Source: Massilia rubra (lineage in GTDB: Bacteria; Pseudomonadota; Gammaproteobacteria; Burkholderiales; Burkholderiaceae_D). From it: DNA of 64,000 bases. This document shows positions 1 to 64,000 of the stretch, piece after piece. Location: NCBI RefSeq assembly GCF_011682065.1, contig NZ_VUYU01000031.1:1-64000 (forward strand), written 5' to 3'. The notes below the pieces were generated by a model. It saw only the letters and a program-made list of their open reading frames with translations, did no database searches and was not told the DNA's origin. The translations under genes were made by a program, and so were the position numbers. Numbering within the stretch: the first letter of the stretch is position 1; the number at the start of each line of letters is the position of its first letter.

Positions 1-1599
1 GTTTGGCGGGGGGGCGGGGGGCGTGGCTGGGTGGGTGGGGGGCGTGGGCGTCGGGGTCGGCGTCGGGGTTGGTGTCGGCGTTGGGGTTGGCGTCGGCGTT
101 GGCGTTGGCGTACCCGACTCCCACACAATATCGTCAATCGCCATCTGGAACGGCGCCGTCGGCAGTTGCGTCGCTTCGCTGGAAAACTGGAACAGGTCCA
201 GCATCGACTGCAAGGCCACTTTCGGCCCGACCAGGGTCGATACCGGAATCGTCGCCGTGGCCCAGTCACCGTTGCGCACCAGGCCGTACGTGGTCGCGTT
301 GGCCGGGAACTTGACCGCATTCTGGTTGGTGTAGGTATCCTGGATACTCACATTGAAGGCCACATTGGCCGGAATCTTGATGCGGAATTTCAGGTTGCCG
401 TTCCTGAAATTGCTCATATCGTGCGCCTGGCGCGATTGCACGCTGCCGCCGAACCACTGGTTGGGCGCGGTGTAGTTCAAGGCCATGACATTGCTGCCCT
501 CGAACGGCGCGATATTACCGGCCGACATGGACGCGTTATTCCACACGAAGATATCGGAACTGGCGCCAGCCACCTGCTTGTTGTTGACGGCGGTGTTATC
601 GGTGAAGACGCCGAACTTGCCCACTTCCGGCGTCGACTGGTTGCCCAGCTTGACCGATCCCTTGCCGTCGAGCTGGTACACGCGCACATAATCGACGTAC
701 ATGGTGCCCGGCAGCGGCGCGGTGACTTGTCCGGGCGAGGCGGCGTCGGTGAAGTTGCCGCCCACGGCCAGGTTCAGCAGCAGGTAGAACGGCGCTTGCA
801 GCGCGCTCGAATTGACCGGCAGCGGGTTGTCGTACATATTGTGCTCGACGCCGTTATCGACGACCGTAAAACGCATTTGCGACTCGGTCCAGTACAGGCG
901 ATAGGTCACGAAGCGGTTCGCCATCGAGGTCGGCGCGATATACCAGTTCTTGGTTTGCCACGCGGTCGAGGCCGCGCAGCTTTCGTTACCCGGCACGCAG
1001 GCGGCCTGCTGATACGTGATCACGTTCGCGCCGACGAAGCTGTCGATCGGCGCATTGCCGGCGGGGGCGCGCGAACTGGCGCGGTGGCCCATCTCGACAA
1101 TATCGATTTCGCCATTGCGCGGCCAGCTCTGCGGGCTGGAACCGAGCAACCATGCGGCCGGCCACAAGCCGGTGCCGAGCGCCGGCGTGCTCACGCGCAT
1201 TTCGATCATGCCGTACTGCACTTGCACCTTGCCGGCCGAGGTCACTTTACCGGAAGTAAATGAGTTGCTGCCAATGGTCTGGCGCTGGGCCTTGATCGCC
1301 AGCGCGCGCGAGTTCGATTCGAACGGCACGTTCACGATCGACAGGTTGTTCGGGCTGTAGTACTGCAATTCCTGGTTGCCGTAGCCGCACAGGTTGATCT
1401 GGCAACCGTTGCCGTCGTCCGCCGTCCACACCAGGCTGTTCAGGCTGGGGCCGTTGAATTCTTCCGACCACAGCAATTGCCCGATGACGGGATTGGTCAC
1501 GCTGGCGTGCGCGCCGGCGCCGTACATGGCGAGAATGCCGCCCGCGATGGCGGACAGCATGAATTTCCGCTTTGCCTGGATGTTGTTTTGATTTTTCAC
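1..1599 (-). CDS. Secreted GH16 beta-glucanase (laminarinase-like), C-terminus beyond window
   Basis: Endo-acting beta-glucan hydrolase, probably on laminarin or lichenin type beta-1,3(-1,4)-glucans outside the cell. The start is a GTG at 1599 behind CAGGAG. It is followed by a signal peptide (KRKFMLSAIAGGILAMYGAGAHA), then the GH16 domain (about residues 40-285) with the family signature GEIDIVE, in which Glu164, Asp166 and Glu169 are the expected nucleophile, helper and acid/base. Residues about 300-500 look like a beta-sandwich carbohydrate-binding or glucan-associated domain (DDIVWES near its end). A long (Thr-Pro)n linker then runs to the window edge, so another binding domain probably lies outside. 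The Thr-Pro linker DNA is an almost pure GT/GC repeat. Two LacI-type operators sit upstream. Confidence 0.93.
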   Translation of the reverse strand, partial: MKNQNNIQAKRKFMLSAIAGGILAMYGAGAHASVTNPVIGQLLWSEEFNGPSLNSLVWTADDGNGCQINLCGYGNQELQYYSPNNLSIVNVPFESNSRALAIKAQRQTIGSNSFTSGKVTSAGKVQVQYGMIEMRVSTPALGTGLWPAAWLLGSSPQSWPRNGEIDIVEMGHRASSRAPAGNAPIDSFVGANVITYQQAACVPGNESCAASTAWQTKNWYIAPTSMANRFVTYRLYWTESQMRFTVVDNGVEHNMYDNPLPVNSSALQAPFYLLLNLAVGGNFTDAASPGQVTAPLPGTMYVDYVRVYQLDGKGSVKLGNQSTPEVGKFGVFTDNTAVNNKQVAGASSDIFVWNNASMSAGNIAPFEGSNVMALNYTAPNQWFGGSVQSRQAHDMSNFRNGNLKFRIKIPANVAFNVSIQDTYTNQNAVKFPANATTYGLVRNGDWATATIPVSTLVGPKVALQSMLDLFQFSSEATQLPTAPFQMAIDDIVWESGTPTPTPTPTPTPTPTPTPTPTPTPPTHPATPPAPPPN

Positions 1600-1653
1600 A
1601 ATGTCTCCTGATAACTGCTCTTCATAAAAACGGCATCAAGCCGGAAAGCACTG

Positions 1654-1667
1654 TGGTAGCGCTTCCA
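1654..1667. promoter_or_regulatory. LacI-family operator 1 upstream of GH16
   Basis: TGGTAGCGCTTCCA is a pseudo-palindrome centred on CG and fits TGGNANCGNTNCCA exactly, the general form of operators bound by LacI-family sugar regulators in proteobacteria. It lies 55 bp upstream of the GTG start of the glucanase. The regulator itself is not in the window. Confidence 0.6.
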
Positions 1668-1757
1668 CCATCGCTGACACCGCGCTGTGCCGAACTGCGC
1701 AAAATGCGGGGGCCTGTTGAATTATTGGAGCAAGGAAACAACCCGTTCCCTCCATTA

Positions 1758-1771
1758 TGGAAACGCTTCCA
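1758..1771. promoter_or_regulatory. LacI-family operator 2 upstream of GH16
   Basis: TGGAAACGCTTCCA also fits TGGNANCGNTNCCA at every fixed position. Its centre is 104 bp (about ten helical turns) from the centre of the first site, the kind of phasing that would let one repressor tetramer loop the DNA. Nothing else with coding character is seen between 1600 and 1871. Confidence 0.6.
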
Positions 1772-1871
1772 ACTCAGGCAGGTGGAATATATGCCGCCTG
1801 AATTTTGATGTCAAGATAAAAAGAATTGCATGTTGCGCAGGCCGCACGCACGCGCCTGCTTGTCTGCACGC

Positions 1872-2849
1872 CTACCAGCGCGAGGCGTGGTCCTCGGTCA
1901 CGCCCGCCAGCCGCGTCACGGCCCGGCGCGGCGCATCCCTGCTGGCCCTCACCCATCCGGAAAACGTGCCGATCGGCTGCACGTAACGGCTCGCCGCCAC
2001 CAGCAGGTTCTTGTCTTCGCGCCGGCACCCTTCCGGCGTGAAATGCAGGTCGAGCAAACCGTCGTCGGTGAAGACATGCCACGGCGCCATCGGATCGTGC
2101 TCGTTGAAATCGAAGGTGGCCGCGCCGAGGCCGATCAAGCGCCCGTCCAGCCACAAGGCGTTCTCGTGCGCGCCAAAGTAGCCGGCCTGCAGGTTGAAGC
2201 CGAGCGCCAGGCTGTGCGCCGAGGCCCAGCGCCACGCCGTCTCGCGCGCCAGCAAGCCGTTCGAGTAGTCGAAGCTGGCCACCCCGCCATCGAGCGCATA
2301 GGCCTGCGTGCCGACGCGTACGCTGCCGCTCAGCGCCAGGCCCGATGATTTTTGCGTCGCATGCACCGCCCCGCCGCGCACCGGCCCGACGGCCAGCAAC
2401 AGCGGTGCGCCGGGCGCGTCGAAGGCGGCCTCGATCTCCAGGCCCTTGCAGCGCAGCGACAGCGCGCTTGCCGACATGTCGATACGGCTGGCGCCGAATC
2501 TGAAGCGGCTGTGGCCGCCCGCGTGCCCGGCCAGGCGCGCCGTCAGTCCCGGCAGACCGTCGCGCGAGAAGCCGGCCACCACCTCGCGCCGGGTGCGCTC
2601 GAACACGTAGGCAAACGCCGTGTTGGTCCAGCCGACATCGACGATGGCGATGCCGCAGAACAGCTGATCGGTGGCCAGTGCGGTGTAGTGCCAGCGCTTG
2701 TGGTGAAAGCGCCGCCACCAGCGGCTGCGCGCGTACGGCGCGGCCAGCAGCGCCCAGTCGAAGCGCGTGGCGGCGCCGGCAAAGCGGCCGAAGGCGGGAT
2801 GGCCGTCCGCTGCGGGAACGGTCAGGGGTGCGGCGGAAAGTGGCGTCAT
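1872..2849 (-). CDS. DUF2804 family protein
   Basis: A 325-residue protein of the DUF2804 family, whose function is not established. The N-terminal third carries the typical block KRWHYTALATDQLFCGIAIV followed by DVGWTNTAFAYVFE, and the C-terminal third has the Trp/Asp-rich stretch DPMAPWHVFTDDGLLDLHF. There is no signal peptide or membrane segment, so it is likely cytoplasmic. ATG at 2849 has no clear Shine-Dalgarno. It lies downstream of the porin/PstS-like units on the same strand but is separated from them by a terminator, so it is probably its own transcript. Family assignment is from remembered motif pattern. Confidence 0.8.
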   Translation of the reverse strand: MTPLSAAPLTVPAADGHPAFGRFAGAATRFDWALLAAPYARSRWWRRFHHKRWHYTALATDQLFCGIAIVDVGWTNTAFAYVFERTRREVVAGFSRDGLPGLTARLAGHAGGHSRFRFGASRIDMSASALSLRCKGLEIEAAFDAPGAPLLLAVGPVRGGAVHATQKSSGLALSGSVRVGTQAYALDGGVASFDYSNGLLARETAWRWASAHSLALGFNLQAGYFGAHENALWLDGRLIGLGAATFDFNEHDPMAPWHVFTDDGLLDLHFTPEGCRREDKNLLVAASRYVQPIGTFSGWVRASRDAPRRAVTRLAGVTEDHASRW

Positions 2850-2927
2850 CGAGGTGGCAAGGTGGCGGCGGTCGCCCAGCCTAGCAGATGCTGCCCCGCA
2901 AGGGCAAGCTGCTTGCGCCAGAAACGG

Positions 2928-2955
2928 AAAAGCCCTCCGCCGGGGGCTGGAGGGC
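2928..2955 (-). terminator. Rho-independent terminator after PstS-like gene copy 1
   Basis: On the minus strand GCCCTCC pairs with GGAGGGC around a 10-base loop, followed by TTTT. It closes the 3410-4606 / 2989-3399 operon. Confidence 0.7.
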
Positions 2956-2988
2956 CTGCATTCCTGCGCCGTGCCGTGCCGTCGCTGA

Positions 2989-3399
2989 TTACTGCACCGT
3001 CAGAATCACCTTGACGGTATCGTCCACGGCCGACTTGTCGATGTAGCCGATCGCGCTCAGGTCGGCCGCGACCGCTTTTTTCACCTCGGCGGCCGTGTGA
3101 TATTCCTTGGGCGCCGTGCCCTTGCCGGTAAACACTAGCTTGGTCCAGATTGCCTTGACCTGGGCCGGCTCCTTTTGCAGCACCTTGGTGTAGAACTCGG
3201 TGCGGATGGCCGCGCCCTCATTGAATTCGATCGGCGTAAACAAGGTCGACTTGCCGATGAAAAACTGGCCCGCCTGTTCGCTGAACATGCGCGTGGCCGG
3301 GTTCTTCGGATTGACGATCACCACGATTTCCGCAAAGGCGGGCAGACCCGCCGCAAACAAGCCTGCCGCCAGCAGCATCTTGCCGATTGTTGTCTTCAT
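2989..3399 (-). CDS. Small PstS-like periplasmic phosphate-binding protein, copy 1
   Basis: A 136-residue exported protein beginning with a signal peptide (MKTTIGKMLLAAGLFAAGLPAFA). The mature part (IVVIVNPKNPATRMFSEQAG then FFIGKSTLFTP) resembles the first lobe of PstS-type phosphate ABC-transporter binding proteins (PBP-like family), but it is about half their length and no ABC transporter genes are near. The start at 3399 is set by AAGGAGAGCAGG. The Shine-Dalgarno overlaps the TAA of the upstream porin gene, so translation is probably coupled. The true ligand is unknown. A second copy (4978-5388) is nearly identical in the mature part. Confidence 0.82.
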   Translation of the reverse strand: MKTTIGKMLLAAGLFAAGLPAFAEIVVIVNPKNPATRMFSEQAGQFFIGKSTLFTPIEFNEGAAIRTEFYTKVLQKEPAQVKAIWTKLVFTGKGTAPKEYHTAAEVKKAVAADLSAIGYIDKSAVDDTVKVILTVQ

Positions 3400-3409
3400 C
3401 CTGCTCTCC

Positions 3410-4606
3410 TTAGAATACGAAATCGATACCGGCGGCATATACGTTGACGGTATCGTGGAACCCTGGCCTGGCGCGCAAAAAGGTACCGGCGCCGTCACGC
3501 GGCTTGATGCGGTCGACCTGTACCTTCAAGGCGGCGGACTTGGCAAAATCCCAGCGCACGCCGATCGCGTTGGTCGACTGCTGAGCCGCCTTGACCACGC
3601 CATTGACGCCGGCCGTGAGCGGCGCCAGCGGGCCGGCCGTCGGCAAACCGGCATACGTGCGGGCATTGTCCTGCTTGGTGTCGCCATAGTAGTAATACGG
3701 CGTGATCTTGCCGAAGCGATAGCCGAACATCGCGTAATACGAATTGGTATCCGGCACGATGCGCGAATCGGTCCTGCGGATCGCATACTCGGTCTGCACC
3801 AGGAAATTCTTGTAGTCCATCGTGAAGCCGGCCGAGGTGAACGAACCGTCCACATCGGTGATGCTCAGATCGTTCGCGACCTGGACCAGGCCAACCCGGC
3901 GCAAGGTGGCCAGCAAGCCATCGAGCTGTTCGCTGTCCTGGATCGTCACCTTGGCGTCGGCACGGCCGACGCGGAAGGTGAACGGACCGTTTTCGGCGAC
4001 GATATGAATCATCGTGGCCGGCTTGTAAGTGACCCGGTTGTCGTCGGTGATTTTGGCCGATACATTGCCGATACCGGCCTGTGCGGTCACCGTGGTATCG
4101 CCGAAGCTGTGCTGGTACACCAGGTCGACGCCGTCGAAGGAATCGCCATTGACCTGGCGATACACTTCGGTGGGCGGACGGATCATGGTATTGGCGTAAC
4201 CAACCTGGCGGAAGTCCGAAATCATGTAGACCGGCATGCCCATGCGACCGACGCGCACCGACAGCTCATCATTGATCTTGAATTTTGCAAATGCCCACGC
4301 CAATTCCGCGCCCCAGGCATCGCGCGCATTCTTGCGCGCCAGGCCCTGCACGGTAAACGACAGCCAATCGTTCATCTTGACCATGCCCTGGATACCAAGA
4401 TTGGAATCGACCCCGGGACGCGGGTTCTTGCCCACGCCGGCTTGTTGATTCGGCCGCGCGAATTCGATGTCATCCGTATCGGTCGCGGTCAAGGCCGCGG
4501 TACCGAATCCGCTGATCGTCACGGTAGGCCCATCGGCCGCCTGCGACGACATGCTGAAAGCTGCCAGGATGACTGAGACCATGGCAAGACGCATTGGTTT
4601 ATTCAT
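3410..4606 (-). CDS. Outer-membrane porin, copy 1
   Basis: A 398-residue beta-barrel protein. The signal peptide ends at SSQAA, the mature chain opens with VTISGFGTAALTATDTDDIE, strands alternate polar and aromatic residues throughout, and the last residue is Phe (IDFVF), the usual BAM recognition signal. ATG 4606 is preceded by GAGGAGA. It is in one operon with the PstS-like gene 10 bp downstream. The substrate cannot be read from sequence; the partner hints at an anion such as phosphate. The copy at 5399-6598 aligns along the whole length. It could also be called a trimeric porin-like or DcaP-like channel. Confidence 0.82.
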   Translation of the reverse strand: MNKPMRLAMVSVILAAFSMSSQAADGPTVTISGFGTAALTATDTDDIEFARPNQQAGVGKNPRPGVDSNLGIQGMVKMNDWLSFTVQGLARKNARDAWGAELAWAFAKFKINDELSVRVGRMGMPVYMISDFRQVGYANTMIRPPTEVYRQVNGDSFDGVDLVYQHSFGDTTVTAQAGIGNVSAKITDDNRVTYKPATMIHIVAENGPFTFRVGRADAKVTIQDSEQLDGLLATLRRVGLVQVANDLSITDVDGSFTSAGFTMDYKNFLVQTEYAIRRTDSRIVPDTNSYYAMFGYRFGKITPYYYYGDTKQDNARTYAGLPTAGPLAPLTAGVNGVVKAAQQSTNAIGVRWDFAKSAALKVQVDRIKPRDGAGTFLRARPGFHDTVNVYAAGIDFVF

Positions 4607-4686
4607 ATTTTCTCCTCGATAGTTCGCTAGTGCTGAGTCCCTAGTGTGGGCCACGAGTAACTGTTTGTGTACCGCGCGCGCGGCTT

Positions 4687-4775
4687 AATTCACGAAAGCG
4701 TTGTATCGAAGGAACATAGGCAGGCATTGGCGCGCTTGAATATGGCCTAACAAATAACCTTCTCCGTAAACCGTA
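4687..4775. promoter_or_regulatory. Upstream block shared with the second porin unit (copy 1)
   Basis: About 80 bp upstream of porin copy 1 (starting AATTCACGAAAGCGTTGTAT) align with 6679-6760 upstream of copy 2, sharing blocks such as CGTTGTAT, GCGCTTG and TATGGCC. Conservation outside the coding region suggests a common promoter or operator duplicated with the genes. The rest of 4607-4977 shows no convincing gene. Confidence 0.5.
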
Positions 4776-4945
4776 TTTTTATGGCATGCCAAAAGAGAAA
4801 ATATCCAGACGTGACAAAGCGCAAGCGTGAATTACGCTTGGCAAGCAAAGACGAGGCAGGAGGAAAACAATGATGACTGCCGGGATGTGGCGAGGAGGGT
4901 TGCGCCAGTCGCGATGACGGGCGCAAGGGGGCCAACCGATGAGAA

Positions 4946-4970
4946 CGGCCCGGCGCACGCGCGCGGGCCG
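4946..4970 (-). terminator. Possible terminator after PstS-like gene copy 2
   Basis: On the minus strand CGGCCCG pairs with CGGGCCG around an 11-base GC-rich loop, followed by TTCTC. The T tract is poor, so this is only a possible terminator or a stabilising 3' stem. Confidence 0.35.
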
Positions 4971-4977
4971 CTTTCGT

Positions 4978-5388
4978 TTACTGCACTGTCAGGATGACTT
5001 TCACGCTGTCGTCCACGGCCGACTTGTCGATGTAGCCGATGGCGCTGACATCGGCGGCAACCGCCTTCTTTACCTCGGCCGCCGTATGGTATTCCTTGGG
5101 CGCCGTGCCCTTGCCGGTGAACACCAGCTTGGACCAGATGGCCTTGACCTGCGCCGGTTCCTTCTGCAGCACCTTGCTGTAGAACTCGTTGCGGATGGGT
5201 GCGCCCTCGTTGAACTCGACCGGCGTGAACAAGGCCGACTTACCAATAAAGAACTGGCCCGCCTGCTCGCTGAACATGCGCGTGGCCGGGTTCTTTGTAT
5301 TCACGATGACCACGATTTCCGCCAGGGCGGGCACGGTTGTGGCGCACAAACCCGCCGCCAGCAACATCTTGCCGATAATTGTCTTCAT
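4978..5388 (-). CDS. Small PstS-like periplasmic phosphate-binding protein, copy 2
   Basis: A 136-residue paralogue of 2989-3399. It has a signal peptide ending VPALA, then IVVIVNTKNPATRMFSEQAG and FFIGKSALFTPVEF; most differences from copy 1 lie in the signal peptide. ATG 5388 lies 10 bp after the stop of the upstream porin, so the two form an operon as in copy 1. The single-lobe length suggests a ligand scavenger or a partner of the porin rather than a full ABC binding protein, but that is inference. Confidence 0.82.
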   Translation of the reverse strand: MKTIIGKMLLAAGLCATTVPALAEIVVIVNTKNPATRMFSEQAGQFFIGKSALFTPVEFNEGAPIRNEFYSKVLQKEPAQVKAIWSKLVFTGKGTAPKEYHTAAEVKKAVAADVSAIGYIDKSAVDDSVKVILTVQ

Positions 5389-5398
5389 GTTCGCTTCC

Positions 5399-6598
5399 TC
5401 AGAATACGAAGTCGACGCCGGCGGCGTAGACATTGACCGCATCGCGGAAACCTGGCTTGGCGTTCAGGAACGTGCCCGAGCCATCGCGTGGCTTGATGCG
5501 GTCGACCTGCACCTTCAGCGCGGCCGATTTATGGAAGTCCCAGCGCACGCCGAGCGCATTGGTCGACTGCAGCCCGGCCTTCATCGCCGTGTTCACGCCG
5601 GCCGACAGCGCCGCCAGCGGCCCGGTCGATGGCAAGCCCGCGTAGGCGCGATCGCTGTCCTGCTTGACGTTGCCATAATAGTAGTAAGGCGTGATCTTGC
5701 CGAAGCGGTAGCCGAGCATCGTGTAGTACGAGGTGGTGTCGTGGATCACCAGCGAATCGGTCCTGCGCACGGCGTACTCGCTCTGCACCAGGATGTTCTT
5801 GTAGTCCATGGTGAAGCCGAGCGAGGTGAAGGAACCGTCGACGTCGGTCACCGACAGGTCGCTGGCGACCTTGTCCATCCCGACCCGGCGCAGGGTGCCC
5901 AGCAGGCCGTCGAGCGTTTCGCTGCCCTGCAGGCTGACCTTGGCGTCGGCGCGGCCGAAACGCACGGTGAACGGGCCGTTTTCAGCGACGATATGAATCG
6001 TGGTCGCCGGCTTGTACTCGACCCGGTTGTCGTCGGTAATCTTGGTCGACATTTTGCCGATGCCGACTTGCGCGGTCACGGTGGTGTCGCCAAAATTGTG
6101 CTGGTACATCGCATCGATACCGTCGTAGGAATCGCCGTAAATCTGGCCGTACACTTCCTGCGACGGACGGATCATGGTGTTGGCGTAGCCCACCTGGCGG
6201 AAATCGGAAATCATATACACCGGCATGCCGATGCGGCCGACGCGGATCGAGATTTCGTCATTGATCTTGAACTTGGCGAACGCCCAGCTCAGTTCGGCGC
6301 CATAGGAATCGCGTGCATTCTTGCGGGCCAGGCCCTGCGCGGTAAACGACAGCCAGTTGTTGATCTTGGCGGTGCCCTGGATGCCGAAATTGGAGTCCAC
6401 GCCGGCGCGCGGGCTGTTGCCCACGCCTGCGGCCTGGTTGAAACGCGCGTATTCAACGTCATCGGTATCGGCGGCCGTCAGGGCGGCCGTGCCGAATCCG
6501 CTGATGGTGACGGCAGGAGCATCATCGGCTGCGTGCGATGAAACACTGAAAGCTGCCAGGATCGCTGTGACCAGGGCCAGGCGCAGTGGTTGATTCAT
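5399..6598 (-). CDS. Outer-membrane porin, copy 2
   Basis: A 399-residue beta-barrel paralogue of 3410-4606, with signal peptide ending SSHAA, opening VTISGFGTAALTAADTDDVE, and C-terminal Phe (VDFVF). Shared landmarks include MPVYMISDFRQVGYANTMIR and KFKINDE. ATG 6598 follows GAGGAC. Differences concentrate in short stretches that would be extracellular loops (for example around DTTSYYTM versus DTNSYYAM), as expected if the two channels differ in exposure or specificity. Confidence 0.82.
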   Translation of the reverse strand: MNQPLRLALVTAILAAFSVSSHAADDAPAVTISGFGTAALTAADTDDVEYARFNQAAGVGNSPRAGVDSNFGIQGTAKINNWLSFTAQGLARKNARDSYGAELSWAFAKFKINDEISIRVGRIGMPVYMISDFRQVGYANTMIRPSQEVYGQIYGDSYDGIDAMYQHNFGDTTVTAQVGIGKMSTKITDDNRVEYKPATTIHIVAENGPFTVRFGRADAKVSLQGSETLDGLLGTLRRVGMDKVASDLSVTDVDGSFTSLGFTMDYKNILVQSEYAVRRTDSLVIHDTTSYYTMLGYRFGKITPYYYYGNVKQDSDRAYAGLPSTGPLAALSAGVNTAMKAGLQSTNALGVRWDFHKSAALKVQVDRIKPRDGSGTFLNAKPGFRDAVNVYAAGVDFVF

Positions 6599-6678
6599 TC
6601 TTTGTCCTCAAAGGTGTAATTGTTTCAGGGAACGGATTGTGGACTACGGGCAACTATTTGCCTACCGAGGACCACTTC

Positions 6679-6760
6679 AAATTCGCTAAATCGTTGTATT
6701 GAGGAAACACAAGCGGGGATTGGGGCGCTTGTGTATGGCCGAACGAATAATCTTCCGCGC
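6679..6760. promoter_or_regulatory. Upstream block of porin copy 2 with 9-bp inverted repeat
   Basis: This is the copy-2 counterpart of 4687-4775. It contains a perfect inverted repeat ACACAAGCG (6707-6715) / CGCTTGTGT (6726-6734) with a 10-bp gap. In copy 1 the same place keeps only one arm well (GCGCGCTTGA). It may be an operator for a dimeric regulator or an RNA hairpin. No promoter hexamers are obvious. Confidence 0.45.
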
Positions 6761-6777
6761 GCAGGGTTGGGGGTGGA

Positions 6778-6804
6778 GAAAGCCGGCAGCGTGTTGCTGC
6801 CGGC
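6778..6804 (-). terminator. Terminator after the 34-residue peptide gene
   Basis: On the minus strand GCCGGCAGC pairs with GCTGCCGGC around AACAC, followed by TTTCT. It ends the OsmC/pirin/small-peptide transcript. Confidence 0.75.
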
Positions 6805-6815
6805 CGCGTGCGTGG

Positions 6816-6920
6816 TCAGTCGGGAAGAAGTACCAGGAACACCATCGCCAGGCCGAACAGCATCGCCGCCTGCAGGCTGAAAACGACAGCGGGAATTTGC
6901 AGCTCATCAGGAATTTTCAT
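6816..6920 (-). CDS. 34-residue single-pass membrane peptide
   Basis: Small gene encoding a peptide that starts MKIPDELQIPAVVF, continues with a hydrophobic helix (about residues 9-31) and ends LLPD. The ribosome-binding site is exceptional: GGAGGTGATC directly before ATG is complementary to ten bases of the usual 16S rRNA 3' end (GAUCACCUCC). It lies 77 bp after the pirin gene and ends 12 bp before a good terminator, so the reading frame sits exactly where a gene should. I do not recognise a family. It may be an inner-membrane small protein that modulates a larger complex, which is speculation. Confidence 0.72.
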   Translation of the reverse strand: MKIPDELQIPAVVFSLQAAMLFGLAMVFLVLLPD

Positions 6921-6997
6921 GATCACCTCCACACCTTGTTTGCGTGAAGGCTTAGATTCCGGGCTTGCCGCAAAGTTCCATTTTCTTTGAAGCAAGC

Positions 6998-7867
6998 CTA
7001 ACGTTTTGGCAAGGGAATGAACTCGGTTTCGCCGTGTACCTTGTCGAAGTGCTGCTGCTCCCAGTCGTCGCAAGCGCGCGCGATGCGCTCCTTGCTCGAC
7101 GAGACGAAATTCCAGTACATATGGCGGTGGCCATCGAGCGGCGCGCCGCCGATCACCACGAACTGCGCGCCGGCGCCGGCATACACGCTCGCGACGGTGC
7201 CGGCGTCGAGATAGGCCATCGTGTTCGGCGCCAGCAGCTCGCCATCGATGGCAATCTCGCCCGTCACCGGATAGATCGCCGCTTCCTGCGGCAGGTCGTC
7301 CAACTCGATGCTGCGGCCCGCATCGAGCGCAATGTCGAGATACAGCGTTTCGCTGAAGGTGGCCACCGGCGACGTGTGGCCGAAGGCGCTGCCGATCAGC
7401 ACCCGCACCAGCGCGCCGTCGAGCTGCGCCACCGGAATCGCGGTCGCCGGCGTGTGCGCAAAGCTTGGCGCGTCTTCCTCGTGCGCGCGCGGCAGCGCGG
7501 CCCACAGTTGCAAGCCGTGCGAGCGGCGCGGCTTGCCGGCCAGGTCTGGCGGGGTGCGCTCGGAGTGCACGATGCCGCTGCCGGCCGTCATCCAGTTGAT
7601 CGCGCCCGGTTCGATGCGCTGGACCGAACCGACGCTGTCGCGGTGCTCGATGGCCCCTTCGTACAGATACGTCACCGTGGCAAGGCCGATGTGCGGATGC
7701 GGGCGCACGTCGTGATTGGCCTCGGCCGGCTCGTCGATGGGACCGAAGTGGTCAAAGAAGATGAACGGCCCGACCGCCTGCTTGGCGGCGGCCGGCAGCA
7801 CGCGGCGTACCCGAAAGCCGCCGCCGATGTCTTTTTCGTGCGGTTTGAAGAAGTGGGCCACGCTCAT
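6998..7867 (-). CDS. Pirin family protein 1
   Basis: A 289-residue bicupin pirin. The N-terminal cupin carries the metal-binding pattern RPHPHIGLATVTYLYEGAIE with HSE further on (GIVHSE), and the C-terminal domain ends in a charged tail. Bacterial pirins are Fe-binding quercetinase-like or redox-responsive regulators; the substrate here is unknown. ATG 7867 overlaps the OsmC stop codon by four bases (ATGA), so it is translationally coupled to OsmC, which points to a shared role in oxidative or xenobiotic stress. A second, distinct pirin lies at 41541-42407. Confidence 0.9.
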   Translation of the reverse strand: MSVAHFFKPHEKDIGGGFRVRRVLPAAAKQAVGPFIFFDHFGPIDEPAEANHDVRPHPHIGLATVTYLYEGAIEHRDSVGSVQRIEPGAINWMTAGSGIVHSERTPPDLAGKPRRSHGLQLWAALPRAHEEDAPSFAHTPATAIPVAQLDGALVRVLIGSAFGHTSPVATFSETLYLDIALDAGRSIELDDLPQEAAIYPVTGEIAIDGELLAPNTMAYLDAGTVASVYAGAGAQFVVIGGAPLDGHRHMYWNFVSSSKERIARACDDWEQQHFDKVHGETEFIPLPKR

Positions 7868-8268
7868 GGCTGCACCAGGGTCGTGGTGATGTCGGTCGTC
7901 ACGCCGGTCATCAATTTTTGGATCGGGCATTTTTCGGCGGCGGCCAGCAGGTCGGCGCGCTGCGCGTCGGACAGCTCGCCACCGAATCGCAAGGCGGCGG
8001 AGAGGCGGTACACGCCCTTGCGCTCGTCGCTGGCGTCGCGCTCGATGCTCACTTCGATGTCTTCGACCGGAATGCCCTTGCGCTTGGCGTACCAGACCAC
8101 CGTGAGGGCCTTGCAGGCGCCCAGGGCGGCGTCGTACAGGTCGTGCGGCGACGGGCCGGCATCGGCCCCGCCCTCTTCGACCGAGCCGTCGGCCGGAATC
8201 AGGTGGTTGCGCACGTGGACGATATGGCGCATCGGTTGCGACAGATCGCGCTTGACGGTAATGGTCAT
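7864..8268 (-). CDS. OsmC family peroxiredoxin-like protein
   Basis: A 134-residue OsmC/Ohr-fold protein. The two family cysteines are present, in LGACKALTV and in EKCPIQKL, and would form the reactive Cys pair that reduces organic peroxides with a thiol donor. The segment PSPHDLYDAALGACKA is typical of the OsmC-like rather than the Ohr branch. It is the first gene of the OsmC-pirin-small-peptide operon. The 140 bp upstream contain only a GC-rich stem (8373-8391). Confidence 0.9.
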   Translation of the reverse strand: MTITVKRDLSQPMRHIVHVRNHLIPADGSVEEGGADAGPSPHDLYDAALGACKALTVVWYAKRKGIPVEDIEVSIERDASDERKGVYRLSAALRFGGELSDAQRADLLAAAEKCPIQKLMTGVTTDITTTLVQP

Positions 8269-8408
8269 GGGTTTCCTTCTGGATCAGGGTGGGTGTTGGC
8301 GGAATTTACACCCTTTCGCGGCATTGCGCATCCCACGGAATGGGGGGATGGCGCGAAAATCCGGTCGACATCGAGCGGCGTGGCGCCGCTCTTGCGCACT
8401 GCCCGGGA

Positions 8409-10559
8409 CTACTTCAGCTTGAGTTTATCGGGGCCGCCGAAAAAGCAGTAGGGACAGACCTGCTTGCGGTGCTTGGCGATATCGGCGAGCTTGAAGGGCA
8501 GCGTATCGAAGTAGTTCAGTTGGTCCTTGCCTAGGTCGGGACTGTAGGCATCGGCGAAGCGGCAGCGCTTGGCGGGATCGGTGTAATGGATTTTGCTGAG
8601 CCGGTCGGTCACGACCCAGCCCAGGGCCTGGCGCTTGGGGTCGTTCTGTTTTTCCGAATAGCCCGGATAAAAAACGGTGTGCTGCCAGCGCACGTAAGGA
8701 TGCGTCCGGTCCAGCCTGTCCTCTTTGGCAATCCGCAGTTCCTGGTTAAACAGCTCCTGGGTCCATCCGCCCCACGGACGATAGATGCGGCAGCGGACGA
8801 TGAAACCGGTGTAGCTCGCCAGCGCGGCCGAGCTATGGTTGATCGAGACGTGCAGCGGATCGGCGACACTGGCGATGTCGACATCCGATTCGGCGATCGG
8901 ATTACCAGTATCGTTGGCATAGACCCGCCATTGGATGCGTACCCGCGGATCGAAGCGGTTATACAGCTCGCCGCCATTTTCCATGATGACGTCGATCGCT
9001 TCGCTTCTCCTGGCGGACCAGGTATCGTTCACCACAGGCGCGTAGGCCGGGCCGTTGTTACCCTGGATATGGATATACGACTGCTTGAATTGTTCCTCGA
9101 AATGAAACCAGGCGCTCATGCTGTCGGGGCGAACGACGACATCGTCGAGCGTGAACGCAAAGGTGGGGCCTTTGGTTCCGGGCAAAGTGAACCCGATGAT
9201 GCCCTTGAAGCCCGACACGGCATCGAACACGCCGCTCGACAAACCGCTTTCGGCGTTTTCGAGCACGCTGCCGACGACGGCCGAGACGACCGTTTCGAGC
9301 AGCATCACCACCACCAGGCTCGCGCCGCTCGTGGGCCACGCCAGCAACACCCCGACCACGCCGATCACGCCCTGCAATGCGGTCAACCACGCCGGCTGGC
9401 TGATGTCCACGTCGAAGCTCTCGGCGGTGACGCCGTCGGCGCTGGCATAGCTCATCAGGTACTGCGTATTGCCTTCCATGTAGGTGTGGACGATGCGCAG
9501 CTTGAGCGCAAAGTCGACATGCACGGCGATGGCGCTGAAACTGCTGGCGATACCGGTGACCTCGATGACGTCGTGGCCCAGCACGACGTCGATCGCATTG
9601 AGCGATGTCAGCGAAACCGCCGACGGCTCGTACACGGTATTGTATGGATTGTTGATCTGCCTGATGGCGCCCGAAATACCCTCAAACTTGGATTGCTCGA
9701 AGCGCGAAAACAGTTCGTAGCGGCCGCTGTGCAGGAACAGGTCGTTCAGGATCACGCTATTGATCGAGACCGCGACGCCGGTCTTGTGCGGGCCTTTCTG
9801 GCGCAGGGTGGTGCCGCTCCAGACGGTATCGTAGAACGGCACCCCGTAGTCGTCGTCACCCGTGTGGGCCGCCTGCTGCAGGGTTTTTTTGAAGCCCTTG
9901 TCGGTCGGCGCCAGGTTCATGTCCACCAGCTTGCTCGCATCGCCCTGGCCGAAACCGGCGATATCGACGCCCAGATTGAGCGAACCCTGCGTAATCAGGA
10001 CGCCGAGCGCGGAAATCACATAGGCGCGACGGGTAAATGGTTCGAGCAGTGGTGGTGTAAACAGAAATTGCTTCGGATCCTGCGTGACCGCCCCCCTGAT
10101 CGCGAAAGAGGTCAGCAGGCTGTTGCCCACGATATTGCCGTAGACGGGATTCGGATCGGTGCCTGAAATGAAGGTGCTGCCGGACGAGACGACCACGACG
10201 CGTTCGGTGTCCAGGCCAAACTGGATCGCTTGGCTCTTGTCATCGACCAGCCGCACGACCGGCATGCTGATCCGGGCCTTGACGCTGATCACGCAGCCCA
10301 GGGTAGGAAGTCCGGGGCCGGAAAAGGTGAGCGGCCCCACCAGCTCGATATCGGCGAAAACGAGATTGTTGGGGTTGTCGATCAGATCGAGCATGGGCTC
10401 GACCAGCACCAGATCGAAGGCCACGGTATTGGCGCCATGGGCCACCGAATTTTTCAGGCGCACCTGCATCAGGTTATTCACATATGCCGCGTGAATGAAC
10501 GCCTGTAGCGCTTTTGCGCTGATGCTTAATGCTGCCGCAAACCCCGCATGCAAGGCCAT
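8409..10559 (-). CDS. Large protein of unknown function, paralogue A (CPYCFFGGPDK tail)
   Basis: A 716-residue protein from ATG 10559, the start that aligns with its paralogue (MALHAGFAAALS). A GTG at 10635-10637 would add 26 residues but would read through a terminator hairpin, so it is rejected. The N-terminal 200 residues look beta-rich (repeated V-x-V-x patterns around LVGPLTFSGPG). Near the middle there is an Ala/Val-rich hydrophobic patch (GVIGVVGVLLAWPTSGASLV). The last 110 residues are the most conserved part (KIHYTDPAKRCRFADAY then CPYCFFGGPDK) and hold a C-x2-C pair. I recognise no family; the N-terminus could be a lipid-binding (TULIP/P47-like) fold, which is a guess. Confidence 0.75.
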   Translation of the reverse strand: MALHAGFAAALSISAKALQAFIHAAYVNNLMQVRLKNSVAHGANTVAFDLVLVEPMLDLIDNPNNLVFADIELVGPLTFSGPGLPTLGCVISVKARISMPVVRLVDDKSQAIQFGLDTERVVVVSSGSTFISGTDPNPVYGNIVGNSLLTSFAIRGAVTQDPKQFLFTPPLLEPFTRRAYVISALGVLITQGSLNLGVDIAGFGQGDASKLVDMNLAPTDKGFKKTLQQAAHTGDDDYGVPFYDTVWSGTTLRQKGPHKTGVAVSINSVILNDLFLHSGRYELFSRFEQSKFEGISGAIRQINNPYNTVYEPSAVSLTSLNAIDVVLGHDVIEVTGIASSFSAIAVHVDFALKLRIVHTYMEGNTQYLMSYASADGVTAESFDVDISQPAWLTALQGVIGVVGVLLAWPTSGASLVVVMLLETVVSAVVGSVLENAESGLSSGVFDAVSGFKGIIGFTLPGTKGPTFAFTLDDVVVRPDSMSAWFHFEEQFKQSYIHIQGNNGPAYAPVVNDTWSARRSEAIDVIMENGGELYNRFDPRVRIQWRVYANDTGNPIAESDVDIASVADPLHVSINHSSAALASYTGFIVRCRIYRPWGGWTQELFNQELRIAKEDRLDRTHPYVRWQHTVFYPGYSEKQNDPKRQALGWVVTDRLSKIHYTDPAKRCRFADAYSPDLGKDQLNYFDTLPFKLADIAKHRKQVCPYCFFGGPDKLKLK

Positions 10560-10577
10560 ATCAGGAAGCCCTATCGC

Positions 10578-10609
10578 AAAAAGGACCATCCCGCCAGAAG
10601 GCGGGATGG
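10578..10609 (-). terminator. Terminator between the two large paralogues
   Basis: On the minus strand CCATCCCGCC pairs perfectly with GGCGGGATGG around TTCT, followed by TCCTTTTT. It ends the 10803-12992 transcript and lies just 19 bp before the ATG of the next paralogue, so it could also act as an attenuator for that gene. Confidence 0.7.
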
Positions 10610-10802
10610 GTGGAAGACGATTGAGTGTCACACGCACGGGTACCTGACCCGAGCCGTAAAGGAGAGCAGCGCACCGTAGTAGGCCAGTCTACAATTTTTC
10701 CCACGGGTTCTTTCGAGACCCGGACGTTTCCGATTTCATAATCGCATTCCGGGTGGTGAATGTCAAAACATTAATCTGATATTTTTCGCCTTTTCCGCAA
10801 CA

Positions 10803-12992
10803 TCATTTGAGTATCTTTTTGTCCGGCCCGCCAAAAAAACAATAGGGGCAAACCAGCTTGCGATGCTGCGCTATGTGAGCAATATCGAACGGCAAAACGT
10901 CATGGTAAATCAGGTCGTCCTTGCCAAGCTCGGGGGTGTAGGCGTCCGCGAAGCGGCAGCGCTTGGCCGGATCGGTGTAATGGATTTTGCTCTTGCGTTC
11001 AGCCACCACCCAGCCGGTCGCGTGCCGCTTGTCCATCTGGTCGAGCGGCGCCGAAAAACCGGGGTAATACGCCACATGGTTCCAGTGCACGTAGCGGTGG
11101 GTGCGATTGAGCCGGTCGGTGATCCTGACGGCCATCTCCTGGCTGAACAATTCATCGGTCGAGGCGTCCCACGGGCGGTAGATGCGGCAGCGGATGATGA
11201 AGCTGTCGTATTTGCCCAGTGCCGGCGAGGCATGATCGACGCTCACTTGCGCGTTCGCGGCGTTGAACGGCAGATCGGTATCGACCAGCACCACCGCGGA
11301 AGGGCCGGCCAACACCTTCCAGGCGATCCGCACCTGGGTGTCGTGGACGTTATGGAGCGGTTCCGGGGTACTGAAACGCACCACGATCTGGCTCAGTTCG
11401 CTCGAAGGCCAATCCAGGTGCTCGACTTTCCCCGTGCTGGTGTAGTTGGGGAATCTCGTGACATAGATGCGCGCGCCGGCCGCGCTGCGTTCCAGCTTGA
11501 ACCATGCCGTCATGGCCCCCGGCCGCAGCAGGACGTCGTCGCAGCGCAGGGTGAAGGTCGGCCCGCTGGTCTTTGGCAAGGTAAACTGGATGGCCGTGTG
11601 AAAACCGGACAGGGAATCGAGGACCGCCGGCATCAGGTCGTCCTGGGAGGCGCCAAGCAGGTTGCCGACCACGGCGCCGACAACCGTCGCCGCCACCGCC
11701 GACACGGCAAGATTGACCGCGCCGTCGTGCGGGGCGAGCATGATCCCGCTCGCGATCCCCATGGCATGGATGAAGCCGAGCCAGACCGGCGAATCGAGAT
11801 CGACGTCGTAGATTTCCCCGGTGATGCCGTCGGCATTCGCATAGCGCATGACAAAACTGGTATCGCCATCGAAATACGTATGCACGATGCGCGCTTTGAG
11901 GGAAAAACCGACATGCACCGGCAAGACCTCGAAATTGCCGCCCGTGCCGCTGATCGTCAGGATGTCCTGGCCGAACACGATCTTCAAGGCATTCAGTGCG
12001 GTGAGCTGCAAGGTCGATGGCTCGAAGCTCTTCTTGGGGAATTTGCCGATCAACTGCAAGAGCGCAGTTTGCACCTGAGCATATTTTTGCCCTTCAAAGG
12101 TGGCCATGACCTGCGAACGTCCCAGCTGGTCGAACATGCGCTGGAAAGCCATTTCGTGCAGGCTCACCGCGGCATCGGTCTTGTGCGCCCCGGCGGTGCG
12201 TAACTTCGACGCCGTCCATTGGGTGTCATACAGGGGGGTGCCGTATTCGTCGTCGTCCGTGTGTACGGATTGCAACAGGGTCTTTTTCCATCCTTTCGGT
12301 GTCGACACGCGATTCAGATCGACCAACTGGGCGGCGTCGCCCTGGAAGTACAACTCCTGCACGTCGACCCCGATGTTGAGCGAGTCGGCCGACACGCGCA
12401 CGGAGATGCTGTCCTTCTTGCTGCCCAGAGGCCCCAGCGTGTAGCCGAGCCGGACGAAATGGGCGAGCTGGGGCGGCGTCAGAAGCACTGTCGGCATCGC
12501 CCTCGCGATCACGCCCGAGAGCATTCCCCCGTTCAGCGGGCTTAATATGGATGAGGGATACACCGAAGAGACCTGGTCGGCGCCGATCACGGCCAGATCG
12601 TAGGTCAGCATGCCAAGGCTGCTCATCTTCAGCCCGAAGTGCAGCGCATTGCCGTTCGGCCGGATGGCGGCCACTTCACAGGTAGCCGTCAGCTTCACGC
12701 GCACGTTCACGCTACGGGTGGGCTTGTTTTCGCCGCTGCAGGTGAGCGTGCCGGCCAGGTCCATCGCCAGGATGACATGTTTGCCCGCGTTCGCTTGCAG
12801 CGTGATGCGCGGCTCGGCCTGGAACAAGTCGTAATCGACCGTATACTCGCTCAGATCGCTCTGGGCGACGCCGTGCGCTCCGCCCTTGATACGTCCGAGC
12901 ACAATATTGTTGACGTAGCCGGCATGGATAAACGACTGCAGCACGTCCTTGGTGAAACTGAGCGCCGCGGCAAAGCCAGCATGCAGTGCCAT
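10803..12992 (-). CDS. Large protein of unknown function, paralogue B (CPYCFFGGPDK tail)
   Basis: A 729-residue protein homologous over its whole length to 8409-10559, with the same opening (MALHAGFAAALSFTKDVLQS), the same central hydrophobic region, and the same tail (KIHYTDPAKRCRFADAYTPE then CPYCFFGGPDK). ATG 12992 follows GGGAG. Identity is highest in the last 110 residues and in short blocks (HTDDDEYGTPLYDT versus HTGDDDYGVPFYDT), and lower in the N-terminal half, so this is an old duplication. No signal peptide is seen. Function unknown; the conserved Cys pair could bind metal. Confidence 0.75.
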   Translation of the reverse strand: MALHAGFAAALSFTKDVLQSFIHAGYVNNIVLGRIKGGAHGVAQSDLSEYTVDYDLFQAEPRITLQANAGKHVILAMDLAGTLTCSGENKPTRSVNVRVKLTATCEVAAIRPNGNALHFGLKMSSLGMLTYDLAVIGADQVSSVYPSSILSPLNGGMLSGVIARAMPTVLLTPPQLAHFVRLGYTLGPLGSKKDSISVRVSADSLNIGVDVQELYFQGDAAQLVDLNRVSTPKGWKKTLLQSVHTDDDEYGTPLYDTQWTASKLRTAGAHKTDAAVSLHEMAFQRMFDQLGRSQVMATFEGQKYAQVQTALLQLIGKFPKKSFEPSTLQLTALNALKIVFGQDILTISGTGGNFEVLPVHVGFSLKARIVHTYFDGDTSFVMRYANADGITGEIYDVDLDSPVWLGFIHAMGIASGIMLAPHDGAVNLAVSAVAATVVGAVVGNLLGASQDDLMPAVLDSLSGFHTAIQFTLPKTSGPTFTLRCDDVLLRPGAMTAWFKLERSAAGARIYVTRFPNYTSTGKVEHLDWPSSELSQIVVRFSTPEPLHNVHDTQVRIAWKVLAGPSAVVLVDTDLPFNAANAQVSVDHASPALGKYDSFIIRCRIYRPWDASTDELFSQEMAVRITDRLNRTHRYVHWNHVAYYPGFSAPLDQMDKRHATGWVVAERKSKIHYTDPAKRCRFADAYTPELGKDDLIYHDVLPFDIAHIAQHRKLVCPYCFFGGPDKKILK

Positions 12993-13288
12993 AATGGAAG
13001 TCTCCCTGGAAGCGATTCAATTGCAGTCGTGGCAAAGCGGCCGGCGACGATCCAACCGTCAACGCCTGGCCGTCCCATAGCGAAATAGCAATGTATCACT
13101 TAATCTTCTATGGCGATATCAGCAATTTTCCCGGCGGGCGCGCAATGGAGAATGGGTGCGCCCCGAAACCCGACGATAGCGGTAGACGCACGGCAAAGTC
13201 ATCGCTGCCCTGGCGCGAACAGCATGCGCTCAGGTCGCGGTCGAACGTGAAGTCGCTGGCAGCGCAGTCAATTCGATCACGCCTATTA
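12993..13288. other. Intergenic, no gene seen
   Basis: About 300 bp between paralogue B and a MITE-like element. Short reading frames exist but none has a ribosome-binding site or a recognisable product. Paralogue B's promoter must lie here; no clear hexamers were found. Confidence 0.5.
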
Positions 13289-13448
13289 AGAGCCTATTCT
13301 TGTAGGCAAGGCGCCGCTTGCTGCCGGCCCCTCGGAAGCGGGGACGGCGTTGCTCGTCGTAGCATGGCTAGCCATGCGTCCTCCTCCCGCCTTGTCCGCG
13401 CTCCCGCTGGACCGGCATCCAGCTACGCTCCCTACAAGAATAGGCTCT
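13289..13448. mobile_element. MITE-like element, family 1, copy 1
   Basis: A 160-bp element bounded by 18-bp perfect inverted repeats AGAGCCTATTCTTGTAGG / CCTACAAGAATAGGCTCT. The interior carries the palindrome GCATGGCTAGCCATGC followed by CCTCCTC, which is also inside the copy at 34032-34237. It encodes no protein and so would need a transposase in trans. It ends 66 bp before the start codon of the PEP-CTERM gene. Confidence 0.75.
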
Positions 13449-13513
13449 AAGCAAGCGATAAAATATTGACTATAATGCAACCTCACCAACGTGCTTACTT
13501 CGAGGCCTTCCCT

Positions 13514-14326
13514 ATGATACAACGCGCTTTTGCACTCCCCTTCGCCGCGCTGCTCGCTGTCGCGCCTATGCAGGCGCATGCCGATTTTTCGGCTAGCGCG
13601 ACAATGTCCAACATCCGCTTTACGCTCACCGATCTGAACCTGGACGACGGCATCGCACCGTCGCTGGTTCCCAAGCTCGACGGCGGCGCGGTGACGCGCG
13701 ATTTTTCGACTTGGTACGAGGACAATGATGCTCGCACATACCAATCATTTTCCGCCGATCCGGCGTATTTCGACGCGCGCACGGTCGCTTTCGATACCCC
13801 CACGGCAGGCCCCAAACCCAACCGCGTCACCGGCTCGGTCAGCATCGGCGGAGACTCGTTCGATCACTTCGCGCTTGCCGCCAATGCAACGGTCGCCGGG
13901 ACCCGCCAGCGCACCGCTGGTGCGGGAGCGCTGCTGGTTCGCTCGTTTACGCTCTCGCCCAACACCGCCGTGACGATCACGATGGATGTCAACGTACTTT
14001 CCGGCAAAACCAATGCCAACTTCAACGGGTATGGCACCTCCAGCGCCTCTTTCTGGATTGGTAACGGGGCAGTCGAGCGCGCGGCGCATGCGGTCGAGTC
14101 CCTCTACCAGGGCTCGGGTACGCCGGGGCTGCGGACCATGAGCACGACCTATGAAAGCCAACTGGGGGAAACGTCGGTTGACGCGTACTTCTGGGTCACC
14201 GCGTATGCCTGGGAAAACGGCAACGGCATGCCCCTGCCCGTGCCTGAGCCCGAAACCTATGCGATGTTGCTGGTCGGTCTGGGGATGATTACATGGCGCC
14301 AACAACGGCGCCGGCTCGGCCGCTAA
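13514..14326 (+). CDS. PEP-CTERM sorting-domain protein
   Basis: A 270-residue exported protein. ATG 13514 is preceded by CGAGG at 8 nt, with a signal peptide ending MQAHA. The C-terminus has the full PEP-CTERM signal: VPEPETYAMLLVGLGMI followed by an Arg-rich tail. Such proteins are cut and surface-anchored or released by an exosortase/XrtA system linked to exopolysaccharide; that machinery is not in this window. The body (about 210 residues) is beta-rich without a domain I know. A TATAAT at 13471-13476 just after the MITE-like element is a possible -10, with no good -35. Confidence 0.88.
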   Translation: MIQRAFALPFAALLAVAPMQAHADFSASATMSNIRFTLTDLNLDDGIAPSLVPKLDGGAVTRDFSTWYEDNDARTYQSFSADPAYFDARTVAFDTPTAGPKPNRVTGSVSIGGDSFDHFALAANATVAGTRQRTAGAGALLVRSFTLSPNTAVTITMDVNVLSGKTNANFNGYGTSSASFWIGNGAVERAAHAVESLYQGSGTPGLRTMSTTYESQLGETSVDAYFWVTAYAWENGNGMPLPVPEPETYAMLLVGLGMITWRQQRRRLGR

Positions 14327-14384
14327 GAAGCGGCGCCGTGCGTCGTGCGGTTTGACGAGGCGCGGCGGCGGCGCAGTGCGCGCC

Positions 14385-14765
14385 TTACGGCACGTAGACC
14401 ATCTGGATATCGACAACGTAATCATCGCCGCTGTCGATGACTGCCAGGCCCAGCACCAGGTCGCTGCCGCCTTCGCCAACGGTCCACAGATCGACCAGGA
14501 CGTCCCAATGATGACCGGTCCACATGCAGACGGATGTATTCCAGGTGTCATCCGGAAGCGGCACCAGGGTCTCCCCGTAGCGCTCGATGTAGCCCTCGAT
14601 TTGCATCGCGGTGTTTGCCGGCACCGGCGCGACGCCCGGTACGCCGGCAGCGAGTTGATAGTCGTGGCGCACGAAGGCGTCCACAATGTTCAGGATGACA
14701 GGACGCCACGCCGAGGGAATCGGGCGCTGATTGTCGTCCTTTACTGCCGCAATTTCATCAGGCAT
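14385..14765 (-). CDS. Small DUF7668-like protein
   Basis: A 126-residue cytoplasmic protein. The C-terminal half HHWDVLVDLWTVGEGGSDLV followed by alternating acidic/hydrophobic residues ending VYVP resembles DUF7668 proteins, small alpha/beta proteins often found beside toxin or immunity genes. It lies 67 bp downstream of the kinase/FGE gene on the same strand and may be the last gene of that cluster. The family name is from memory and only moderately certain. Confidence 0.6.
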   Translation of the reverse strand: MPDEIAAVKDDNQRPIPSAWRPVILNIVDAFVRHDYQLAAGVPGVAPVPANTAMQIEGYIERYGETLVPLPDDTWNTSVCMWTGHHWDVLVDLWTVGEGGSDLVLGLAVIDSGDDYVVDIQMVYVP

Positions 14766-14832
14766 ATGATTGGTTCACTTTCTGCAATCCGCCACGCTGA
14801 CGATGGCGGTAAAACAGCGCAGGGCCGCGCGA

Positions 14833-17115
14833 TCACGGCGCGACGATATTGCGCGCCACCCGGAATCCCACGATATCGTTGCTCAGCTGCGCCGAAAACC
14901 CGTTGCGCAGCGCCGAGCGCAGATAGCGCGGGTTGTACAGCCACGAGCCGCCGCGCAGGATGCGCCGGCTCTGGTCGCCGCCCTGCTCCCAGGCGTCGCC
15001 GGTGTTCGGCGCGCCCTGGTAATTGTCGTGCACCGTGTCCTGCACCCACTCCCACACATTGCCGTGCATGTCGTACAACCCCCACGGATTGGGTGCGAAC
15101 AGCCCACCGCGCGTGGTGCCCTGGCGGTACTCGCCCTTGGGACTGCCGTTGTAGGTGTAGTTGCCGTCGTAGTTGGCCAGGCTGGTATCGATCTCGTCGC
15201 CGAAGCTGAACGCGGTTTTGGTGCCGGCGCGGCAGGCGTATTCCCACTCCGCCTCGCTCGGTAGCCGGTACACCTGGCCGGTCTGCTCGCTCAGCCAGCG
15301 CACGTACAGCTGCGCGTCATGCCAGGTCACGCCCACCACCGGATGGTCGTCGGCCTGGGCGAACCCCGGCTCGGCCCAATTGACCTCGCCGTGCGGTTGC
15401 CAGCCAGTCGCGCGCACGAACTGGCGCCACTGGCCCACCGTCACCGGAAAGCGCCCCATCGCCAGCGGTTGCTCGATGCCGACCCAGTGCTGCGGCGTTT
15501 CGCGCTCCACCCACGCTTGCTGCGAGCCGGCCCGCATCGCGATCTTGCGCTCGTGCTCCGGGGACCCCATCTGGAAGCGCCCGGTCGGCAAGAGAACCAG
15601 TTCCGGCCCGGTGCCCGTCCCGTCCAGGAAGCGGTCGCGCAGCACGCCTTCGGTATCGGCTACCTGACTGCCTTGCTCGGGCGGCTGGGCCGACGATTCG
15701 GCCACGCTGCGTTCGGCCATCTCTTCGCGCGCACGCTGCTGCTCGGCGCGATACGCCGCCACCGCCTTGGCCTGCATCGCCTTGCGCTGCTGCTCCTCGC
15801 GCGCCTTGCGTTCTGCCTCAAAGTCGGCCTCGCGCCGCTCGCGCAGCTGGCGGCTCAATGCTTCCTTGCGTTCGCGCTTGGCCGCATCGGCTTGCGCGCG
15901 GTCGATCGCCTCCTGCTCCTTGCGCTGCTTTTCCTTGAGCAGATGGGCGGCGGCGGCGGCTTCCGCCTCGGCCTTGCGCTGCACCGCCAGCTGCCTGGCG
16001 CGCACTTCTTCCTGCGCGCGCTGGGCCACCTGCTGGGCGGCGTGCGCAAGCTGTTCCTGCGCCTGTTGCGCCGCATGCTGGACCGCCAGTTCCTGCGGCG
16101 ACGGCCCGACCGCGCCGCGCAGGGCGGCCAGCAGGTCCGGCACCGTGAGCGGGCGCCGGTCCGGGTCGAACGCAAACCCGCTGCGCAGCGCATCCCATTC
16201 GCGCGCGGACAAGGCCTCGGGCCGCGGCGGCTCGTGACTGGCGCTGCGCGGACCGTCGAACGGCATGTGCCCTTCCACCATCTGGTAGATCATCACCGCC
16301 ACCGCATACACGTCGAGCGCGCGGCTCGGCTGGCGTTGCAGGGTGCCCGCTTCCGGCGCGCGGTAGCCGGCGGTGCCCGAATTACCGGGCGCTTCAAGCC
16401 CGATGCTGCTCGCGCTGCTGCGCGCACGCGCGGCGATGCCGAAGTCGAGCAGTTTGATTTCGCCCTTTTTGGTGACGAACACATTGCCCGGCTTGATATC
16501 GCGGTGCACCAGCTTGTGCTTGTCCCACGCGTACTGCAGGGCCTCGGCAATTGGCGCCAGCAGTTCCTGCACGCGCGCCAGGGTGAGTGGCCCTTCACGC
16601 GCCAGCAGGCTGTCGAGGTCCTCGCCTTCCAGGCATTCCATGATGATGAAGTAGCTCGACGTGGCCGGATCCTGCGCCCATTCGTAGACCCGCACGATGT
16701 GTTCGTGCGCCAGGCGGCGCGCCTGGGTCGCTTCTTCGATCAGCAGTTTGGCGTGGGTGGCGCTTTGCGTCAGTTGCGGCGGCAGGATCTTGAGCGCGAC
16801 CATCGCGCTGTGACCGAGTTCGGCATGCGTGGCCAGGTCCATCGCCTGCCACACCTGGCCCATGCCGCCCTGCGCAATGAGCTGTTCGAGGCGGTAGCGG
16901 CGGTTTTGCGGGCCGATCTCCTGGCCCACCATCAGCCCGATCTCGGTGCCCTGGCGGATGTGGATCGCCGGCGCCATGGGCGTGCCGCTGCCGCCGGGCG
17001 GCGCGTACTCCGCGTCCAGGATGGCGTTCTTGCGGCTGTCGAATTCCTGCTGGCTTAACAGGCCGTCTTCGTGCAGGCTGCGCAGCTCGCGGATCTTGTC
17101 TCTTGCCGTTTGCAT
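14833..17115 (-). CDS. Ser/Thr protein kinase fused to FGE-like (SUMF1) domain
   Basis: A 760-residue multidomain protein. Residues about 4-34 form a SHOCT-like helix pair (IRELRSLHEDGLLSQQEF). A Hanks-type kinase follows (about 65-340) with a Gly-rich loop AQGGMGQVW, VALKIL lysine, catalytic HRDIKPGN and DFG. Then comes an Ala/Glu/Arg/Gln-rich coiled coil (about 345-490) and an FGE-sulfatase/SUMF1-type domain (about 505-760; MGSPEHE, YRLPSEAEWEYACRAGT, WGLYDMHGNVWEWVQD, GGSW). The FGE Cys pair needed for formylglycine formation is not evident, so this domain may bind ligand or act like EgtB/PvdO relatives. ATG 17115 lies 8 bp after the upstream gene's stop, with AGGA between. Confidence 0.9.
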   Translation of the reverse strand: MQTARDKIRELRSLHEDGLLSQQEFDSRKNAILDAEYAPPGGSGTPMAPAIHIRQGTEIGLMVGQEIGPQNRRYRLEQLIAQGGMGQVWQAMDLATHAELGHSAMVALKILPPQLTQSATHAKLLIEEATQARRLAHEHIVRVYEWAQDPATSSYFIIMECLEGEDLDSLLAREGPLTLARVQELLAPIAEALQYAWDKHKLVHRDIKPGNVFVTKKGEIKLLDFGIAARARSSASSIGLEAPGNSGTAGYRAPEAGTLQRQPSRALDVYAVAVMIYQMVEGHMPFDGPRSASHEPPRPEALSAREWDALRSGFAFDPDRRPLTVPDLLAALRGAVGPSPQELAVQHAAQQAQEQLAHAAQQVAQRAQEEVRARQLAVQRKAEAEAAAAAHLLKEKQRKEQEAIDRAQADAAKRERKEALSRQLRERREADFEAERKAREEQQRKAMQAKAVAAYRAEQQRAREEMAERSVAESSAQPPEQGSQVADTEGVLRDRFLDGTGTGPELVLLPTGRFQMGSPEHERKIAMRAGSQQAWVERETPQHWVGIEQPLAMGRFPVTVGQWRQFVRATGWQPHGEVNWAEPGFAQADDHPVVGVTWHDAQLYVRWLSEQTGQVYRLPSEAEWEYACRAGTKTAFSFGDEIDTSLANYDGNYTYNGSPKGEYRQGTTRGGLFAPNPWGLYDMHGNVWEWVQDTVHDNYQGAPNTGDAWEQGGDQSRRILRGGSWLYNPRYLRSALRNGFSAQLSNDIVGFRVARNIVAP

Positions 17116-17123
17116 CTGTCCTG

Positions 17124-19364
17124 TCAAGGTTGGATCGCCGCGCCGCATTCGGCGCAGAATTTATCAGTGGGACCGGCGCGGTGCCCGTTGACGCACACGC
17201 GCACCTGCGCTCGCGCCGCCTGATCATAGCCTACCCTCGCCCCGCCCTGCGCCACGCCGATGCCCAGGCCCGACTGCGAGGCCAGCGCCGCCTTGTTCAC
17301 ATCGTTCTGCATCCCCAGCAAGTCGAGCTGGTGGCGCCGGTCCTTGTCCACTTCGGCGTCGCGCAGGGCGCGTTCGCGCTCGACCCGTTCCTGCGCGCCG
17401 CGCGCCGCTTCGGCCGGCGTGACGCTGTAGGTCGCCGCCACCACCGACGCCAGCGCCGCCAACTGGTGCGGCGTCATGCTGGCGTGGACCTGGGTTTTCA
17501 TCACGTCGGCCAGCGCCAGCGCGTTCGGGCCGGCCGCCAGCGCCACCTTGCCGGTGTCGCTCAGGGCGCCGATGGTCGAGACGCGACTGATCTCGATGCG
17601 CGCCAGCTCCGCTTCGTGCGCCTGTTGCGCGAACTGCGTTTCGCGCTCGTGCCCGAGGCGCTTGAGTTCCTGCTGCCAGGCCGCTTCCTGCTCCTGCAGG
17701 CGCAGCGCGTGGCGCTTTTCTTCGGCTTCCAGTTCGATCTGCTGCGACTGGCGCTGGTGGCGGCCGTCGGCGTCGATCGTGCGCAGCAGTTTTTCGTGCT
17801 GGGCGATCGCATCGTGCTGCGCACCGCCACGGCGCAGGGTCTCGATATTCTGGTTGATTTGTTCCGCGTCGCTCCTGGCGCCCGCATCCTTGAGCATGTC
17901 GGCGCGCAGCAGGTCGCGCTTGCGGTCCAGCGCCAGTTCTTCTTCCCATTCGGCGATGCGCTCGGTCTCGCGCTTGTAGGCGGCGTTGGCCAGCGCCAGC
18001 GACTGCCACTGGGCGGTGTGCTGTTCCTGTTCCAGTGCCGCCTGGCGCTCGCTGGCGGTTTTTTGCGCCTGGTGCAGGCGCGCGAGCTCCGCGCGTTTGC
18101 GCGTTTCGTCCTCGATCCCGAGCGCCTGGGTGATCTTGTTCTGGATCTGCTGCTGCAGCAGCTGGTGCGAAAAGCGCTGCTGCGCCAGCTGGCGCATCTC
18201 CAGCGCGCCCTGCTGCGCCACTTCGAGTTCGGTGCGCATGCGAATCTGCGCCAGGTGGCGCAGGTGCGCCCACTCGGTCGACTCGTCTTCGCGCGCCGCG
18301 CCCTTCTTGGCCAGTTCGTGTTCCAGCTCGGTGACGATGTCGCCGGCGCCGCGCTCGATGGCCTGCTTGCGGTTCTTCGACTCGACGATGCGGCCATACA
18401 GGTCGATCTCGCGCGCGCGCAGCGCCTGCAGGCGCTCGGCGTTCTGCAAGGTCAGCCCGGCTTTTTCGATGCTGTCGTCCTGGCGCAGTTCCTGGCGGCG
18501 GTAGCGCAGGCGGTTTTCCTGCTCTTCGACCCGGATGCGCTGCCATTCTTCGTCGTTGTATAACTGGTCGAGTTGTTTCGCGTGTTCGAGCTTGACGTGG
18601 CGCTCGTCGACCACCAGCCACAGGGTGCCGATGCGCGCCTGGTGGGCGTCGAATTTATCGTGGCGCAGGGCCAGCGTATCGACCTGCGCCACCGCCAGCC
18701 CGTACTGGGCCAGGCGCAGCTTGAGCGCACCTTGCAGGCGCTCGTCGAGCTGTGGGCGCAGGTCGCGGTTGCCCGACATGTCGCGGATCGACTGGCCGGC
18801 GATGAATTCGGCCGCCAGCTGGCGCACCGAGGGCGCCAGCAGTTCGCGCAGGTGGTCGGTCGTCACCGCGCCCGGCATGGTCATGAAGTGCCGGGCAAAG
18901 GCGCTGACCTGTTCGATCTTCACGCTTACGGTGAACTGCGCGCCGATGGCCAGGTGCTCGGACGTTTGCAGGTCGTCGAACGAGAATTCGACCGGCATGG
19001 CGGCGGTGCGCGTGATCAGGATTTCGGCGTGCTGGTTGCGCAGCAGGTGGTTCAGGCGCGTGAAAAAGCCCTCGATCTCGTATTCGCCCTGCGGCACCTC
19101 GGTCGCCTTGTCCGCCTGGAGGATGTAGGCGCGGGTGGTCGCCGGCACCCGCAAGGTCTTGACGAACAGGCCGGAAAGCTGCTCGACGCCGAAAAACACC
19201 GCCAGTTCGCCGGGGCCGGGAATCCAGCGGTTCTCGCGGAACACCGGTTCGTTGCGCGGCCCGCCCAAGGTCAACCCGCATTTGGCGCAATAGCCCGCAT
19301 CGCCGGCATTCTGATGCTCGCAACGCGGGCAGGTGACGCCGCCAAAACCAAACATCTGGAACAT
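17124..19364 (-). CDS. Zinc-ribbon / SPFH-like / coiled-coil protein
   Basis: A 746-residue protein with zinc ribbons at both ends: C12-x2-C15 ... C26-x2-C29 at the N-terminus, and near the C-terminus CVNGHRAGPTDKFCAECG. Between them lies an SPFH/band-7-like region (about 60-290: RAYILQADKATEVPQGEYEI, and AQYGLAVAQVDTLAL typical of the end of SPFH) and a very long Glu/Gln/Arg-rich coiled coil (about 290-600). SPFH proteins oligomerise as rings or scaffolds on membranes, but no membrane segment is seen here, so it may be peripheral. ATG 19364 follows AGGAG. It is directly upstream of the kinase gene and a likely partner or substrate of it. Confidence 0.8.
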   Translation of the reverse strand: MFQMFGFGGVTCPRCEHQNAGDAGYCAKCGLTLGGPRNEPVFRENRWIPGPGELAVFFGVEQLSGLFVKTLRVPATTRAYILQADKATEVPQGEYEIEGFFTRLNHLLRNQHAEILITRTAAMPVEFSFDDLQTSEHLAIGAQFTVSVKIEQVSAFARHFMTMPGAVTTDHLRELLAPSVRQLAAEFIAGQSIRDMSGNRDLRPQLDERLQGALKLRLAQYGLAVAQVDTLALRHDKFDAHQARIGTLWLVVDERHVKLEHAKQLDQLYNDEEWQRIRVEEQENRLRYRRQELRQDDSIEKAGLTLQNAERLQALRAREIDLYGRIVESKNRKQAIERGAGDIVTELEHELAKKGAAREDESTEWAHLRHLAQIRMRTELEVAQQGALEMRQLAQQRFSHQLLQQQIQNKITQALGIEDETRKRAELARLHQAQKTASERQAALEQEQHTAQWQSLALANAAYKRETERIAEWEEELALDRKRDLLRADMLKDAGARSDAEQINQNIETLRRGGAQHDAIAQHEKLLRTIDADGRHQRQSQQIELEAEEKRHALRLQEQEAAWQQELKRLGHERETQFAQQAHEAELARIEISRVSTIGALSDTGKVALAAGPNALALADVMKTQVHASMTPHQLAALASVVAATYSVTPAEAARGAQERVERERALRDAEVDKDRRHQLDLLGMQNDVNKAALASQSGLGIGVAQGGARVGYDQAARAQVRVCVNGHRAGPTDKFCAECGAAIQP

Positions 19365-19491
19365 ATCGACTCCTGGTTGTTCAACTTGCACCACATTTTA
19401 CGAAACCTGGCACGGCCGTACGATTTTAGCAGGGGACAAGGCGCACGACCGTCGCGCACACCGCCCCTCGCCGTTTCTCCTGAACGGGTGT

Positions 19492-20523
19492 TCAAATAAT
19501 CCCGATCCGCTCCACCAGCGCCACGCTGGCGCCGCGTTCGCGCAGCGCCTCGGCAAAGCCCGGCGCCAGCGCGCTTTGCCACGTTTTGGGCAGCAAAATG
19601 CGGTCGCCGGCGACGGCCTGCCGCAAAATCAGTTCGCACTTCGGCGCGCAGCCGTCCACCGTATCGACCCGCCCCGCGTGCCAGGCGCCCGAGCAGCCGC
19701 TCGCGATGACCCGCCCGCGCGCCAAAAATTCGCGCCCCCGCGCCATGCGGTCGGCCATCACCAGCGCCAGTTCGAACGAATTGCCCTGGAAGCGCGCCTG
19801 CCCGAAGCGCACCACCGTGCGCCAGCGACCCAGCGCGCGGCCGTCGAAATGGCGCGCCCCGGCCAGCGCCTGGCGCACCGCCAGCAGCTGGACCGGGTCG
19901 AGCCCGGGCGCGGCGATGCTCTCTTCCTCCTCGCCCCCGGATCCGGGCCCGGCCAGCGGATACACATTCACCTCGACCCAGCACAAGCTGTCGTTGACGC
20001 CGCCGCTGTGCAGCGGAAACCAGGCGCGCGCCGAGGCCACGCTGGCCGCGCCGTCGGGCTGCCCGGTCAGCGCGCCTAGCCAGCCCAAGCCATCCGGCCC
20101 GCCCAGCAGCGCGTGCGCCGGGGCGTCGACCACGTCATGGCCGCCGATGCGTCCCAGTTGCCATTGCTCGGACCAGCCGTTGGCCAGCACCGGGCCGCTC
20201 GGCCGCCACACGCCGCGCGCCATGCGGTCGGCCAGCACCACGGCCAGTTCCCAGTCGCGTTCATGGCGCCCGGGAGCGCGATCGATGCTGATGACCACCT
20301 GGTCGCGGCTGTCGGAACAGCCTTCGGTCAGGCGCGCCAGGCGCACCACCTGTTGCATGCGTTCGGCCAGGGCGGCGTCGCCGGCGCCGCTGCATTTGAC
20401 GTCGGCGCGGCCCGCACGCGGGCGCACGGTGGCGCTGACGGTCAGCACTGCGCCGCCGGCCAGCACGCTGCGGCATTCGGCCCCGTGGCGCTTGTCGGTC
20501 GGTTTGTCCGTTGCAATGCTCAT
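19492..20523 (-). CDS. Protein with two Lon-protease-fold-like repeats (putative)
   Basis: A 343-residue protein with an internal repeat: WELAVVLADRMARG (about 91-104) and FELALVMADRMARG (about 250-263), each followed by a Gly-rich A-x-G / GRI-GG or GRVDTVDG pattern. The order small-residue helix, ASG turn, GxVxxVxG, Lys, then GDRILLP resembles the proteolytic (S16) domain of Lon and its relatives. In repeat 2, Ser249 (GNSFELAL) and Lys295 (APKCELIL) fall where the Lon Ser-Lys dyad would be; repeat 1 lacks the Ser. This is inference from pattern only. ATG 20523 overlaps the upstream stop (ATGA). Confidence 0.55.
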   Translation of the reverse strand: MSIATDKPTDKRHGAECRSVLAGGAVLTVSATVRPRAGRADVKCSGAGDAALAERMQQVVRLARLTEGCSDSRDQVVISIDRAPGRHERDWELAVVLADRMARGVWRPSGPVLANGWSEQWQLGRIGGHDVVDAPAHALLGGPDGLGWLGALTGQPDGAASVASARAWFPLHSGGVNDSLCWVEVNVYPLAGPGSGGEEEESIAAPGLDPVQLLAVRQALAGARHFDGRALGRWRTVVRFGQARFQGNSFELALVMADRMARGREFLARGRVIASGCSGAWHAGRVDTVDGCAPKCELILRQAVAGDRILLPKTWQSALAPGFAEALRERGASVALVERIGII

Positions 20524-21575
20524 GCCGGCTCGCTTTCGGGGAGAACGATGGCCACGCGGCGCGCGGCGCATGCGTGTTCGAGGTTGGCGATGATGCGGTC
20601 GGCGTCATCGAACAGCGCCGCCAGGTCGGCATCCCCGGCCAGTCCCAGGCGGGCCAGCAAGGCCCAGGCTTCGTCCAGCGCGGCGCCGGCGCGCAGGCTG
20701 TGGCGGGTGCGGGCCAACTGGCGGTCGGCCGGCAGCATCTGGCCCGGCGCGGCCAGCTCCAGCGCCGGCATGGTGTTGACCGACAGGCTCACGCCATCGA
20801 GCCGCTGCAACAGCGCAGCATGCCGCTGGAACAGCGCCTGGCCGGGCGGCAGCAGTGCCATGCGCAGGCCGTGCATGACGCAAGGCAGCTCGAGGAACAG
20901 GCGGCGCAGCGCTTTGGCGTCGGCGCCAATGGCGTCCAACGGCGCGGCAATCGGCTCGTTCTGCGCCGGCGGCGCCGGCGCATCCGCCACACTGACCGCG
21001 CGCGCCAGCAGCATTTGCGCGTAGTCGATACGGTCGCCCAGGTCCACCGGCACGCAATCGTCGACGCTGATGCCGAAGCGCGTATATAACAGTTGATTGA
21101 AGCCGCCGCGAAAGGTGTTCCATTCGTCCAGCGTGGTGCAAGGCGGCAGCGCCAGGTGACCGAGCGCCAGTTCGCGCTGGAGCGCGCCCTCGATGGATGC
21201 CGCGAACTCGCGCACGCCGAGCGTGTCGCCCGCCTCGCTGGCCAGGAACAGGTCGAAGCGCTGCTGCGCCACGCGCGGATCGGGACCATCGACGGCGAAC
21301 GACAGGCGCAGGCCCAATTCGGGCGCGGCGGCGAACGGCGCCAGGTCGACACCATACGGGCCGGGATGAAAGCAGAACGCGTTTTCGGTCTCGGCCAGCA
21401 CCATGCGGCTGCCTTCGGCAACGCGGCGCGTGTGGCCGCCCTGGTCGGCCACCACGCCGGCACAGCCCTTCGGCACCGTGCAGCCGGAGCCCATGCGCAG
21501 CGCCAGCGTGGCCGTGCCCAGCGCCGTGGTATCGGGCGGGGTGGCTTTGGCGTGGCGTTTGAACAGCCCGATCAT
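20520..21575 (-). CDS. SPFH-like protein (putative), unknown function
   Basis: A 351-residue protein. The N-terminal part (CTVPKGCAGVVADQGGHTRR) and the middle (FDLFLASEAGDTLGVREFAA, then LLYTRFGISVDDCVPVDLGD) have the spacing of SPFH domains, in particular the FG-x-x-V-x-x-C/V-x-x-x-D ending seen in 17124-19364. The C-terminal 150 residues are helical and unassigned. ATG 21575 lies 8 bp after the upstream stop, and its own stop overlaps the next ATG, so it is in the middle of a tightly packed operon. The assignment is tentative. Confidence 0.55.
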   Translation of the reverse strand: MIGLFKRHAKATPPDTTALGTATLALRMGSGCTVPKGCAGVVADQGGHTRRVAEGSRMVLAETENAFCFHPGPYGVDLAPFAAAPELGLRLSFAVDGPDPRVAQQRFDLFLASEAGDTLGVREFAASIEGALQRELALGHLALPPCTTLDEWNTFRGGFNQLLYTRFGISVDDCVPVDLGDRIDYAQMLLARAVSVADAPAPPAQNEPIAAPLDAIGADAKALRRLFLELPCVMHGLRMALLPPGQALFQRHAALLQRLDGVSLSVNTMPALELAAPGQMLPADRQLARTRHSLRAGAALDEAWALLARLGLAGDADLAALFDDADRIIANLEHACAARRVAIVLPESEPA

Positions 21576-21583
21576 GGTGTTTC

Positions 21584-22147
21584 TCACGCGGGCACCGGTT
21601 CCACCGCGAAGCGCGCGCCGCACTGCTGGAAGTGCGATGCCGGCGCGCCATCGAAGCGCCAGCCGCATTCCAGTTCGCCGTCGGCGTCGAGCCGCCCTTG
21701 CAGCAAAATCGCCCCTCCGCCGTCGACCACGCGCAGCATCGCTTGCTCGCGCAGCAGGCGCGCGGCGAACGGCGCGGCGGCGTCGAGCGAGAGGATCAGG
21801 CGCCAGTCGTCATCGTGGGCCACGAAATGCAGCGTCCAGTAACCGTCGTCGGTCAACAAGCGCGCCAGGTCGGCGCCACCGGAGGCGGCGCGCAGCATGC
21901 CGGCGCTGCCGCTCCAGCTGTCGTCATTGGCCGCGCGCGCGGCGCCGCGCCGCTCGATCGCCAACTGGCGAAAGCGCCGCAAGGTCAGCGGCGAGGCACG
22001 CAGGGCCGCCAGTTCCGCGCTGTTCAATGGTTGGCTGCCGACGATGGCGGCGAGCAGCACGGCGTCGGCCAGCATCAGGCGGTCGCCCTCCACGCGCGGC
22101 GACAGCAGCAGGCGTTCAAGCAGCTTGCGCTCCGGTCCCTGGTTCAT
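21584..22147 (-). CDS. Unknown protein of the SPFH/kinase cluster
   Basis: About 187 residues, with an N-terminal helical part (LMLADAVLLAAIVGSQPLNS) and a C-terminal beta-rich part (WTLHFVAHDDDWRLILSLDA, then GWRFDGAPASHFQQCG). No family recognised. Three starts are possible: ATG 22168 (ATGA overlap with the upstream stop), GTG 22153 (6 nt after AAGGAG) and ATG 22147 (12 nt after AAGGAG). Because the Shine-Dalgarno lies inside the first codons of the longest form, one of the shorter starts is more likely; 22147 is used here. Confidence 0.6.
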   Translation of the reverse strand: MNQGPERKLLERLLLSPRVEGDRLMLADAVLLAAIVGSQPLNSAELAALRASPLTLRRFRQLAIERRGAARAANDDSWSGSAGMLRAASGGADLARLLTDDGYWTLHFVAHDDDWRLILSLDAAAPFAARLLREQAMLRVVDGGGAILLQGRLDADGELECGWRFDGAPASHFQQCGARFAVEPVPA

Positions 22148-22164
22148 TTTCACATCATTCTCCT

Positions 22165-23430
22165 TCATGGAACAGCGTCGAGCAGGCTGGCGATGGCGGC
22201 GTCGCGGCGCTTGCGCAGGGTTGGCAGCGAGACCTGGTCCAGCAGCGCCAGTTGCTGCATGGTCGGCAGCTCGCCGGTGGCCGGGTCCAGCCATTCGCCG
22301 GGATAGCTGTCGTCCTGCCCACCGATCATCTTGAGATACACGGCGAGGCGCACAGGCAGCGAAGTCGCCGCCAGTGCGCGGGCGATCCAACTGCCGTGCT
22401 CCTGCGCCGCCCACGCCAGTTCCATGAAGCGGGGGGGCAGTGAAAGGCTGGCGGCAATCGCGCTGTCGTACAGGACCGGCTGCGGCGCCTCGGGCGCGGC
22501 CGGATCGGGCTCCGCGCCGTCGCTGTCAAGCGCCACCTCCGGCAGGATGCGGCTTTCGCCCTCTTCGACGGCGGCGTCGGCCACCCTCCACAGGTCTTCG
22601 AGCCAGTTGGCCGCTTCGCCGGCGTCGTGCAGCCAGTCGCTGTCGCGGTTGGACGACAATTCTTCGTAGTCGCCGATCTCGAGCAGCATGACGCCGATCT
22701 TCCCGGGGCTGGTTTTCAGGTTGGCGAAGCGCTTCGATTTGGTGTGCAACGGCCCCGCGCCGCCGCCGAAGCGTTCCAGCGACTCGCTCCAGCGCAGCAC
22801 CCACTCGGCCTTGCAGGCGCCGATGGAGCGCATCTGGCGCACTTCGATCGGCATCGCCGTCACCTCGCGTCCGAGAATGGCCGCCACCTGCGCCGCATGT
22901 TCGCGCCAGCCGCCGAAAATGCGCGCAATATCGCTGTAGGCGGTGTCCAGCATGCGGTACGCATACATCTTGTTAGGGCTGCAAGCGCGCCCGCAGGCGA
23001 CCTGGTAGTTGTCCGAATCGACCTTATCGCGCACGCCCGCGTACATATCGTTGACCTTTTTGCGCAACATGGCATCGCCGCCGGGAGCAGCCCAGAACGG
23101 GCCGATTTTCCGGTGTTCGTTGGCCACCGCGGCGCACAGCGCGGCCCAGTCGGCGGGGCGCGCGCGCAGCTCGTACAACAGGCTCAGTGCCAGTTCGAGC
23201 ACGCTTTCGCCATAGCTGTTGGCGCTCGCCCCGGCACGCGCCGAGCGCGCGCACGCGCGCAGCGCTTCGGCCGCCAGGTCGACATACTCGGCCAGCGTAT
23301 CGGGCGCGTCTGGCGCATCAAGCAGGCGCGCCGGCGACAGAACCGCGAACGCCGCCAGGGAGCAGTGCCCAAGCAGTTTGCGCACCTGTTCCCAGCCCTG
23401 CTCCTGATACCGGGTTCCCGGCAAGCGCAT
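22165..23430 (-). CDS. Unknown helical protein of the SPFH/kinase cluster
   Basis: A 421-residue mostly helical protein, no signal peptide. The central block is rich in Cys and aromatics (YQVACGRACSPNKMYAYRML), then an acidic/Pro linker (about 295-320: DSDGAEPDPAAPEAP), and the C-terminal 50 residues could form a helix-turn-helix (QQLALLDQVSLPTLRKRRDA). No family recognised. ATG 23430 follows GGGG. It lies 72 bp downstream of the transpeptidase gene and its stop overlaps a possible start of the next gene, so it probably heads or continues the operon. Confidence 0.65.
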   Translation of the reverse strand: MRLPGTRYQEQGWEQVRKLLGHCSLAAFAVLSPARLLDAPDAPDTLAEYVDLAAEALRACARSARAGASANSYGESVLELALSLLYELRARPADWAALCAAVANEHRKIGPFWAAPGGDAMLRKKVNDMYAGVRDKVDSDNYQVACGRACSPNKMYAYRMLDTAYSDIARIFGGWREHAAQVAAILGREVTAMPIEVRQMRSIGACKAEWVLRWSESLERFGGGAGPLHTKSKRFANLKTSPGKIGVMLLEIGDYEELSSNRDSDWLHDAGEAANWLEDLWRVADAAVEEGESRILPEVALDSDGAEPDPAAPEAPQPVLYDSAIAASLSLPPRFMELAWAAQEHGSWIARALAATSLPVRLAVYLKMIGGQDDSYPGEWLDPATGELPTMQQLALLDQVSLPTLRKRRDAAIASLLDAVP

Positions 23431-23502
23431 CGCATCCCCATCGTTGTCTTAGCATCAAAATAATGCCATACAACCGGGATCGGCAAGGCGCGCTTGAAAC
23501 GC

Positions 23503-26500
23503 CTATTTACCCTTCTGTTCTGGATTGCGCGCCGCCATCGCCCCAAGCACCGCCGCCACGATGGGCGCCGCGTGCTCGCCCCCGGTAGCGTCGGAATGGC
23601 TGACAAAGGCCGCCACCGCCAGGCGCCGGGTCTGGCCCGGCAGGCTGCCCGGCTCCAGCCAGCCGGTGAACCACACCGTGGCCAGGTCGCGTCCCTCCAC
23701 GACGGAAGGCGAGGTGCCGGTCTTGCCGGACAGGCCACGCCGCACCGCCGCCAGGTGCGCGCCGCGAAAAGCGCCGGCCGCCGTGCCGCTGTCGACCACG
23801 CCCTTCATGCCGGAGCGCACCCGGTCCAGGCGCACGCCGAGCGCCGGCGTGGCGCCGGCAAGCGCGTCGCGGCCGTCGAGCGAGAGCAGCAGGCGCGGAG
23901 CGATCACCCTGCCCTCGCCCACTGCGCCGGCCACCAGCGCCATTTGCAGCGGCGTGACCTGCATGCGCAGGCCGATCGCCATCTGGCGCAGCTCGTGGCG
24001 CGTGTGAATCGGATCGATGTGGGCGGCACTCGCTTGCAGCGCGTCCCAGCTGGACCACGAGAAGTCGGGCGGCAGCAAGCCGCCATCGAGGCGCGCGGCC
24101 TGCTCGAAGCCGAGCCGGTGCGCCATCGCCACGATCGGGCGCACGCTGTCGAGCGCCCCGCCGTCGAGCGCCTGCAGGTCGGGCGCGCCGCCGTCCGGCC
24201 GCCCGAACAGGCTGCGGTCGCTCAGCTCACCGGACCAGGCGAACCAGGTATTGAGGCTGTAGGTCAGCGCCTGCGACAAGCCAAGACGTCCATCCTGCGC
24301 GCGCCGGTCGAGGTGCTGGTCCTTGTAGTTGGTGATGTGGGCCAGTCTGGTATCGAGCGGATAACTGGCCGCGTTGGTCTGGAAGGCGAAGCCCTTCGAG
24401 TGCGCCATGCGGTTGATCGCCGGCAACGGCAGGCCGGCCAGCAGCGCTTCGAGCTGCGGATCGCGCCTGGCGGCCAGTTCCAGCCCCAGCGCACTGATTA
24501 CCTTGAAGGTCGAACCGGGGCTGCGGTGGGCGCCGCCATCGTGCTGCAAGGCCGGCAGGCGCAGCGGGCTGCGGGCCGGATTGGCGCGGTCGAAATCGCG
24601 CACCTCGTTCCAGTTGGCCGGGGTGACGGCGCCGCCGCCGGCGCCGGCCGCCGCCAGCACGTCGCCGGTGGCGGTATCGAGGATCACCAGGCCGGCCTGG
24701 CGGCCCGGCGTCACCGCCTGCGCGCCGCTGCAGGCGCCGCCGCTCCAGCGGCCGCGCCGCATGCCGATGCACTCGAGCGCCTGCTGGCTCGCCGTTTGCA
24801 GGGCCAAATCGAGGGTCAGGCGCGCCTGGTGGGTCACGCCATCGGGCGCGGGCAGGCGCGCCAGCATGCCGGCCACGCTGTTGGCGTGCGCCGCGCGGAT
24901 GCCGAGCAGCGGCGCCAGTCCCGCATCGAGCGCCGCGCGGCTTGGCTCGCCGCCGCTCCAGAGGACCGTGCCATGACGGTCGGCCAGGGTCACCGACGCC
25001 AGGGACGTGGCGCGGGCGGTGGCGCTGTTGGCCGCCAGCGGCTGCCATGCCAACTGGCCGCCGGCCACGCGAAGATGGCGATACTGCTGGTCGCCCGCCA
25101 GTCCCGCCATGCGCAGCGGCGCGGCGCTGAGGGTGATGCCGCGCGCGCCGGGCTCCACGTCCAGCACCAGCGACTGGACCGACCCAGCCGAGGGGCAATC
25201 GCGCCCGCTGCAGGCGTCGCGGGGCTGGCCGCGCAGGCGCGCGCCGTCCACCGACAGCAGGCGGCCGACCAGCATCAATTCGATCGCCTGGCCGGCTTGC
25301 GCGGCACGCGGAAGCGCAAGCGTCAGGCGCGCGGGCGCACCGGCGGCGGCGTCCGGCCAGGCTTTGACGCGGGTCCATGGCGCCCAGCCTTGCGGCACAT
25401 CGGCGAACAGGCGCGCGGCCGCCGGCGGCATCGACGCGGTGGTGGACGCCGGCGCGCTGGCCACGCTGGCCTGCCACTCGCCGACCTGCTGCGGCTTCAT
25501 GCGCCACGCCAGCAGGCGCCGTTCGCTGTTGAACACCTGGACCTGTTCGCGCACATAGTCGCCGTCGGCCATGCGGTACAGGCGCTTGAGCAGCTTCAGG
25601 GAATCGGGATCGAGGCGCGCACCGGGCCAGCCGGCCAGTTGCGCGGCGCGCGTGCCGTCGCCGGCCGCCTGCCATGCCGCCAGGTCGCGCGGCGCCAGTT
25701 CCGCCAGTCCGCCGGAACCCAGGCGCACCAGGCCATGCCGCTGCAAGGCCTGGAACAGGGCCTGGTCTTCCAGGCTGGCGCGCGGCAGCAGCGGCACCTG
25801 GTAGCGACCGGGCGAGAACCACGCCGACACGGCCGGCCCGTCGGCCGGAAACGCCACCACCAGCGCTTTGGCGGCGCTGGCGACGTCGCCCGTTCGGAAT
25901 AGCTGGACCAGCAGCTCGCCGGCCTGCGGACAGCGGTTGCTGGCACGGCGCTGGAAGCGCAGGGCGGCGTCTTTCCAGACCAGCCAGCCCTCGCGCCGCA
26001 AATCGACCGCGCCGCGCGCGCCCCCAGCGGCGAGCGTACCCTCGCCAACCCAGCGCATGGCCGGCTGCGCCCCGGTCCATTCGAGCCGCAATGGGGCGGC
26101 ATAATCGGCCGAGGCCCTGCCGCTCAGTTGTACTTGCGGCATGCCCGCCACGTCCGGCCCGGCCAGGGCGATGTTACGCAGCGTGACCGGGCTGGCCGAG
26201 GCGTCGTTGCGGGCGACCCAGCGCGCCACGTCGGCGAAGCGGTAGCCGATGCGCAGCGGAAGCAGGCGCGCATTGGCGGGACCCTGCATGTGCGTACACA
26301 GGTCGATCCGCACCGGCGGCGCGCTGCGCAGCCTGGACGCGACCAGCAGCGTTCCGCCAGCATGGGACGTGACGCCGATGCCGGGCTGCGGCGCCACGCT
26401 AAATTGCGCTCCGGGCAAGGCGCCCTGCAAGGCATCGGCCGGTACCGGCAGGCCGGCGTCGTGCAGGATGGCGGCGCCGGGTTCCGATGACGCGGCCAGG

Positions 26501-26700
26501 TGGCGCGCGTGGGCGCCGATCAGCAGCGCGCCCGCGCAGGCGGCGATGACGCCGGCCGCGCCGATCCAGTGCGCGGACGTGAGCGCAAACGTGCGTGGCG
26601 CCACCGCTTGCCGCGAACCCTGGCGCAAGTGGCGCGCGCGGCGCCATGCCGTCCGGCGTCCGGACCACGCCTGCATAACCGAATCGAGCCAGCCTGTCAT
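23503..26700 (-). CDS. Large membrane-anchored penicillin-binding transpeptidase
   Basis: A 1065-residue protein, about twice the size of usual class B PBPs. After a short cytoplasmic basic segment there is one transmembrane helix (HWIGAAGVIAACAGALLIGA). A long beta-rich periplasmic region (about 70-600) of unknown role follows, then a transpeptidase domain with all three motifs: S730-x-x-K (STFK), S815-x-N (SLN) and K993-TG (KTGTS). VILDTATGDVLAAAGAG and TPLQMALVAGAV are typical of D,D-transpeptidases. It should crosslink or modify peptidoglycan stems. The start at the second ATG of ATGATG is favoured by GCGGAG at 5 nt. It is co-oriented with the kinase/SPFH cluster downstream. Confidence 0.85.
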   Translation of the reverse strand: MTGWLDSVMQAWSGRRTAWRRARHLRQGSRQAVAPRTFALTSAHWIGAAGVIAACAGALLIGAHARHLAASSEPGAAILHDAGLPVPADALQGALPGAQFSVAPQPGIGVTSHAGGTLLVASRLRSAPPVRIDLCTHMQGPANARLLPLRIGYRFADVARWVARNDASASPVTLRNIALAGPDVAGMPQVQLSGRASADYAAPLRLEWTGAQPAMRWVGEGTLAAGGARGAVDLRREGWLVWKDAALRFQRRASNRCPQAGELLVQLFRTGDVASAAKALVVAFPADGPAVSAWFSPGRYQVPLLPRASLEDQALFQALQRHGLVRLGSGGLAELAPRDLAAWQAAGDGTRAAQLAGWPGARLDPDSLKLLKRLYRMADGDYVREQVQVFNSERRLLAWRMKPQQVGEWQASVASAPASTTASMPPAAARLFADVPQGWAPWTRVKAWPDAAAGAPARLTLALPRAAQAGQAIELMLVGRLLSVDGARLRGQPRDACSGRDCPSAGSVQSLVLDVEPGARGITLSAAPLRMAGLAGDQQYRHLRVAGGQLAWQPLAANSATARATSLASVTLADRHGTVLWSGGEPSRAALDAGLAPLLGIRAAHANSVAGMLARLPAPDGVTHQARLTLDLALQTASQQALECIGMRRGRWSGGACSGAQAVTPGRQAGLVILDTATGDVLAAAGAGGGAVTPANWNEVRDFDRANPARSPLRLPALQHDGGAHRSPGSTFKVISALGLELAARRDPQLEALLAGLPLPAINRMAHSKGFAFQTNAASYPLDTRLAHITNYKDQHLDRRAQDGRLGLSQALTYSLNTWFAWSGELSDRSLFGRPDGGAPDLQALDGGALDSVRPIVAMAHRLGFEQAARLDGGLLPPDFSWSSWDALQASAAHIDPIHTRHELRQMAIGLRMQVTPLQMALVAGAVGEGRVIAPRLLLSLDGRDALAGATPALGVRLDRVRSGMKGVVDSGTAAGAFRGAHLAAVRRGLSGKTGTSPSVVEGRDLATVWFTGWLEPGSLPGQTRRLAVAAFVSHSDATGGEHAAPIVAAVLGAMAARNPEQKGK

Positions 26701-26928
26701 CATTTCTCCGCAAATTCCGTGGCACGCCTCGCGCGTGGCCTGCCTGGCACTAGCGGGGGGCCAGCGAAACCATGCAAGCTTATCAACTGTGCAAGCTTGC
26801 CGGCCCACGTTACGGAACTTACGTTTGCCCCGGATTCTGTTTCAATTGTAAGCAGGTGAATCAATGGTCCGGAAGCGTCGGGCGCCTTGCTATATTGGAT
26901 TCATAGGAATTCACAAGGAGAAGTAAAA

Positions 26929-27801
26929 ATGAAGCGTACCCTGACCTTTGCAGCACTGATCACCCTTGGCGCCGCCGGTTTCATGCCGCTGCCGTCGGTC
27001 GCTCAAACTGACTTCCGTGTGATCATCAACACCGCCCCGCCCGCACCGCGCTTCGAAAGCGTGCCGGCGCCACGCAGCGGCTACGTGTGGGCGCCCGGTT
27101 TCTGGAACTGGGAAAACAACCGCCACGTCTGGACCGCCGGCCACTGGGAAAGCGCGCGCAGCGGCTACGAATACCGCCGTACCGAATGGATCCGCGATAA
27201 CAACAGCTATCGACTCAACCAGGGTGGCTGGCAGCAGGTGTCGCAGCAAAACTACGCGGTAGTGCGCGTCGCGCCGCCACCGCCACGTTACGAACGCATG
27301 CCGCGCCCACGCGCCGGCCATGTGTGGGTTCCCGGTCACTGGGAATGGCGCGGCAACCGCCACGCCTGGATCGGCGGCCAGTGGATGCGCGAACGCGCAG
27401 GCTATGTGTACTCGCAGCCGGCCTGGGTCCAGCGCGACGGCAACTGGTACATGGAACCGGCCCGCTGGAGCCGCCATGGCGAAGGCCGCGACCGCGACCG
27501 TGACGGTATCCCGGACCGCCTCGAAGGCCGCGACCGTGACCGTGACGGCATCCCGGACCGCCTCGAGGGCCGCGACCGTGACCGCGACGGCATCCCGGAC
27601 CGCCTGGAAGGCCGCGACCGCAACCGCGATGGGGTGCCGGACCGCCTGGAACACCGTGACCGCGACCGTGACGGCGTGCCCGACGCCTACGACCGCGATC
27701 GCGACAACGACGGTGTGCCCAACCGCGTCGACCGCGACCGCGATGGCGACGGCGTCCCGAACCGCCGCGACAGCCGTCCCGACAATCCACGCCGCGACTG
27801 A
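26929..27801 (+). CDS. YXWGXW-repeat protein with Asp-rich C-terminal repeats
   Basis: A 290-residue exported protein. ATG 26929 is 8 nt after AAGGAG, and the signal peptide ends PSVAQ. Two YXWGXW-type units follow (SGYVWAPGFWNWENNRHVW and GHVWVPGHWEWRGNRHAW). From about residue 185 to the end there are near-identical 12-residue repeats DRDRDGIPDRLEGR and variants, ending in DRDNDGVPN units. These Asp-rich D-x-D-x-D-G units resemble calcium-binding thrombospondin type-3 repeats. It is likely a periplasmic or surface protein. The repeat DNA is nearly identical between units, so copy number may vary among strains. Confidence 0.85.
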   Translation: MKRTLTFAALITLGAAGFMPLPSVAQTDFRVIINTAPPAPRFESVPAPRSGYVWAPGFWNWENNRHVWTAGHWESARSGYEYRRTEWIRDNNSYRLNQGGWQQVSQQNYAVVRVAPPPPRYERMPRPRAGHVWVPGHWEWRGNRHAWIGGQWMRERAGYVYSQPAWVQRDGNWYMEPARWSRHGEGRDRDRDGIPDRLEGRDRDRDGIPDRLEGRDRDRDGIPDRLEGRDRNRDGVPDRLEHRDRDRDGVPDAYDRDRDNDGVPNRVDRDRDGDGVPNRRDSRPDNPRRD

Positions 27802-27818
27802 TACGGTGTAGTTTCAGC

Positions 27819-27854
27819 AAGCGCCAGCCCGGCTACCCGGCTGGCGCTTTTTTC
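27819..27854. terminator. Bidirectional terminator between YXWGXW gene and ABC exporter
   Basis: AAGCGCCAGCC pairs with GGCTGGCGCTT around a 9-base loop and is followed by TTTTTT on the plus strand. It closes the YXWGXW gene; the convergent exporter gene ends at its right edge. Confidence 0.75.
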
Positions 27855-29973
27855 ATGCCTCGCCCGACGCCATGCGCGCGAGATAAGCGGCCCTGCCCTC
27901 TTCCCCGCGCAGGTCGCAGGCCACCTTGCCCTCTTCGAGCACGATGATGCGCCCGGCCGACAGGATCGTTTCGCGCCGGTGCGCGACGATGATGCGGGTC
28001 ATCGGCAAGGCGCCGATGGCGGCGTTGACAGCCTGCTCGCGCTGCACATCCAGATGGCTGGTCGCTTCATCGAGCAACAGCAGGACCGGTTCGCGGTACA
28101 GCGCGCGCGCGATCAGGATGCGCTGTTTCTGCCCGCCCGACAAGACCGTGCCCATGTCGCCGATCAGCGTATGAAAACCCATCGGCATCGCGTTCACGTC
28201 GTCCTCCACGGCGGCGCGGCGCGCGCATTCGCGGATCCGTTCCATCGACGGCGCATCGGCAAAGAAGCTGATGTTGTCGGCGATCGAGCCGGCGAACAGC
28301 TGGTCGTCCTGCATCACCACGCCGATCTGGGCGCGGTATTCGCCCAGGCCGCTCCGGTTGAGCGCACGGCCGTCGACTTCGATGTCGCCCGCTACCGGCT
28401 CGAGCAAACTGGCCAACAGGCGCAGCAAGGTCGTCTTGCCGCAGCCGGACGGGCCGACAATGGCCACCGATTCGCCGGCCGCGATCTCCAGGTCGATCCC
28501 ATCGAGCACCCAGGGATCGCCCGCGCCGTAGCGAAAGCGCAGATCGCGCAGGCGGATCGCCATCGGTTTGCTGTCCTGGTTCGACGGCAGCGGAAGGTGG
28601 CACACTTCCGGCGGCGTGAGCGCAATATCGGCCAGCCGTTCGGCGTGCAGGCGCAGCATGAACAGGTCGAGCGCCTTGTTGATCAAGGCGCTCACGCGCC
28701 CCATGAACTGGTCCTTGTAGCTGATAAAAGCGAGCAGCATCCCGACCGAGAAGGTATTGTCCAGCACGCGCTCGGCCCCCAGCCACACCACCAGGATCGC
28801 GATAATGCCGATCAGGAGCGAGTTCACGGTGCGGAACATCAGCCCCAGTTTTTGCGTGGTCACCTGGCGGTTCACGGTTTCCACCAGCAGGTTGAGCCAG
28901 TGGGCCTGGCGCGAGGCCTGCGCATTGAACAGTTTAATGGTGCGCATGCCGCGCAGGGTTTCGAGAAAGTGGCTGTCGCGCTTCGCGCCCCACACGATCG
29001 CTTCGACCGAGGCATCGCGCAGCGCCGTGTACGACGCGGCGCGCACCAGCGCATACAGCACGCTCCCCGCCACCACCAGCATGGTCAGTTGGGGCGCGTA
29101 GAACAGCATCACGCACAGGGTGATGGCCGCCATCAGGCCGTCGAGCAGGATTTCGACCATGTCGGTGGTGATCGCTTGCAGGATCACTTCCTGGGAGCCG
29201 AAGCGCGACATGATGTCGCCCAGGTGGCCGAACAGGCTGGCGCGCCCGGCCACCTTGATGGTGCTGGAAATGGCGATCAGGGTGGCGCCGCGCGCCGCCG
29301 TCACCGCCACCCGGATGATCAGCAAAAAAGCAAACCCCAACGAGAGCGTCAGCAGCAGGTCACGGTCGGCGCTGACCAGCGCTTCGTCGACCACCCACTG
29401 CATGAAGAACGGGCTGACCACGGCCAGCACCTCGATCGCCAGCGCCATGGCGGCCAGTGCGAACAGCGACTGCTTGACGCCCGTCATGCGCCCGAGCAGC
29501 GCGGCGAGGCGCACACGCGGGCGCGCCTGTCCCGACTCGAAAGCGGCGGTGGGACTCAGTTCCAGCGCCACCCCGGTAAAGTGTTTCAGCACGGCGGCGC
29601 GCGGCAAGCGGCGCACGCCGACCGCCGGATCGTGGATCACGACGCCCTTGGCGCTCACCTGTTTCAGGACCACGAAGTGGTTCAGGTCCCAGTGCAGGAT
29701 ACAGGGCGTGGCCAGCATCTCCAGTTCTTCGGGTTCGAGCCGCAGTGGCCGCGAGGCCAGTCCCAGGTGCACGCCGATGCTGACCAGGTCCTTGAGCGTG
29801 GCGCCGCGCAGCGACATGCCGAAGCGGCGCCGCAGGTGCGCCAGGTCGCTGCCGTTGCCATGGTATGCGGCGATCATCGCCAGGCAGGCCAGAGCGCATT
29901 CGGCCGCTTCGGTTTGCAGGATCGACGGCAGGCGCACGCCCAGGCCGGCGGCGGCGTCAAGTGGTTTGCTCAT
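27853..29973 (-). CDS. C39-peptidase ABC exporter (double-glycine peptide processing and export)
   Basis: A 706-residue three-domain exporter. The N-terminal C39 peptidase has Gln20, Cys26 (TEAAECALACLAMIAAYHG), His99 (NHFVVL) and Asp115 (HDPAVG), all in place. A six-helix ABC membrane domain follows (about 165-460), then the ATPase with Walker A GPSGCGKTT, signature LSGGQKQR, Walker B VLLLLDEATSHLD and switch His in IVAHRRET. Such proteins cut GG-leader peptides and pump the core across the inner membrane. ATG 29973 overlaps the adaptor stop (ATGA). The substrate is very probably the peptide at 32310-32498, the only GG-leader peptide seen in the window. Confidence 0.93.
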   Translation of the reverse strand: MSKPLDAAAGLGVRLPSILQTEAAECALACLAMIAAYHGNGSDLAHLRRRFGMSLRGATLKDLVSIGVHLGLASRPLRLEPEELEMLATPCILHWDLNHFVVLKQVSAKGVVIHDPAVGVRRLPRAAVLKHFTGVALELSPTAAFESGQARPRVRLAALLGRMTGVKQSLFALAAMALAIEVLAVVSPFFMQWVVDEALVSADRDLLLTLSLGFAFLLIIRVAVTAARGATLIAISSTIKVAGRASLFGHLGDIMSRFGSQEVILQAITTDMVEILLDGLMAAITLCVMLFYAPQLTMLVVAGSVLYALVRAASYTALRDASVEAIVWGAKRDSHFLETLRGMRTIKLFNAQASRQAHWLNLLVETVNRQVTTQKLGLMFRTVNSLLIGIIAILVVWLGAERVLDNTFSVGMLLAFISYKDQFMGRVSALINKALDLFMLRLHAERLADIALTPPEVCHLPLPSNQDSKPMAIRLRDLRFRYGAGDPWVLDGIDLEIAAGESVAIVGPSGCGKTTLLRLLASLLEPVAGDIEVDGRALNRSGLGEYRAQIGVVMQDDQLFAGSIADNISFFADAPSMERIRECARRAAVEDDVNAMPMGFHTLIGDMGTVLSGGQKQRILIARALYREPVLLLLDEATSHLDVQREQAVNAAIGALPMTRIIVAHRRETILSAGRIIVLEEGKVACDLRGEEGRAAYLARMASGEA

Positions 29974-31270
29974 CGCCCCAGTCTCCCGGTGATGGTGTAG
30001 ACCGGATCGAGCACCCATTCGTACAAACGGCGGCGCTCGAGCAAAATATCGGCGTCGACCTGCATGCCGGGGGCAAGCGGCACGCGAGCGCCGTAGGCCG
30101 TTACATCCTGGCGCGCCAGCGTGACGGTGATGCGGTACAGCGCTTCGCCGGCCTTGCCGTCGCCCGCCACCGCCCCGAACTGGGCCGGCAGCTCGGCCGG
30201 CTCGATGCCGGTGCGCGACATGCTCTTGATGGCGCCGGTGTAGTGCCCGAATTTTTGATACGGATAGGCCAGGTAGCGCAGCTGGACCTGCTGCCGCGCC
30301 CGCACGAAGCCGATGGCCCGGCTCGACGCGTACAGGTGCGCCTCCAGGGTGGCGCCGCGCGGCACGATGCTCAGCACCGGCGTGCCGGTGTTCACCGCCG
30401 CCCCGCGCGAGGTATGGATCGCGGTCACGGTGCCGGCCTGCGGGGCCGTGATGAGCAGTTCACGCTTGGCCGCCACCTCGGCCAGTTCGCGGTCGATGGC
30501 GCTGGTGTTGCGCGCCACCAGCGCGTTTTGCGTGGCCAGCTTGAGCGGCATGTCGTTCAGTTCCGCCTCCAGCGCCATGCGTTCGCGCCCGAGCGAGGAC
30601 AAGGCGCGCTCCAGCGAACGCAGCTTGCCCGCCTGGTCGAGCGTGGCTTCGGCCGTGTTCTGCACCTGCTGCGCCGAGATGAAGCCGCGCGCCTTGAGTT
30701 CTTCGAGCCGCTTTTCGGAGGTGCGGGCCAGGGCCACGCGGCGTTTTTGCAGGGCGATTTCCTGCACCATGTTCTCTTGCTCGGCGCGCGCGGCGGCGAT
30801 ACGGTCGACCAGCATGGCGCGCTGCTGTTCGAACGACTGGGTCGCGCGCGCCTGTTCGGCGCCCAGGCTGGCGCGCTGCGCCCGCAGTTCCTGCGCCGCC
30901 TGGGCGTTGGTCTCGCCCACGGCCACGCTGCGTTCCTCGCCCGACAGCGCAACGAGCGCCTGGCCGGCGGCGACCACGTCGCCTTCGCGCACCATCAACT
31001 TGGTGGCCACGCCCACGCGCGGCGAAAACACGCGGATCATGCCCTGCTCCGGCACCAGCCAGCCACGCGCGCCTTGCGCGTGTAGCTGGCCATGAACAGC
31101 GTGGCCGTGATGGCGGCGACGATCAAGAGCGAGGCGCAAGCGTACCAGCGGTGCGACAGGCGCGGGCGAATGGCGACCGTGCCGAGCCAGCGCGTTTGCT
31201 GTTCACTGAGCACCTGCGGCCGGAACAGCGGCTGCCCGGCCTCACTCTTCGATGAAGTAGTCGCGGACAT
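29970..31270 (-). pseudogene. HlyD-family adaptor of the peptide exporter, interrupted by a one-base frameshift
   Basis: Membrane-fusion adaptor for the C39 exporter. The N-terminal part starts at ATG 31270 (MSATTSSKSEAGQPLFRPQ), includes the membrane helix (CASLLIVAAITATLFMA) and reads to RKARVAGW before a premature stop at 31037. The rest (LVPEQGMIRVFSPRVGVATK to the end at 29970: lipoyl/barrel and long coiled coil) is in another frame. Relatives have a continuous RKARVAG-LVP-QG stretch, so one C appears to be missing near 31057-31060. If the sequence is right, the adaptor is broken or needs frameshifting; a sequencing error is equally possible. The 5' end overlaps the upstream gene by 29 bp. 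Confidence 0.8.
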
Positions 31271-32195
31271 CGTAACTGACCTCGATCATGCGGGCGATTT
31301 TTTTGATGCGCAGCACTTTGCCGATGCGCGGATTGGCAAAGTCGCGCATCAACGGCGGGCGCGGCGCGTTGAAGAAGTAGCCGGGATCCTGGGCGACGAT
31401 CGACTTGGCCACCAGATCGAGTTCGTCGCGCGAACTGACGGTCTGGATCACGCATGGCGCGTGGGTGACGCCCAGTTCGAGCAAGGCGCAGGTGCGGTGG
31501 TAGCCGTTGTTGAGGACCAGCCGGCCGCTGTCGTCGTCGCACACGGCGTTGAGGATGTTGGCGCTGTAGCCGACCACCAGGCCGAGCACGCCGGCAACCA
31601 TGCCGGAAGCGCGGTAGTCGTTCAGTTGATCGGGGCGCAGCAGCACCGGTTCGTGAAAGCGGAAATCGGTGGAGTCGGAGCGGAACACGTAGCGCTTCGA
31701 GCCAGCCTCGCGGATCTGGACCGGCGCGCGCGCCTCGTCGGGCGGGAAGCAAAAATTGAACAGCGCGGCCGCATCGGGATTCGGCCCCAACTGCGCCTTG
31801 AGCTGGTCCACAAAGGTGCGCGTGACGTGGTTCTGGCATACCACCATGCGCCCCAGTTCGACCATGGCGATGCGGGTCGGCAGGCTGTTGAAGGTGCGCG
31901 CGTACTGCGAACCGGCGCATACCTGCGCGGCCAGCGGCGCCATTGCGGCAGGCAGCGCGGCGCAGTCCAGATCGTCGGCAATGCCGGCCTCGGTTTTTGC
32001 CAGTTCTTCGTAATACAGGTTGGCCGCGCTCCATTCGCGGATCAGCGCGGGACGAATGGCCTCGATCGACTCGGCGCACAGGTCGTCGGCGAAATCGAGA
32101 TATTTTTGCAGCGGCGCCTGGCCGAGCAGCCACAGTTCTTCGTGGGTCGGCCGCGCCAGCGCGGCCTCGGGTGCCGGGATGTCGGAATCGTGCAT
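31242..32195 (-). CDS. ParB-like protein in the peptide locus, possible maturation or regulatory factor
   Basis: A 317-residue protein. The C-terminal half contains LVLNNGYHRTCALLELGV followed by THAPCVIQTV, the signature of the ParB/sulfiredoxin-like fold, in which such a loop binds a nucleotide. The N-terminal 190 residues are helical (WLLGQAPLQKYLDFADD) and unassigned. ATG 32195 follows GAGG. It lies between the GG-leader peptide gene (114 bp upstream) and the exporter genes, and overlaps the adaptor gene, so it belongs to the same operon. The role is unknown: it could modify the Ser/Lys-rich core, confer immunity, or regulate. Confidence 0.65.
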   Translation of the reverse strand: MHDSDIPAPEAALARPTHEELWLLGQAPLQKYLDFADDLCAESIEAIRPALIREWSAANLYYEELAKTEAGIADDLDCAALPAAMAPLAAQVCAGSQYARTFNSLPTRIAMVELGRMVVCQNHVTRTFVDQLKAQLGPNPDAAALFNFCFPPDEARAPVQIREAGSKRYVFRSDSTDFRFHEPVLLRPDQLNDYRASGMVAGVLGLVVGYSANILNAVCDDDSGRLVLNNGYHRTCALLELGVTHAPCVIQTVSSRDELDLVAKSIVAQDPGYFFNAPRPPLMRDFANPRIGKVLRIKKIARMIEVSYDVRDYFIEE

Positions 32196-32224
32196 TTTGC
32201 AACCTCACTGGAGAATTCAGGCCA

Positions 32225-32275
32225 CCGCCGCGTCCGGCGGCGGACTGAAGAAGTAGTTCCGCCAACTAACGGAAC
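32225..32275 (-). other. Two hairpins between peptide gene and ParB-like gene
   Basis: The 114-bp spacer holds two stems: GTTCCG/CGGAAC (32256-32275) and CCGCCGC/GCGGCGG (32225-32243). Neither has a T tract. Stems in this position often stabilise a peptide mRNA and reduce read-through to the export genes; that role is inferred. Confidence 0.45.
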
Positions 32276-32309
32276 AATTGCACGGCAATACGCTTAAGCA
32301 AGAAACGCT

Positions 32310-32498
32310 TTACAGCAGCCATCCGAGCAGGCCGCCACGGCCGCGGCTGTGCGACTTGCTGCCGCAACCACGGCTTTTGCTCTTGCTTTTGCTCTTGCAA
32401 CGGCTCTTGCTCTTGCTCTTGCTGTGGCATTTGGTGTGGCAATCGGATTTGCCGCCGCCGTACACATGTTGCAGTTCAGTGCTGGTCAAGTTACGCAT
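32310..32498 (-). CDS. Double-glycine-leader peptide precursor, Lys/Ser-rich with four Cys
   Basis: A 62-residue precursor. ATG 32498 is 6 nt after AAGGAG. The leader MRNLTSTELQHVYGGG matches the GG-type leader consensus (LS-x2-EL-x2-V-x-GG), with cleavage expected after Gly15 or Gly16. The core begins KSDCHTKCHSKSKSKSR, repeats (Lys-Ser)n, has Cys at 20, 24, 34 and 45, and ends in a hydrophobic GGLLGWLL tail. With 10 Lys and 4 Arg it is very cationic. It is followed by a ParB-like protein, HlyD adaptor and C39 exporter. It resembles no bacteriocin family I know; two disulfides or Ser/Cys modifications are possible. Confidence 0.85.
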   Translation of the reverse strand: MRNLTSTELQHVYGGGKSDCHTKCHSKSKSKSRCKSKSKSKSRGCGSKSHSRGRGGLLGWLL

Positions 32499-32528
32499 GA
32501 TGTTCTCCTTGAATAATTGAAACTGGTT

Positions 32529-32545
32529 GAGTGGCAATTCCACTC
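32529..32545. promoter_or_regulatory. Inverted repeat upstream of the peptide gene
   Basis: GAGTGG-CAATT-CCACTC is a perfect 6-bp-arm inverted repeat about 30 bp upstream of the peptide start codon, within the probable 5' leader. It could be an operator or an RNA hairpin. The promoter itself is not clear. Confidence 0.35.
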
Positions 32546-32687
32546 ACCTCGTGCAGACCGCTAAGGGCCATACTAGGCATTGACGGGCTCGGCAGTTTGA
32601 TGCGCCACAATCGTGCTGATGAGGGCTTCCAACCGTCGCAAGCGCATCATTTGGGCAACAAATTGCCGTTACGGTTATGCTGTCGCC

Positions 32688-33362
32688 ATGACCGAACTCA
32701 CCCATTTGCTGGCGGCGGCCTTCAAGTCCGAACGCAGCGCCAGCCGCAAGCTCGCCGCCCGCACCGGCATCGGCGAAGAACAAGCCTTGCGCACCACGCT
32801 CGAACAACGCGCCGGCGCGCACGGCCTGGCGCACCTGCTCGAGCAACGCGCCGCGCTGGCGGCGACCGAAACGGCGCGCCTGGCCGCGCGCGACGCCAGG
32901 CGCGCACTGGCGCGCAGCGCCACCACCGGCAAACACGATGGCCCGCCGTGCGCCTGGCGCGCCTGGTTCGACGGCTCGGCGCACCCCAATCCGGGACGCT
33001 GCGGCATCGGCGCCCTGCTCACCGGCCCGGCCGCGGAAAAAATCGAGATCTCCCGCCCGGCCGGCTACGGCAACAGCAGTGAAGCGGAATACCTGGCGCT
33101 GATCGCGGTGCTCGAAGCGGCGGTCGCCATCGGCGCGCGCGGCTTGAGCGTGCATGGCGACAGCCGCGTCGTGATCGACGATGTGAATGGCCCGGCGTCG
33201 GCCGGCGCGCCATCGCTGCGCGAGTACCGCGCGCGCGCGCAGGCGCTGCTGGCGCGGATCGACGACGCCTGCGTGCGCTGGCTGCCGCGCCACAAGAACC
33301 AGGCCGCCGACGCCCTCTCGCAGCGCGCCGTGGCCGCGTTCGAACCAGCGGACATGGCATAA
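32688..33362 (+). CDS. RNase HI family protein
   Basis: A 224-residue protein. An N-terminal helical extension (about 1-85, Ala/Arg/Glu-rich) precedes an RNase HI domain with the four acidic residues: Asp in WFDGSAHPNPGRCGIGALL, Glu in NSSEAEYLALIAVLEAA, Asp in VHGDSRVVIDDV and Asp in RHKNQAADALS. It should cut the RNA strand of RNA-DNA hybrids, although many such extended homologues are untested. ATG 32688 lacks a strong ribosome-binding site. It is divergent from the peptide gene and 25 bp upstream of the HD gene, probably in one operon with it. Confidence 0.9.
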   Translation: MTELTHLLAAAFKSERSASRKLAARTGIGEEQALRTTLEQRAGAHGLAHLLEQRAALAATETARLAARDARRALARSATTGKHDGPPCAWRAWFDGSAHPNPGRCGIGALLTGPAAEKIEISRPAGYGNSSEAEYLALIAVLEAAVAIGARGLSVHGDSRVVIDDVNGPASAGAPSLREYRARAQALLARIDDACVRWLPRHKNQAADALSQRAVAAFEPADMA

Positions 33363-33387
33363 TCGCTCCCCCTACCCGGAGCATGCA

Positions 33388-34065
33388 ATGACCACCGACG
33401 AACTGAGTACCTGGCAGCCACGCCTGCAGGCCCTGGCCAGCGCCGCCTGCGGCGACGACGGCGCCCACGACATCAATCACCTGCAGCGCGTCTGGCGCAA
33501 TGCGCAGGCGCTGCTGGCCAGCCACCCGGAAGCCGACGCGCTGGCCGTGATGGCGGCCTGCTACCTGCATGACCTGGTCAACCTGCCCAAGAACCATCCG
33601 CAGCGCGGCATGGCCTCACGCCGCTCGGCCGAACTGGCGCGGCGCGAACTGGCCGCGATCGGCTTCCCGGACGAGAAGCTCGACACGGTGGCCCACGCCA
33701 TCGAAACCCACAGCTTTTCGGCGGCGCTGCCAGCGCACACCATCGAAGCGAAGCTGGTGCAGGATGCCGACCGCCTCGACGCCCTGGGCGCCGTGGGCCT
33801 GGCGCGCCTGTTCTATATCGCCGGCCAGATGGGCAGCGCGCTGGCCCATCCCGACGACCCGCTGGCCGAGCACCGTGAGCGCGACGACCGCGCCTATGCG
33901 CTCGACCATATCGAAGTCAAGCTGGCCAGGTTGCCAGGGATGATGCAGACCGCCGCCGGGCGCGCGCTGGGAGCGGCCCGGCTGGCGCAACTGACGACCT
34001 TCCGGGCCGCCTTCGCGCAGGAATGGACTTTAGAGCCTATCCCAGTAGATCGGAGTCGCAGCTGA
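33388..34065 (+). CDS. HD-domain phosphohydrolase
   Basis: A 225-residue HD-superfamily hydrolase with metal ligands in the usual places: His in DINHLQRVW, HD in ACYLHDLVNLPKNHP, and Asp in VQDADRLDALGAVGLAR. The pattern matches the YpgQ/YedJ group, which acts on nucleotide di- and triphosphates. ATG 33388 is preceded by CGGAG. The last ten or so residues (EPIPVDRSRS) and the stop codon are encoded by the MITE-like element at 34032-34237, so the native C-terminus was probably replaced by the insertion. Confidence 0.88.
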   Translation: MTTDELSTWQPRLQALASAACGDDGAHDINHLQRVWRNAQALLASHPEADALAVMAACYLHDLVNLPKNHPQRGMASRRSAELARRELAAIGFPDEKLDTVAHAIETHSFSAALPAHTIEAKLVQDADRLDALGAVGLARLFYIAGQMGSALAHPDDPLAEHRERDDRAYALDHIEVKLARLPGMMQTAAGRALGAARLAQLTTFRAAFAQEWTLEPIPVDRSRS

Positions 34066-34237
34066 CGCGCCTGGCAAACGCGGGCTGCCTCGGTATTGCT
34101 GCGCAATACCCTCGTCGTTGCATGGCTAGCCATGCGGCCTCCTCGCGCCTTGCCCGCGCTTGCCATGCATCGCCTACGCGCATGTCGCCTACGCGCATGT
34201 CGCCATCCGCTTCCCCCGATCTACTGAGATAGGCTCT
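34032..34237. mobile_element. MITE-like element, family 1, copy 2
   Basis: A 206-bp element with 22-bp inverted repeats (AGAGCCTATCCCAGTAGATCGG against its complement, one mismatch). The interior shares CTCGTCGT, the palindrome GCATGGCTAGCCATGC and CCTCCTC with the copy at 13289-13448, while the ends share only AGAGCCTAT and GTAG. It also contains a tandem CGCATGTCGCCTA repeat near 34180. It is inserted over the 3' end of the HD gene and supplies its stop codon. Confidence 0.75.
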
Positions 34238-34318
34238 TGTAGGCACGGCCGCGCTCGCAACTGGCGGAGTAGGCTAAGATACGGCTTCCCCTTTCGCGCC
34301 CTCCCCGGGCTTTTCTCC

Positions 34319-35563
34319 ATGAGCAGTAGTCCCGCCGCCGCACCTGTCGCCCCCCTACCCCCGACCAGCCTCAATTTCGTGCTGGTCGCGGTCTTCATCG
34401 ACATGCTCGGCATCGGCCTGATCATCCCGGTCATGCCGCCCCTGGTCGGCCAGTTCGTGCACGGGCGCGATGAACAGGCCTTCTGGTTCGGCGTGCTGGC
34501 CATGGTGTTCGGGCTGATGCAGTTCATCTTCATGCCCATGCTGGGCGCCATCAGCGACCGCGTGGGACGGCGCCCGGTGATGCTCTATTCGATGGCCGGC
34601 ATGTGCCTGAACTTCCTGTTTACCGCCTGGGCGCCCAACCTGGCGTTCATGTTCATCGGCCGCGTGATCGGCGGGATGTCCTCGGCCAGCATGTCGGTCG
34701 CCTCGGCCTATGCGTCCGACATATCGACGCCGGAGACGCGCGCCAAAAGCTTCGGCAAGGTGGGCGCCGCCTTCGGCCTGGGCTTCATCTGCGGCCCGGC
34801 GCTGGGCGGCATGCTCGGCGAAATCAACCTGCAACTGCCGTTCTACGTGGCCGCCGCCCTGTGCGCCGCCAACTTCGTCTACGGTTACATCGCCGTGCCC
34901 GAGTCGCTGCCGCTGTCGCGCCGCTCGGCGTTTACCATCGCGAAGATCAACCCCTTCTCGTCGCTGCTCAAACTGGTGCGCCGCACCGACATCCGCGCGG
35001 TGGTGATCGTGTTCGCCCTGACCAGCTTCGCCCAGATGATGCTGCAGTCGACCTGGGTGCTGTACACCACCTTCCGCTTCAACTGGAGCCCGGGCGACAA
35101 CGGCGTGGCCCTGTTCTGCGTGGGCCTGTCGGCGGCCGTGGTGCAAGCGGGCCTGCTGGGCATGCTGATGAAACGCTTCGGCGAGGTGCGCCTGTCGCTG
35201 CTGGGAATGGTCTCGGGCTGCATCACCTTTGTCCTGTACGGCCTGGCCACCAAGGGCTGGATGATGTACGTTTTCATATTGTGCAATTTGTTATCGTTTA
35301 CCGTGGGCCCGGCCTTGCAGAGCATCATTTCGCGCGGTTCCGACGCGAATTCCCAGGGCGAACTGATGGGCTCGCTGCAATCGATCAGCAGCCTGGGGGT
35401 GATCTTCATGCCGCTGCTGGGCACCGCCATCCTGGGGCTGGCCAGCCACCTGCCGCCGCACGACTGGCGCATCGGCAGCACCTTCTTTTTGTGCGCCGCG
35501 ATGCAGGCGGTGGCGGTGGGCGTTGCACTTTTCTATTTCAAATCACATCGGATGCGCACGTGA
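34319..35563 (+). CDS. MFS exporter, TetA-like DHA1 family
   Basis: A 414-residue integral inner-membrane transporter with 12 predicted helices. Motif A is GAISDRVGRRPVML between helices 2 and 3, with a weaker second copy after helix 8. The first helix LVAVFIDMLGIGLIIPVMP is very close to the tetracycline-exporter branch (TCR/TetA). Many such chromosomal proteins export other drugs, so substrate cannot be claimed. ATG 34319 is chosen because the long upstream extension runs through the MITE-like element. Confidence 0.9.
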   Translation: MSSSPAAAPVAPLPPTSLNFVLVAVFIDMLGIGLIIPVMPPLVGQFVHGRDEQAFWFGVLAMVFGLMQFIFMPMLGAISDRVGRRPVMLYSMAGMCLNFLFTAWAPNLAFMFIGRVIGGMSSASMSVASAYASDISTPETRAKSFGKVGAAFGLGFICGPALGGMLGEINLQLPFYVAAALCAANFVYGYIAVPESLPLSRRSAFTIAKINPFSSLLKLVRRTDIRAVVIVFALTSFAQMMLQSTWVLYTTFRFNWSPGDNGVALFCVGLSAAVVQAGLLGMLMKRFGEVRLSLLGMVSGCITFVLYGLATKGWMMYVFILCNLLSFTVGPALQSIISRGSDANSQGELMGSLQSISSLGVIFMPLLGTAILGLASHLPPHDWRIGSTFFLCAAMQAVAVGVALFYFKSHRMRT

Positions 35564-35588
35564 GGCGGGCATGCGCTAGAATTGGTAA

Positions 35589-36422
35589 ATGGGCAAATCC
35601 TCTACTCGCAGTGGGACCCGCGCGGCCGCACTGATCGCCGCCGTCCTGGCCACCTGCGCCAGCGCCATGGCGACAGCTTCTTGCGAGCAACCATTTCTGG
35701 TCCCGGTCGCGCCCACGGGCCTGAGCGTGACGGTCAAAGGCGATGCGGTAAGCGGCATCTACCCCGACCTGCTGCGCGGCGTAAGCGCCAAAAGCGACTG
35801 CAAGTTCACGTTCTCGGTGGTGCCGCGCGCGCGCCAGGAAGCCATGTTCGAAGCCGGCAAGTCGCATCTGCTGCTGCCGGCCGTGCGCACCCCGCGGCGC
35901 GACCAGCATGGCTACTTCGTCCCAGTCATCGGCACCCGCGCCACCCTCATGTCGGTGGACGCCACGCGAGCGCCGGTGCGCTCGATCCGCGAACTGCTCG
36001 CGCGCAAGGAGCTGCGCGTGGTGCTGGTGCGCGGCTTCGACTACGGCACCGCCTACCTGGAACTGATCGATCAATTGTCGGCCCAGGGCCGCCTGCTGCT
36101 CGAAAAAGACGGCGCCGCCGTGGCGCGCGTGCTCGATGCCGGCTTTGCCGATGTGACCCTGATGGCGCCGACCGTCTTCGCCAGCGCCATCGCCGACGAC
36201 AAGCGCTTCGCCTGGATGACGCCCAAGCTGCGCATCGAGCCGCTCGAGGAACTGCCGTGGGGCGAAAGCGGCATTTATATTTCGAAGCGGGCGGTGAGCG
36301 CCGGCGACCGCGCCGCGCTCCAGAACCTGTTGGCGGGCGCCGTCAAGTCGGGCGCCGTGTACGAAAGCCTCAAACGCCATTACCCGCCCGCCGTGCTGGC
36401 CGGCGGCGTGCGGCAGCGCTGA
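35589..36422 (+). CDS. Periplasmic solute-binding-like protein (family 3 type)
   Basis: A 277-residue exported protein with a signal peptide (AALIAAVLATCASAMATA). The body has the two-lobe layout of family 3 binding proteins (GIYPDLLRGVSAKSDCKFTF early, LRVVLVRGFDYGTAYLELID in the middle, ESGIYISKRAV late). No permease or ATPase is adjacent, so it may be an orphan sensor-like protein as is common in this group. ATG 35589 has no clear Shine-Dalgarno; it lies 25 bp after the MFS gene. Confidence 0.75.
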   Translation: MGKSSTRSGTRAAALIAAVLATCASAMATASCEQPFLVPVAPTGLSVTVKGDAVSGIYPDLLRGVSAKSDCKFTFSVVPRARQEAMFEAGKSHLLLPAVRTPRRDQHGYFVPVIGTRATLMSVDATRAPVRSIRELLARKELRVVLVRGFDYGTAYLELIDQLSAQGRLLLEKDGAAVARVLDAGFADVTLMAPTVFASAIADDKRFAWMTPKLRIEPLEELPWGESGIYISKRAVSAGDRAALQNLLAGAVKSGAVYESLKRHYPPAVLAGGVRQR

Positions 36423-36551
36423 GCGGCGCCGCGCACCGCCGCTCCTTCCTGACTATTTTTCATCGCATTGGCCTTGCAGGGGCCGGAAAGCGCTGCACAG
36501 GCGCGGCGCGCCGTTATAATTGGCCATCGTTTTTTAAACAGGTTGAAGCCC

Positions 36552-37415
36552 GTGTCCGATCGCATAAAAGTCATTCCCCAGTATTTAATTCCCAAACAAG
36601 GTCTGACCCGGTTCGCGGGCCGCATCGCCGGCCACCAGGGCGGGCAGTACACCACCACCCTGATTCGCTGGTTCGTCGGCAAATACGGCGTGAACATGGA
36701 AGAAGCGGCCAATCCGGACATCGCCAGCTACGCCAGCTTCAACGAATTTTTCACGCGCCCCCTGCGCCAGGACGCGCGACCGCTGGCCAAGGCCGATTTC
36801 GTCTGTCCGGTCGATGGCGCGATCAGCCAGTTCGGCGGCATCGACGACGACCAGATCTTCCAGGCCAAGGGCCACAAGTTCAGCACCACCGCGCTGGTGG
36901 GCGGCGACGCAACCCTGGCGGCCCAGTTCCAGCATGGCAGTTTCGCTAACCTGTACCTCAGCCCCAAGGATTACCACCGCCTGCACATGCCGTGCGAAGG
37001 CCGCCTGACGCGCATGATCTACGTGCCCGGCGCGCTGTTTTCGGTCAATCCGACCACCGCGCGCGGCATTCCCGGCCTGTTCGCCCGCAACGAGCGCGTG
37101 GTCTGCGTATTCAACTCGAAGGAGCATGGCGCCTTCGTGCTGGTGCTGGTGGGCGCGACCATCGTCGGCAGCATGGCCACCACCTGGCACGGCCTGGTCA
37201 ACCCGCCGCGCCCGGGCGTGGTCAAGGAATGGCGCTACGACGACAAGACCATCGTCCTCAAAAAAGGCGAAGAGATGGGCCGCTTCCTGCTTGGCTCGAC
37301 CATCGTCATGCTGTTCAAGAAAGACACGATCGGCTTCAATCCCGAGTGGGCGCCGGAACGCTCGGTGCGCCTCGGTGAGGTGATGGGCAACAAGCCAGCC
37401 GCCAAACGCGCCTGA
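36552..37415 (+). CDS. psd: Phosphatidylserine decarboxylase proenzyme
   Basis: A 287-residue membrane-associated enzyme that makes phosphatidylethanolamine from phosphatidylserine. The self-cleavage site LGST, which generates the pyruvoyl group, is in RFLLGSTIVMLF; catalytic residues appear in VCPVDGAIS and LSPKDYHRLHMP. GTG 36552 is chosen: it aligns with the family N-terminus (SDRIKVIPQYLIPKQGLTR), and the longer frame upstream has no family resemblance. A TATAAT at 36514-36519 could be the -10. The C13-type peptidase gene follows after 17 bp. Confidence 0.94.
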   Translation: MSDRIKVIPQYLIPKQGLTRFAGRIAGHQGGQYTTTLIRWFVGKYGVNMEEAANPDIASYASFNEFFTRPLRQDARPLAKADFVCPVDGAISQFGGIDDDQIFQAKGHKFSTTALVGGDATLAAQFQHGSFANLYLSPKDYHRLHMPCEGRLTRMIYVPGALFSVNPTTARGIPGLFARNERVVCVFNSKEHGAFVLVLVGATIVGSMATTWHGLVNPPRPGVVKEWRYDDKTIVLKKGEEMGRFLLGSTIVMLFKKDTIGFNPEWAPERSVRLGEVMGNKPAAKRA

Positions 37416-37432
37416 TTCGACGGGGAGGCGAC

Positions 37433-38887
37433 GTGGTGGACAACCTTACCAGTGCGCCGGTAGCGCACGCGCAGAGCGCGCCGCGGCCAAGCGTGTTGGT
37501 GACGTGGGACTGGCTCGCAGAAGCTGCGCGTTCGTCCCTGTTCCTGGCGCCACGCTGGCAACGGCTGGCGGCGTCGCCCTGGCAGATGGCGTTCCAGGTG
37601 CTGATCCACTACGGCCTGGGCATGCTGTTCCAGCGATCCTCCATCGAGGGCGAGGCCATTTTCCTGTGGCGCGCCTTGCTGGCCGGCTGGTTCGGCGCCC
37701 TGCTGACCGCATGGCTGTGCTACCTGATCCAACCCGATCCGCGCGTCAGCCGCAGCCCCCACAGCGCCCCCGGTGCGGCCCACTTGTTCACCTTGGTGAT
37801 CGCGCAGTCGAACATTTTCTTGCTGTTGATCTTCGCTCTGCATGTTTCCCTGATTCGTACAGGCCTTGTCGGCGACACCAGCGCCTGGGCGCAATGGATC
37901 GTCTGGAGCGTGCCGATACTGTGGAGCGTACTTGCAAGGCTGGCGTTGCTGCTGCGCGCCGCCCGCCCGCTTGCGTCGCTGCGGGCCATTGTCGCCATTG
38001 CCGTGGTGATGCTGACCTCTGTGCTGGAGTACCACCTTGCCCCCACGCCGATGGCCTGGCGCGCCGCGCCCCAACCCGAGGCGCCGGAAGAAGAACCGTT
38101 CATGGTCAGCCAGGAAATGATGGAAGCGCAGCTGCCCCTGCTCGACGAGCAGCTCGACGCGCTCAAGCCGCAGCGTCCGGGCGTGATCGACATGTACACG
38201 ATCACCTTCGCGCCCTACCAGGGCGAAGAAGTGTTCCGGCGCGAGAGCGCCATGGTGGCCGACGTGATGGCCAGGCGCTTCGACGCCGCCGGCCGTGGCC
38301 TGCAACTGATCAACCACCGCAAGACGGCCGAAGAACTGCCGTGGGCCACGCCGCTGAACCTGCAGCGCGCCATCGAAGGCATTGGCGCCATCATGGACCG
38401 CGACGAAGATGTGCTGTTCATCCATATGACCTCGCACGGGGCGTCGGACGGCGAACTGGCGGCCAATTTCTGGCCGATCGATGTGGAACCGGTGATGCCG
38501 CCGGACCTGAAGGAATGGCTCGATGCGGCCGGCATCCGTTACCGCGTGCTGTCGATTTCGGCCTGCTTCGCCGGCAACTGGATCGCGCCGCTGGCGGCCG
38601 ACGGCACCCTGGTGATGACGGCGTCGGACGCCGACCATACGTCCTACGGCTGCGGCAAAAAGTCGCCGCTGACGTTCTTCGGCCGCGCCATGTACGACGA
38701 ACAGCTGCGCACCACCACGCGCTCGTTCACCGAGGCCCATGCCGCCTCGCGCAAGATCATCCTGCAACGCGAAACCGCAGCCGGCAAGGACGATGGCTAT
38801 TCGAATCCGCAGATCAAGGTGGGCGGCAAGATCGTGCCGGTGCTGGAACGGATGAACAAGCGGCTGGCGGAAAAGCCGTCAGCGTAG
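37433..38887 (+). CDS. Membrane protein with C13 (legumain/caspase-like) peptidase domain
   Basis: A 484-residue protein. The N-terminal 210 residues carry several hydrophobic helices (for example HLFTLVIAQSNIFLLLIFAL and AIVAIAVVMLTSVLEY). The C-terminal 260 residues are a peptidase C13 domain with the clan CD dyad: His in FIHMTSHGASDGEL and Cys in SISACFAGNW. Such proteins cut after Asn or Asp; bacterial substrates are mostly unknown. GTG 37433 is 4 nt after GGGGAGG. It is probably co-transcribed with psd. A strong GC stem (38897-38916) without a T run follows the gene. Confidence 0.85.
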   Translation: MVDNLTSAPVAHAQSAPRPSVLVTWDWLAEAARSSLFLAPRWQRLAASPWQMAFQVLIHYGLGMLFQRSSIEGEAIFLWRALLAGWFGALLTAWLCYLIQPDPRVSRSPHSAPGAAHLFTLVIAQSNIFLLLIFALHVSLIRTGLVGDTSAWAQWIVWSVPILWSVLARLALLLRAARPLASLRAIVAIAVVMLTSVLEYHLAPTPMAWRAAPQPEAPEEEPFMVSQEMMEAQLPLLDEQLDALKPQRPGVIDMYTITFAPYQGEEVFRRESAMVADVMARRFDAAGRGLQLINHRKTAEELPWATPLNLQRAIEGIGAIMDRDEDVLFIHMTSHGASDGELAANFWPIDVEPVMPPDLKEWLDAAGIRYRVLSISACFAGNWIAPLAADGTLVMTASDADHTSYGCGKKSPLTFFGRAMYDEQLRTTTRSFTEAHAASRKIILQRETAAGKDDGYSNPQIKVGGKIVPVLERMNKRLAEKPSA

Positions 38888-38950
38888 CTTGAAGGAGCCG
38901 GCGCCCAGGCGCCGGCCATCCTGAGAAATCGGCTATGAAGCCGGTGTCGT

Positions 38951-39583
38951 TCAGGCCATCCGGGTGATGAACTCGTCGCTCGGGCGACGCACTTTTTTCA
39001 GGTTGACCAGCCAGTCGCCTTCGGCTTCGCGATAACCGAGCGCCATGATCGCCACCGAGCGCAAACCACGCGCGCGCAGGCCGAGCAATTCGTCGAGCTG
39101 GTCGGGATTGAAGCCTTCCATCGGGGTCGCGTCGACCTGCTCGAAAGCGGCCGCCGTCAGGCCGATGCCCAGGCCAATGTAGGCCTGGCGCGCGGCGTGT
39201 TCGAAGTTGACCTTCGGGTCACGCTGCGGATAGATCGACAGGATGAACTTGCGGTAGTTCTCCCAGCCTTCGTTGACCATGCCGCGCTCTTCGTTCACCA
39301 GGTCGAACATGGCGTTGATGCGTTCTTCGGTGTAGTTGTCCCAGGCCGCAAAAACCACCATGTGCGAACCATCGGCCACCTGGCCCTGGTTCGAGGCGAT
39401 CGGACGCATTTTCTCGCGCAGCTCGGGGTTGCTGATCACGATCAGTTCGAACGGCTGCAGGCCGCTCGATGTCGGCGCCAGGCGCACGGCTTCCAGAATG
39501 CGGTCGACTTTGTCTTCCGGGACGACTTTGGTGGCGTCGAATTTTTTGGTGGCGTAGCGCCAGTGGAGTTTTTCAAGCAGCAT
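38951..39583 (-). CDS. NAD(P)H nitroreductase (NfsB-like)
   Basis: A 210-residue flavin enzyme of the nitroreductase family. The N-terminal RYATKKFD block, APTSSGLQPFELIVI (FMN phosphate contact) and the C-terminal GYREAEGDWLVNLKKVRRP are typical of NfsB-like oxygen-insensitive reductases for quinones and nitroaromatics. No operon partner; a MITE-like element (39706) separates it from the LysR gene upstream on the same strand. Confidence 0.92.
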   Translation of the reverse strand: MLLEKLHWRYATKKFDATKVVPEDKVDRILEAVRLAPTSSGLQPFELIVISNPELREKMRPIASNQGQVADGSHMVVFAAWDNYTEERINAMFDLVNEERGMVNEGWENYRKFILSIYPQRDPKVNFEHAARQAYIGLGIGLTAAAFEQVDATPMEGFNPDQLDELLGLRARGLRSVAIMALGYREAEGDWLVNLKKVRRPSDEFITRMA

Positions 39584-39705
39584 GGAATGTCCTCTTATAT
39601 AGTCGTTCGGGTAATGTCAAGGCCAGGGCGCACACGAGAGCGGCGCCGCGGGGAACCTATTATCTTCGATTCCCCGCTCCAGCGTATCCGAGCGGAAAAT
39701 TCGCC

Positions 39706-39867
39706 CTAGTGTCCTGAGTTGGAAATTCGTTGATTATAAATATGGCGAAATCGTGCTGAGACAAGGAACAAAGCGCAGACAGGCAAGCGCCTGGCGAGCA
39801 TTTGTGACGCGGTATCGGCGCGATTATCGCCATATTTATTCAACGAATTTCCAACTCAGGACACTAG
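39706..39867. mobile_element. MITE-like element with 28-bp perfect terminal inverted repeats
   Basis: A 162-bp element. Both ends read CTAGTGTCCTGAGTTGGAAA inward, with perfect 28-bp arms; weaker pairing (AAATATGGCGA against TCGCCATATTT) extends the arms to about 45 bp. The outermost TA on each side is consistent with a TA target duplication, as made by IS630/Tc1-type transposases. It is noncoding. The right end contains the TAG stop codon of the LysR gene. Confidence 0.8.
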
Positions 39868-40784
39868 ACCATCCCCATGCGCTTGCGCGCTTCGGTGCAG
39901 CACAGCCCTTCCATCATGTCGAGGAAGGCGCGGGTCTTGGCCGGCATCAGGCGCCGGCCTGGGAACACGGCCCACCCGGTCACCTGCGGCAAGTCCCACT
40001 CGGGCAGCACGCGCACCAGCTCTCCCTTGGCCACGCAGGGCGCGGCAAACAGGTCGGAACTGGCCGCAATCCCCGCCCCGGCGCACGCCACGCGCGTGAG
40101 CAGGTCGGGCGAATTGGCGGTCAGGCGGCCGGGTAGATCGCGCTCCCACACGGTCTTGCCGCGCGTGAGGCGCCATGGCGACGGCCCGCCCCCGCGACTC
40201 AAAAGGCACAGCAGGTCGTGCTTGAGCAGGTCGTCCGGATGCTCCGGCAAGCCGCGCAGCGCCAGGTACGACGGCGCCGCGTACAGCGCCATTTGTTCGA
40301 GCGCCACGCGGCGCGCGTTGAGCGAAGCGTCGTCCGGCAGGTCGCCCATCCGGATCGCGATGTCGAAATTTTCGCTCACCAGGTCGACCCGGCGCGGCGA
40401 CAGGTCCAGCTCCAGGGTGATGGCCGGGTACTGCGCCATGAAGTGCGTCATGACCTGGGTCATGCCAAGGCTGGCGAAATCGGCCGGCATCGAAATGCGC
40501 AGCCGCCCGCTCGGGGCCTGCTGGCGGTGCTGCACCAGCGCGCCCGCCGCCTCGACTTCTTCGACCACCTTGCGCGCGTGATCGAGCAGGCTGGCGCCGA
40601 ACTCGGTGAGCATCAGCTTGCGCGTGGTCCGCTGCAGCAAGCGCTCGCCCAGTTTCGCTTCCAGCAGCGCGATGCGGCGCGAGACGGTCGACTTGGGCAA
40701 GTCGACCCGCAGCGCGGCCTGGCTGAAGCTGCCCGCCTCCACGATCCGTGCGAACAAGAGCAGGTCATTCGGTTCCACATCCAT
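39864..40784 (-). CDS. LysR-family transcriptional regulator
   Basis: A 306-residue regulator with an N-terminal winged HTH (LLLFARIVEAGSFSQAALRV and LPKSTVSRRIALLE) and a LysR substrate-binding domain (GRLRISMPADFASLGMT). The start ATG 40784 gives the standard N-terminus. It is divergent from the azoreductase gene, whose start is 109 bp away, the usual arrangement for a LysR controlling its neighbour, so the azoreductase/pirin pair are likely targets. The stop codon lies in the end of the adjoining MITE-like element, so a few C-terminal residues may have been altered. Confidence 0.92.
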   Translation of the reverse strand: MDVEPNDLLLFARIVEAGSFSQAALRVDLPKSTVSRRIALLEAKLGERLLQRTTRKLMLTEFGASLLDHARKVVEEVEAAGALVQHRQQAPSGRLRISMPADFASLGMTQVMTHFMAQYPAITLELDLSPRRVDLVSENFDIAIRMGDLPDDASLNARRVALEQMALYAAPSYLALRGLPEHPDDLLKHDLLCLLSRGGGPSPWRLTRGKTVWERDLPGRLTANSPDLLTRVACAGAGIAASSDLFAAPCVAKGELVRVLPEWDLPQVTGWAVFPGRRLMPAKTRAFLDMMEGLCCTEARKRMGMV

Positions 40785-40893
40785 TTGATTGTCCCACTGG
40801 CAGAATAATGATATCCATTTTACAGACTTCCGCATTGATTATGGGACGCGTAAAGTAACTACATCGCAGTTCAACGTAGAAAAAGGAAATAAA

Positions 40894-41493
40894 ATGAACA
40901 TCTTGCAAATCAATTCCAGCGCCCGTTCGACCGGTTCCGAGTCCACCCGCATGGCCGACGCCATCGTCGCCAAGCTGCAAGCGGCCAACCCCGGCGCGCA
41001 ACTGACCCGCCGCGACCTGGCCAGCAACCCGCATCCGGCGCTCGACGAGCCAACCCTGGGCGCGCTGTTCACGCCAGCCGACCAGCGCACGCCGGAACAA
41101 GCGGCCCGCGTGGCCTTGGATGACGCCCTGATCGCCCAGGCGCAGGCCGCCGACACCATCGTCATCGGCGCCCCGATGTACAACTTCGGCAGCTCGGTGC
41201 AGCTCAAAGGCTGGTTCGATGCGATTGCCCGCGCCGGCGTCACCTTCGCCTACACCGCCGCCGGCCCGGTCGGCAAACTGACCGGCAAAAAAGTGTACGT
41301 GGCCTTCGCCCGTGGCGGCATGTACCGCGACACCCCGAACGACACCCAGACCCCGCACCTGAAAATGCTGCTCGGTTTCCTCGGCATGACCGACGTCACG
41401 TTCGTGTACTCCGAAGGCATGGCCATGGGTCCGGAAGCGGTCGTCAAGGCGCAGGCCGAAGCGAACGCCGAGATCGAAGCCGCAGTAGCCTGA
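40894..41493 (+). CDS. azoR: FMN-dependent NADH:quinone/azo oxidoreductase
   Basis: A 199-residue flavodoxin-fold enzyme. The phosphate loop [15 protein letters not shown], the [17 protein letters not shown] block and [11 protein letters not shown] are characteristic of AzoR, which reduces azo bonds and quinones with NADH. ATG 40894 follows AAGGAA. It is followed 47 bp later by a pirin gene; azoreductase-pirin pairs under a LysR regulator are common in proteobacteria and suggest a quinone or aromatic-electrophile response. Confidence 0.93.
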
Positions 41494-41540
41494 TTCACCC
41501 GGGACGACGCTGCATCACAGTAAAAACGCAGGAGAGAAAA

Positions 41541-42407
41541 ATGACACAAGAATTGAACATCGTACACACGCCGCGCGCCGTCGAGCGCCTGGTGGGCGGC
41601 CAGTTCGTGATGGACGGCGCTGGCGTCAGGATCAACCGCGTGCTCACCCAATCGTTGCAGCGTCGCCTGGACCCGTTTTTGATGCTCGACGCCTTCGGCA
41701 GCGACAAGCCGGGCGACTATATCGCCGGTTTCCCCGAACACCCGCACCGGGGCTTCGAGACGATTTCGTACATGATCGCCGGCAGCATGCGCCACCGCGA
41801 CAGCGCCGGCAACGAAGGCCTGATCACCGATGGCGGCGTGCAGTGGATGACGGCCGGGCGCGGCGTGGCCCACTCCGAGATGCCGGAACAGAGCGACGGC
41901 ATGATGGAAGGCTTCCAGCTGTGGCTTAACCTGCCGGCCAAGGACAAGATGACCGCCCCATGGTACCGCGACATTCAGGACACCGAGATCCCCCGCTTCA
42001 CCACCGGGGCGGGGGTAACGGTGCAAGTGATCGCCGGCGCCAGCCACGGCGTGCAAGGCGCGGTGCGGCGCGAAGGCACCGAGCCGCTGTACCTCGATGT
42101 CAACCTGCCGGCCAACGCCAGCTTCGAACAGGCGCTGCCGCCGGGGCACAACGCATTTTTATACGTATTCCGGGGCCAGGTGCTGGTCGGCGACAAACCG
42201 GTGCCGGCGGGCCGCATGGCGATCCTGGCCAATTCGGCGCAGGCCGACGGCGTGCGCATCATGGCCGCCCAGGACAGTCGCCTGATCCTGATCGCCGGGC
42301 GCCCCTTGAACGAACCAATCGCCCAGTATGGCCCGTTCGTGATGAATACCCAGGCCGAGGTGTTCCAGGCGGTCGAGGACTTCCGGGCCGGTCGCTTCGG
42401 CGCCTGA
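41541..42407 (+). CDS. Pirin family protein 2
   Basis: A 288-residue bicupin pirin with the metal site GFPEHPHRGFETISYM, VAHSEMP and the C-terminal cupin (RGQVLVGDKPVPAGRMAIL). ATG 41541 follows CAGGAGAG. It sits in the LysR/azoR unit, unlike the OsmC-linked pirin at 6998-7867, with which it shares only the family pattern. The gene ends 5 bp before a foldback element. Confidence 0.92.
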   Translation: MTQELNIVHTPRAVERLVGGQFVMDGAGVRINRVLTQSLQRRLDPFLMLDAFGSDKPGDYIAGFPEHPHRGFETISYMIAGSMRHRDSAGNEGLITDGGVQWMTAGRGVAHSEMPEQSDGMMEGFQLWLNLPAKDKMTAPWYRDIQDTEIPRFTTGAGVTVQVIAGASHGVQGAVRREGTEPLYLDVNLPANASFEQALPPGHNAFLYVFRGQVLVGDKPVPAGRMAILANSAQADGVRIMAAQDSRLILIAGRPLNEPIAQYGPFVMNTQAEVFQAVEDFRAGRFGA

Positions 42408-42412
42408 GGCAT

Positions 42413-42579
42413 TAGGAGCCTGCGCGGCAGAAGCTCGTCGGCCGAAACGGGTGGAGAAAAGTCCCACTTCCCACCCATTTCTCGGTCTGTAGCCACGGCT
42501 ACAGACCTCAAAAGTGGGTGTGAATTGGGTTCTTTTCCCATCCGTTTCGTCTCGACTCCTTCTGCCGCGCAGGCTCCTA
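42413..42579. repeat. Foldback (long hairpin) intergenic element
   Basis: A 167-bp element bounded by 21-bp perfect inverted repeats (TAGGAGCCTGCGCGGCAGAAG and its complement). The centre is another perfect inverted repeat, GGTCTGTAGCC-AC-GGCTACAGACC (42484-42507), and the stretches between also pair partly (GAAACGG/CCGTTTC), so almost the whole element can fold as one long hairpin. It is noncoding and distinct in sequence from the other MITE-like elements in the window. Confidence 0.75.
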
Positions 42580-42606
42580 GCCCCCCGCAACCACAAGGAG
42601 AACATC

Positions 42607-43104
42607 TTGCGCTACACTGGAGGCATGTTCCCAATCCTGACCCAGGCCCTGGCCTACGTGAGCCGTGTATGCGGCTTCGACACCCTCGACTCCTTCCCTC
42701 CCGGGCACGCCCACGCGCGTACCCACTGGAGCGGCGCGCATTTCGACATCGCCTCCGATCTCAAGCCGGACCAGATCGAGCGCGCCGTGTGCGAAAAAAT
42801 CGCCAATACGCCGATGATTTTCTCGCACATCGCCAACCCCACGCCCGACATGCAACGGGTCATATTGGGCATGATCGGCAGCCGCGTACAGCACGGCGGC
42901 CAGCCGCTCGACCTGGTCGCACTGCTGATCGGCGCCTACCGCAGCCCGTACACCAAGGATGCCCTGCCCGGCCTGCGCGCCGCGATTGAAGTGAACGAGG
43001 GCGAGCCGCGCGCCGTGCTCGACTTCCTGGGCGACAGTGCCGCCGCATTCGGCGTGATCGACGCCGTGCCGCGTCAAAGCGGCTTGAAGTTGGTCGGCAG
43101 GTAG
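42607..43104 (+). CDS. Hypothetical protein
   Basis: A 165-residue soluble protein, not recognised. It has a helical N-terminus (MFPILTQALAYVSRVCGFD), a His-rich segment (PPGHAHARTHWSGAHFD) and a mid-region AVCEKIANTPMIFSHIANP. The start is taken as TTG 42607, 6 nt after AAGGAG; ATG 42625 is only 2 nt after GGAGGC and is the alternative. Its 3' end overlaps the convergent acyltransferase gene by 31 bp, which is unusual but both frames are well supported by codon use. Confidence 0.6.
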   Translation: MRYTGGMFPILTQALAYVSRVCGFDTLDSFPPGHAHARTHWSGAHFDIASDLKPDQIERAVCEKIANTPMIFSHIANPTPDMQRVILGMIGSRVQHGGQPLDLVALLIGAYRSPYTKDALPGLRAAIEVNEGEPRAVLDFLGDSAAAFGVIDAVPRQSGLKLVGR

Positions 43105-44195
43105 CGCGCGCGCACCGCCATGAATGGCCGTTCGACGCAGCGGTACAACACCCAGCCCGACAACACCGACAGCGCCAGCATGGCGCCGATGGCCACCGGC
43201 GAGCCGGCGCCGTAGCCGTGTTCCTTGAGCGGCGTGGCGGCCAGGATGCACACCTGCTTGTGCGTCAGGTAGATCGCATACGACCATAGCGCCATGCTGG
43301 CCGCGCCGGGCACGCGCATGGACCGCAGCAGCGACTTGCGGCCCAGGGCCGCCACGATCAGCAGCGAAAAGCCCAGCGCCAGCAGCGGATAGCCGAACAC
43401 CGTCACGCCGAAGCCCTGGCGCTCGTCCAGGAACAGCCAGATCGCCAGGCCAATGACCGCCATGCCGGCGCCGCAGGCCAGGTTGCCGTTGGAGGTCAGC
43501 GTGCGCCACTGGCGCGGATGAAAATTTTTCAGCAGCGCCAGCGCCACGCCGGCCACCAGTTCGTCGAAGCGGCACAGGGTCGAGTAATAGATGTACTGGT
43601 AGTAGTTGCGCGAGCCGTGCGGATGATCAACGACCAGCTCCTGCCATGTATAGGCGCGCACCAGCATACCGGCCACGATGGCGGCCGCGATGGCGGCCCA
43701 GCTCCAGCGCAGGGAAGCGCGCAGCGAGGCGATCATCAGGGCCAGCGCCGGCAGCACCAGGTAGAACTGCTCCTCGATGCACAGCGACCAGGCGTGCGAA
43801 AACGCGGTGCCCGGCGCCAGGTTGATGTTTTGCGTGAACGTCAGGAAGCGCCACAGCGGCGGCAGTTCGAGACCGGCCCGAAACCACGGCGAAAAATAGT
43901 AAATCGCCAGCATCACGTAAAACACCGGCAGCGTGCGCAGGGCGCGCCGGCCGTAGAAGCGCGCCAGCGAAAAATCGCGCGGCGAGCGCATGGCGGCGAA
44001 GATCTGGTTGCCGATCAGGTAACCGGACAGGGCGAAAAACAGGTCCACCCCGATCCAGCCGATTTTTCCCACCCAGCCAAAGGTATCGGCGCGGCTGACG
44101 AACAGCACGTAGTGGTGCAGCACGACCAGGGTGACTGCCAGCGCGCGCAGGGTGTCGAGACCTTCGATGCGCTCTGTGGAGGAGGGAATTTTCAT
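43074..44195 (-). CDS. Acyltransferase family 3 (OafA/YrhL-like) membrane protein
   Basis: A 373-residue polytopic inner-membrane O-acyltransferase. The family hallmarks are ERIEGLDTLRALAVTLVVLHHY at the N-terminus (His pair), GVDLFFALSGYLIG, and R-RTLPVFYVML. It transfers acetyl or other acyl groups to extracytoplasmic sugars such as O-antigen or exopolysaccharide. ATG 44195 is the start that aligns with the family. It stands alone, divergent from the AstE/AspA gene with 87 bp between starts. Confidence 0.9.
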   Translation of the reverse strand: MKIPSSTERIEGLDTLRALAVTLVVLHHYVLFVSRADTFGWVGKIGWIGVDLFFALSGYLIGNQIFAAMRSPRDFSLARFYGRRALRTLPVFYVMLAIYYFSPWFRAGLELPPLWRFLTFTQNINLAPGTAFSHAWSLCIEEQFYLVLPALALMIASLRASLRWSWAAIAAAIVAGMLVRAYTWQELVVDHPHGSRNYYQYIYYSTLCRFDELVAGVALALLKNFHPRQWRTLTSNGNLACGAGMAVIGLAIWLFLDERQGFGVTVFGYPLLALGFSLLIVAALGRKSLLRSMRVPGAASMALWSYAIYLTHKQVCILAATPLKEHGYGAGSPVAIGAMLALSVLSGWVLYRCVERPFMAVRARYLPTNFKPL

Positions 44196-44282
44196 GCGCC
44201 AGATGATGCCACGGGGCGTCGGCAGGCGCCAGTAATGTCCGCTAGAATAGACGACCACCAATCAACAGGGCCACCCCAGACC

Positions 44283-45263
44283 ATGACCACCGCACGCGAG
44301 CTGCAGTTCAAATCGATCAATTACACCGGCGCCAGCGCCGGCCCGCGCCTGATCGTCACCGGCGCCGTGCATGGCAACGAAACCTGCGGCACCAAGGCGA
44401 TCCTGCGCGTGATGGAAGAAATCGACAGCGGCGCGCTGCATGTGGCGGCCGGCAGCGTGACCTTCGTCCCGGTGACCAATCCCCTCGCCTACGCGCTGAA
44501 CCAGCGCTCGGGCGAGCGTAACCTGAACCGCAACCTGTTCCCCAACCCGCAGCCGGGGGACTTCGAAGACCGCGTCGCCAACTGGCTGTGCCCCCTGCTC
44601 GCCCAGCATGACGTCTTGCTCGACCTGCACTCCTTCAATGCGCAAAGCCAGCCCTTCGTCATGGTCGGCCCGCGCAACAACGACGGCGCCCTGCAACCAT
44701 TTCGCCACGCCGAACAGGAACGCGCGCTGGCGCGCCGCCTGGGGGTGCGCCGTTTTGTCGACGGCTGGCTGGCGACCTACGGCCAGGGCGTGCAGCGGCG
44801 CCTGAAAAGCGGCGACGCCTCGACCCTCGACCTTGTGCTGCGCTACGGGATGGGCACCACCGAATACATGCGCAGCACCGGCGGCTATGCGCTCACGCTC
44901 GAATGCGGCCAGCACCTCGACCCGGCCGCACCAGGCGTGGCCTACCGCGCCATCGTCAATACGCTCGCCTTCCTTGGCCTGATCGACGCGCCGCGGCCCG
45001 AACCGATCGCGCTCGACCAGATGGAAGCGCTGTCGATGGTGGTGGTGCACGACAAGCTCGATGCGGGCGACCAGTTCAGCCGCGTGTGGTCCAGTTTCGA
45101 CCCGGTGTCCACCGGTGACCAGATCGGCACGCGCGCCGACGGCACGCCGGTGCTGGCCGAATTCGACGGCAAGATCCTGTTCCCCGATGTGAACGCGGGG
45201 CCGAACTCGGAGTGGTACTACCTGACCCGCGCCAACACCGACTTCGAGCGCTTTACCGAGTAA
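44283..45263 (+). CDS. Succinylglutamate desuccinylase/aspartoacylase family zinc hydrolase
   Basis: A 326-residue M14-type deacylase. Zinc ligands are in GAVHGNETCG (His and Glu) and LDLHSF (His), with the catalytic Glu region LTLECGQH. Family members remove acyl groups from N-acylated amino acids. The C-terminal 80 residues form the usual barrel-like extension (VVVHDKLDAGDQFSRVW). The next gene on the other strand is a hydroxyproline epimerase, so an amino-acid catabolic role fits, but the substrate is unknown. Confidence 0.88.
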   Translation: MTTARELQFKSINYTGASAGPRLIVTGAVHGNETCGTKAILRVMEEIDSGALHVAAGSVTFVPVTNPLAYALNQRSGERNLNRNLFPNPQPGDFEDRVANWLCPLLAQHDVLLDLHSFNAQSQPFVMVGPRNNDGALQPFRHAEQERALARRLGVRRFVDGWLATYGQGVQRRLKSGDASTLDLVLRYGMGTTEYMRSTGGYALTLECGQHLDPAAPGVAYRAIVNTLAFLGLIDAPRPEPIALDQMEALSMVVVHDKLDAGDQFSRVWSSFDPVSTGDQIGTRADGTPVLAEFDGKILFPDVNAGPNSEWYYLTRANTDFERFTE

Positions 45264-45276
45264 GCGCCGGTGCGGC

Positions 45277-46209
45277 TCAGCGAATGCCCCACACAAATGG
45301 GTCGCTCTCGTCGAACAGCAGCTGCGCCGTGGCGTTGACCCAGGCCTTGCCACGAATGCTGGGCATGATGCGCTCGCCGTCGTAGCGGTAGGAGGCCTCG
45401 AACACGCTGCCGATGATGCTCTCCTGGCGCCATTGGGCGTGTTCGGCCAGCTTGCCGTCGGCCGCCAGGCACGCCAGCTTGGCGCTGGTGCCGGTGCCGC
45501 AGGGCGAACGGTCGTAGGCCTTGCCGGGACAGAGGACGAAACTCTGGCTGTCGGCCCCCGTGTTTGACTCCGCGAACAATTCGATATGATCGATCAGGGC
45601 GCCGTCGTCGCCGGTGACCTCGTTCGCCTCCAACGCATCGCGCAGCGCCACGCAGTAGGCGGTGAGTGCGTCGACGTTGGTGCGCTGCAGCGCCAGGCCG
45701 TGGCCGGAGACCAGGAAAAACCAGTTGCCGCCCCAGGCCACGTCGCCCGTGACCGGACCGGCGCCCGGCACCTGCACAGTGACCGCGTGGCGCGTGCGGT
45801 ACGAGGCTACGTTGTCGATGGTGACCGCGCCGTCGTCATGCAACTGCGCCTCGATGACGCCGACCGGCGTATCGATGCGGTGCCGTCCGGGCTTGACGCG
45901 CCCCATGAACGCGAGCGAGACCACCACGCCGATCATGCCGTGCCCGCACATGCCGAGGTAGGCCACGTTATTGAAGAAAATGACGCCGGCCACGCAATCG
46001 GGCGCGAACGGCTCGCACAGCAGCGCGCCGACCAGCACATCGGAGCCGCGCGGCTCGCACACGACGGCCGAACGCACATGGTCGAAGTCGCGCCGGAAGC
46101 GCTCGCGCCGTTCGGCCAGCGGCCCGCCGCCCAGGTCCGGGCCGCCGTCGATGATCAGGCGGGTCGGTTCGCCGCCGGTATGGGAGTCGATGATGGAGAT
46201 CGTTTTCAT
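45277..46209 (-). CDS. 4-hydroxyproline 2-epimerase (proline racemase family)
   Basis: A 310-residue cofactor-independent epimerase converting trans-4-hydroxy-L-proline to cis-4-hydroxy-D-proline. The two catalytic cysteines are in [10 protein letters not shown] and in [14 protein letters not shown]; both being Cys argues for epimerase/racemase rather than the dehydratase branch (Thr in place of the second Cys). [11 protein letters not shown] is the family N-terminus. ATG 46209 is chosen on that basis. Other hydroxyproline catabolic genes are not in the window. Confidence 0.9.
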
Positions 46210-46307
46210 GTCACCAGCATACCCCGCGATGGCGCGCTTGTCTTGTGCGGCGACGGCGACGCCACGGCGAAATTGGCACAAGCGCCAGCGTGGCGAGGGA
46301 CCGCCAA

Positions 46308-46628
46308 TCAGCCCGGCGAGAGCAGCTTGAGCCCCAGGATGCCGGCCACGATCAGGGCGATGCAGCCAAGGCGCATGGCGCCGGCCGGTTCGCCCAGCAC
46401 CAGCATGCCGAAGATCGCCGTGCCGACCGTGCCGATCCCGGTCCAGATGGCGTAGGCGGTCCCCAGCGGCAGGTTACGCAGCGCCAGGCCGAGCAAGCCC
46501 ACGCTGCCGGCCATGGCGGCCAGGGTCAGTACCGAGGGAACCAGGCGCGTGAAGCCCTGTGTGTATTTCAGGCCGACGGCCCAGCCGACTTCCAGCAAAC
46601 CCGCGACGAACAAATAGATCCATGCCAT
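46308..46628 (-). CDS. gdx: Gdx/SugE-type guanidinium exporter (SMR family)
   Basis: A 106-residue four-helix SMR protein. The first helix is [20 protein letters not shown] with the membrane Glu (E in LLEVGW), followed by [14 protein letters not shown] and LGEPAGAMR. The W-GIGTVG pattern and Lys after the first helix are those of SugE/Gdx, exporters of guanidinium, rather than EmrE-type drug pumps. The guanidine-II riboswitch directly upstream strongly supports this function. ATG 46628 is 7 nt after AAGGAG. Confidence 0.93.
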
Positions 46629-46644
46629 GACAAACTCCTTGGTT

Positions 46645-46693
46645 GGCAAGGTCGTCCAAGCCTGGCTCCGTCAGTGGCAGGGTCGTCCCTGCC
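46645..46693 (-). promoter_or_regulatory. Guanidine-II (mini-ykkC) riboswitch
   Basis: On the minus strand two hairpins with ACGA tetraloops precede the exporter: GGCAGGG-ACGA-CCCTGCC (46676-46693, perfect stem) and GGCTTGG-ACGA-CCTTGCC (46645-46662, GG/CC closing pairs and two mismatches). Tandem hairpins with C-CC/GG-closed ACGR loops define the guanidine-II class. The second hairpin ends 9 nt before the AAGGAG, so guanidinium binding probably frees the ribosome-binding site. Confidence 0.92.
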
Positions 46694-46825
46694 GGAGAAA
46701 AAGGTCGCTGAAGTATACCACCGCCAGGGCGCCTGTGCCCGGGCAGCGCGGCCGGGCATGGACGGATTGCGCGGCTGCTTGCGCATGTAGTCGTCCCGGC
46801 AGGCCTGGTCTTTCAGTGTCTCCGG

Positions 46826-49800
46826 TCACCTCGTTGACTGGTCGTGGTCCGGCGTCGGGGGAAGCTGCACTGTGTCCAGCGGAACCTGGTCCCAGTCAAC
46901 CTGGCACGGAGCATGATACAGAAACGCCGTGCCGCTACGGGTATCGTAATACGGCGCGTAATGGCGCGCGCCGCGCGAGGCGGCTCCGTGCAGGAAGCGC
47001 GCCCGCTCATGTTCGCCGCGCTGGTAGTGCACGAGCCCCATCAGCCAGTGCGAGGCCCAGTCGTAGCGGTCGCGCTTGAGCGCCTGTTGCAGGTCGGCGA
47101 ACGCCAGATCGAGGCTGCCCGCCAGCAGGTGCGCTTCGCCGCGGCAGCGGTAGGCGTAGCCGTGGGCCTCATCGCCGTCCTCGGCGTCCTCGTTATGGGC
47201 GACCGAGAGGGTAGCCCACGCGATCGCATCATCGAACCGGCCCAGGTACAAGGCACTGAGCGAGGCCAGGTCGAATCCCCGATTGTCGATGGCAATCTGT
47301 TCGGCCGGGAAGCACGTGCCCGCCTGGATGAACATGTCCAGCGCCTGCTCGTACGCTCCCGCGCCGAACAGGGCGTTGCCCATGCCGAGCCAGGATGGGT
47401 AGAAGCCGGGCGAGATGGCGGCCGACTTTTTATGCAGCAGATAGGCGCTGCGATGCTCGCGCGCGCCGGCCTGCGCTTGCGCGGCGCGGTGATACGGGTA
47501 GCAGGCCATGTCGACACCATGGCAAAGAATCGATTCACCGCGCGCCAGCGCCTGTTCGATCGCCGTGTCGACCCAGCCGTTGGCGTCGCTCCGCTCTTCC
47601 TCGACGATGCAGACGAACGGTTCGGCCAGCACGTGAATATCTTCATGCCACTGGAAGGCGGGATTGGGCAGGCCCAGGTCGTCGCAGTAATCGTCGCTGC
47701 CCAGGATGAAGATGACGGTGTCCGGGCTGATCGCCATGTCGTTGACGGTGTAGAACCAGACAAACAGGAAACCGGCGTCGAGGCGCAGTTCGGGGGCGGT
47801 GCGCATCGCGCAGTCGTCCTCGGCCTCCAGCCAGGCGCAGTCGGTGACGATGCGCCCCGCCACCGCATTGCTGGGGATGCGGGTCAGGCCGACCGAGCGC
47901 GCGTGCAGGTCGCCACCGACAAAATACACCCGGTCGATGCCGCGCGCGTCGCGCACGCCGGCGTCGCGTCCGTCCAGATACAGGTCGCCTTCGACCGCAA
48001 TGTGGGTCCAGCTGTCGTCGGCGGCGTGCTGCAAGAGGGCGTCGTCGATCATGACATCGCCGGGCAGGAACAGGAGCAGCGCATCGCTGTCGGGCCAGCA
48101 GGCGCCGTTGTCGGTACTGCACGAACTGCCCGGTTCCTGAGGATCGCGCCGCTCGCCGACGCAGGCGTCGGGGAAGCGCTCCTGGAATTGACCGAGCGAC
48201 AGGCGCTCGAAGCCGTCGAAGCTGGTAATGCGCCTGATCGCCTGGGGCGGCGCCGCCGTGGGCGAGAGCGCCGCGTCGCGGTCGGCCGGGCGCGTGTCGG
48301 CGTCGCACGGCGCTAGCGGTTCATCGAAGCTCGTCTCGTCGTAGTTGTCGTCAATCCCCGACTTCGCGCGCCACAGCGCCGCCTCGGCATGCATGCCGCG
48401 CAGATGATGGCAATAGCCGATCATCCACTGTGCCTCGGGCACGTTGTCGCCGTCGAAGTCCTCGCTGGCCGGGGCCTCGGCGACGGTGTGAAAGTCGGCC
48501 AGCGCCAGGTCGATATCGGGTGGCTCGGCGCACAAGGCGCCGTTGGCACGGTACATGGTCAGCCAGTCGCGATAGAGCTCGTCGCCGTGCTGCTCGATCA
48601 GAACGGTGAAGACGGCGCACGCCAGGGCATTCGGCACCTCGTCGGCGCAAGCCGGTTCGTCGCGCACGGCGGCGACGCAAAACTCCACGCTGCGCAACGA
48701 AAGCGGCACCAGCGCCAACTGGCCGGGCGCGGCCTCCATGGCGGCGGCGCATACGCTGGCGGTGCGCATGGCGACCGGCACGCTGCCCAGGCGCTTCGGG
48801 TAGGCCGCGATGAAGCGTTCGCAGGCGGACTGCGAAATCCAGATGGCCGGTATGTACGCCAGGCAGTCCGGATGCTGCGCAAGGCAAGCCTCGGCCACCT
48901 TGCGCGTCATGCATTCGGGCGCAATATGTTTGGGCTCGAGGTCGGCGCCGTCGGTGCGCGCCATTTGCCGCAGGATGAACGCTTCGTCCCAGAACACGCG
49001 CCAGCATCTGCTGGCCGCCCCGGTCCAGAAGTTGTTGTCCAGGCAGGCCGCTTGCCCGTGCCTGGCCACGATCGCGGGCCAGTCGGCATCAAAGCCCCAG
49101 GTGGCCTGCGCCAGTTCGTACAGGTCGCGGTCGAAGGCAAAACACGGGATGCTGTCGAGCGCCTTTTTGTAGGTCGCCACGGCCAGCCGCAGCACGGGCC
49201 TGGTGGCCCATGCCGGCAATTCGCTGGCGCTTGCGCCAATGTGCAGGACGGCGGCCGCCCGCATGTCGTCGCCCTGCAGCTCGGGCGGCACCTGGCAGAG
49301 ACCTTCGCCCGCCATGACGGCGCGCAGGCACATGGCATGGTCGATCATGTGAGGCGGCAGATGGGACAGGCGCAGGCCACGCTCGGAGTTCGCCACCAGA
49401 TCGAGCAGCGCGGCGTCGACCAGGCGCGCGGGAACATCGGCGATGTTGGAGGGGCAGCGCCGCACCATGTTTTCGGCTATCGCGCGCGTGAACGCCGCGT
49501 CGGGAAAATACTGGGTGAAGCTGACGTTCGGGCCCCACGAATACTGCTCCAGAACAGCCATGCACAGGGCCGGCGTGCGCAGCTCCACCGGCACGCGCTG
49601 TATGCAATTGGGATCCTGGTAGCGCAGATACACGCCCCAGAATGCTTCGTCGCGCAGCGGCGCCACGCCGGCGCTTCCAGGCTCGCCGGTCCAGCCGACA
49701 TGGACCTGGGGCGGATACAGGAAATCGATCCCCGCGTGGCTGGCGTACGGCGCGGCAAAGGCGGGATTGACCGCCACCGCCCTGCCCTGGCACGCGGCCG

Positions 49801-51007
49801 CCAGCGCTTGCTCGTCGCGGCGGTAATGCAGGGCGCCCATCAGCCAGTTGCCGTAGCCGGTGCCGGGGTCGATCGCCAGTGCGTGCGCGAGATCGGCCTC
49901 GGCCAGCGCCAGCTGGTTCATTTGCAGACAGGCCTCGGCGCGCAGTTCGTACGCAAACGAGAGCTCCGACGGGTCCTCCCGCAGCGTGGTGGCGTGCCCG
50001 ATCGCCAGCGTGGCCATGCGCACCGCCGTTGCGGCGTCGCCGCAGCGCACCGCGCACAGCGCCGCGTTTTGCGCAGCCTCGTTGACCATGCCAGTCTGGT
50101 TGTCCGGGAACAGCGCGCTGGCTTGCTGGTACAAGGGCAAGGCCTGGGCGAACGCACCTTGCGAAAACAGGGCGTCGGCCATGCCGCACCACGCCGTGTA
50201 GTCGCCCGGCGAGAGAGCCGCCGCCTGCTTGTACAGCAGATAGGCATTGCGGTAGTCGCCCAGCAGGATGGCGTCGGCGGCGCCCTGCGCAAACGGAACG
50301 CTGGCCATCGACACGTCCTTGCGCAGGATATCCTCGCCCGCGCGCAGGGCGCTTTCGATCTCGCCCTTGCGCCACTGCGGCTCGTTGGCCGTCGCGTGCT
50401 CGAACGGAAACAGGAAGCGCTGGTCGAGGATGAACACCATCGGGGCGCCGATGAAGACCGCGCGCGGGTCGGCAAAGACGCCCGCGTACCACCACTCGCC
50501 GCAGATGAACAGCACCGTGGACGGCGAGAGCGCCATCTGGCCGACCCGGTACCAGCACGCGAACAGGTACGGCGTCTCCAGCCGCACCAGGGGCGGATCG
50601 AGCACCATGACCGGCTCTTCGCCGATCAGCCATGCGCAGTCGGTGGCGGTGATGGCGCCTCCGACCGGTTCGTGCAAGTCGAAGCGGGCCAGATCGACAG
50701 TGGTGCAAAACACGTCGCCGCTGACATAAAACAGGTTGGCGGGCGCGCCGTCGACATGCAGATTGCCGTCCACCGCCAGCTTCAGATGAAAGTGCTCGTG
50801 CAGATCCTTCAAGCGCTCCTGCGAAATGAAGACATCGCCGGTAAGCAGGATGATGCTATCGGACGCGTAGTAGTCGCTGAAGGCGTAGTCGCCGTCCCCG
50901 GCGCCGTCCTCGTTGGTCTCCACATGCGGAAAGTGCGCGATGAACTCGCTGATGGTAATGGTCGGGTAGTCGCTCACGGGCCCCAGCGGGGTAAATTTGT
51001 CGTTCAT
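46826..51007 (-). CDS. Very large internally duplicated repeat protein, unknown function
   Basis: A 1393-residue protein from ATG 51007. Two homologous modules are joined: module 1 (about 1-430: ITISEFIAHFPHVE, LLTGDVFISQERL, VDGNLHVDG, GGAITATDCAWL) and module 2 (about 950-1390: LSLGQFQERFPDAC, FLPGDVMIDDALL, VEGDLYLDG, GRIVTDCAWLE). Each is followed by TPR-like helical repeats (NAYLLYKQAAALSPGDYTAW and SAYLLHKKSAAISPGFYPSW). The middle (about 470-900) has leucine-rich-like helical repeats. No signal peptide. It could be a scaffold of a surface or polymorphic system. Upstream TTG-initiated extension is possible but unsupported. Confidence 0.75.
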   Translation of the reverse strand: MNDKFTPLGPVSDYPTITISEFIAHFPHVETNEDGAGDGDYAFSDYYASDSIILLTGDVFISQERLKDLHEHFHLKLAVDGNLHVDGAPANLFYVSGDVFCTTVDLARFDLHEPVGGAITATDCAWLIGEEPVMVLDPPLVRLETPYLFACWYRVGQMALSPSTVLFICGEWWYAGVFADPRAVFIGAPMVFILDQRFLFPFEHATANEPQWRKGEIESALRAGEDILRKDVSMASVPFAQGAADAILLGDYRNAYLLYKQAAALSPGDYTAWCGMADALFSQGAFAQALPLYQQASALFPDNQTGMVNEAAQNAALCAVRCGDAATAVRMATLAIGHATTLREDPSELSFAYELRAEACLQMNQLALAEADLAHALAIDPGTGYGNWLMGALHYRRDEQALAAACQGRAVAVNPAFAAPYASHAGIDFLYPPQVHVGWTGEPGSAGVAPLRDEAFWGVYLRYQDPNCIQRVPVELRTPALCMAVLEQYSWGPNVSFTQYFPDAAFTRAIAENMVRRCPSNIADVPARLVDAALLDLVANSERGLRLSHLPPHMIDHAMCLRAVMAGEGLCQVPPELQGDDMRAAAVLHIGASASELPAWATRPVLRLAVATYKKALDSIPCFAFDRDLYELAQATWGFDADWPAIVARHGQAACLDNNFWTGAASRCWRVFWDEAFILRQMARTDGADLEPKHIAPECMTRKVAEACLAQHPDCLAYIPAIWISQSACERFIAAYPKRLGSVPVAMRTASVCAAAMEAAPGQLALVPLSLRSVEFCVAAVRDEPACADEVPNALACAVFTVLIEQHGDELYRDWLTMYRANGALCAEPPDIDLALADFHTVAEAPASEDFDGDNVPEAQWMIGYCHHLRGMHAEAALWRAKSGIDDNYDETSFDEPLAPCDADTRPADRDAALSPTAAPPQAIRRITSFDGFERLSLGQFQERFPDACVGERRDPQEPGSSCSTDNGACWPDSDALLLFLPGDVMIDDALLQHAADDSWTHIAVEGDLYLDGRDAGVRDARGIDRVYFVGGDLHARSVGLTRIPSNAVAGRIVTDCAWLEAEDDCAMRTAPELRLDAGFLFVWFYTVNDMAISPDTVIFILGSDDYCDDLGLPNPAFQWHEDIHVLAEPFVCIVEEERSDANGWVDTAIEQALARGESILCHGVDMACYPYHRAAQAQAGAREHRSAYLLHKKSAAISPGFYPSWLGMGNALFGAGAYEQALDMFIQAGTCFPAEQIAIDNRGFDLASLSALYLGRFDDAIAWATLSVAHNEDAEDGDEAHGYAYRCRGEAHLLAGSLDLAFADLQQALKRDRYDWASHWLMGLVHYQRGEHERARFLHGAASRGARHYAPYYDTRSGTAFLYHAPCQVDWDQVPLDTVQLPPTPDHDQSTR

Positions 51008-51297
51008 CAGTTGTTGTTCATCAGGGCGGTCGATCAATATGGAGGCGCGCCGGCAGGCGGCCTTGTAGTCGAGCACGGCCGCCTCCACATGCGCGTGACG
51101 CCGTCCCAAGTGGCCGGGATGGAGAAATGGGTGGTCATCAAAGCCTGGAAGCGGTCGATCGGCGCGGCAGGCACCGGGGAACATTATTATAACATTAACA
51201 AGTAGTGCTTCTGCCAACGTTCCATCTCCAGCCAGTCGCCATGCGGCTTGCGCCCGGTTACACTACGCTTCCCACAATCCATAACAAGGAGCCATGA

Positions 51298-51660
51298 ATG
51301 GCCATTGCCGCACAAGTGCTGATCGGTTTGATCCTGCTGGCGCACGTCTACTTCGTCCTGCTCGAAACGGTGCTGTTCAAGACGCGCGGGCGGCGCGTGT
51401 TCGGCCTGACAGCGGAAAAAGCCGAGATCATGGCGCCGGCCATGTCCAACCAGGGTTGCTACAACGGCTTCCTGGTGGCGGCGCTGGCGGTCGGCCTGCT
51501 CCATCCCCAGCCCGAGGTGGCGCGCGCGTTCGTCGTGTACGGCCTGGCCTGCATCATGGTGGCCGGGGTGTGGGGCGCGCTGACGGTCAAGAAGACCATC
51601 CTGTTCATCCAGACCGTGCCGGCGGCGATCGCACTGGCCTTGTACTTGCTGTCGCACTGA
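51298..51660 (+). CDS. DUF1304 family membrane protein
   Basis: A 120-residue four-helix inner-membrane protein of DUF1304. Typical features: FVLLETVLFKTRGRRVFGL after helix 1, MSNQGCYNGFLVAALAVGL in helix 2, and a late Lys-rich turn (TVKKTILFIQ). Function unknown. ATG 51298 follows AAGGAGCC. It is followed after 5 bp by an ArsR gene, so the two are one transcript. Confidence 0.9.
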   Translation: MAIAAQVLIGLILLAHVYFVLLETVLFKTRGRRVFGLTAEKAEIMAPAMSNQGCYNGFLVAALAVGLLHPQPEVARAFVVYGLACIMVAGVWGALTVKKTILFIQTVPAAIALALYLLSH

Positions 51661-51665
51661 GACCG

Positions 51666-51992
51666 ATGACGACGTCCGACTCAAACACAGCTGATTCGCC
51701 GGTCGACGCCATTCACAAGGCGCTGGCCAATCCGATGCGGCGCCAGATCCTTGCCTGGCTCAAGGAACCGCGCGTGCATTTCGCGCACCAGGAACATAAC
51801 CTCGATGTCGGTGTGTGCGCCGGCCTGATCGACGCGCGCACGGGGCTGGCGCAATCGACCGTGTCGGCCCATCTGGCGGCGCTGCAACGCGCCGGGCTGA
51901 TCAGCTCGCGCAAGGTCGGCCAGTGGATCTATTACAAGCGCAACGACGAAGCCATCAAGGCCTTCCTCGACCAGATCAACGACGATCTGTAG
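51666..51992 (+). CDS. ArsR-family regulator 1
   Basis: A 108-residue winged-HTH repressor: NPMRRQILAWLKEPRVHF then SQSTVSAHLAALQRAGLI-type recognition helix (QSTVSAHLAALQRAGL) and the wing RKVGQWIYYKR. A single Cys (VGVCAGLID) lies just before the recognition region, so metal binding by a Cys pair is unlikely; redox or electrophile sensing at that Cys is possible. It is nearly identical to ArsR 2 at 52103-52429 from IDAIHKALANPMRRQIL to the end. Confidence 0.9.
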   Translation: MTTSDSNTADSPVDAIHKALANPMRRQILAWLKEPRVHFAHQEHNLDVGVCAGLIDARTGLAQSTVSAHLAALQRAGLISSRKVGQWIYYKRNDEAIKAFLDQINDDL

Positions 51993-52092
51993 GCCTGGGC
52001 CCTGTTTCGCCGCCACCCGCGCCAGCTTTCGGGCGCGTCCGGCGGCAGCTCCCCTCCCCGGTTTTGCTCACTTGCAAGCAGGATCTTTTTAT

Positions 52093-52112
52093 ATATCGTA
52101 ATATGACGATAT
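52093..52112. promoter_or_regulatory. Likely ArsR operator overlapping the start codon of ArsR 2
   Basis: ATATCGT-AATATG-ACGATAT is a perfect 7-bp-arm inverted repeat whose centre contains the ATG of ArsR 2 (52103). AT-rich dyads of this kind are typical ArsR sites. Binding here would block both transcription start and translation start, implying autoregulation of ArsR 2 and the Old Yellow Enzyme. Confidence 0.6.
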
Positions 52113-52429
52113 TAGATTCGGAAAAACCCGATATGCAAATCGACGCCATTCACAAGGCTTTGGCCAACCCGATGCGCCGCCAGATTCTTGGCTGGCTCAA
52201 GGAACCGCGTGTCCATTTCGCGCATCAGGAACACAAGCTTGAGGTCGGCGTGTGCGCCGGCCTGATCGACGCGCGCACGGGACTGGCGCAATCGACCGTC
52301 TCGGCCCACCTGGCGGCGCTGCAGCGCGCCGGGCTCATCACCGGGCACAAGGTTGGCCAGTGGATCTATTACAAGCGTAACGAGGAAACCATCAAGGCTT
52401 TCCTCGACCATATGAACGAGGGACTTTAG
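52103..52429 (+). CDS. ArsR-family regulator 2
   Basis: A 108-residue paralogue of 51666-51992; only the first dozen residues and scattered later positions differ (for example GHKVGQ versus SRKVGQ). It lies 9 bp before the Old Yellow Enzyme gene, so it is probably the repressor of that operon. The same lone Cys in VGVCAGLID could sense the electrophiles that the enzyme reduces; this is inference. ATG 52103 sits in the middle of its probable operator and has no good Shine-Dalgarno. Confidence 0.9.
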   Translation: MTILDSEKPDMQIDAIHKALANPMRRQILGWLKEPRVHFAHQEHKLEVGVCAGLIDARTGLAQSTVSAHLAALQRAGLITGHKVGQWIYYKRNEETIKAFLDHMNEGL

Positions 52430-52438
52430 GAGTCAAGC

Positions 52439-53497
52439 ATGAGTACATTATTCGACCCGATCACCATTGGCGATCTGACGCTGCAAAACCGCATCATCAT
52501 GGCGCCGCTGACGCGCGCCCGCGCCATCGGCGGCGAGCGCGTGCCGAACGCGCTCATGGCCGAGTACTACGTGCAGCGCGCCTCCGCCGGCCTGATCCTG
52601 AGCGAAGCGACCTCGGTCACGCCGCAGGGCGTGGGCTACGCCGACACGCCGGGCATCTGGTCCGACGCCCAGGTCGAAGGCTGGAAACTGGTGACCGAGG
52701 CCGTGCACAAGGCCGGCGGCAAGATCATGCTACAACTGTGGCACGTGGGCCGCATCTCCGATCCGGACCTGCTGGGCGGCGACGCGCCGGTGGCGCCAAG
52801 CGCGATCGCGGCCAAGGGGCACGTGAGCCTGCTGCGCCCGATGCGAGAGTATCCGGTGCCGCGCGCGCTGGACCTCGAAGAAATCCCGGGCATCGTGGCG
52901 GCCTACCGCAAAGGCGCCGAGAACGCGAAACTGGCCGGCTTCGACGGCGTGGAAATCCACGGCGCCAACGGTTACCTGCTCGACCAGTTCCTGCAAGACG
53001 GCACCAACAAGCGCACCGACAACTACGGCGGTTCGGTCGAAAACCGCGCCCGCCTGATGCTCGAAGTGACCGACGCCTGCATCGAGGTCTGGGGCGCCGG
53101 CAAAGTCGGCATGCACCTGGCGCCACGGCGCGATGCGCACGACATGGGCGACTCCGATCCGAAAGCGACCTTCGGCTACGTGGCGCGCGAACTGGGCAAG
53201 CGCGGCATCGCCTTCATCTGCGCGCGCGAGTCGCAGGGCGAAGGCCGCCTTGGCCCGTACCTGAAGCAGCAATTCGGCGGCGTGTACATCGCCAACGAAA
53301 AGCTGACCAAGGACAGCGCCGAAGCGCTGGTGGCCAGCGGTGAAGCCGACGCGGTGGCCTTCGGCATCTGGTTCATCGCCAATCCCGACCTGCCGCGCCG
53401 CCTCCAGCTCGACGCGCCGCTCAACGCGGCCCGTCCCGACAAGTTCTACGGCGCTAACGACGACGGCTACACCGACTACCCCGCCCTGCAAGCTTAA
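52439..53497 (+). CDS. Old Yellow Enzyme family alkene reductase (NemA-like)
   Basis: A 352-residue FMN-dependent TIM-barrel ene-reductase. Marks: IGDLTLQNRIIMAPLTRARA (FMN contact), QLWHVGRIS, GVEIHGANGYLLDQFLQDGT (His and Asn that bind the substrate carbonyl), RTDNYGGSVENRARL, and ADAVAFGIWFIANPDLPRRL. NemA-type enzymes reduce N-ethylmaleimide, enones and nitrate esters. ATG 52439 follows AGGAG. It is preceded by ArsR 2, its likely regulator. Confidence 0.95.
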   Translation: MSTLFDPITIGDLTLQNRIIMAPLTRARAIGGERVPNALMAEYYVQRASAGLILSEATSVTPQGVGYADTPGIWSDAQVEGWKLVTEAVHKAGGKIMLQLWHVGRISDPDLLGGDAPVAPSAIAAKGHVSLLRPMREYPVPRALDLEEIPGIVAAYRKGAENAKLAGFDGVEIHGANGYLLDQFLQDGTNKRTDNYGGSVENRARLMLEVTDACIEVWGAGKVGMHLAPRRDAHDMGDSDPKATFGYVARELGKRGIAFICARESQGEGRLGPYLKQQFGGVYIANEKLTKDSAEALVASGEADAVAFGIWFIANPDLPRRLQLDAPLNAARPDKFYGANDDGYTDYPALQA

Positions 53498-54060
53498 TCA
53501 GCCACGGCTTCGACCTGGATGCGCAGGTCCACATCCATCTTGAAGCCGTATTCCTTGCCGGCGGTCAGGCCGAAGTCATCGCGCTTGATACTGCCGTAGG
53601 CGTCCGCCCCGCACAGCTCGCGCTTGAGCATCGGGTGCGGGATGCACTTGAAGCTCTTGATCTGCAGGTTGACCGGCCTGGTCACGCCATGCAGGGTCAG
53701 CTCGCCTTGCAGCTGGGTCGGGGCGCCCTCCTTGAAACCGGTCAGCTTGCCCTTGTAGCGCGCCACGCCGAACCTGGCGACATCAAACAGGTCCGGTCCG
53801 GCCGCCCATTTATTGAGGACGTCATGGCCGAAGTCCACGCTGGCCGGGTCGATCGCGATATCGACCATGCCGTAGCCGGCTGCCTTGTCGAGCGTCACCT
53901 TGCCCGAATTGCTGTTGAATTTGCCGCGCCAGACCGAGACGCCCATGTGGTCGGCTTCGAAACTGGGAAAGGTGTGGGTGGGGTCGATCTGGTAAGTGAC
54001 CGGTGCGGCCAGCGCCGCGCCGGCGATGCCGGCCAGTAGTAAAAAGAACAGTTTTTTCAT
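53494..54060 (-). CDS. YceI family periplasmic lipid-binding protein
   Basis: A 188-residue exported lipocalin-like protein. The signal peptide is MKKLFFLLLAGIAGAALA, and the mature part opens TYQIDPTHTFPSFEADHMG, the YceI signature, with later TLHGVTRPVNLQI. YceI proteins bind isoprenoids or quinone-like lipids. It converges with the ene-reductase gene, sharing four bases at the 3' ends. The AHSA1 gene upstream (27 bp away) is on the same strand and may be in the operon. Confidence 0.92.
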   Translation of the reverse strand: MKKLFFLLLAGIAGAALAAPVTYQIDPTHTFPSFEADHMGVSVWRGKFNSNSGKVTLDKAAGYGMVDIAIDPASVDFGHDVLNKWAAGPDLFDVARFGVARYKGKLTGFKEGAPTQLQGELTLHGVTRPVNLQIKSFKCIPHPMLKRELCGADAYGSIKRDDFGLTAGKEYGFKMDVDLRIQVEAVAD

Positions 54061-54087
54061 GATTGCTAACGGTCGATGCCAGGTTGG

Positions 54088-54606
54088 TCAAGCTTGTGCT
54101 GCGCTTACAGTGGCCAGGTATTGTTCGTAGACGTCGTACATGCCGCCGAATCCCTGCTGCATCGAGGCGTGGCCGGACTTGAAGGTTTCGAGCTCGACGT
54201 CGCTGGCGTCGATCGGCGTGGACACCAGCGTCAGCGTGGTCTTGCCGTCGGCTTCCGTCAAGGTGACCGTGTTGAGCACTTCCAGCGGCCACGTCGGACT
54301 CATGGCGTAAGCGATGCGATTGCCTTCGGCGTCGGCGAAGCCGTTGACGAACACCAGGCGCTCGGGCGCCGCGATCTCGCGATAATCGAAGCGGCCGTAC
54401 ATTTCCACGCCGGGACCGAAGCGCATGCAATAGTGAAATACGCCGCCCGGCCGCGCCTCGTGGCTGATCACGTCGATGGCGCAGCCTTGCGGCCCCCACC
54501 AGTTGCGCAGGTGCTCGGTCTCGGTCATGGTCTTGAATACAAGGGCGCGCGGCGCGTCGAACACGCGCGTGAGGTCGAAATCGACCGAAGAATCTGGGCT
54601 GGTCAT
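54088..54606 (-). CDS. SRPBCC / AHSA1-like protein
   Basis: A 172-residue START-fold protein with the AHSA1 pattern: TRVFDAPRALVFKTMTETEH, LRNWWGPQGC, RPGGVFHYCM and a C-terminal QGFGGMYDVYEQYLA. Such bacterial proteins bind hydrophobic ligands or chaperone partners, and are often paired with ArsR regulators. It is followed by the YceI gene. The ATG 54606 start matches the family length. Confidence 0.9.
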   Translation of the reverse strand: MTSPDSSVDFDLTRVFDAPRALVFKTMTETEHLRNWWGPQGCAIDVISHEARPGGVFHYCMRFGPGVEMYGRFDYREIAAPERLVFVNGFADAEGNRIAYAMSPTWPLEVLNTVTLTEADGKTTLTLVSTPIDASDVELETFKSGHASMQQGFGGMYDVYEQYLATVSAAQA

Positions 54607-54746
54607 GGTGTGGTTCCTGTGCTGAAGCGGTGGGTGAATGAAGCCGTTGGTAAATTAGCACTGGCTGGCGATCCGGGTCAAGCGGCGTCGGCATCGAGGC
54701 GCGGGCGGGACGGCGCAGGCCGGCGAAATTTTTTACTCAGGTAACT

Positions 54747-54774
54747 TTGACATTCGCGAAATCATTGCTATAAT
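54747..54774 (+). promoter_or_regulatory. Consensus sigma-70 promoter of the tRNA gene
   Basis: TTGACA (54747-54752) and TATAAT (54769-54774) are both perfect hexamers, with a 16-bp spacer, ending 10 bp before the tRNA 5' end. Confidence 0.9.
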
Positions 54775-54784
54775 CTTGTCTTTC

Positions 54785-54861
54785 GCGGCTGTAGCTCAGT
54801 TGGATAGAGTACTTGGCTACGAACCAAGGGGTCGTGGGTTCAATTCCTGCCAGCCGCACCA
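54785..54861 (+). tRNA. tRNA-Arg (anticodon ACG)
   Basis: A 77-nt cloverleaf starting GCGGCTG and ending with the encoded CCA. The acceptor stem GCGGCTG/CAGCCGC pairs perfectly, the D arm has GCTCAGTTGGATAGAG, the anticodon stem CTTGG/CCAAG encloses CTACGAA with anticodon ACG at 54819-54821 (read as ICG), and the T loop is TTCAATT. It decodes CGU/CGC/CGA. Confidence 0.97.
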
Positions 54862-54878
54862 TTATTCGTAAGTTGAAA

Positions 54879-54908
54879 GGCCTGAAGAGCAATCTTCAGG
54901 CCTTTTTT
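54879..54908 (+). terminator. Terminator of the tRNA gene
   Basis: GGCCTGAAGA pairs perfectly with TCTTCAGGCC around GCAA and is followed by TTTTTT. It lies 17 bp after the tRNA 3' end. Confidence 0.92.
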
Positions 54909-55093
54909 CTTTTCCGATAACATTCTGTTGTTGTGTCACACTCTCTTACACTTTAACCTCGAGCCCAAGCTGAGCACGTTAAGCGAAGAAGCGCGCTCTT
55001 CCAAGGAGATCGGCGCGCGTTTGTGTAGGTATTGGCCTACAGTCAATACAACAGCTTGGTAATCTTTGTTTATTTGCATTAGAATCGGACGCG

Positions 55094-55131
55094 CTCCCCT
55101 ATGAAAATGTAAAAATCGACTTATAGGGGAG
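55094..55131. promoter_or_regulatory. Inverted repeat in the AT-rich spacer before the PEP-CTERM gene
   Basis: CTCCCCTAT (55094-55102) and ATAGGGGAG (55123-55131) form a 9-bp perfect inverted repeat with a 20-bp gap, in a 375-bp spacer (54909-55283) of lower GC than its surroundings. It may be an operator or an RNA structure. A 118-codon frame on the minus strand across this spacer has no ribosome-binding site or recognisable product. Confidence 0.4.
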
Positions 55132-55283
55132 TAATTAATTTGTCGATGCAAGAATGCCGAGGTGTTGCGCACACATTGTGTCGTAATGTCGATGTTGAAC
55201 GCGCCTTTGCTAGCATGAAGCTCCCCGATTCTTGATAACCAGGCCGTCTTGCACGGCTGATTTTTTCTTACGAGGTAATATTT

Positions 55284-55832
55284 ATGAAACATATGAAATC
55301 CCTGATTGCTGCGGCTGTCCTGGCAACCGCATCACTCGGCTCGTCGGCGGCATTCGCTGCTGATATTTCCAACAACCCACAGGCGCTGCCTGTGCTGGAC
55401 AACACTGCCAACTTCGGCAGCTCGTTCTTGCTGAACAACCAGGGCAACACCTTTGCCGACAAGTTCCGCTTCTCGGTCACCCGCGTTGAGCATGACTTCG
55501 ACGCCATCGTGTCGTCGATCACCCGCAACGACAAGACCGGCATGGACATCACCGGCCTGAGCCTGTTCAGCAGCACCGGCACCCTGATCACCTCCGGCAC
55601 CCAGGAAAGCACTGGCGCGGTGGATATCTGGAGCCTGCGCGCGGACAGCCTGGGCCTGGGTAACTACTACCTGCAGGTCAGCGGCAAGATGGTGTCGGGC
55701 ACCGCCGGCAGCTTCGGCGGCACCGTGATGCTGGCGCCAGTACCAGAACCAGAAACCTACGGCATGATGCTCGCTGGCCTGGGCGTGCTCGGCTTCCTGG
55801 CACGTCGTCGCAAGGCAGTCAAGCAAGCGTAA
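55284..55832 (+). CDS. FxDxF-type PEP-CTERM protein
   Basis: A 182-residue exported protein. The signal peptide ends SSAAFA. An FADKFRFSV stretch fits the F-x-D-x-F motif of one PEP-CTERM subgroup, and the C-terminus is VPEPETYGMMLAGLGVLGFL followed by ARRRK. It would be processed by an exosortase and anchored or released at the surface. GAGG lies 8 nt before ATG 55284; ATG 55293 is an alternative. It is flanked by its own AT-rich promoter region and a strong terminator, so it is probably a single, well-expressed gene. Confidence 0.92.
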   Translation: MKHMKSLIAAAVLATASLGSSAAFAADISNNPQALPVLDNTANFGSSFLLNNQGNTFADKFRFSVTRVEHDFDAIVSSITRNDKTGMDITGLSLFSSTGTLITSGTQESTGAVDIWSLRADSLGLGNYYLQVSGKMVSGTAGSFGGTVMLAPVPEPETYGMMLAGLGVLGFLARRRKAVKQA

Positions 55833-55844
55833 TTTGCTTAGCTG

Positions 55845-55878
55845 AAAAAAAACGGAAGCTTCGGCTTCCGTTTTTTTT
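55845..55878. terminator. Bidirectional terminator after the FxDxF PEP-CTERM gene
   Basis: ACGGAAGC-TTCG-GCTTCCGT is a perfect stem with a stable UUCG tetraloop, with a run of A before it and a run of eight T after it. Confidence 0.93.
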
Positions 55879-56067
55879 CGTCCCGCCGCAAGCGTACTCC
55901 GCGTTTGCCAGCGACGAGGCAAGCTGCGGTCCCTCCTCGTCACGGTTTCGTTTTGCGCTCACGGCATATTGCTTGAAACGAGCAGCATTGAGGGTCGCCG
56001 TGCGCTGTTGCTTTGGATCGAGTCAGTGGCGCGCTTCGCCCGCGTTGACCGCGATCTACTGGATTCA

Positions 56068-56574
56068 TCAATGCATTGCATGATAGCTAGCAAAGATGAC
56101 GATGCCTGCGCCGATGAGAATTGCCACTCCACCGGCAATCAGAAATGTTGGCTTTGCGCCCATCATTGTTATCGGATCATTCCCTGATGAGTTTTCACGT
56201 GCCAGTGCGAGGGACGCTCCTATCAGTGCCAGCGAGATGATCATTCCAATAGTTTCCCGCCTTTGCAAGAGGCTTGGCATCGGATCAAGCGAGACCGGAA
56301 AAATACTCAGGAGATCGAGAGCGTAGACGACGGCAAAGCCTGCACCAGCGATGGCTGTGGCATGCGCAGCCCATCGGCCGCCTTTCAGGACAAAATAGAC
56401 GAGTGCCAAGCTGCCTATGCCCAGCGCCGTAAGGAATATATTGAACAGGATGACCGAAGCCTCCCCAATATTGGCAAAGTTCCTGGTCTCGATTGGCCCG
56501 CCTGGAACCATCGTTGCAAATAGCAGAACCGAGACCAAGGTCAGCGCAGCGACGAGTTTTCGCGTTGGTGTCAT
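56068..56574 (-). CDS. Hypothetical membrane protein
   Basis: A 168-residue protein with five predicted membrane helices (LVAALTLVSVLLFATMV, ILFNIFLTALGIGSLALVYF, AHATAIAGAGFAVVYALDLL, IGMIISLALIGASLAL, FLIAGGVAILIGAGIVIFAS). No family recognised. ATG 56574 follows AGGAAAAA. The codons use more A/T in third positions than neighbouring genes, and an IS5 fragment lies about 200 bp away, so the gene may be a recent arrival. Confidence 0.65.
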   Translation of the reverse strand: MTPTRKLVAALTLVSVLLFATMVPGGPIETRNFANIGEASVILFNIFLTALGIGSLALVYFVLKGGRWAAHATAIAGAGFAVVYALDLLSIFPVSLDPMPSLLQRRETIGMIISLALIGASLALARENSSGNDPITMMGAKPTFLIAGGVAILIGAGIVIFASYHAMH

Positions 56575-56774
56575 ACTTTTTCCTGTCGTTTCGCCCCCGG
56601 CACAACCGAAAGGCGCTAGGAAAGCGCTGATCAATTGAGGTTTTCGGTGCAAGTGATGCGCTCAGCGGCGTCGCATTTTTCCGGCGCCGGAATTCTTGAT
56701 TTTGGACCGTTGAAGGATGCAATTTCTCCAAATTTGAGGCATTCTCCCCGTTCTCTTGTCCTCAGGACGGGGCT

Positions 56775-56862
56775 CGGGTTTCCGAGACCCTGGTAGCCGG
56801 CATCGCCCATTGCTGCCACTTCATCACCATGCAACAGCGCGTATGCTTGCGTCACATGAGGT
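56775..56862 (-). pseudogene. Fragment of an IS5-family transposase
   Basis: Reading the minus strand gives VTQAYALLHGDEVAAMGDAGYQG, which matches the conserved TQA-x-x-LLHG-x-E-x-x-x-x-x-DAGYQG block of IS5-group transposases. The frame degenerates after GLGNP and there is no start. The fragment begins right at the stop codon of the hybrid histidine kinase, so an old insertion probably trimmed the intergenic region. No intact IS ends are seen. Confidence 0.6.
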
Positions 56863-56863
56863 A

Positions 56864-58753
56864 CTAGCTGCGCACCTTCTTGATCACGCTGCGGTTGCTC
56901 AGGATCTCCTCGATCTGCTCGAAGCGCACCGGCTTGACCATGTGATGGTCGAAGCCGGCCTCGAACGCCAGCTGGCGATCCTTTTCCTGGCCCCAGCCGG
57001 TCACCGCGATCAGCAAGGTCATCTGGCCGCACGACAGGCGCCGGATCCCGCGCGCCAGGTCGTAGCCCGACATCTGCGGCAGGCCAATGTCGAGAAACGC
57101 ATAATCGGGGCAAAAGCGCGCCGCCGCCGTCAGCGCGTCCGGTCCGTTGTGGGTGATCACCACGCTGTGCCCCATGGCCGAGAGCAAGGCGCCGATGCTG
57201 TTGACAAAATCGACATTGTCGTCGGCCAGCAAAATCCGGTAGGTTTCCGAGGTCATGAAGGCGGCCGGGCTGGTCTTGGTCGGCATTTCGGGCTCGACCA
57301 CGATCGGCAGGCGTACGATGAATTCGCTGCCGCGGTTGATGCCGGCGCTGTGCGCTTCGATACTGCCGCCATGCAGCTCGACCAGGCGGCGCGCCAGCGA
57401 CAGGCCCACGCCCAGGCCGGCATTGGTGCGCTCCAGGGTCGAGTCGACCTGCACGAACATTTCGAACACGTGGTTGAGCATGTCGGGCGCGATGCCGATG
57501 CCGTTGTCGGCCACCTGGATGATCAGGTCGCGCTCTTCCACGCGCGCGCTCAGGGCGACCCGCCCGCCACGGTTGGTATACTTGGCCGCATTGTTGAGCA
57601 GGTTCGACAAAATCTGCGCCAGGCGCGTGGCGTCGCCATGCAGGAACACCGGCCGGTCCGGCAGGTCGATCGCCAGTTCGTGGCCGTGCAGCTCGATGTA
57701 CGAGCGCACCACTTCCAGCGCATCGTTGACCACGGCTTTCAACTCGACGCGGCCCATCTTGATGGCGAATTTGCCGGTATTGATGCGCGACACGTCCAGC
57801 AGGTCGTCCACCAGCCGCACCATCTGGCGCAGCTGGCGTTCCATGATGTCGGTGGCGCGCTGGGTGGCCTGGGCGTCGCCGCTGCGGATGCGCAGGATGT
57901 CGAGCCCGGTGCGGATCGGCGCGAGCGGATTGCGCAACTCGTGCGCCAGGGTGGCCAGGAACTCGTCCTTGCGGCGGTCGGCCACCAGCAGCGCTTCCTC
58001 GGCGCGGTGGCGCACCTGCATTTCGTGCTCCAGGGTCAGGTTCGCTTCCTGCAGGGCGTGCGCGCGGCGCCCGATTTCGGCCAGCATGTCGTTGAACGCC
58101 GCCACCAGCACCCCGATTTCGCCGCTGTTATTGCCCGGCACGCGCAGGCTGAAGTCGCGCCGCTGCATCACTTCGCGCGCCACGTTGGTCACCGCCAGCA
58201 GCGGCCGGGTGATGCCCTGTTGCAGGCGGGACGCCACCAGCGCCGCGATCACCAGCGAGACCAGGAGCACGATGCCGAGGATGGCCGCGTAGTTGAGCAG
58301 GCGCTCGACCAGGCCGAAGCGCGCGCGCAGGTACACCGTGCCGAGCACTTCGCCATTGTCGACAATGTTGTGGTACACCACCAGCTCGCCATGGTCGATG
58401 GTGTAGCCGGGCCGCCCCGGCTTGACCGGATACGAGGGCTCGAGCGAGCCCTGGGTGTAGGACGCGAAGCGCACCCCGGCGCTGGTGTAGACCGCGGCCG
58501 ACAGGATTTGCGGGCGCACCCGCAGCACGGCCAGGTTTTGCTGCGCGCTCCTGGCATCGTTGAAGGCCAGCGCCGGGGCGCTGACGCTGGCGATGATGTC
58601 GGCCTGGGTCATCAGGTCGTCAACCCAGTATTGCTGGAAGGTGCGCAGGTCGTACAGCAGCATGGCGATCGAGGCCGCCAGCAGGGCCACGAAGGTGGTC
58701 GAGACGGCCATGAGGATGAGTTTGCTACGGACGGAGCCGCTGTCGTGTTGCAT
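56864..58753 (-). CDS. Hybrid sensor histidine kinase with C-terminal receiver
   Basis: A 629-residue inner-membrane kinase. Two membrane helices (LILMAVSTTFVALLAASIAML and AAILGIVLLVSLVIAALVA) flank a CHASE8-like periplasmic sensor. HAMP follows (ITRPLLAVTNVAREVM), then HisKA (FLATLAHELRNPLAPIRTG), HATPase (LLNNAAKYTNRGG, DNGIGI, GLGVGLSLARRLV) and a receiver with phosphoacceptor Asp in YAFLDIGLP. ATG 58753 shares its A with the YfiR stop codon (TGATG). The trio TonB receptor - YfiR - hybrid kinase is a recurring proteobacterial signalling unit; the output is not in the window. Confidence 0.94.
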   Translation of the reverse strand: MQHDSGSVRSKLILMAVSTTFVALLAASIAMLLYDLRTFQQYWVDDLMTQADIIASVSAPALAFNDARSAQQNLAVLRVRPQILSAAVYTSAGVRFASYTQGSLEPSYPVKPGRPGYTIDHGELVVYHNIVDNGEVLGTVYLRARFGLVERLLNYAAILGIVLLVSLVIAALVASRLQQGITRPLLAVTNVAREVMQRRDFSLRVPGNNSGEIGVLVAAFNDMLAEIGRRAHALQEANLTLEHEMQVRHRAEEALLVADRRKDEFLATLAHELRNPLAPIRTGLDILRIRSGDAQATQRATDIMERQLRQMVRLVDDLLDVSRINTGKFAIKMGRVELKAVVNDALEVVRSYIELHGHELAIDLPDRPVFLHGDATRLAQILSNLLNNAAKYTNRGGRVALSARVEERDLIIQVADNGIGIAPDMLNHVFEMFVQVDSTLERTNAGLGVGLSLARRLVELHGGSIEAHSAGINRGSEFIVRLPIVVEPEMPTKTSPAAFMTSETYRILLADDNVDFVNSIGALLSAMGHSVVITHNGPDALTAAARFCPDYAFLDIGLPQMSGYDLARGIRRLSCGQMTLLIAVTGWGQEKDRQLAFEAGFDHHMVKPVRFEQIEEILSNRSVIKKVRS

Positions 58754-59367
58754 CACGGTGCTCCCTTGTGAACGTGATTGGCCACTGTCAGCAGGCGCGA
58801 ACTGAGCTTGACGCTGTTCCGGTCGGCCGCTTCCAGCGAGACATCGAAGCGCACGCGCTCTTCGACGATCCTGAAGTTAATGACACTGCCTTGTTGCAGT
58901 CCTTGTTGCGATTCGGTCACGACCAGGGTCGGCATGGCGCCGATCGCGCGCAGCGCCGTGCGCAGGCGCGCCGGATCGTCGCCGCCGATGAACAGCAGGT
59001 GCACCCCGGCCAGCGGATCGTGCTCGCGCAGCGGGCGCACCAGCACCGCCCTGCCCTGCACCGCGCGTCCGGCGACGATGCGCGCCAGGTCGGCCGCCAG
59101 CTCGTCGGCGCCGGCCACGCCGATCACCAGCGGCGCGTTCGCGTCGGCAAAAGCCGAGGCCGGAAACTCGGCGTAGCCCAGGAACTTATACAGGAACGCG
59201 GCCTTGATGCTGCGTTCGGGCAGCACGGCGCCGCCGGCCGGCAGCGCCGCGCGCACCAGCGACGGGGGCAGCGCCAGCGCCATGGCCAGTCCCAGCAGCA
59301 GCGGCATGGCGCATGCGGCCAGGCGCGGCGGCGGGTGGCGCGGGGTGCTCGAGGCGCGGGGCGGCAT
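58753..59367 (-). CDS. YfiR family periplasmic protein (DUF4154)
   Basis: A 204-residue exported protein. After a hydrophobic N-terminus (LAACAMPLLLGLAMALALP) comes the YfiR pattern: IKAAFLYKFLGYAEFPASAF, VIGVAGADELAADL, VHLLFIGGDDPARL, VVTESQQGLQQGSVINF, VRFDVSLEAADRNSVKLSSR. YfiR is a periplasmic redox-sensitive repressor of a membrane signalling enzyme; here the partner is likely the CHASE8 kinase encoded next. ATG 59367 is 14 bp after the receptor stop. Confidence 0.92.
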   Translation of the reverse strand: MPPRASSTPRHPPPRLAACAMPLLLGLAMALALPPSLVRAALPAGGAVLPERSIKAAFLYKFLGYAEFPASAFADANAPLVIGVAGADELAADLARIVAGRAVQGRAVLVRPLREHDPLAGVHLLFIGGDDPARLRTALRAIGAMPTLVVTESQQGLQQGSVINFRIVEERVRFDVSLEAADRNSVKLSSRLLTVANHVHKGAP

Positions 59368-59381
59368 GGCGAACAGCGCGC

Positions 59382-61271
59382 TCAAAACCGCGCGCTCAGC
59401 TGGAGCGACACGGCGCGCTCGATCATGCGGCGCGTGGCCGGCGCGCCGAACTCGGCGTGCGAGGCATGCAGCAGGTTGTGGCCCGACAGTGCCAGCTCCA
59501 GGCGCGGGCGCGGCTGCCAGGCCATGCGCACGTCGAGTTCGTAGTAGGCCGGCACCATCGGCTGCGGCAATTGGCCGACCCGGCGCAGCGCCAGTTCGGC
59601 CTGCAGCGCGTCGGACAGTTCGTGCGAGGAGCGCAGCGACCAGTAGCTGCCCGGATCGTTGGTGGCCACGCCGAACGCGGCCGATCTGTCGCGGCTGGCG
59701 GGGTCGAGGCTGGCGTCGATATCCTGCAGCACCAGGCCGGCCACCAGGCGCCAGCGCGGCGCGGCCTGCCAACGGCTCCAGAATTCCAGGCCGCGCGTGT
59801 TGGCCTCGCCCAGGTTGGCGAACTGGGCGCCCTGGGCGGACGGACGCGGCTCCAGGGTGCGCAGGCGGTCGTAATCGCTGGCGAAGGCGGTCAGCGAATA
59901 CGACAGGCTGGGGAGCGGCTGGGCGCGGTAGCCGATTTCGGCCACGCGCACCGTTTCGGCGACAAACGCCGGCCCGCCGGCGATGCTGTAGCCGCCGCTG
60001 GCGTTGCGCACGTATAAATCGCGGTCGAAGCGCGACGGCGCGCGCACATTGCGCGAGAGGGCCGCCCACACCACGCTGGTGGGACTGGCGTTCCAGGCCA
60101 TGCGCATGCTGGGCAGCGTTTCCATGCCGGTGTACGTATTGTGTTCCAGTTTCACTCCAATGCTCATCCGCAGGGTACTGCTCAGTTCTATCTTATCCTG
60201 CGCGAACACATTCGCCCAGCGCAGATCCTTGTCCGCAGGAAAAAATTCCAGCGAAGTGCCGCCCTTGACCCGGTCCCAGGCATGCCGGTAGCCGCCGCCC
60301 CACAGCACGTTGTGGCGCCGGCCCAGGCGCGCGCCGTGCTGGAATTCGAGGTCGACGGTGTCGAGGCGCTGGGCGCCGGTGCCGTCCTGCACCCGTTCGG
60401 TATGGTCGAGCGAGGCCTGGACGCGCCAGTCGCTGCCCTCGCCCAGGGCGCCGTTGGCCCGTCCCAGCAGATTGGCGCCGCTGCCGCGCATCTCGGCCCC
60501 GCCGCGCCGGTGCACGCTGGTGCGGTACAGGTCGGCGCTGGCGCTGGCGGCGCCGCTGGCGTGTTTCCAGTCGCTGCGAAAGCCGGCCTGGCGGCGCTCC
60601 ATGCCGCCGCCGGGCGCATCGGGATAATCGTCGATGTCGATGGCCTTGGCATACACGCGGTAGGCGCCGCCGTCGTCGAGCCGGCCACCCTGGCGCACGG
60701 TGGCGCCGCGCTCGCGGCGGCCGGCGTCCATCGACAGCAGCGCCCCCTGGCTGCCGGCGGCGTTGCGCGTGATGATGTTGATCACGCCGTTGACCGCGTT
60801 GGCGCCCCAGATGGTCGCGCCCGGACCGCTGATGACTTCGATGCGCTCGATGTCTTCCATCACCACATCCTGGGCATCCCAGAACACGCCGGAAAACAGC
60901 GGCGAATACACGCTGCGCCCGTCGATCAGCACCAGCAGCTTGTTTTCGATGGTGCTGGAAAAGCCGCGCGCGGTGATCGCGTAATTGCCGCCGTCGCTGC
61001 GCGCCACCTGCAGGTTGGGCGCCAGGCGCAGCGCCTCGGGCAGGCTGCGCGCGCCGGCGCGCTCGATATCGCTGCCGGCGATCACGTACAGCGAAATGGG
61101 GGCGTCGGCCAGGCGGGCCGGCTGGCGCGACACCGAACTGACCACGATGTCCGAGAGCTGCTCCAGCGAAAAATCGAGCAGGGACAACTGCTCCACTTCC
61201 GCGCGCGCGCCGGCTGCATGCAACAAGCCGGCGCATGCGATGGAAATGGTCAGGAATGGCAGTCTACGCAT
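59382..61271 (-). CDS. TonB-dependent outer-membrane receptor
   Basis: A 629-residue receptor. The signal peptide ends AAGARA. The plug domain follows (QPARLADAPISLYVI, RAGARSLPEALRLAPNLQVA, VLIDGRSVYSPLFSGVFWD, IEVISGPGATIWGANAVNGV), then a 22-strand barrel ending in Phe (LQLSARF). In this three-gene arrangement with YfiR and a kinase, the receptor probably acts as a signal-sensing or scavenging channel. Ligand unknown. ATG 61271 begins the signal peptide; the ribosome-binding site is weak. Confidence 0.93.
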   Translation of the reverse strand: MRRLPFLTISIACAGLLHAAGARAEVEQLSLLDFSLEQLSDIVVSSVSRQPARLADAPISLYVIAGSDIERAGARSLPEALRLAPNLQVARSDGGNYAITARGFSSTIENKLLVLIDGRSVYSPLFSGVFWDAQDVVMEDIERIEVISGPGATIWGANAVNGVINIITRNAAGSQGALLSMDAGRRERGATVRQGGRLDDGGAYRVYAKAIDIDDYPDAPGGGMERRQAGFRSDWKHASGAASASADLYRTSVHRRGGAEMRGSGANLLGRANGALGEGSDWRVQASLDHTERVQDGTGAQRLDTVDLEFQHGARLGRRHNVLWGGGYRHAWDRVKGGTSLEFFPADKDLRWANVFAQDKIELSSTLRMSIGVKLEHNTYTGMETLPSMRMAWNASPTSVVWAALSRNVRAPSRFDRDLYVRNASGGYSIAGGPAFVAETVRVAEIGYRAQPLPSLSYSLTAFASDYDRLRTLEPRPSAQGAQFANLGEANTRGLEFWSRWQAAPRWRLVAGLVLQDIDASLDPASRDRSAAFGVATNDPGSYWSLRSSHELSDALQAELALRRVGQLPQPMVPAYYELDVRMAWQPRPRLELALSGHNLLHASHAEFGAPATRRMIERAVSLQLSARF

Positions 61272-61393
61272 GCTTGCTATCGTAGAACATTTTCTGTCAT
61301 GCACAAAGCAGCGCACGTTAACAGCTATTCGTTACCGTTGGTTTCTTGCTTGTCGTGGCAGCCGGCTTGCAACAAAGCGGCGTCAGCGCCGCT

Positions 61394-61621
61394 TCACACG
61401 CCGAACTCGGCCGCCGCCTTGGCCGCCCACAAGGCTTCCTGGTAGCTTGGGTAGGGAATGTCGTAACTGTCGATGGCGCCATCGTCGCCGATGAAACTGG
61501 TCCACCAGCCGTCGGCGGCGGCTGAAATGGCGATGTCGCCCGGCTTGCAGTGCTCGCCGATCGGCTCATCCTGCCCGAGCACGACGATGTTGACTTTCCT
61601 GTGTTTGACGATACTTGCCAT
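61394..61621 (-). CDS. Small hypothetical protein
   Basis: A 75-residue acidic protein, not recognised: a short beta-rich N-terminus (KVNIVVLGQDEPIGEH), a Trp pair (GWWTSFIGDDGAID), and a C-terminal helix (YQEALWAAKAAAEFG). ATG 61621 is 7 nt after AAGGGG. It stands alone between the TonB receptor and a noncoding stretch. A 23-codon frame with a strong GAGGAG site (starting near 61713) lies upstream and could be a leader peptide. Confidence 0.7.
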   Translation of the reverse strand: MASIVKHRKVNIVVLGQDEPIGEHCKPGDIAISAAADGWWTSFIGDDGAIDSYDIPYPSYQEALWAAKAAAEFGV

Positions 61622-61754
61622 GAATCACCCCTTGTTTGTATTTGAGCTATAAACAGAACGGATAACTGACATCACAAACATCAATTAGATTTATTTTCCG
61701 CAACGCAGCATACTGCATCTGTCTCCTCTATTCTCCTCCAAGAAAATAGATTCA

Positions 61755-61782
61755 GCCCGCTCTCTGAGCGGGCTTTTTTTTG
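61755..61782 (+). terminator. Orphan terminator, no gene upstream on this strand
   Basis: AGCCCGCTC pairs with GAGCGGGCT around TCT, followed by eight T. No plus-strand gene ends here; the preceding 90 bp are pyrimidine-rich and include TCTCCTC and TTCTCCTCC, so a small RNA is possible. Confidence 0.75.
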
Positions 61783-61919
61783 CCTGTGTGTTCAGCGCTC
61801 GCATAGCGAGCGGCAGCCGCTTCCGCCACGGCCCCAAGTGCATCCCGCGGAATTGATTGCGATCAAACCGTCCTCTCGTTTCACTCAACGCGCACCCTGA
61901 TCCGCACTACCATCGGTCG

Positions 61920-62624
61920 ATGCATCTACTTGAATCGCTGCGCTACTACCTTGGGCTTCCCTGGAAAAGTAATCCGCCAAGTCAGGTTGACGCCATCTTG
62001 AACCGCCGGGCGCGGGTCTTACTCGGCGGCAAACGTGTTGAGATTGGCGGCCGGGTACTTACCCGTAAACAAATCCAAATCCTGTCCGGCTGCCCAGGTG
62101 GTGGCTCGGTTCGTCTGATCACCATGCGCAGCGATATTCAAATGGTGGTGACGCATGCGCAGTTCATTCGACAATGTAATATCATCGAAATCCGGAAGGC
62201 GCGCGATGGCCACGTCCTTTACCTGGACTATATCTGGTTCACCAACGCCCCTTCCGGCTTCGGAGCAATCACGTTCCTGCGGATGGCGCAGCTTGCCAAA
62301 ACCCTCGGATTGGTGCGTATTGAACTTCTGGCAGCGGGCGGGACCGGTGCGAAGGGCCGCAGTTGGTCCGAACACTTTTGGGGCTACGAATATTGGCCAC
62401 GGCTTGGTTTCAACGCCCCGCTACACGAGACAATACGTCAACAACTCCAAACTCATCCGCTACTTTCCACCGCCACGACGGTGTCTGAAGTTATCCAGAC
62501 CGACCTCAACTGGTGGAAGCGATATGGGGACGGATGGGAAATGACTTTCGACCTCGCGGACGGAAGTCCCTCATGGTACACTTTGAATGCCTACATCGCT
62601 TCTCGAAAGGGACTTCTGTCATGA
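61920..62624 (+). CDS. GNAT-like acetyltransferase fold protein (putative)
   Basis: A 234-residue protein. The middle part YLDYIWFTNAPSGFGAITFL followed by RMAQLAKTLGLVRIELLAAG has the strand, CoA-loop and helix order of GNAT enzymes, and HFWGYEYWPRLGFNAPLHE is the usual late GNAT block. The N-terminal 90 residues are unassigned. ATG 61920 begins MHLLESLRYYLGLPW. The stop overlaps the next gene (ATGA), so the two are translated together. Substrate unknown. Codon use is less GC-biased than neighbours, as in acquired genes. Confidence 0.6.
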   Translation: MHLLESLRYYLGLPWKSNPPSQVDAILNRRARVLLGGKRVEIGGRVLTRKQIQILSGCPGGGSVRLITMRSDIQMVVTHAQFIRQCNIIEIRKARDGHVLYLDYIWFTNAPSGFGAITFLRMAQLAKTLGLVRIELLAAGGTGAKGRSWSEHFWGYEYWPRLGFNAPLHETIRQQLQTHPLLSTATTVSEVIQTDLNWWKRYGDGWEMTFDLADGSPSWYTLNAYIASRKGLLS

Positions 62625-62824
62625 ACATTGACGCATTCTTGAAAAGGTCCGGCATCGCTCCTGAGATAGCATTTCTGCGCGATATCTTTTGCAGTCGTCG
62701 TGGCAAAATTGTCCGTGTCGAAGATCTGGCGATCACGCCCAAGCGCACTGACGAGCAAATCCGGCGGGCCATCCGTGAAGGCCGCGTTGCGGAGATGTCC
62801 GCGCGCGACGCTGGCGCCTCATGA
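62621..62824 (+). CDS. Small hypothetical protein coupled to the GNAT-like gene
   Basis: A 67-residue protein (MNIDAFLKRSGIAPEIAFLR at the start), helical, with a charged C-terminus (RTDEQIRRAIREGRVAEMSA). Not recognised. ATG 62621 overlaps the stop of the upstream gene by four bases, which argues that it is real and works with the GNAT-like protein, perhaps as a toxin-antitoxin-like or subunit pair; that is inference. Confidence 0.55.
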   Translation: MNIDAFLKRSGIAPEIAFLRDIFCSRRGKIVRVEDLAITPKRTDEQIRRAIREGRVAEMSARDAGAS

Positions 62825-62924
62825 CGATGCGACGCACTTCGTGCCGTTTGCGTTTGACATCACTGGCATCAGCAAATTTCCTCGGGAAAAGGCTGGAGTG
62901 CTGGATGGGAAGCTCATTGAGTGA

Positions 62925-63104
62925 TTGGTAGCAATCGGCTCGGTGGTTCACCTTGTGCACGGCACGCAGCGCATCCCAATGAGAGTCAAAGGTGTCGTCA
63001 TTGACTCGGCAAATCCCCCCGATTACGACCTGAGCCTGACCATCGATCTGCGCGAAGCGGCGATGGCGCTTGCTTGCGTCGGCGACCGACTGGTTCATCG
63101 CTGA
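62925..63104 (+). other. Possible coding remnant or small gene
   Basis: A 59-codon frame reading VVHLVHGTQRIPMRVKG and DYDLSLTIDLREAAMALACV looks protein-like. The same frame continues upstream across a TGA (62922-62924) into FVPFAFDITGISKFPREKAG, so this may be one small gene broken by a nonsense mutation. There is no convincing start. The rest of 62825-63315 shows nothing else. Confidence 0.35.
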
Positions 63105-63315
63105 CCGATCGGAGGAGTATTTTTGAGGGCCGTCGCTTGCACAAAGCTGCGGCCTCGCGCGTTTACGCCCAGCCATCCGATCAGCGTTGCAACGCACGCC
63201 CGCGCCCATCCCAGCCCTCAGCAAAAAGCCGATTTGCCCCCTTTTGGTGTACGATTCGCTCATGTTTTCGTTTCTACAACTACAACCGTCCCCCTTTTCA
63301 TGAAACAGGCTTCTC

Positions 63316-64000
63316 ATGCACGCATCTGGTAACAGCGCCGGAGTCGCCAGCGCCGACTGGAGCACCACCGACCTGGGCGAACCGCAGTCCTGGCCCGCCA
63401 CCCTGCGCCTGGCGGTCGACATCGTCCTCAACACGCCGCTGCCGATGCTGCTGGTGTGGGGTCCGCGCCGCATCATCGTGTTCAACCATGCCTACGCCGA
63501 GCTGGCCGGTCCGCGCCATCCGCGCGCGCCGGGCGGGCGGGTGCCCGCGGTCTGGCCGGCCCCGCTCGCCGCCAGCCCGGCCACCCTGGACCTCGCCCTC
63601 GCCGGCGAGGTCCGCCAGCTCGAACGCCAGCAGCTCGGTTTCGTGCGCGACGGCGCGCTCGCATCGGCCGACTACGATCTCTACTTCACCCCGGTGCGCG
63701 ATGGCGAGGCGGTCGGCGGCGTGCTGTGCGCGCTGACCCCGAGCGCGCCGCTGGCCAGCGTGCCCGCCCCGGCCGACGGCCTGCGCATCCTGGTAGTCGA
63801 AGACAACCTCGATTCGCAATACCTGGTGGTCGAAATGCTCAAGGCTTTCGGCCACGAAGCCGAAGGCGTGGGCGACGCCGAAAACGCGCTGGCGCTGATG
63901 GCGCACAGCCGCTACAACGTGCTGTTCTCGGATGTCAGCCTGCCCGGCATGTCCGGGGTCGACATGGCGCGCGAGGCGGTGCGCCTGTACCCCGGCCTGA
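63316..64000 (+). CDS. PAS domain plus receiver protein (3' end beyond window)
   Basis: The first 228 residues are visible. The N-terminus has a PAS-type block typical of large hybrid kinases (LGEPQSWPATLRLAVDIVLN, MLLVWGPRRIIVFNHAYAEL). The second half is a receiver: ILVVEDNLDSQYLVVEML with the acidic pair, and the phosphoacceptor Asp in VLFSDVSLPGMSG. The catalytic kinase core usually found between these is absent, so this may be a short PAS-REC regulator. ATG 63316 is the chosen start; the end is not in the window. Confidence 0.85.
   Translation, partial: MHASGNSAGVASADWSTTDLGEPQSWPATLRLAVDIVLNTPLPMLLVWGPRRIIVFNHAYAELAGPRHPRAPGGRVPAVWPAPLAASPATLDLALAGEVRQLERQQLGFVRDGALASADYDLYFTPVRDGEAVGGVLCALTPSAPLASVPAPADGLRILVVEDNLDSQYLVVEMLKAFGHEAEGVGDAENALALMAHSRYNVLFSDVSLPGMSGVDMAREAVRLYPGL

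Follow-up and report, generated by a model that had tools for sequence, protein, structure and literature searches.

A four-gene locus of Massilia rubra raises the question of what kind of peptide it encodes, whether it can export that peptide, and what role is played by the ParB-like protein encoded with it. In the window, by which we mean the whole stretch of 64,000 nucleotides of contig NZ_VUYU01000031.1 that was analysed, the initial annotation had noted an undescribed-looking export locus for a peptide with a double-glycine (GG) leader, arranged on a single strand with overlaps. This description holds: all four genes are present on the minus strand (27853-32498), with measured overlaps of 29 nt between the ParB-like ORF and the start of the HlyD adaptor and of 4 nt between the adaptor and the exporter, and the type of locus was unmatched over cut-off in Pfam and NCBIfam. 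Our reading is that the peptides form a new family whose accessory protein is RiPP-associated. To the whole proposal, namely a family of C39-exported peptides that would be tailored by the ParB-like protein and of which the window holds a decaying copy, we give about even chances.

State of the locus in Massilia rubra

The features of the locus are listed below with the basis of each assignment.

27853..29973, minus strand: C39-peptidase ABC exporter, 706 aa (Pfam and NCBIfam)
29970..31139, minus strand: remaining piece of the HlyD adaptor, a mechanical ORF with homology from about 31064 (homology)
31037..31270, minus strand: N-terminal piece of the HlyD adaptor, out of frame with the remainder (homology and comparison with M. 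aquatica)
31242..32195, minus strand: putative ParB/Srx-type, SerK-related accessory protein, 317 aa (profile and fold matches)
32196..32309, minus strand: spacer between the precursor and ParB-like genes (sequence)
32313..32498, minus strand: precursor gene, 62 aa, with its stop at 32310-32312 (leader match and core statistics)
32505..32510, minus strand: AAGGAG, likely ribosome-binding site 5' of the precursor ATG (sequence)

In the spacer, one terminator-like hairpin (32275-32256) was seen against 0.6 +/- 0.7 expected, which is not clearly over chance, and a promoter scan of the locus likewise gave nothing clearly over chance. A phage origin was rejected, with 0 matches in 50,697 phage records.

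The exporter matches the Pfam families C39 (E = 1.2e-34), ABC_membrane (1.4e-23) and ABC_tran (4.9e-33), and the C26/H99/D115 triad, which had been called intact, is indeed present together with the ATPase motifs. However, 13 residues near 29226 that are present in 7/7 aligned homologues are missing. The HlyD-type adaptor is likewise confirmed by homology over 29970-31270, but it is split over two frames and is not one ORF, whereas its orthologue in M. aquatica is a single ORF of 436 aa. With an adaptor in two frames and a gap in the exporter, the export genes of the window copy look damaged, which argues that this copy is probably in decay, with the precursor and ParB-like genes still intact. 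Judged from the sequence, this copy is likely to be incapable of export by itself, and the earlier view that the locus exports its peptide is unsupported for the M. rubra genome.

The same lesions could be sequencing or assembly errors in a locus that is intact and active. The genome is a draft assembly in 118 contigs, and another gene of the window (37291-38878) is also frame-changed relative to M. aquatica, making a total of two among the 26 compared ORFs with a match. We consider errors an unlikely explanation; against it, two independent lesions fall within one export pair, and both genes of this pair carry lesions of their own in M. mucilaginosa, where the adaptor has a frame break and the exporter an internal deletion.

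Two further C39 matches were observed in long frames elsewhere in the host genome (903 and 533 codons), and the corresponding proteins might serve export in trans. C39 exporters cut double-glycine leaders, and in relatives with intact genes export of this type is very likely.

The precursor family and its partner gene

The 62-residue precursor with a GG leader had been called correctly, AAGGAG standing before its ATG. It consists of the leader MRNLTSTELQHVYGG and a 47-residue core in which Ser alternates with Lys/Arg/His, with four Cys and a hydrophobic tail. The leader fits the C39 leader consensus L(-12)xxxE(-8)L(-7), as given in PMC6363468, together with GG/GA. In the alignment of 21 precursors (A3), leader positions M1, R2, L4, E8, V12 and G14 are invariant and L9 is conserved in at least 90%; at -7, W is present in one Blastomonas copy. 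The M. mucilaginosa precursor, found with a wide regular expression, lies outside this alignment.

All 21 precursors of A3 were retained for the core statistics, the window row without its last residue. The cores contain 133 S-x-S against 53.5 +/- 5.6 expected (maximum of 75 in 2000 shuffles) and five SS against 54.6 expected (shuffle minimum of 35), and x is K, H or R in 102 of the 133. Taken singly, six of the 21 cores show no significant alternation; two related precursors are Ser-poor (3/44 in the second copy of L053 and 6/38 in G605), and some genomes have His-rich SHSH cores. No Pfam family matched the precursor over cut-off, and the NCBIfam model bacteriocin_sig scored 13.1, below its cut-off of 15.7. 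A known bacteriocin or RiPP family was looked for in both collections without a match over cut-off, which leaves the claim of a peptide of unplaced type unrefuted, and an ordinary microcin was rejected for want of such a curated match. The Ser/basic alternating peptides are a sharply defined family unmatched over cut-off in these collections, and we are nearly certain that it is a real, conserved one.

A C39-leader precursor lies upstream of the ParB-like gene in 20/20 loci of this type that were read (15/15 from the window's family, 4/4 on alphaproteobacterial plasmids, and one other, G605), a recurrence that places the pair beyond chance. In profile searches, 13 of 392 genomes of the window's family had a strong precursor, and a full-length ParB-like gene was found in these same 13. 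The two counts were each made on the same selection of 392 genomes, and the sets were taken as identical; absences in genomes are unproven, since the best 5, 10 or 16 candidates per genome were scored, depending on the search. The co-occurrence survey proposed in the initial annotation thus makes the two genes constant partners. Precursors occurring mostly without the ParB-like gene were also looked for, and no strong one was found among the best candidates of each of the 392 genomes, so the claimed association is not refuted. Three weak extra matches were rejected as orphan precursors: the GG peptide of G121 is of another kind, and its locus has a distant ParB-like gene; that of G418 is generic; and G411 is a leaderless match with an internal stop. 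Full-text literature searches gave no description of such a peptide family among the matches listed, and the word 'ParB' is absent from the main text of PMC8939145.

Relatives of the ParB-like protein are found with other peptides. In one genus (g249), relatives of about 30% identity adjoin lasso A, B and C genes in 12/12 full-length loci, where the lasso core has a C-terminal FPTTSP. The ParB-like genes of g249 are 77-100% identical to L056, and the 12 are not independent cases because these loci are closely related. A 13th g249 locus (L073, a 59-residue partial match) lies outside the 12 counted and showed no lasso gene. Another relative accompanies a long GG peptide. The window locus, although similar to the lasso clusters in its ParB-like gene, differs in having no lasso B or C among its four genes, whose Pfam matches are C39/ABC and HlyD.

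The peptide might instead be an unmodified cationic or metal-binding one, similar to class II bacteriocins or microcins, with the ParB-like protein binding the leader as a chaperone, conferring immunity or coupling the peptide to export. The locus shares the leader consensus, the C39 triad, the ABC motifs and the HlyD adaptor with systems of C39 (PCAT/AMS) exporters, such as those of class II microcins; the C39 leader, the cationic core and the SHSH cores of some genomes fit such a peptide, the locus in Paracoccus has a gene for DmeF Co/Ni efflux upstream of it, and most loci read are without a recognised RiPP enzyme. However, the bacteriocin_sig score stayed under its cut-off, and an immunity or coupling protein would be unexpected next to an unrelated lasso peptide that has its own maturation genes. 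The window family further differs from class II microcin systems in its Ser/basic repeat without a curated match, in its constant ParB-like partner and in export genes that look damaged in the window, and no immunity gene was identified among the four locus genes. We regard this alternative as distinctly unlikely.

Possible relationship of the ParB-like protein to the ParB/Srx fold

The ParB/Srx fold is known from DNA clamps, free serine kinases and sulfiredoxin. The link behind the label 'ParB-like' is seen at the profile and fold level only, not in family matches: the protein has no significant match in Pfam (PF02195 being absent in 11 members scanned), and the window protein has none in NCBIfam. 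A PF02195 search of its own genome (E <= 1) did not return the locus among its matches, and a partitioning factor was rejected, the one strong PF02195 match of the genome lying elsewhere. A defence protein was also rejected, as PADLOC gave no match for four members of the family.

When the family was compared with canonical ParBs by hhalign, the score was 25.9, and none of 60 column shuffles exceeded 0.93, but the probability was only 2.7% (P = 0.017); its NGYHR motif (residues 230-234) was aligned with the GERR motif of ParB. The ParB alignment comprised 21 of 25 PF02195 loci, those lacking a G.[RH]R..A motif and those shorter than 150 aa being left out; for L080 the ORF chosen looks like the wrong frame. 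Two predicted models of ParB-like proteins are of low confidence (mean pLDDT 57 and 50), and in Foldseek 42/50 and 44/50 of their listed matches were ParB, Noc, KorB, PadC, sulfiredoxin, SbnI or serine kinase by name, none passing E 0.001 (best E = 0.014, to Atu1540, whose fold class is not established). The likeness to canonical ParB thus lies in the motif and in fold-level matches, and the difference in a missing PF02195 match and in the fact that no HTH family was matched. These comparisons suggest, weakly, that the protein is remotely of ParB/Srx type, visible at the profile and fold level alone.

Against the PDB, the profile of 15 sequences (A2) found the free serine kinase SerK as its best match (E = 0.0035-0.0068), followed by the Pyrococcus protein 1vk1 (E = 0.15), and the GxHR motif was in register in the alignment with SerK. 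The narrower profile of 11 sequences (A1) did not find SerK in the PDB; L051 alone gave SerK at E = 1.1, ranked under an unrelated match, and L045 alone gave nothing. Among four members scanned against NCBIfam, L045 matched SbnI (E = 0.062) and SerK (E = 0.091) and L051 matched SerK (E = 0.021), all far below the cut-offs, and L056 and the window protein had no SerK/SbnI match. Despite this likeness, the family has no counterparts of the catalytic residues Glu30 and Asp69 of SerK (the former column is variable and the latter is Asn in 24 of 25 members), about 160 residues precede the aligned part, and the family is linked to peptide precursors. The two SerK residues may correspond to Glu20 and Asp58, the catalytic residues of SbnI given in PMC9641203. 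SerK itself is inactive on Ser inside a peptide, according to PMC5120207. In a 2025 survey of the ParB/Srx fold (PMC12704722), many uncharacterised orphans branch near SerK and Srx, and its main text is without the words RiPP, lasso and bacteriocin. A member of this fold travelling with three unrelated precursor types would be a new peptide-associated enzyme or regulator.

Possible role of the ParB-like protein

Among the three roles proposed in the initial annotation, that of a modifier is favoured and that of a regulator is its rival; immunity is the least likely, because relatives of the protein accompany unrelated peptides (the lasso peptide and the long GG peptide).

As a regulator, the protein would act on transcription in a pathway-specific, perhaps nucleotide-switched manner, and the peptide would be exported unmodified. 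SbnI is reportedly a regulator for staphyloferrin B. EdeB belongs to the ParB family, has an SbnI-like domain and is likewise encoded in a peptide biosynthesis cluster, whose promoter it binds and activates (PMC9641203); compared by description, it differs in that its edeine peptide is non-ribosomal and an HTH is reported in EdeB. In the lasso clusters, the ParB-like gene is divergent from the precursor, a position that is common for regulators, and the catalytic acids of SerK are not conserved in the family. However, no helix-turn-helix or other DNA-binding family was matched significantly in the members scanned (L045 gave a VapB-antitoxin match at E = 0.18), the ParB-like gene is co-oriented with the HlyD and exporter genes in 19/20 C39-type loci, and the Rhodobacter and Paracoccus loci encode a response regulator of their own as well as an ATP-binding protein. 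Regulation is a possibility that we doubt; action of the protein on the peptide, which we place slightly above even, is somewhat more likely.

According to the favoured proposal, the ribosomal precursor would carry a C39 leader and a hydrophilic core in which Ser alternates with K/H/R. The ParB-like protein would act on this precursor in the cytoplasm, where it would most likely tailor Ser/Thr side chains of the core in a nucleotide-dependent reaction. Phosphorylation would be the first guess for the modification, though a rather doubtful one. The C39 exporter would then cleave after GG and secrete the core together with HlyD and a channel of the outer membrane whose gene lies elsewhere. The sequences show the gene arrangement and how it recurs, the fit of the leader, the pattern of the core and a weak relation to SerK and ParB; that the protein acts on the peptide, by what chemistry, and that the core is secreted and has a role outside the cell are what we infer. 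In a wider and tentative reading, rather unlikely as it stands, the peptides would form a new RiPP class, defined by a SerK-related enzyme of the ParB/Srx fold that charges every second residue via Ser and was recruited separately to S-x-S, long GG and lasso peptides. The dN/dS of the ParB-like gene is 0.14-0.27 in four genomes, indicating purifying selection.

Precursor peptides and their pairing with the ParB-like gene

The four genes claimed in the initial annotation all lie on the minus strand within 27853-32498:

32313..32498, minus strand, precursor peptide
31242..32195, minus strand, ParB-like protein
about 29970-31270, minus strand, HlyD adaptor
27853..29973, minus strand, C39 ABC exporter

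The precursor (62 amino acids) has the GG leader described for it, MRNLTSTELQHVYGG, in which L(-12), E(-8), L(-7) and V(-4), counted back from the GG, form the C39 recognition pattern according to PMC6363468. The export part of the locus is already known. Neither the precursor family, which the initial annotation could not place, nor its partner matched anything above the cut-off in Pfam or NCBIfam, and no description of the two was recognised among the papers that the literature searches listed.

In the co-occurrence survey that had been proposed, strong precursor matches (E <= 2.4e-12) were found in 13 of 392 genomes, the same 13 that have a full-length ParB-like gene. Both profiles were run with one and the same request for 392 genomes of the window's family, which we take to be Oxalobacteraceae, and at most the 16 best precursor candidates were scored per genome. 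Since the precursor profile was derived mostly from those 13 genomes, the informative part of the result is that no strong orphan precursor was present among the best candidates (16 or fewer each) of the remaining 379. Three weak matches were rejected as orphans: that of genome G121 is a different GG peptide beside a distant ParB-like gene, that of G418 is a generic GG peptide, and that of G411 is without a leader.

Profile search detected the ParB-like gene in 14 of the 392 genomes (13 full-length, and the distant one of G121), and a contig scan gave eight loci with names, from the genera Massilia, Duganella and Pseudoduganella, the first and last of which belong to Oxalobacteraceae. When each locus of the family was counted once, the precursor was directly upstream of the ParB-like gene, and adaptor and exporter homology was downstream, in 15 of 15 loci. 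Among 72,556 plasmid records, four matched the ParB-like protein with 39-48% identity (Rhodobacter, Methylobacterium nodulans, Paracoccus and Blastomonas), all annotated as 'hypothetical protein', and all four loci have an upstream precursor, HlyD and a C39 exporter. Their leaders are of the type MR[DE]LxxxExxxVYGA (VSGA in Blastomonas); the Paracoccus precursor is unannotated, and the Blastomonas export genes are on the opposite strand. In G605, a genome from another family of the same class, an opposite-strand ORF separates a Gly/Lys precursor from the ParB-like gene; this locus includes a FemAB gene, and in Methylobacterium, too, a FemA/FemB gene comes after the exporter. The pairing was thus found in 20 of 20 loci of the C39 type (15, four on plasmids and G605), a count that leaves out G121 and the lasso-type loci as other types. 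Elsewhere the ParB-like protein is rare. It was found in three of 398 genomes from the phylum, one of them the window's own, in two of 369 from the class when a distant query was used, one of them the query's own, and in one of 225 from the order (its own genome); the phage records searched gave zero matches.

Some loci showed further variation. FemA/FemB-type genes are within or next to the module in two distant genomes (locus L058, 6053-7081; locus L051, 11781-12812). The Blastomonas locus (L053, 1334-3698) has a 2OG-Fe(II) oxygenase gene immediately 3' of the ParB-like gene and a second, Ser-poor precursor. A partial tandem duplication in G009 (L046, 8460-10101) comprises a second, different precursor and fragments of ParB-like and HlyD genes. 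The G121 locus (L045, 3923-12173) has another layout, in which a 168-aa GG-leader peptide with NSPQPR repeats, near an uncharacterised 434-aa protein, is followed by a C39 exporter, the distant ParB-like gene, HlyD and a DUF3857/transglutaminase protein.

The cores of 21 precursors contain 25% Ser, 18% Lys, 17% Gly, 10% His and 7% Arg. S-x-S occurs 133 times, against 53.5 +/- 5.6 by composition (maximum of 2000 shuffles, 75), with K, H or R in the middle in 102, and SS pairs occur 5 times against 54.6 expected (shuffle minimum, 35), although these totals overstate independence because shuffling disregards sequence kinship. Taken singly, 15 of the 21 cores reached p < 0.05 for Ser alternation; L018, L019, L041, G605 and both Blastomonas copies did not.

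Relationships and possible role of the ParB-like protein

The ParB-like protein of the window had no significant family match in Pfam or NCBIfam; of three relatives compared with NCBIfam, two matched SerK or SbnI (free serine kinases with the ParB/Srx fold) weakly and one matched nothing. Against the PDB, a 15-sequence profile of the family found SerK sequences best (E 0.0035 to 0.0068) and a Pyrococcus protein next (0.15), a narrower 11-sequence profile did not recover SerK, and the single queries L051 and L045 gave SerK at E 1.1 and no match, respectively. NGYHR (230-234) was aligned onto DGHHR of SerK and GERR of ParB. Comparison with canonical ParBs by hhalign scored 25.9 (P 0.017, probability just 2.7%), against at most 0.93 over 60 column shuffles and 10.8 with the reversed profile. 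With two weak AlphaFold models (pLDDT 57 and 50), 42 and 44 of the 50 Foldseek matches listed for each were named ParB, Noc, KorB, PadC, sulfiredoxin, SbnI or serine kinase, with Atu1540 (E 0.014) and a ParB-N domain (E 0.069) as the best matches. G231, H233, R234, R225, Q121 and D285 are invariant in 25 members, position 182 is Glu or Asp in all of them, and dN/dS of 0.14-0.27 in four genomes indicates purifying selection. The catalytic residues of SerK are not retained, as the column of Glu30 is variable and that of Asp69 has Asn in 24 of the 25, so any chemistry must rely on different residues. The protein looks like a remote SerK/ParB relative outside the characterised free-serine kinases.

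A second context was found in genus g249 (same class, another family), where a relative occurs in 13 of 81 genomes and all 12 full-length relatives, from loci that are close kin, adjoin a lasso-type precursor, a lasso B2 protein and an asparagine-synthase-like protein. The precursors end in invariant AHNHGTLWDGVFPTTSP, with a ring presumably from A1 to D9, by analogy with lasso peptides in general; the B2 protein of one locus (L056) exceeds the NCBIfam cut-off, and the ParB-like gene is divergent. Because the protein is retained with such different peptides, the immunity role that the initial annotation had offered as a candidate is unlikely, which leaves tailoring of the peptide or regulation.

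We lean towards a protein that acts directly on the peptide. It would be an enzyme on Ser/Thr of the precursor, acting ahead of export, with phosphorylation as the first guess because the fold includes SerK and SbnI; a categorically new peptide-modifying enzyme would be the boldest reading. The enzymatic role is weakened by the missing catalytic acids, by the reported inactivity of SerK toward serine within a peptide (PMC5120207) and by the precedent of EdeB, a ParB-family protein of the edeine cluster described as a transcription activator in PMC9641203. A regulator, for which EdeB speaks, seems less likely than direct action on the peptide.

Condition of the export genes in the window

The exporter matches C39, ABC_membrane and ABC_tran in Pfam, and the peptidase residues noted earlier (C26, H99 and D115) are present with the ATPase motifs, but 13 residues of the membrane domain, present in seven of seven aligned homologues, are absent. 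The adaptor, previously taken as a single gene, is read in two frames, whereas its orthologue in M. aquatica is one 436-residue ORF, to which the N-terminal piece matches up to 31052 and the remainder from 31064 onward. The comparison with M. aquatica took in 27 ORFs of 100 aa or more that passed a codon-position GC filter, the exporter being entered twice; 26 matched the window, and two of these showed a frame change, namely the adaptor and the gene at 37291-38878, where the change is close to the start. Sequencing error is therefore possible, yet not general. In M. mucilaginosa (L014, 9136-11668) the adaptor has a separate frame break and the exporter an internal deletion, with the precursor and ParB-like genes open. 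In our view the window copy probably cannot export its peptide by itself. The genome has three further C39 matches elsewhere, in frames of 903, 533 and 119 codons.

The last of these, a short match in the 119-residue frame (G000:C43:72897-73166), is about 40 kb from the locus, beyond the window. The protein encoded at 26887-27801 in the window ends in many RDRDGxPDRxE-like repeats, which we take to resemble calcium-binding thrombospondin type 3 repeats.
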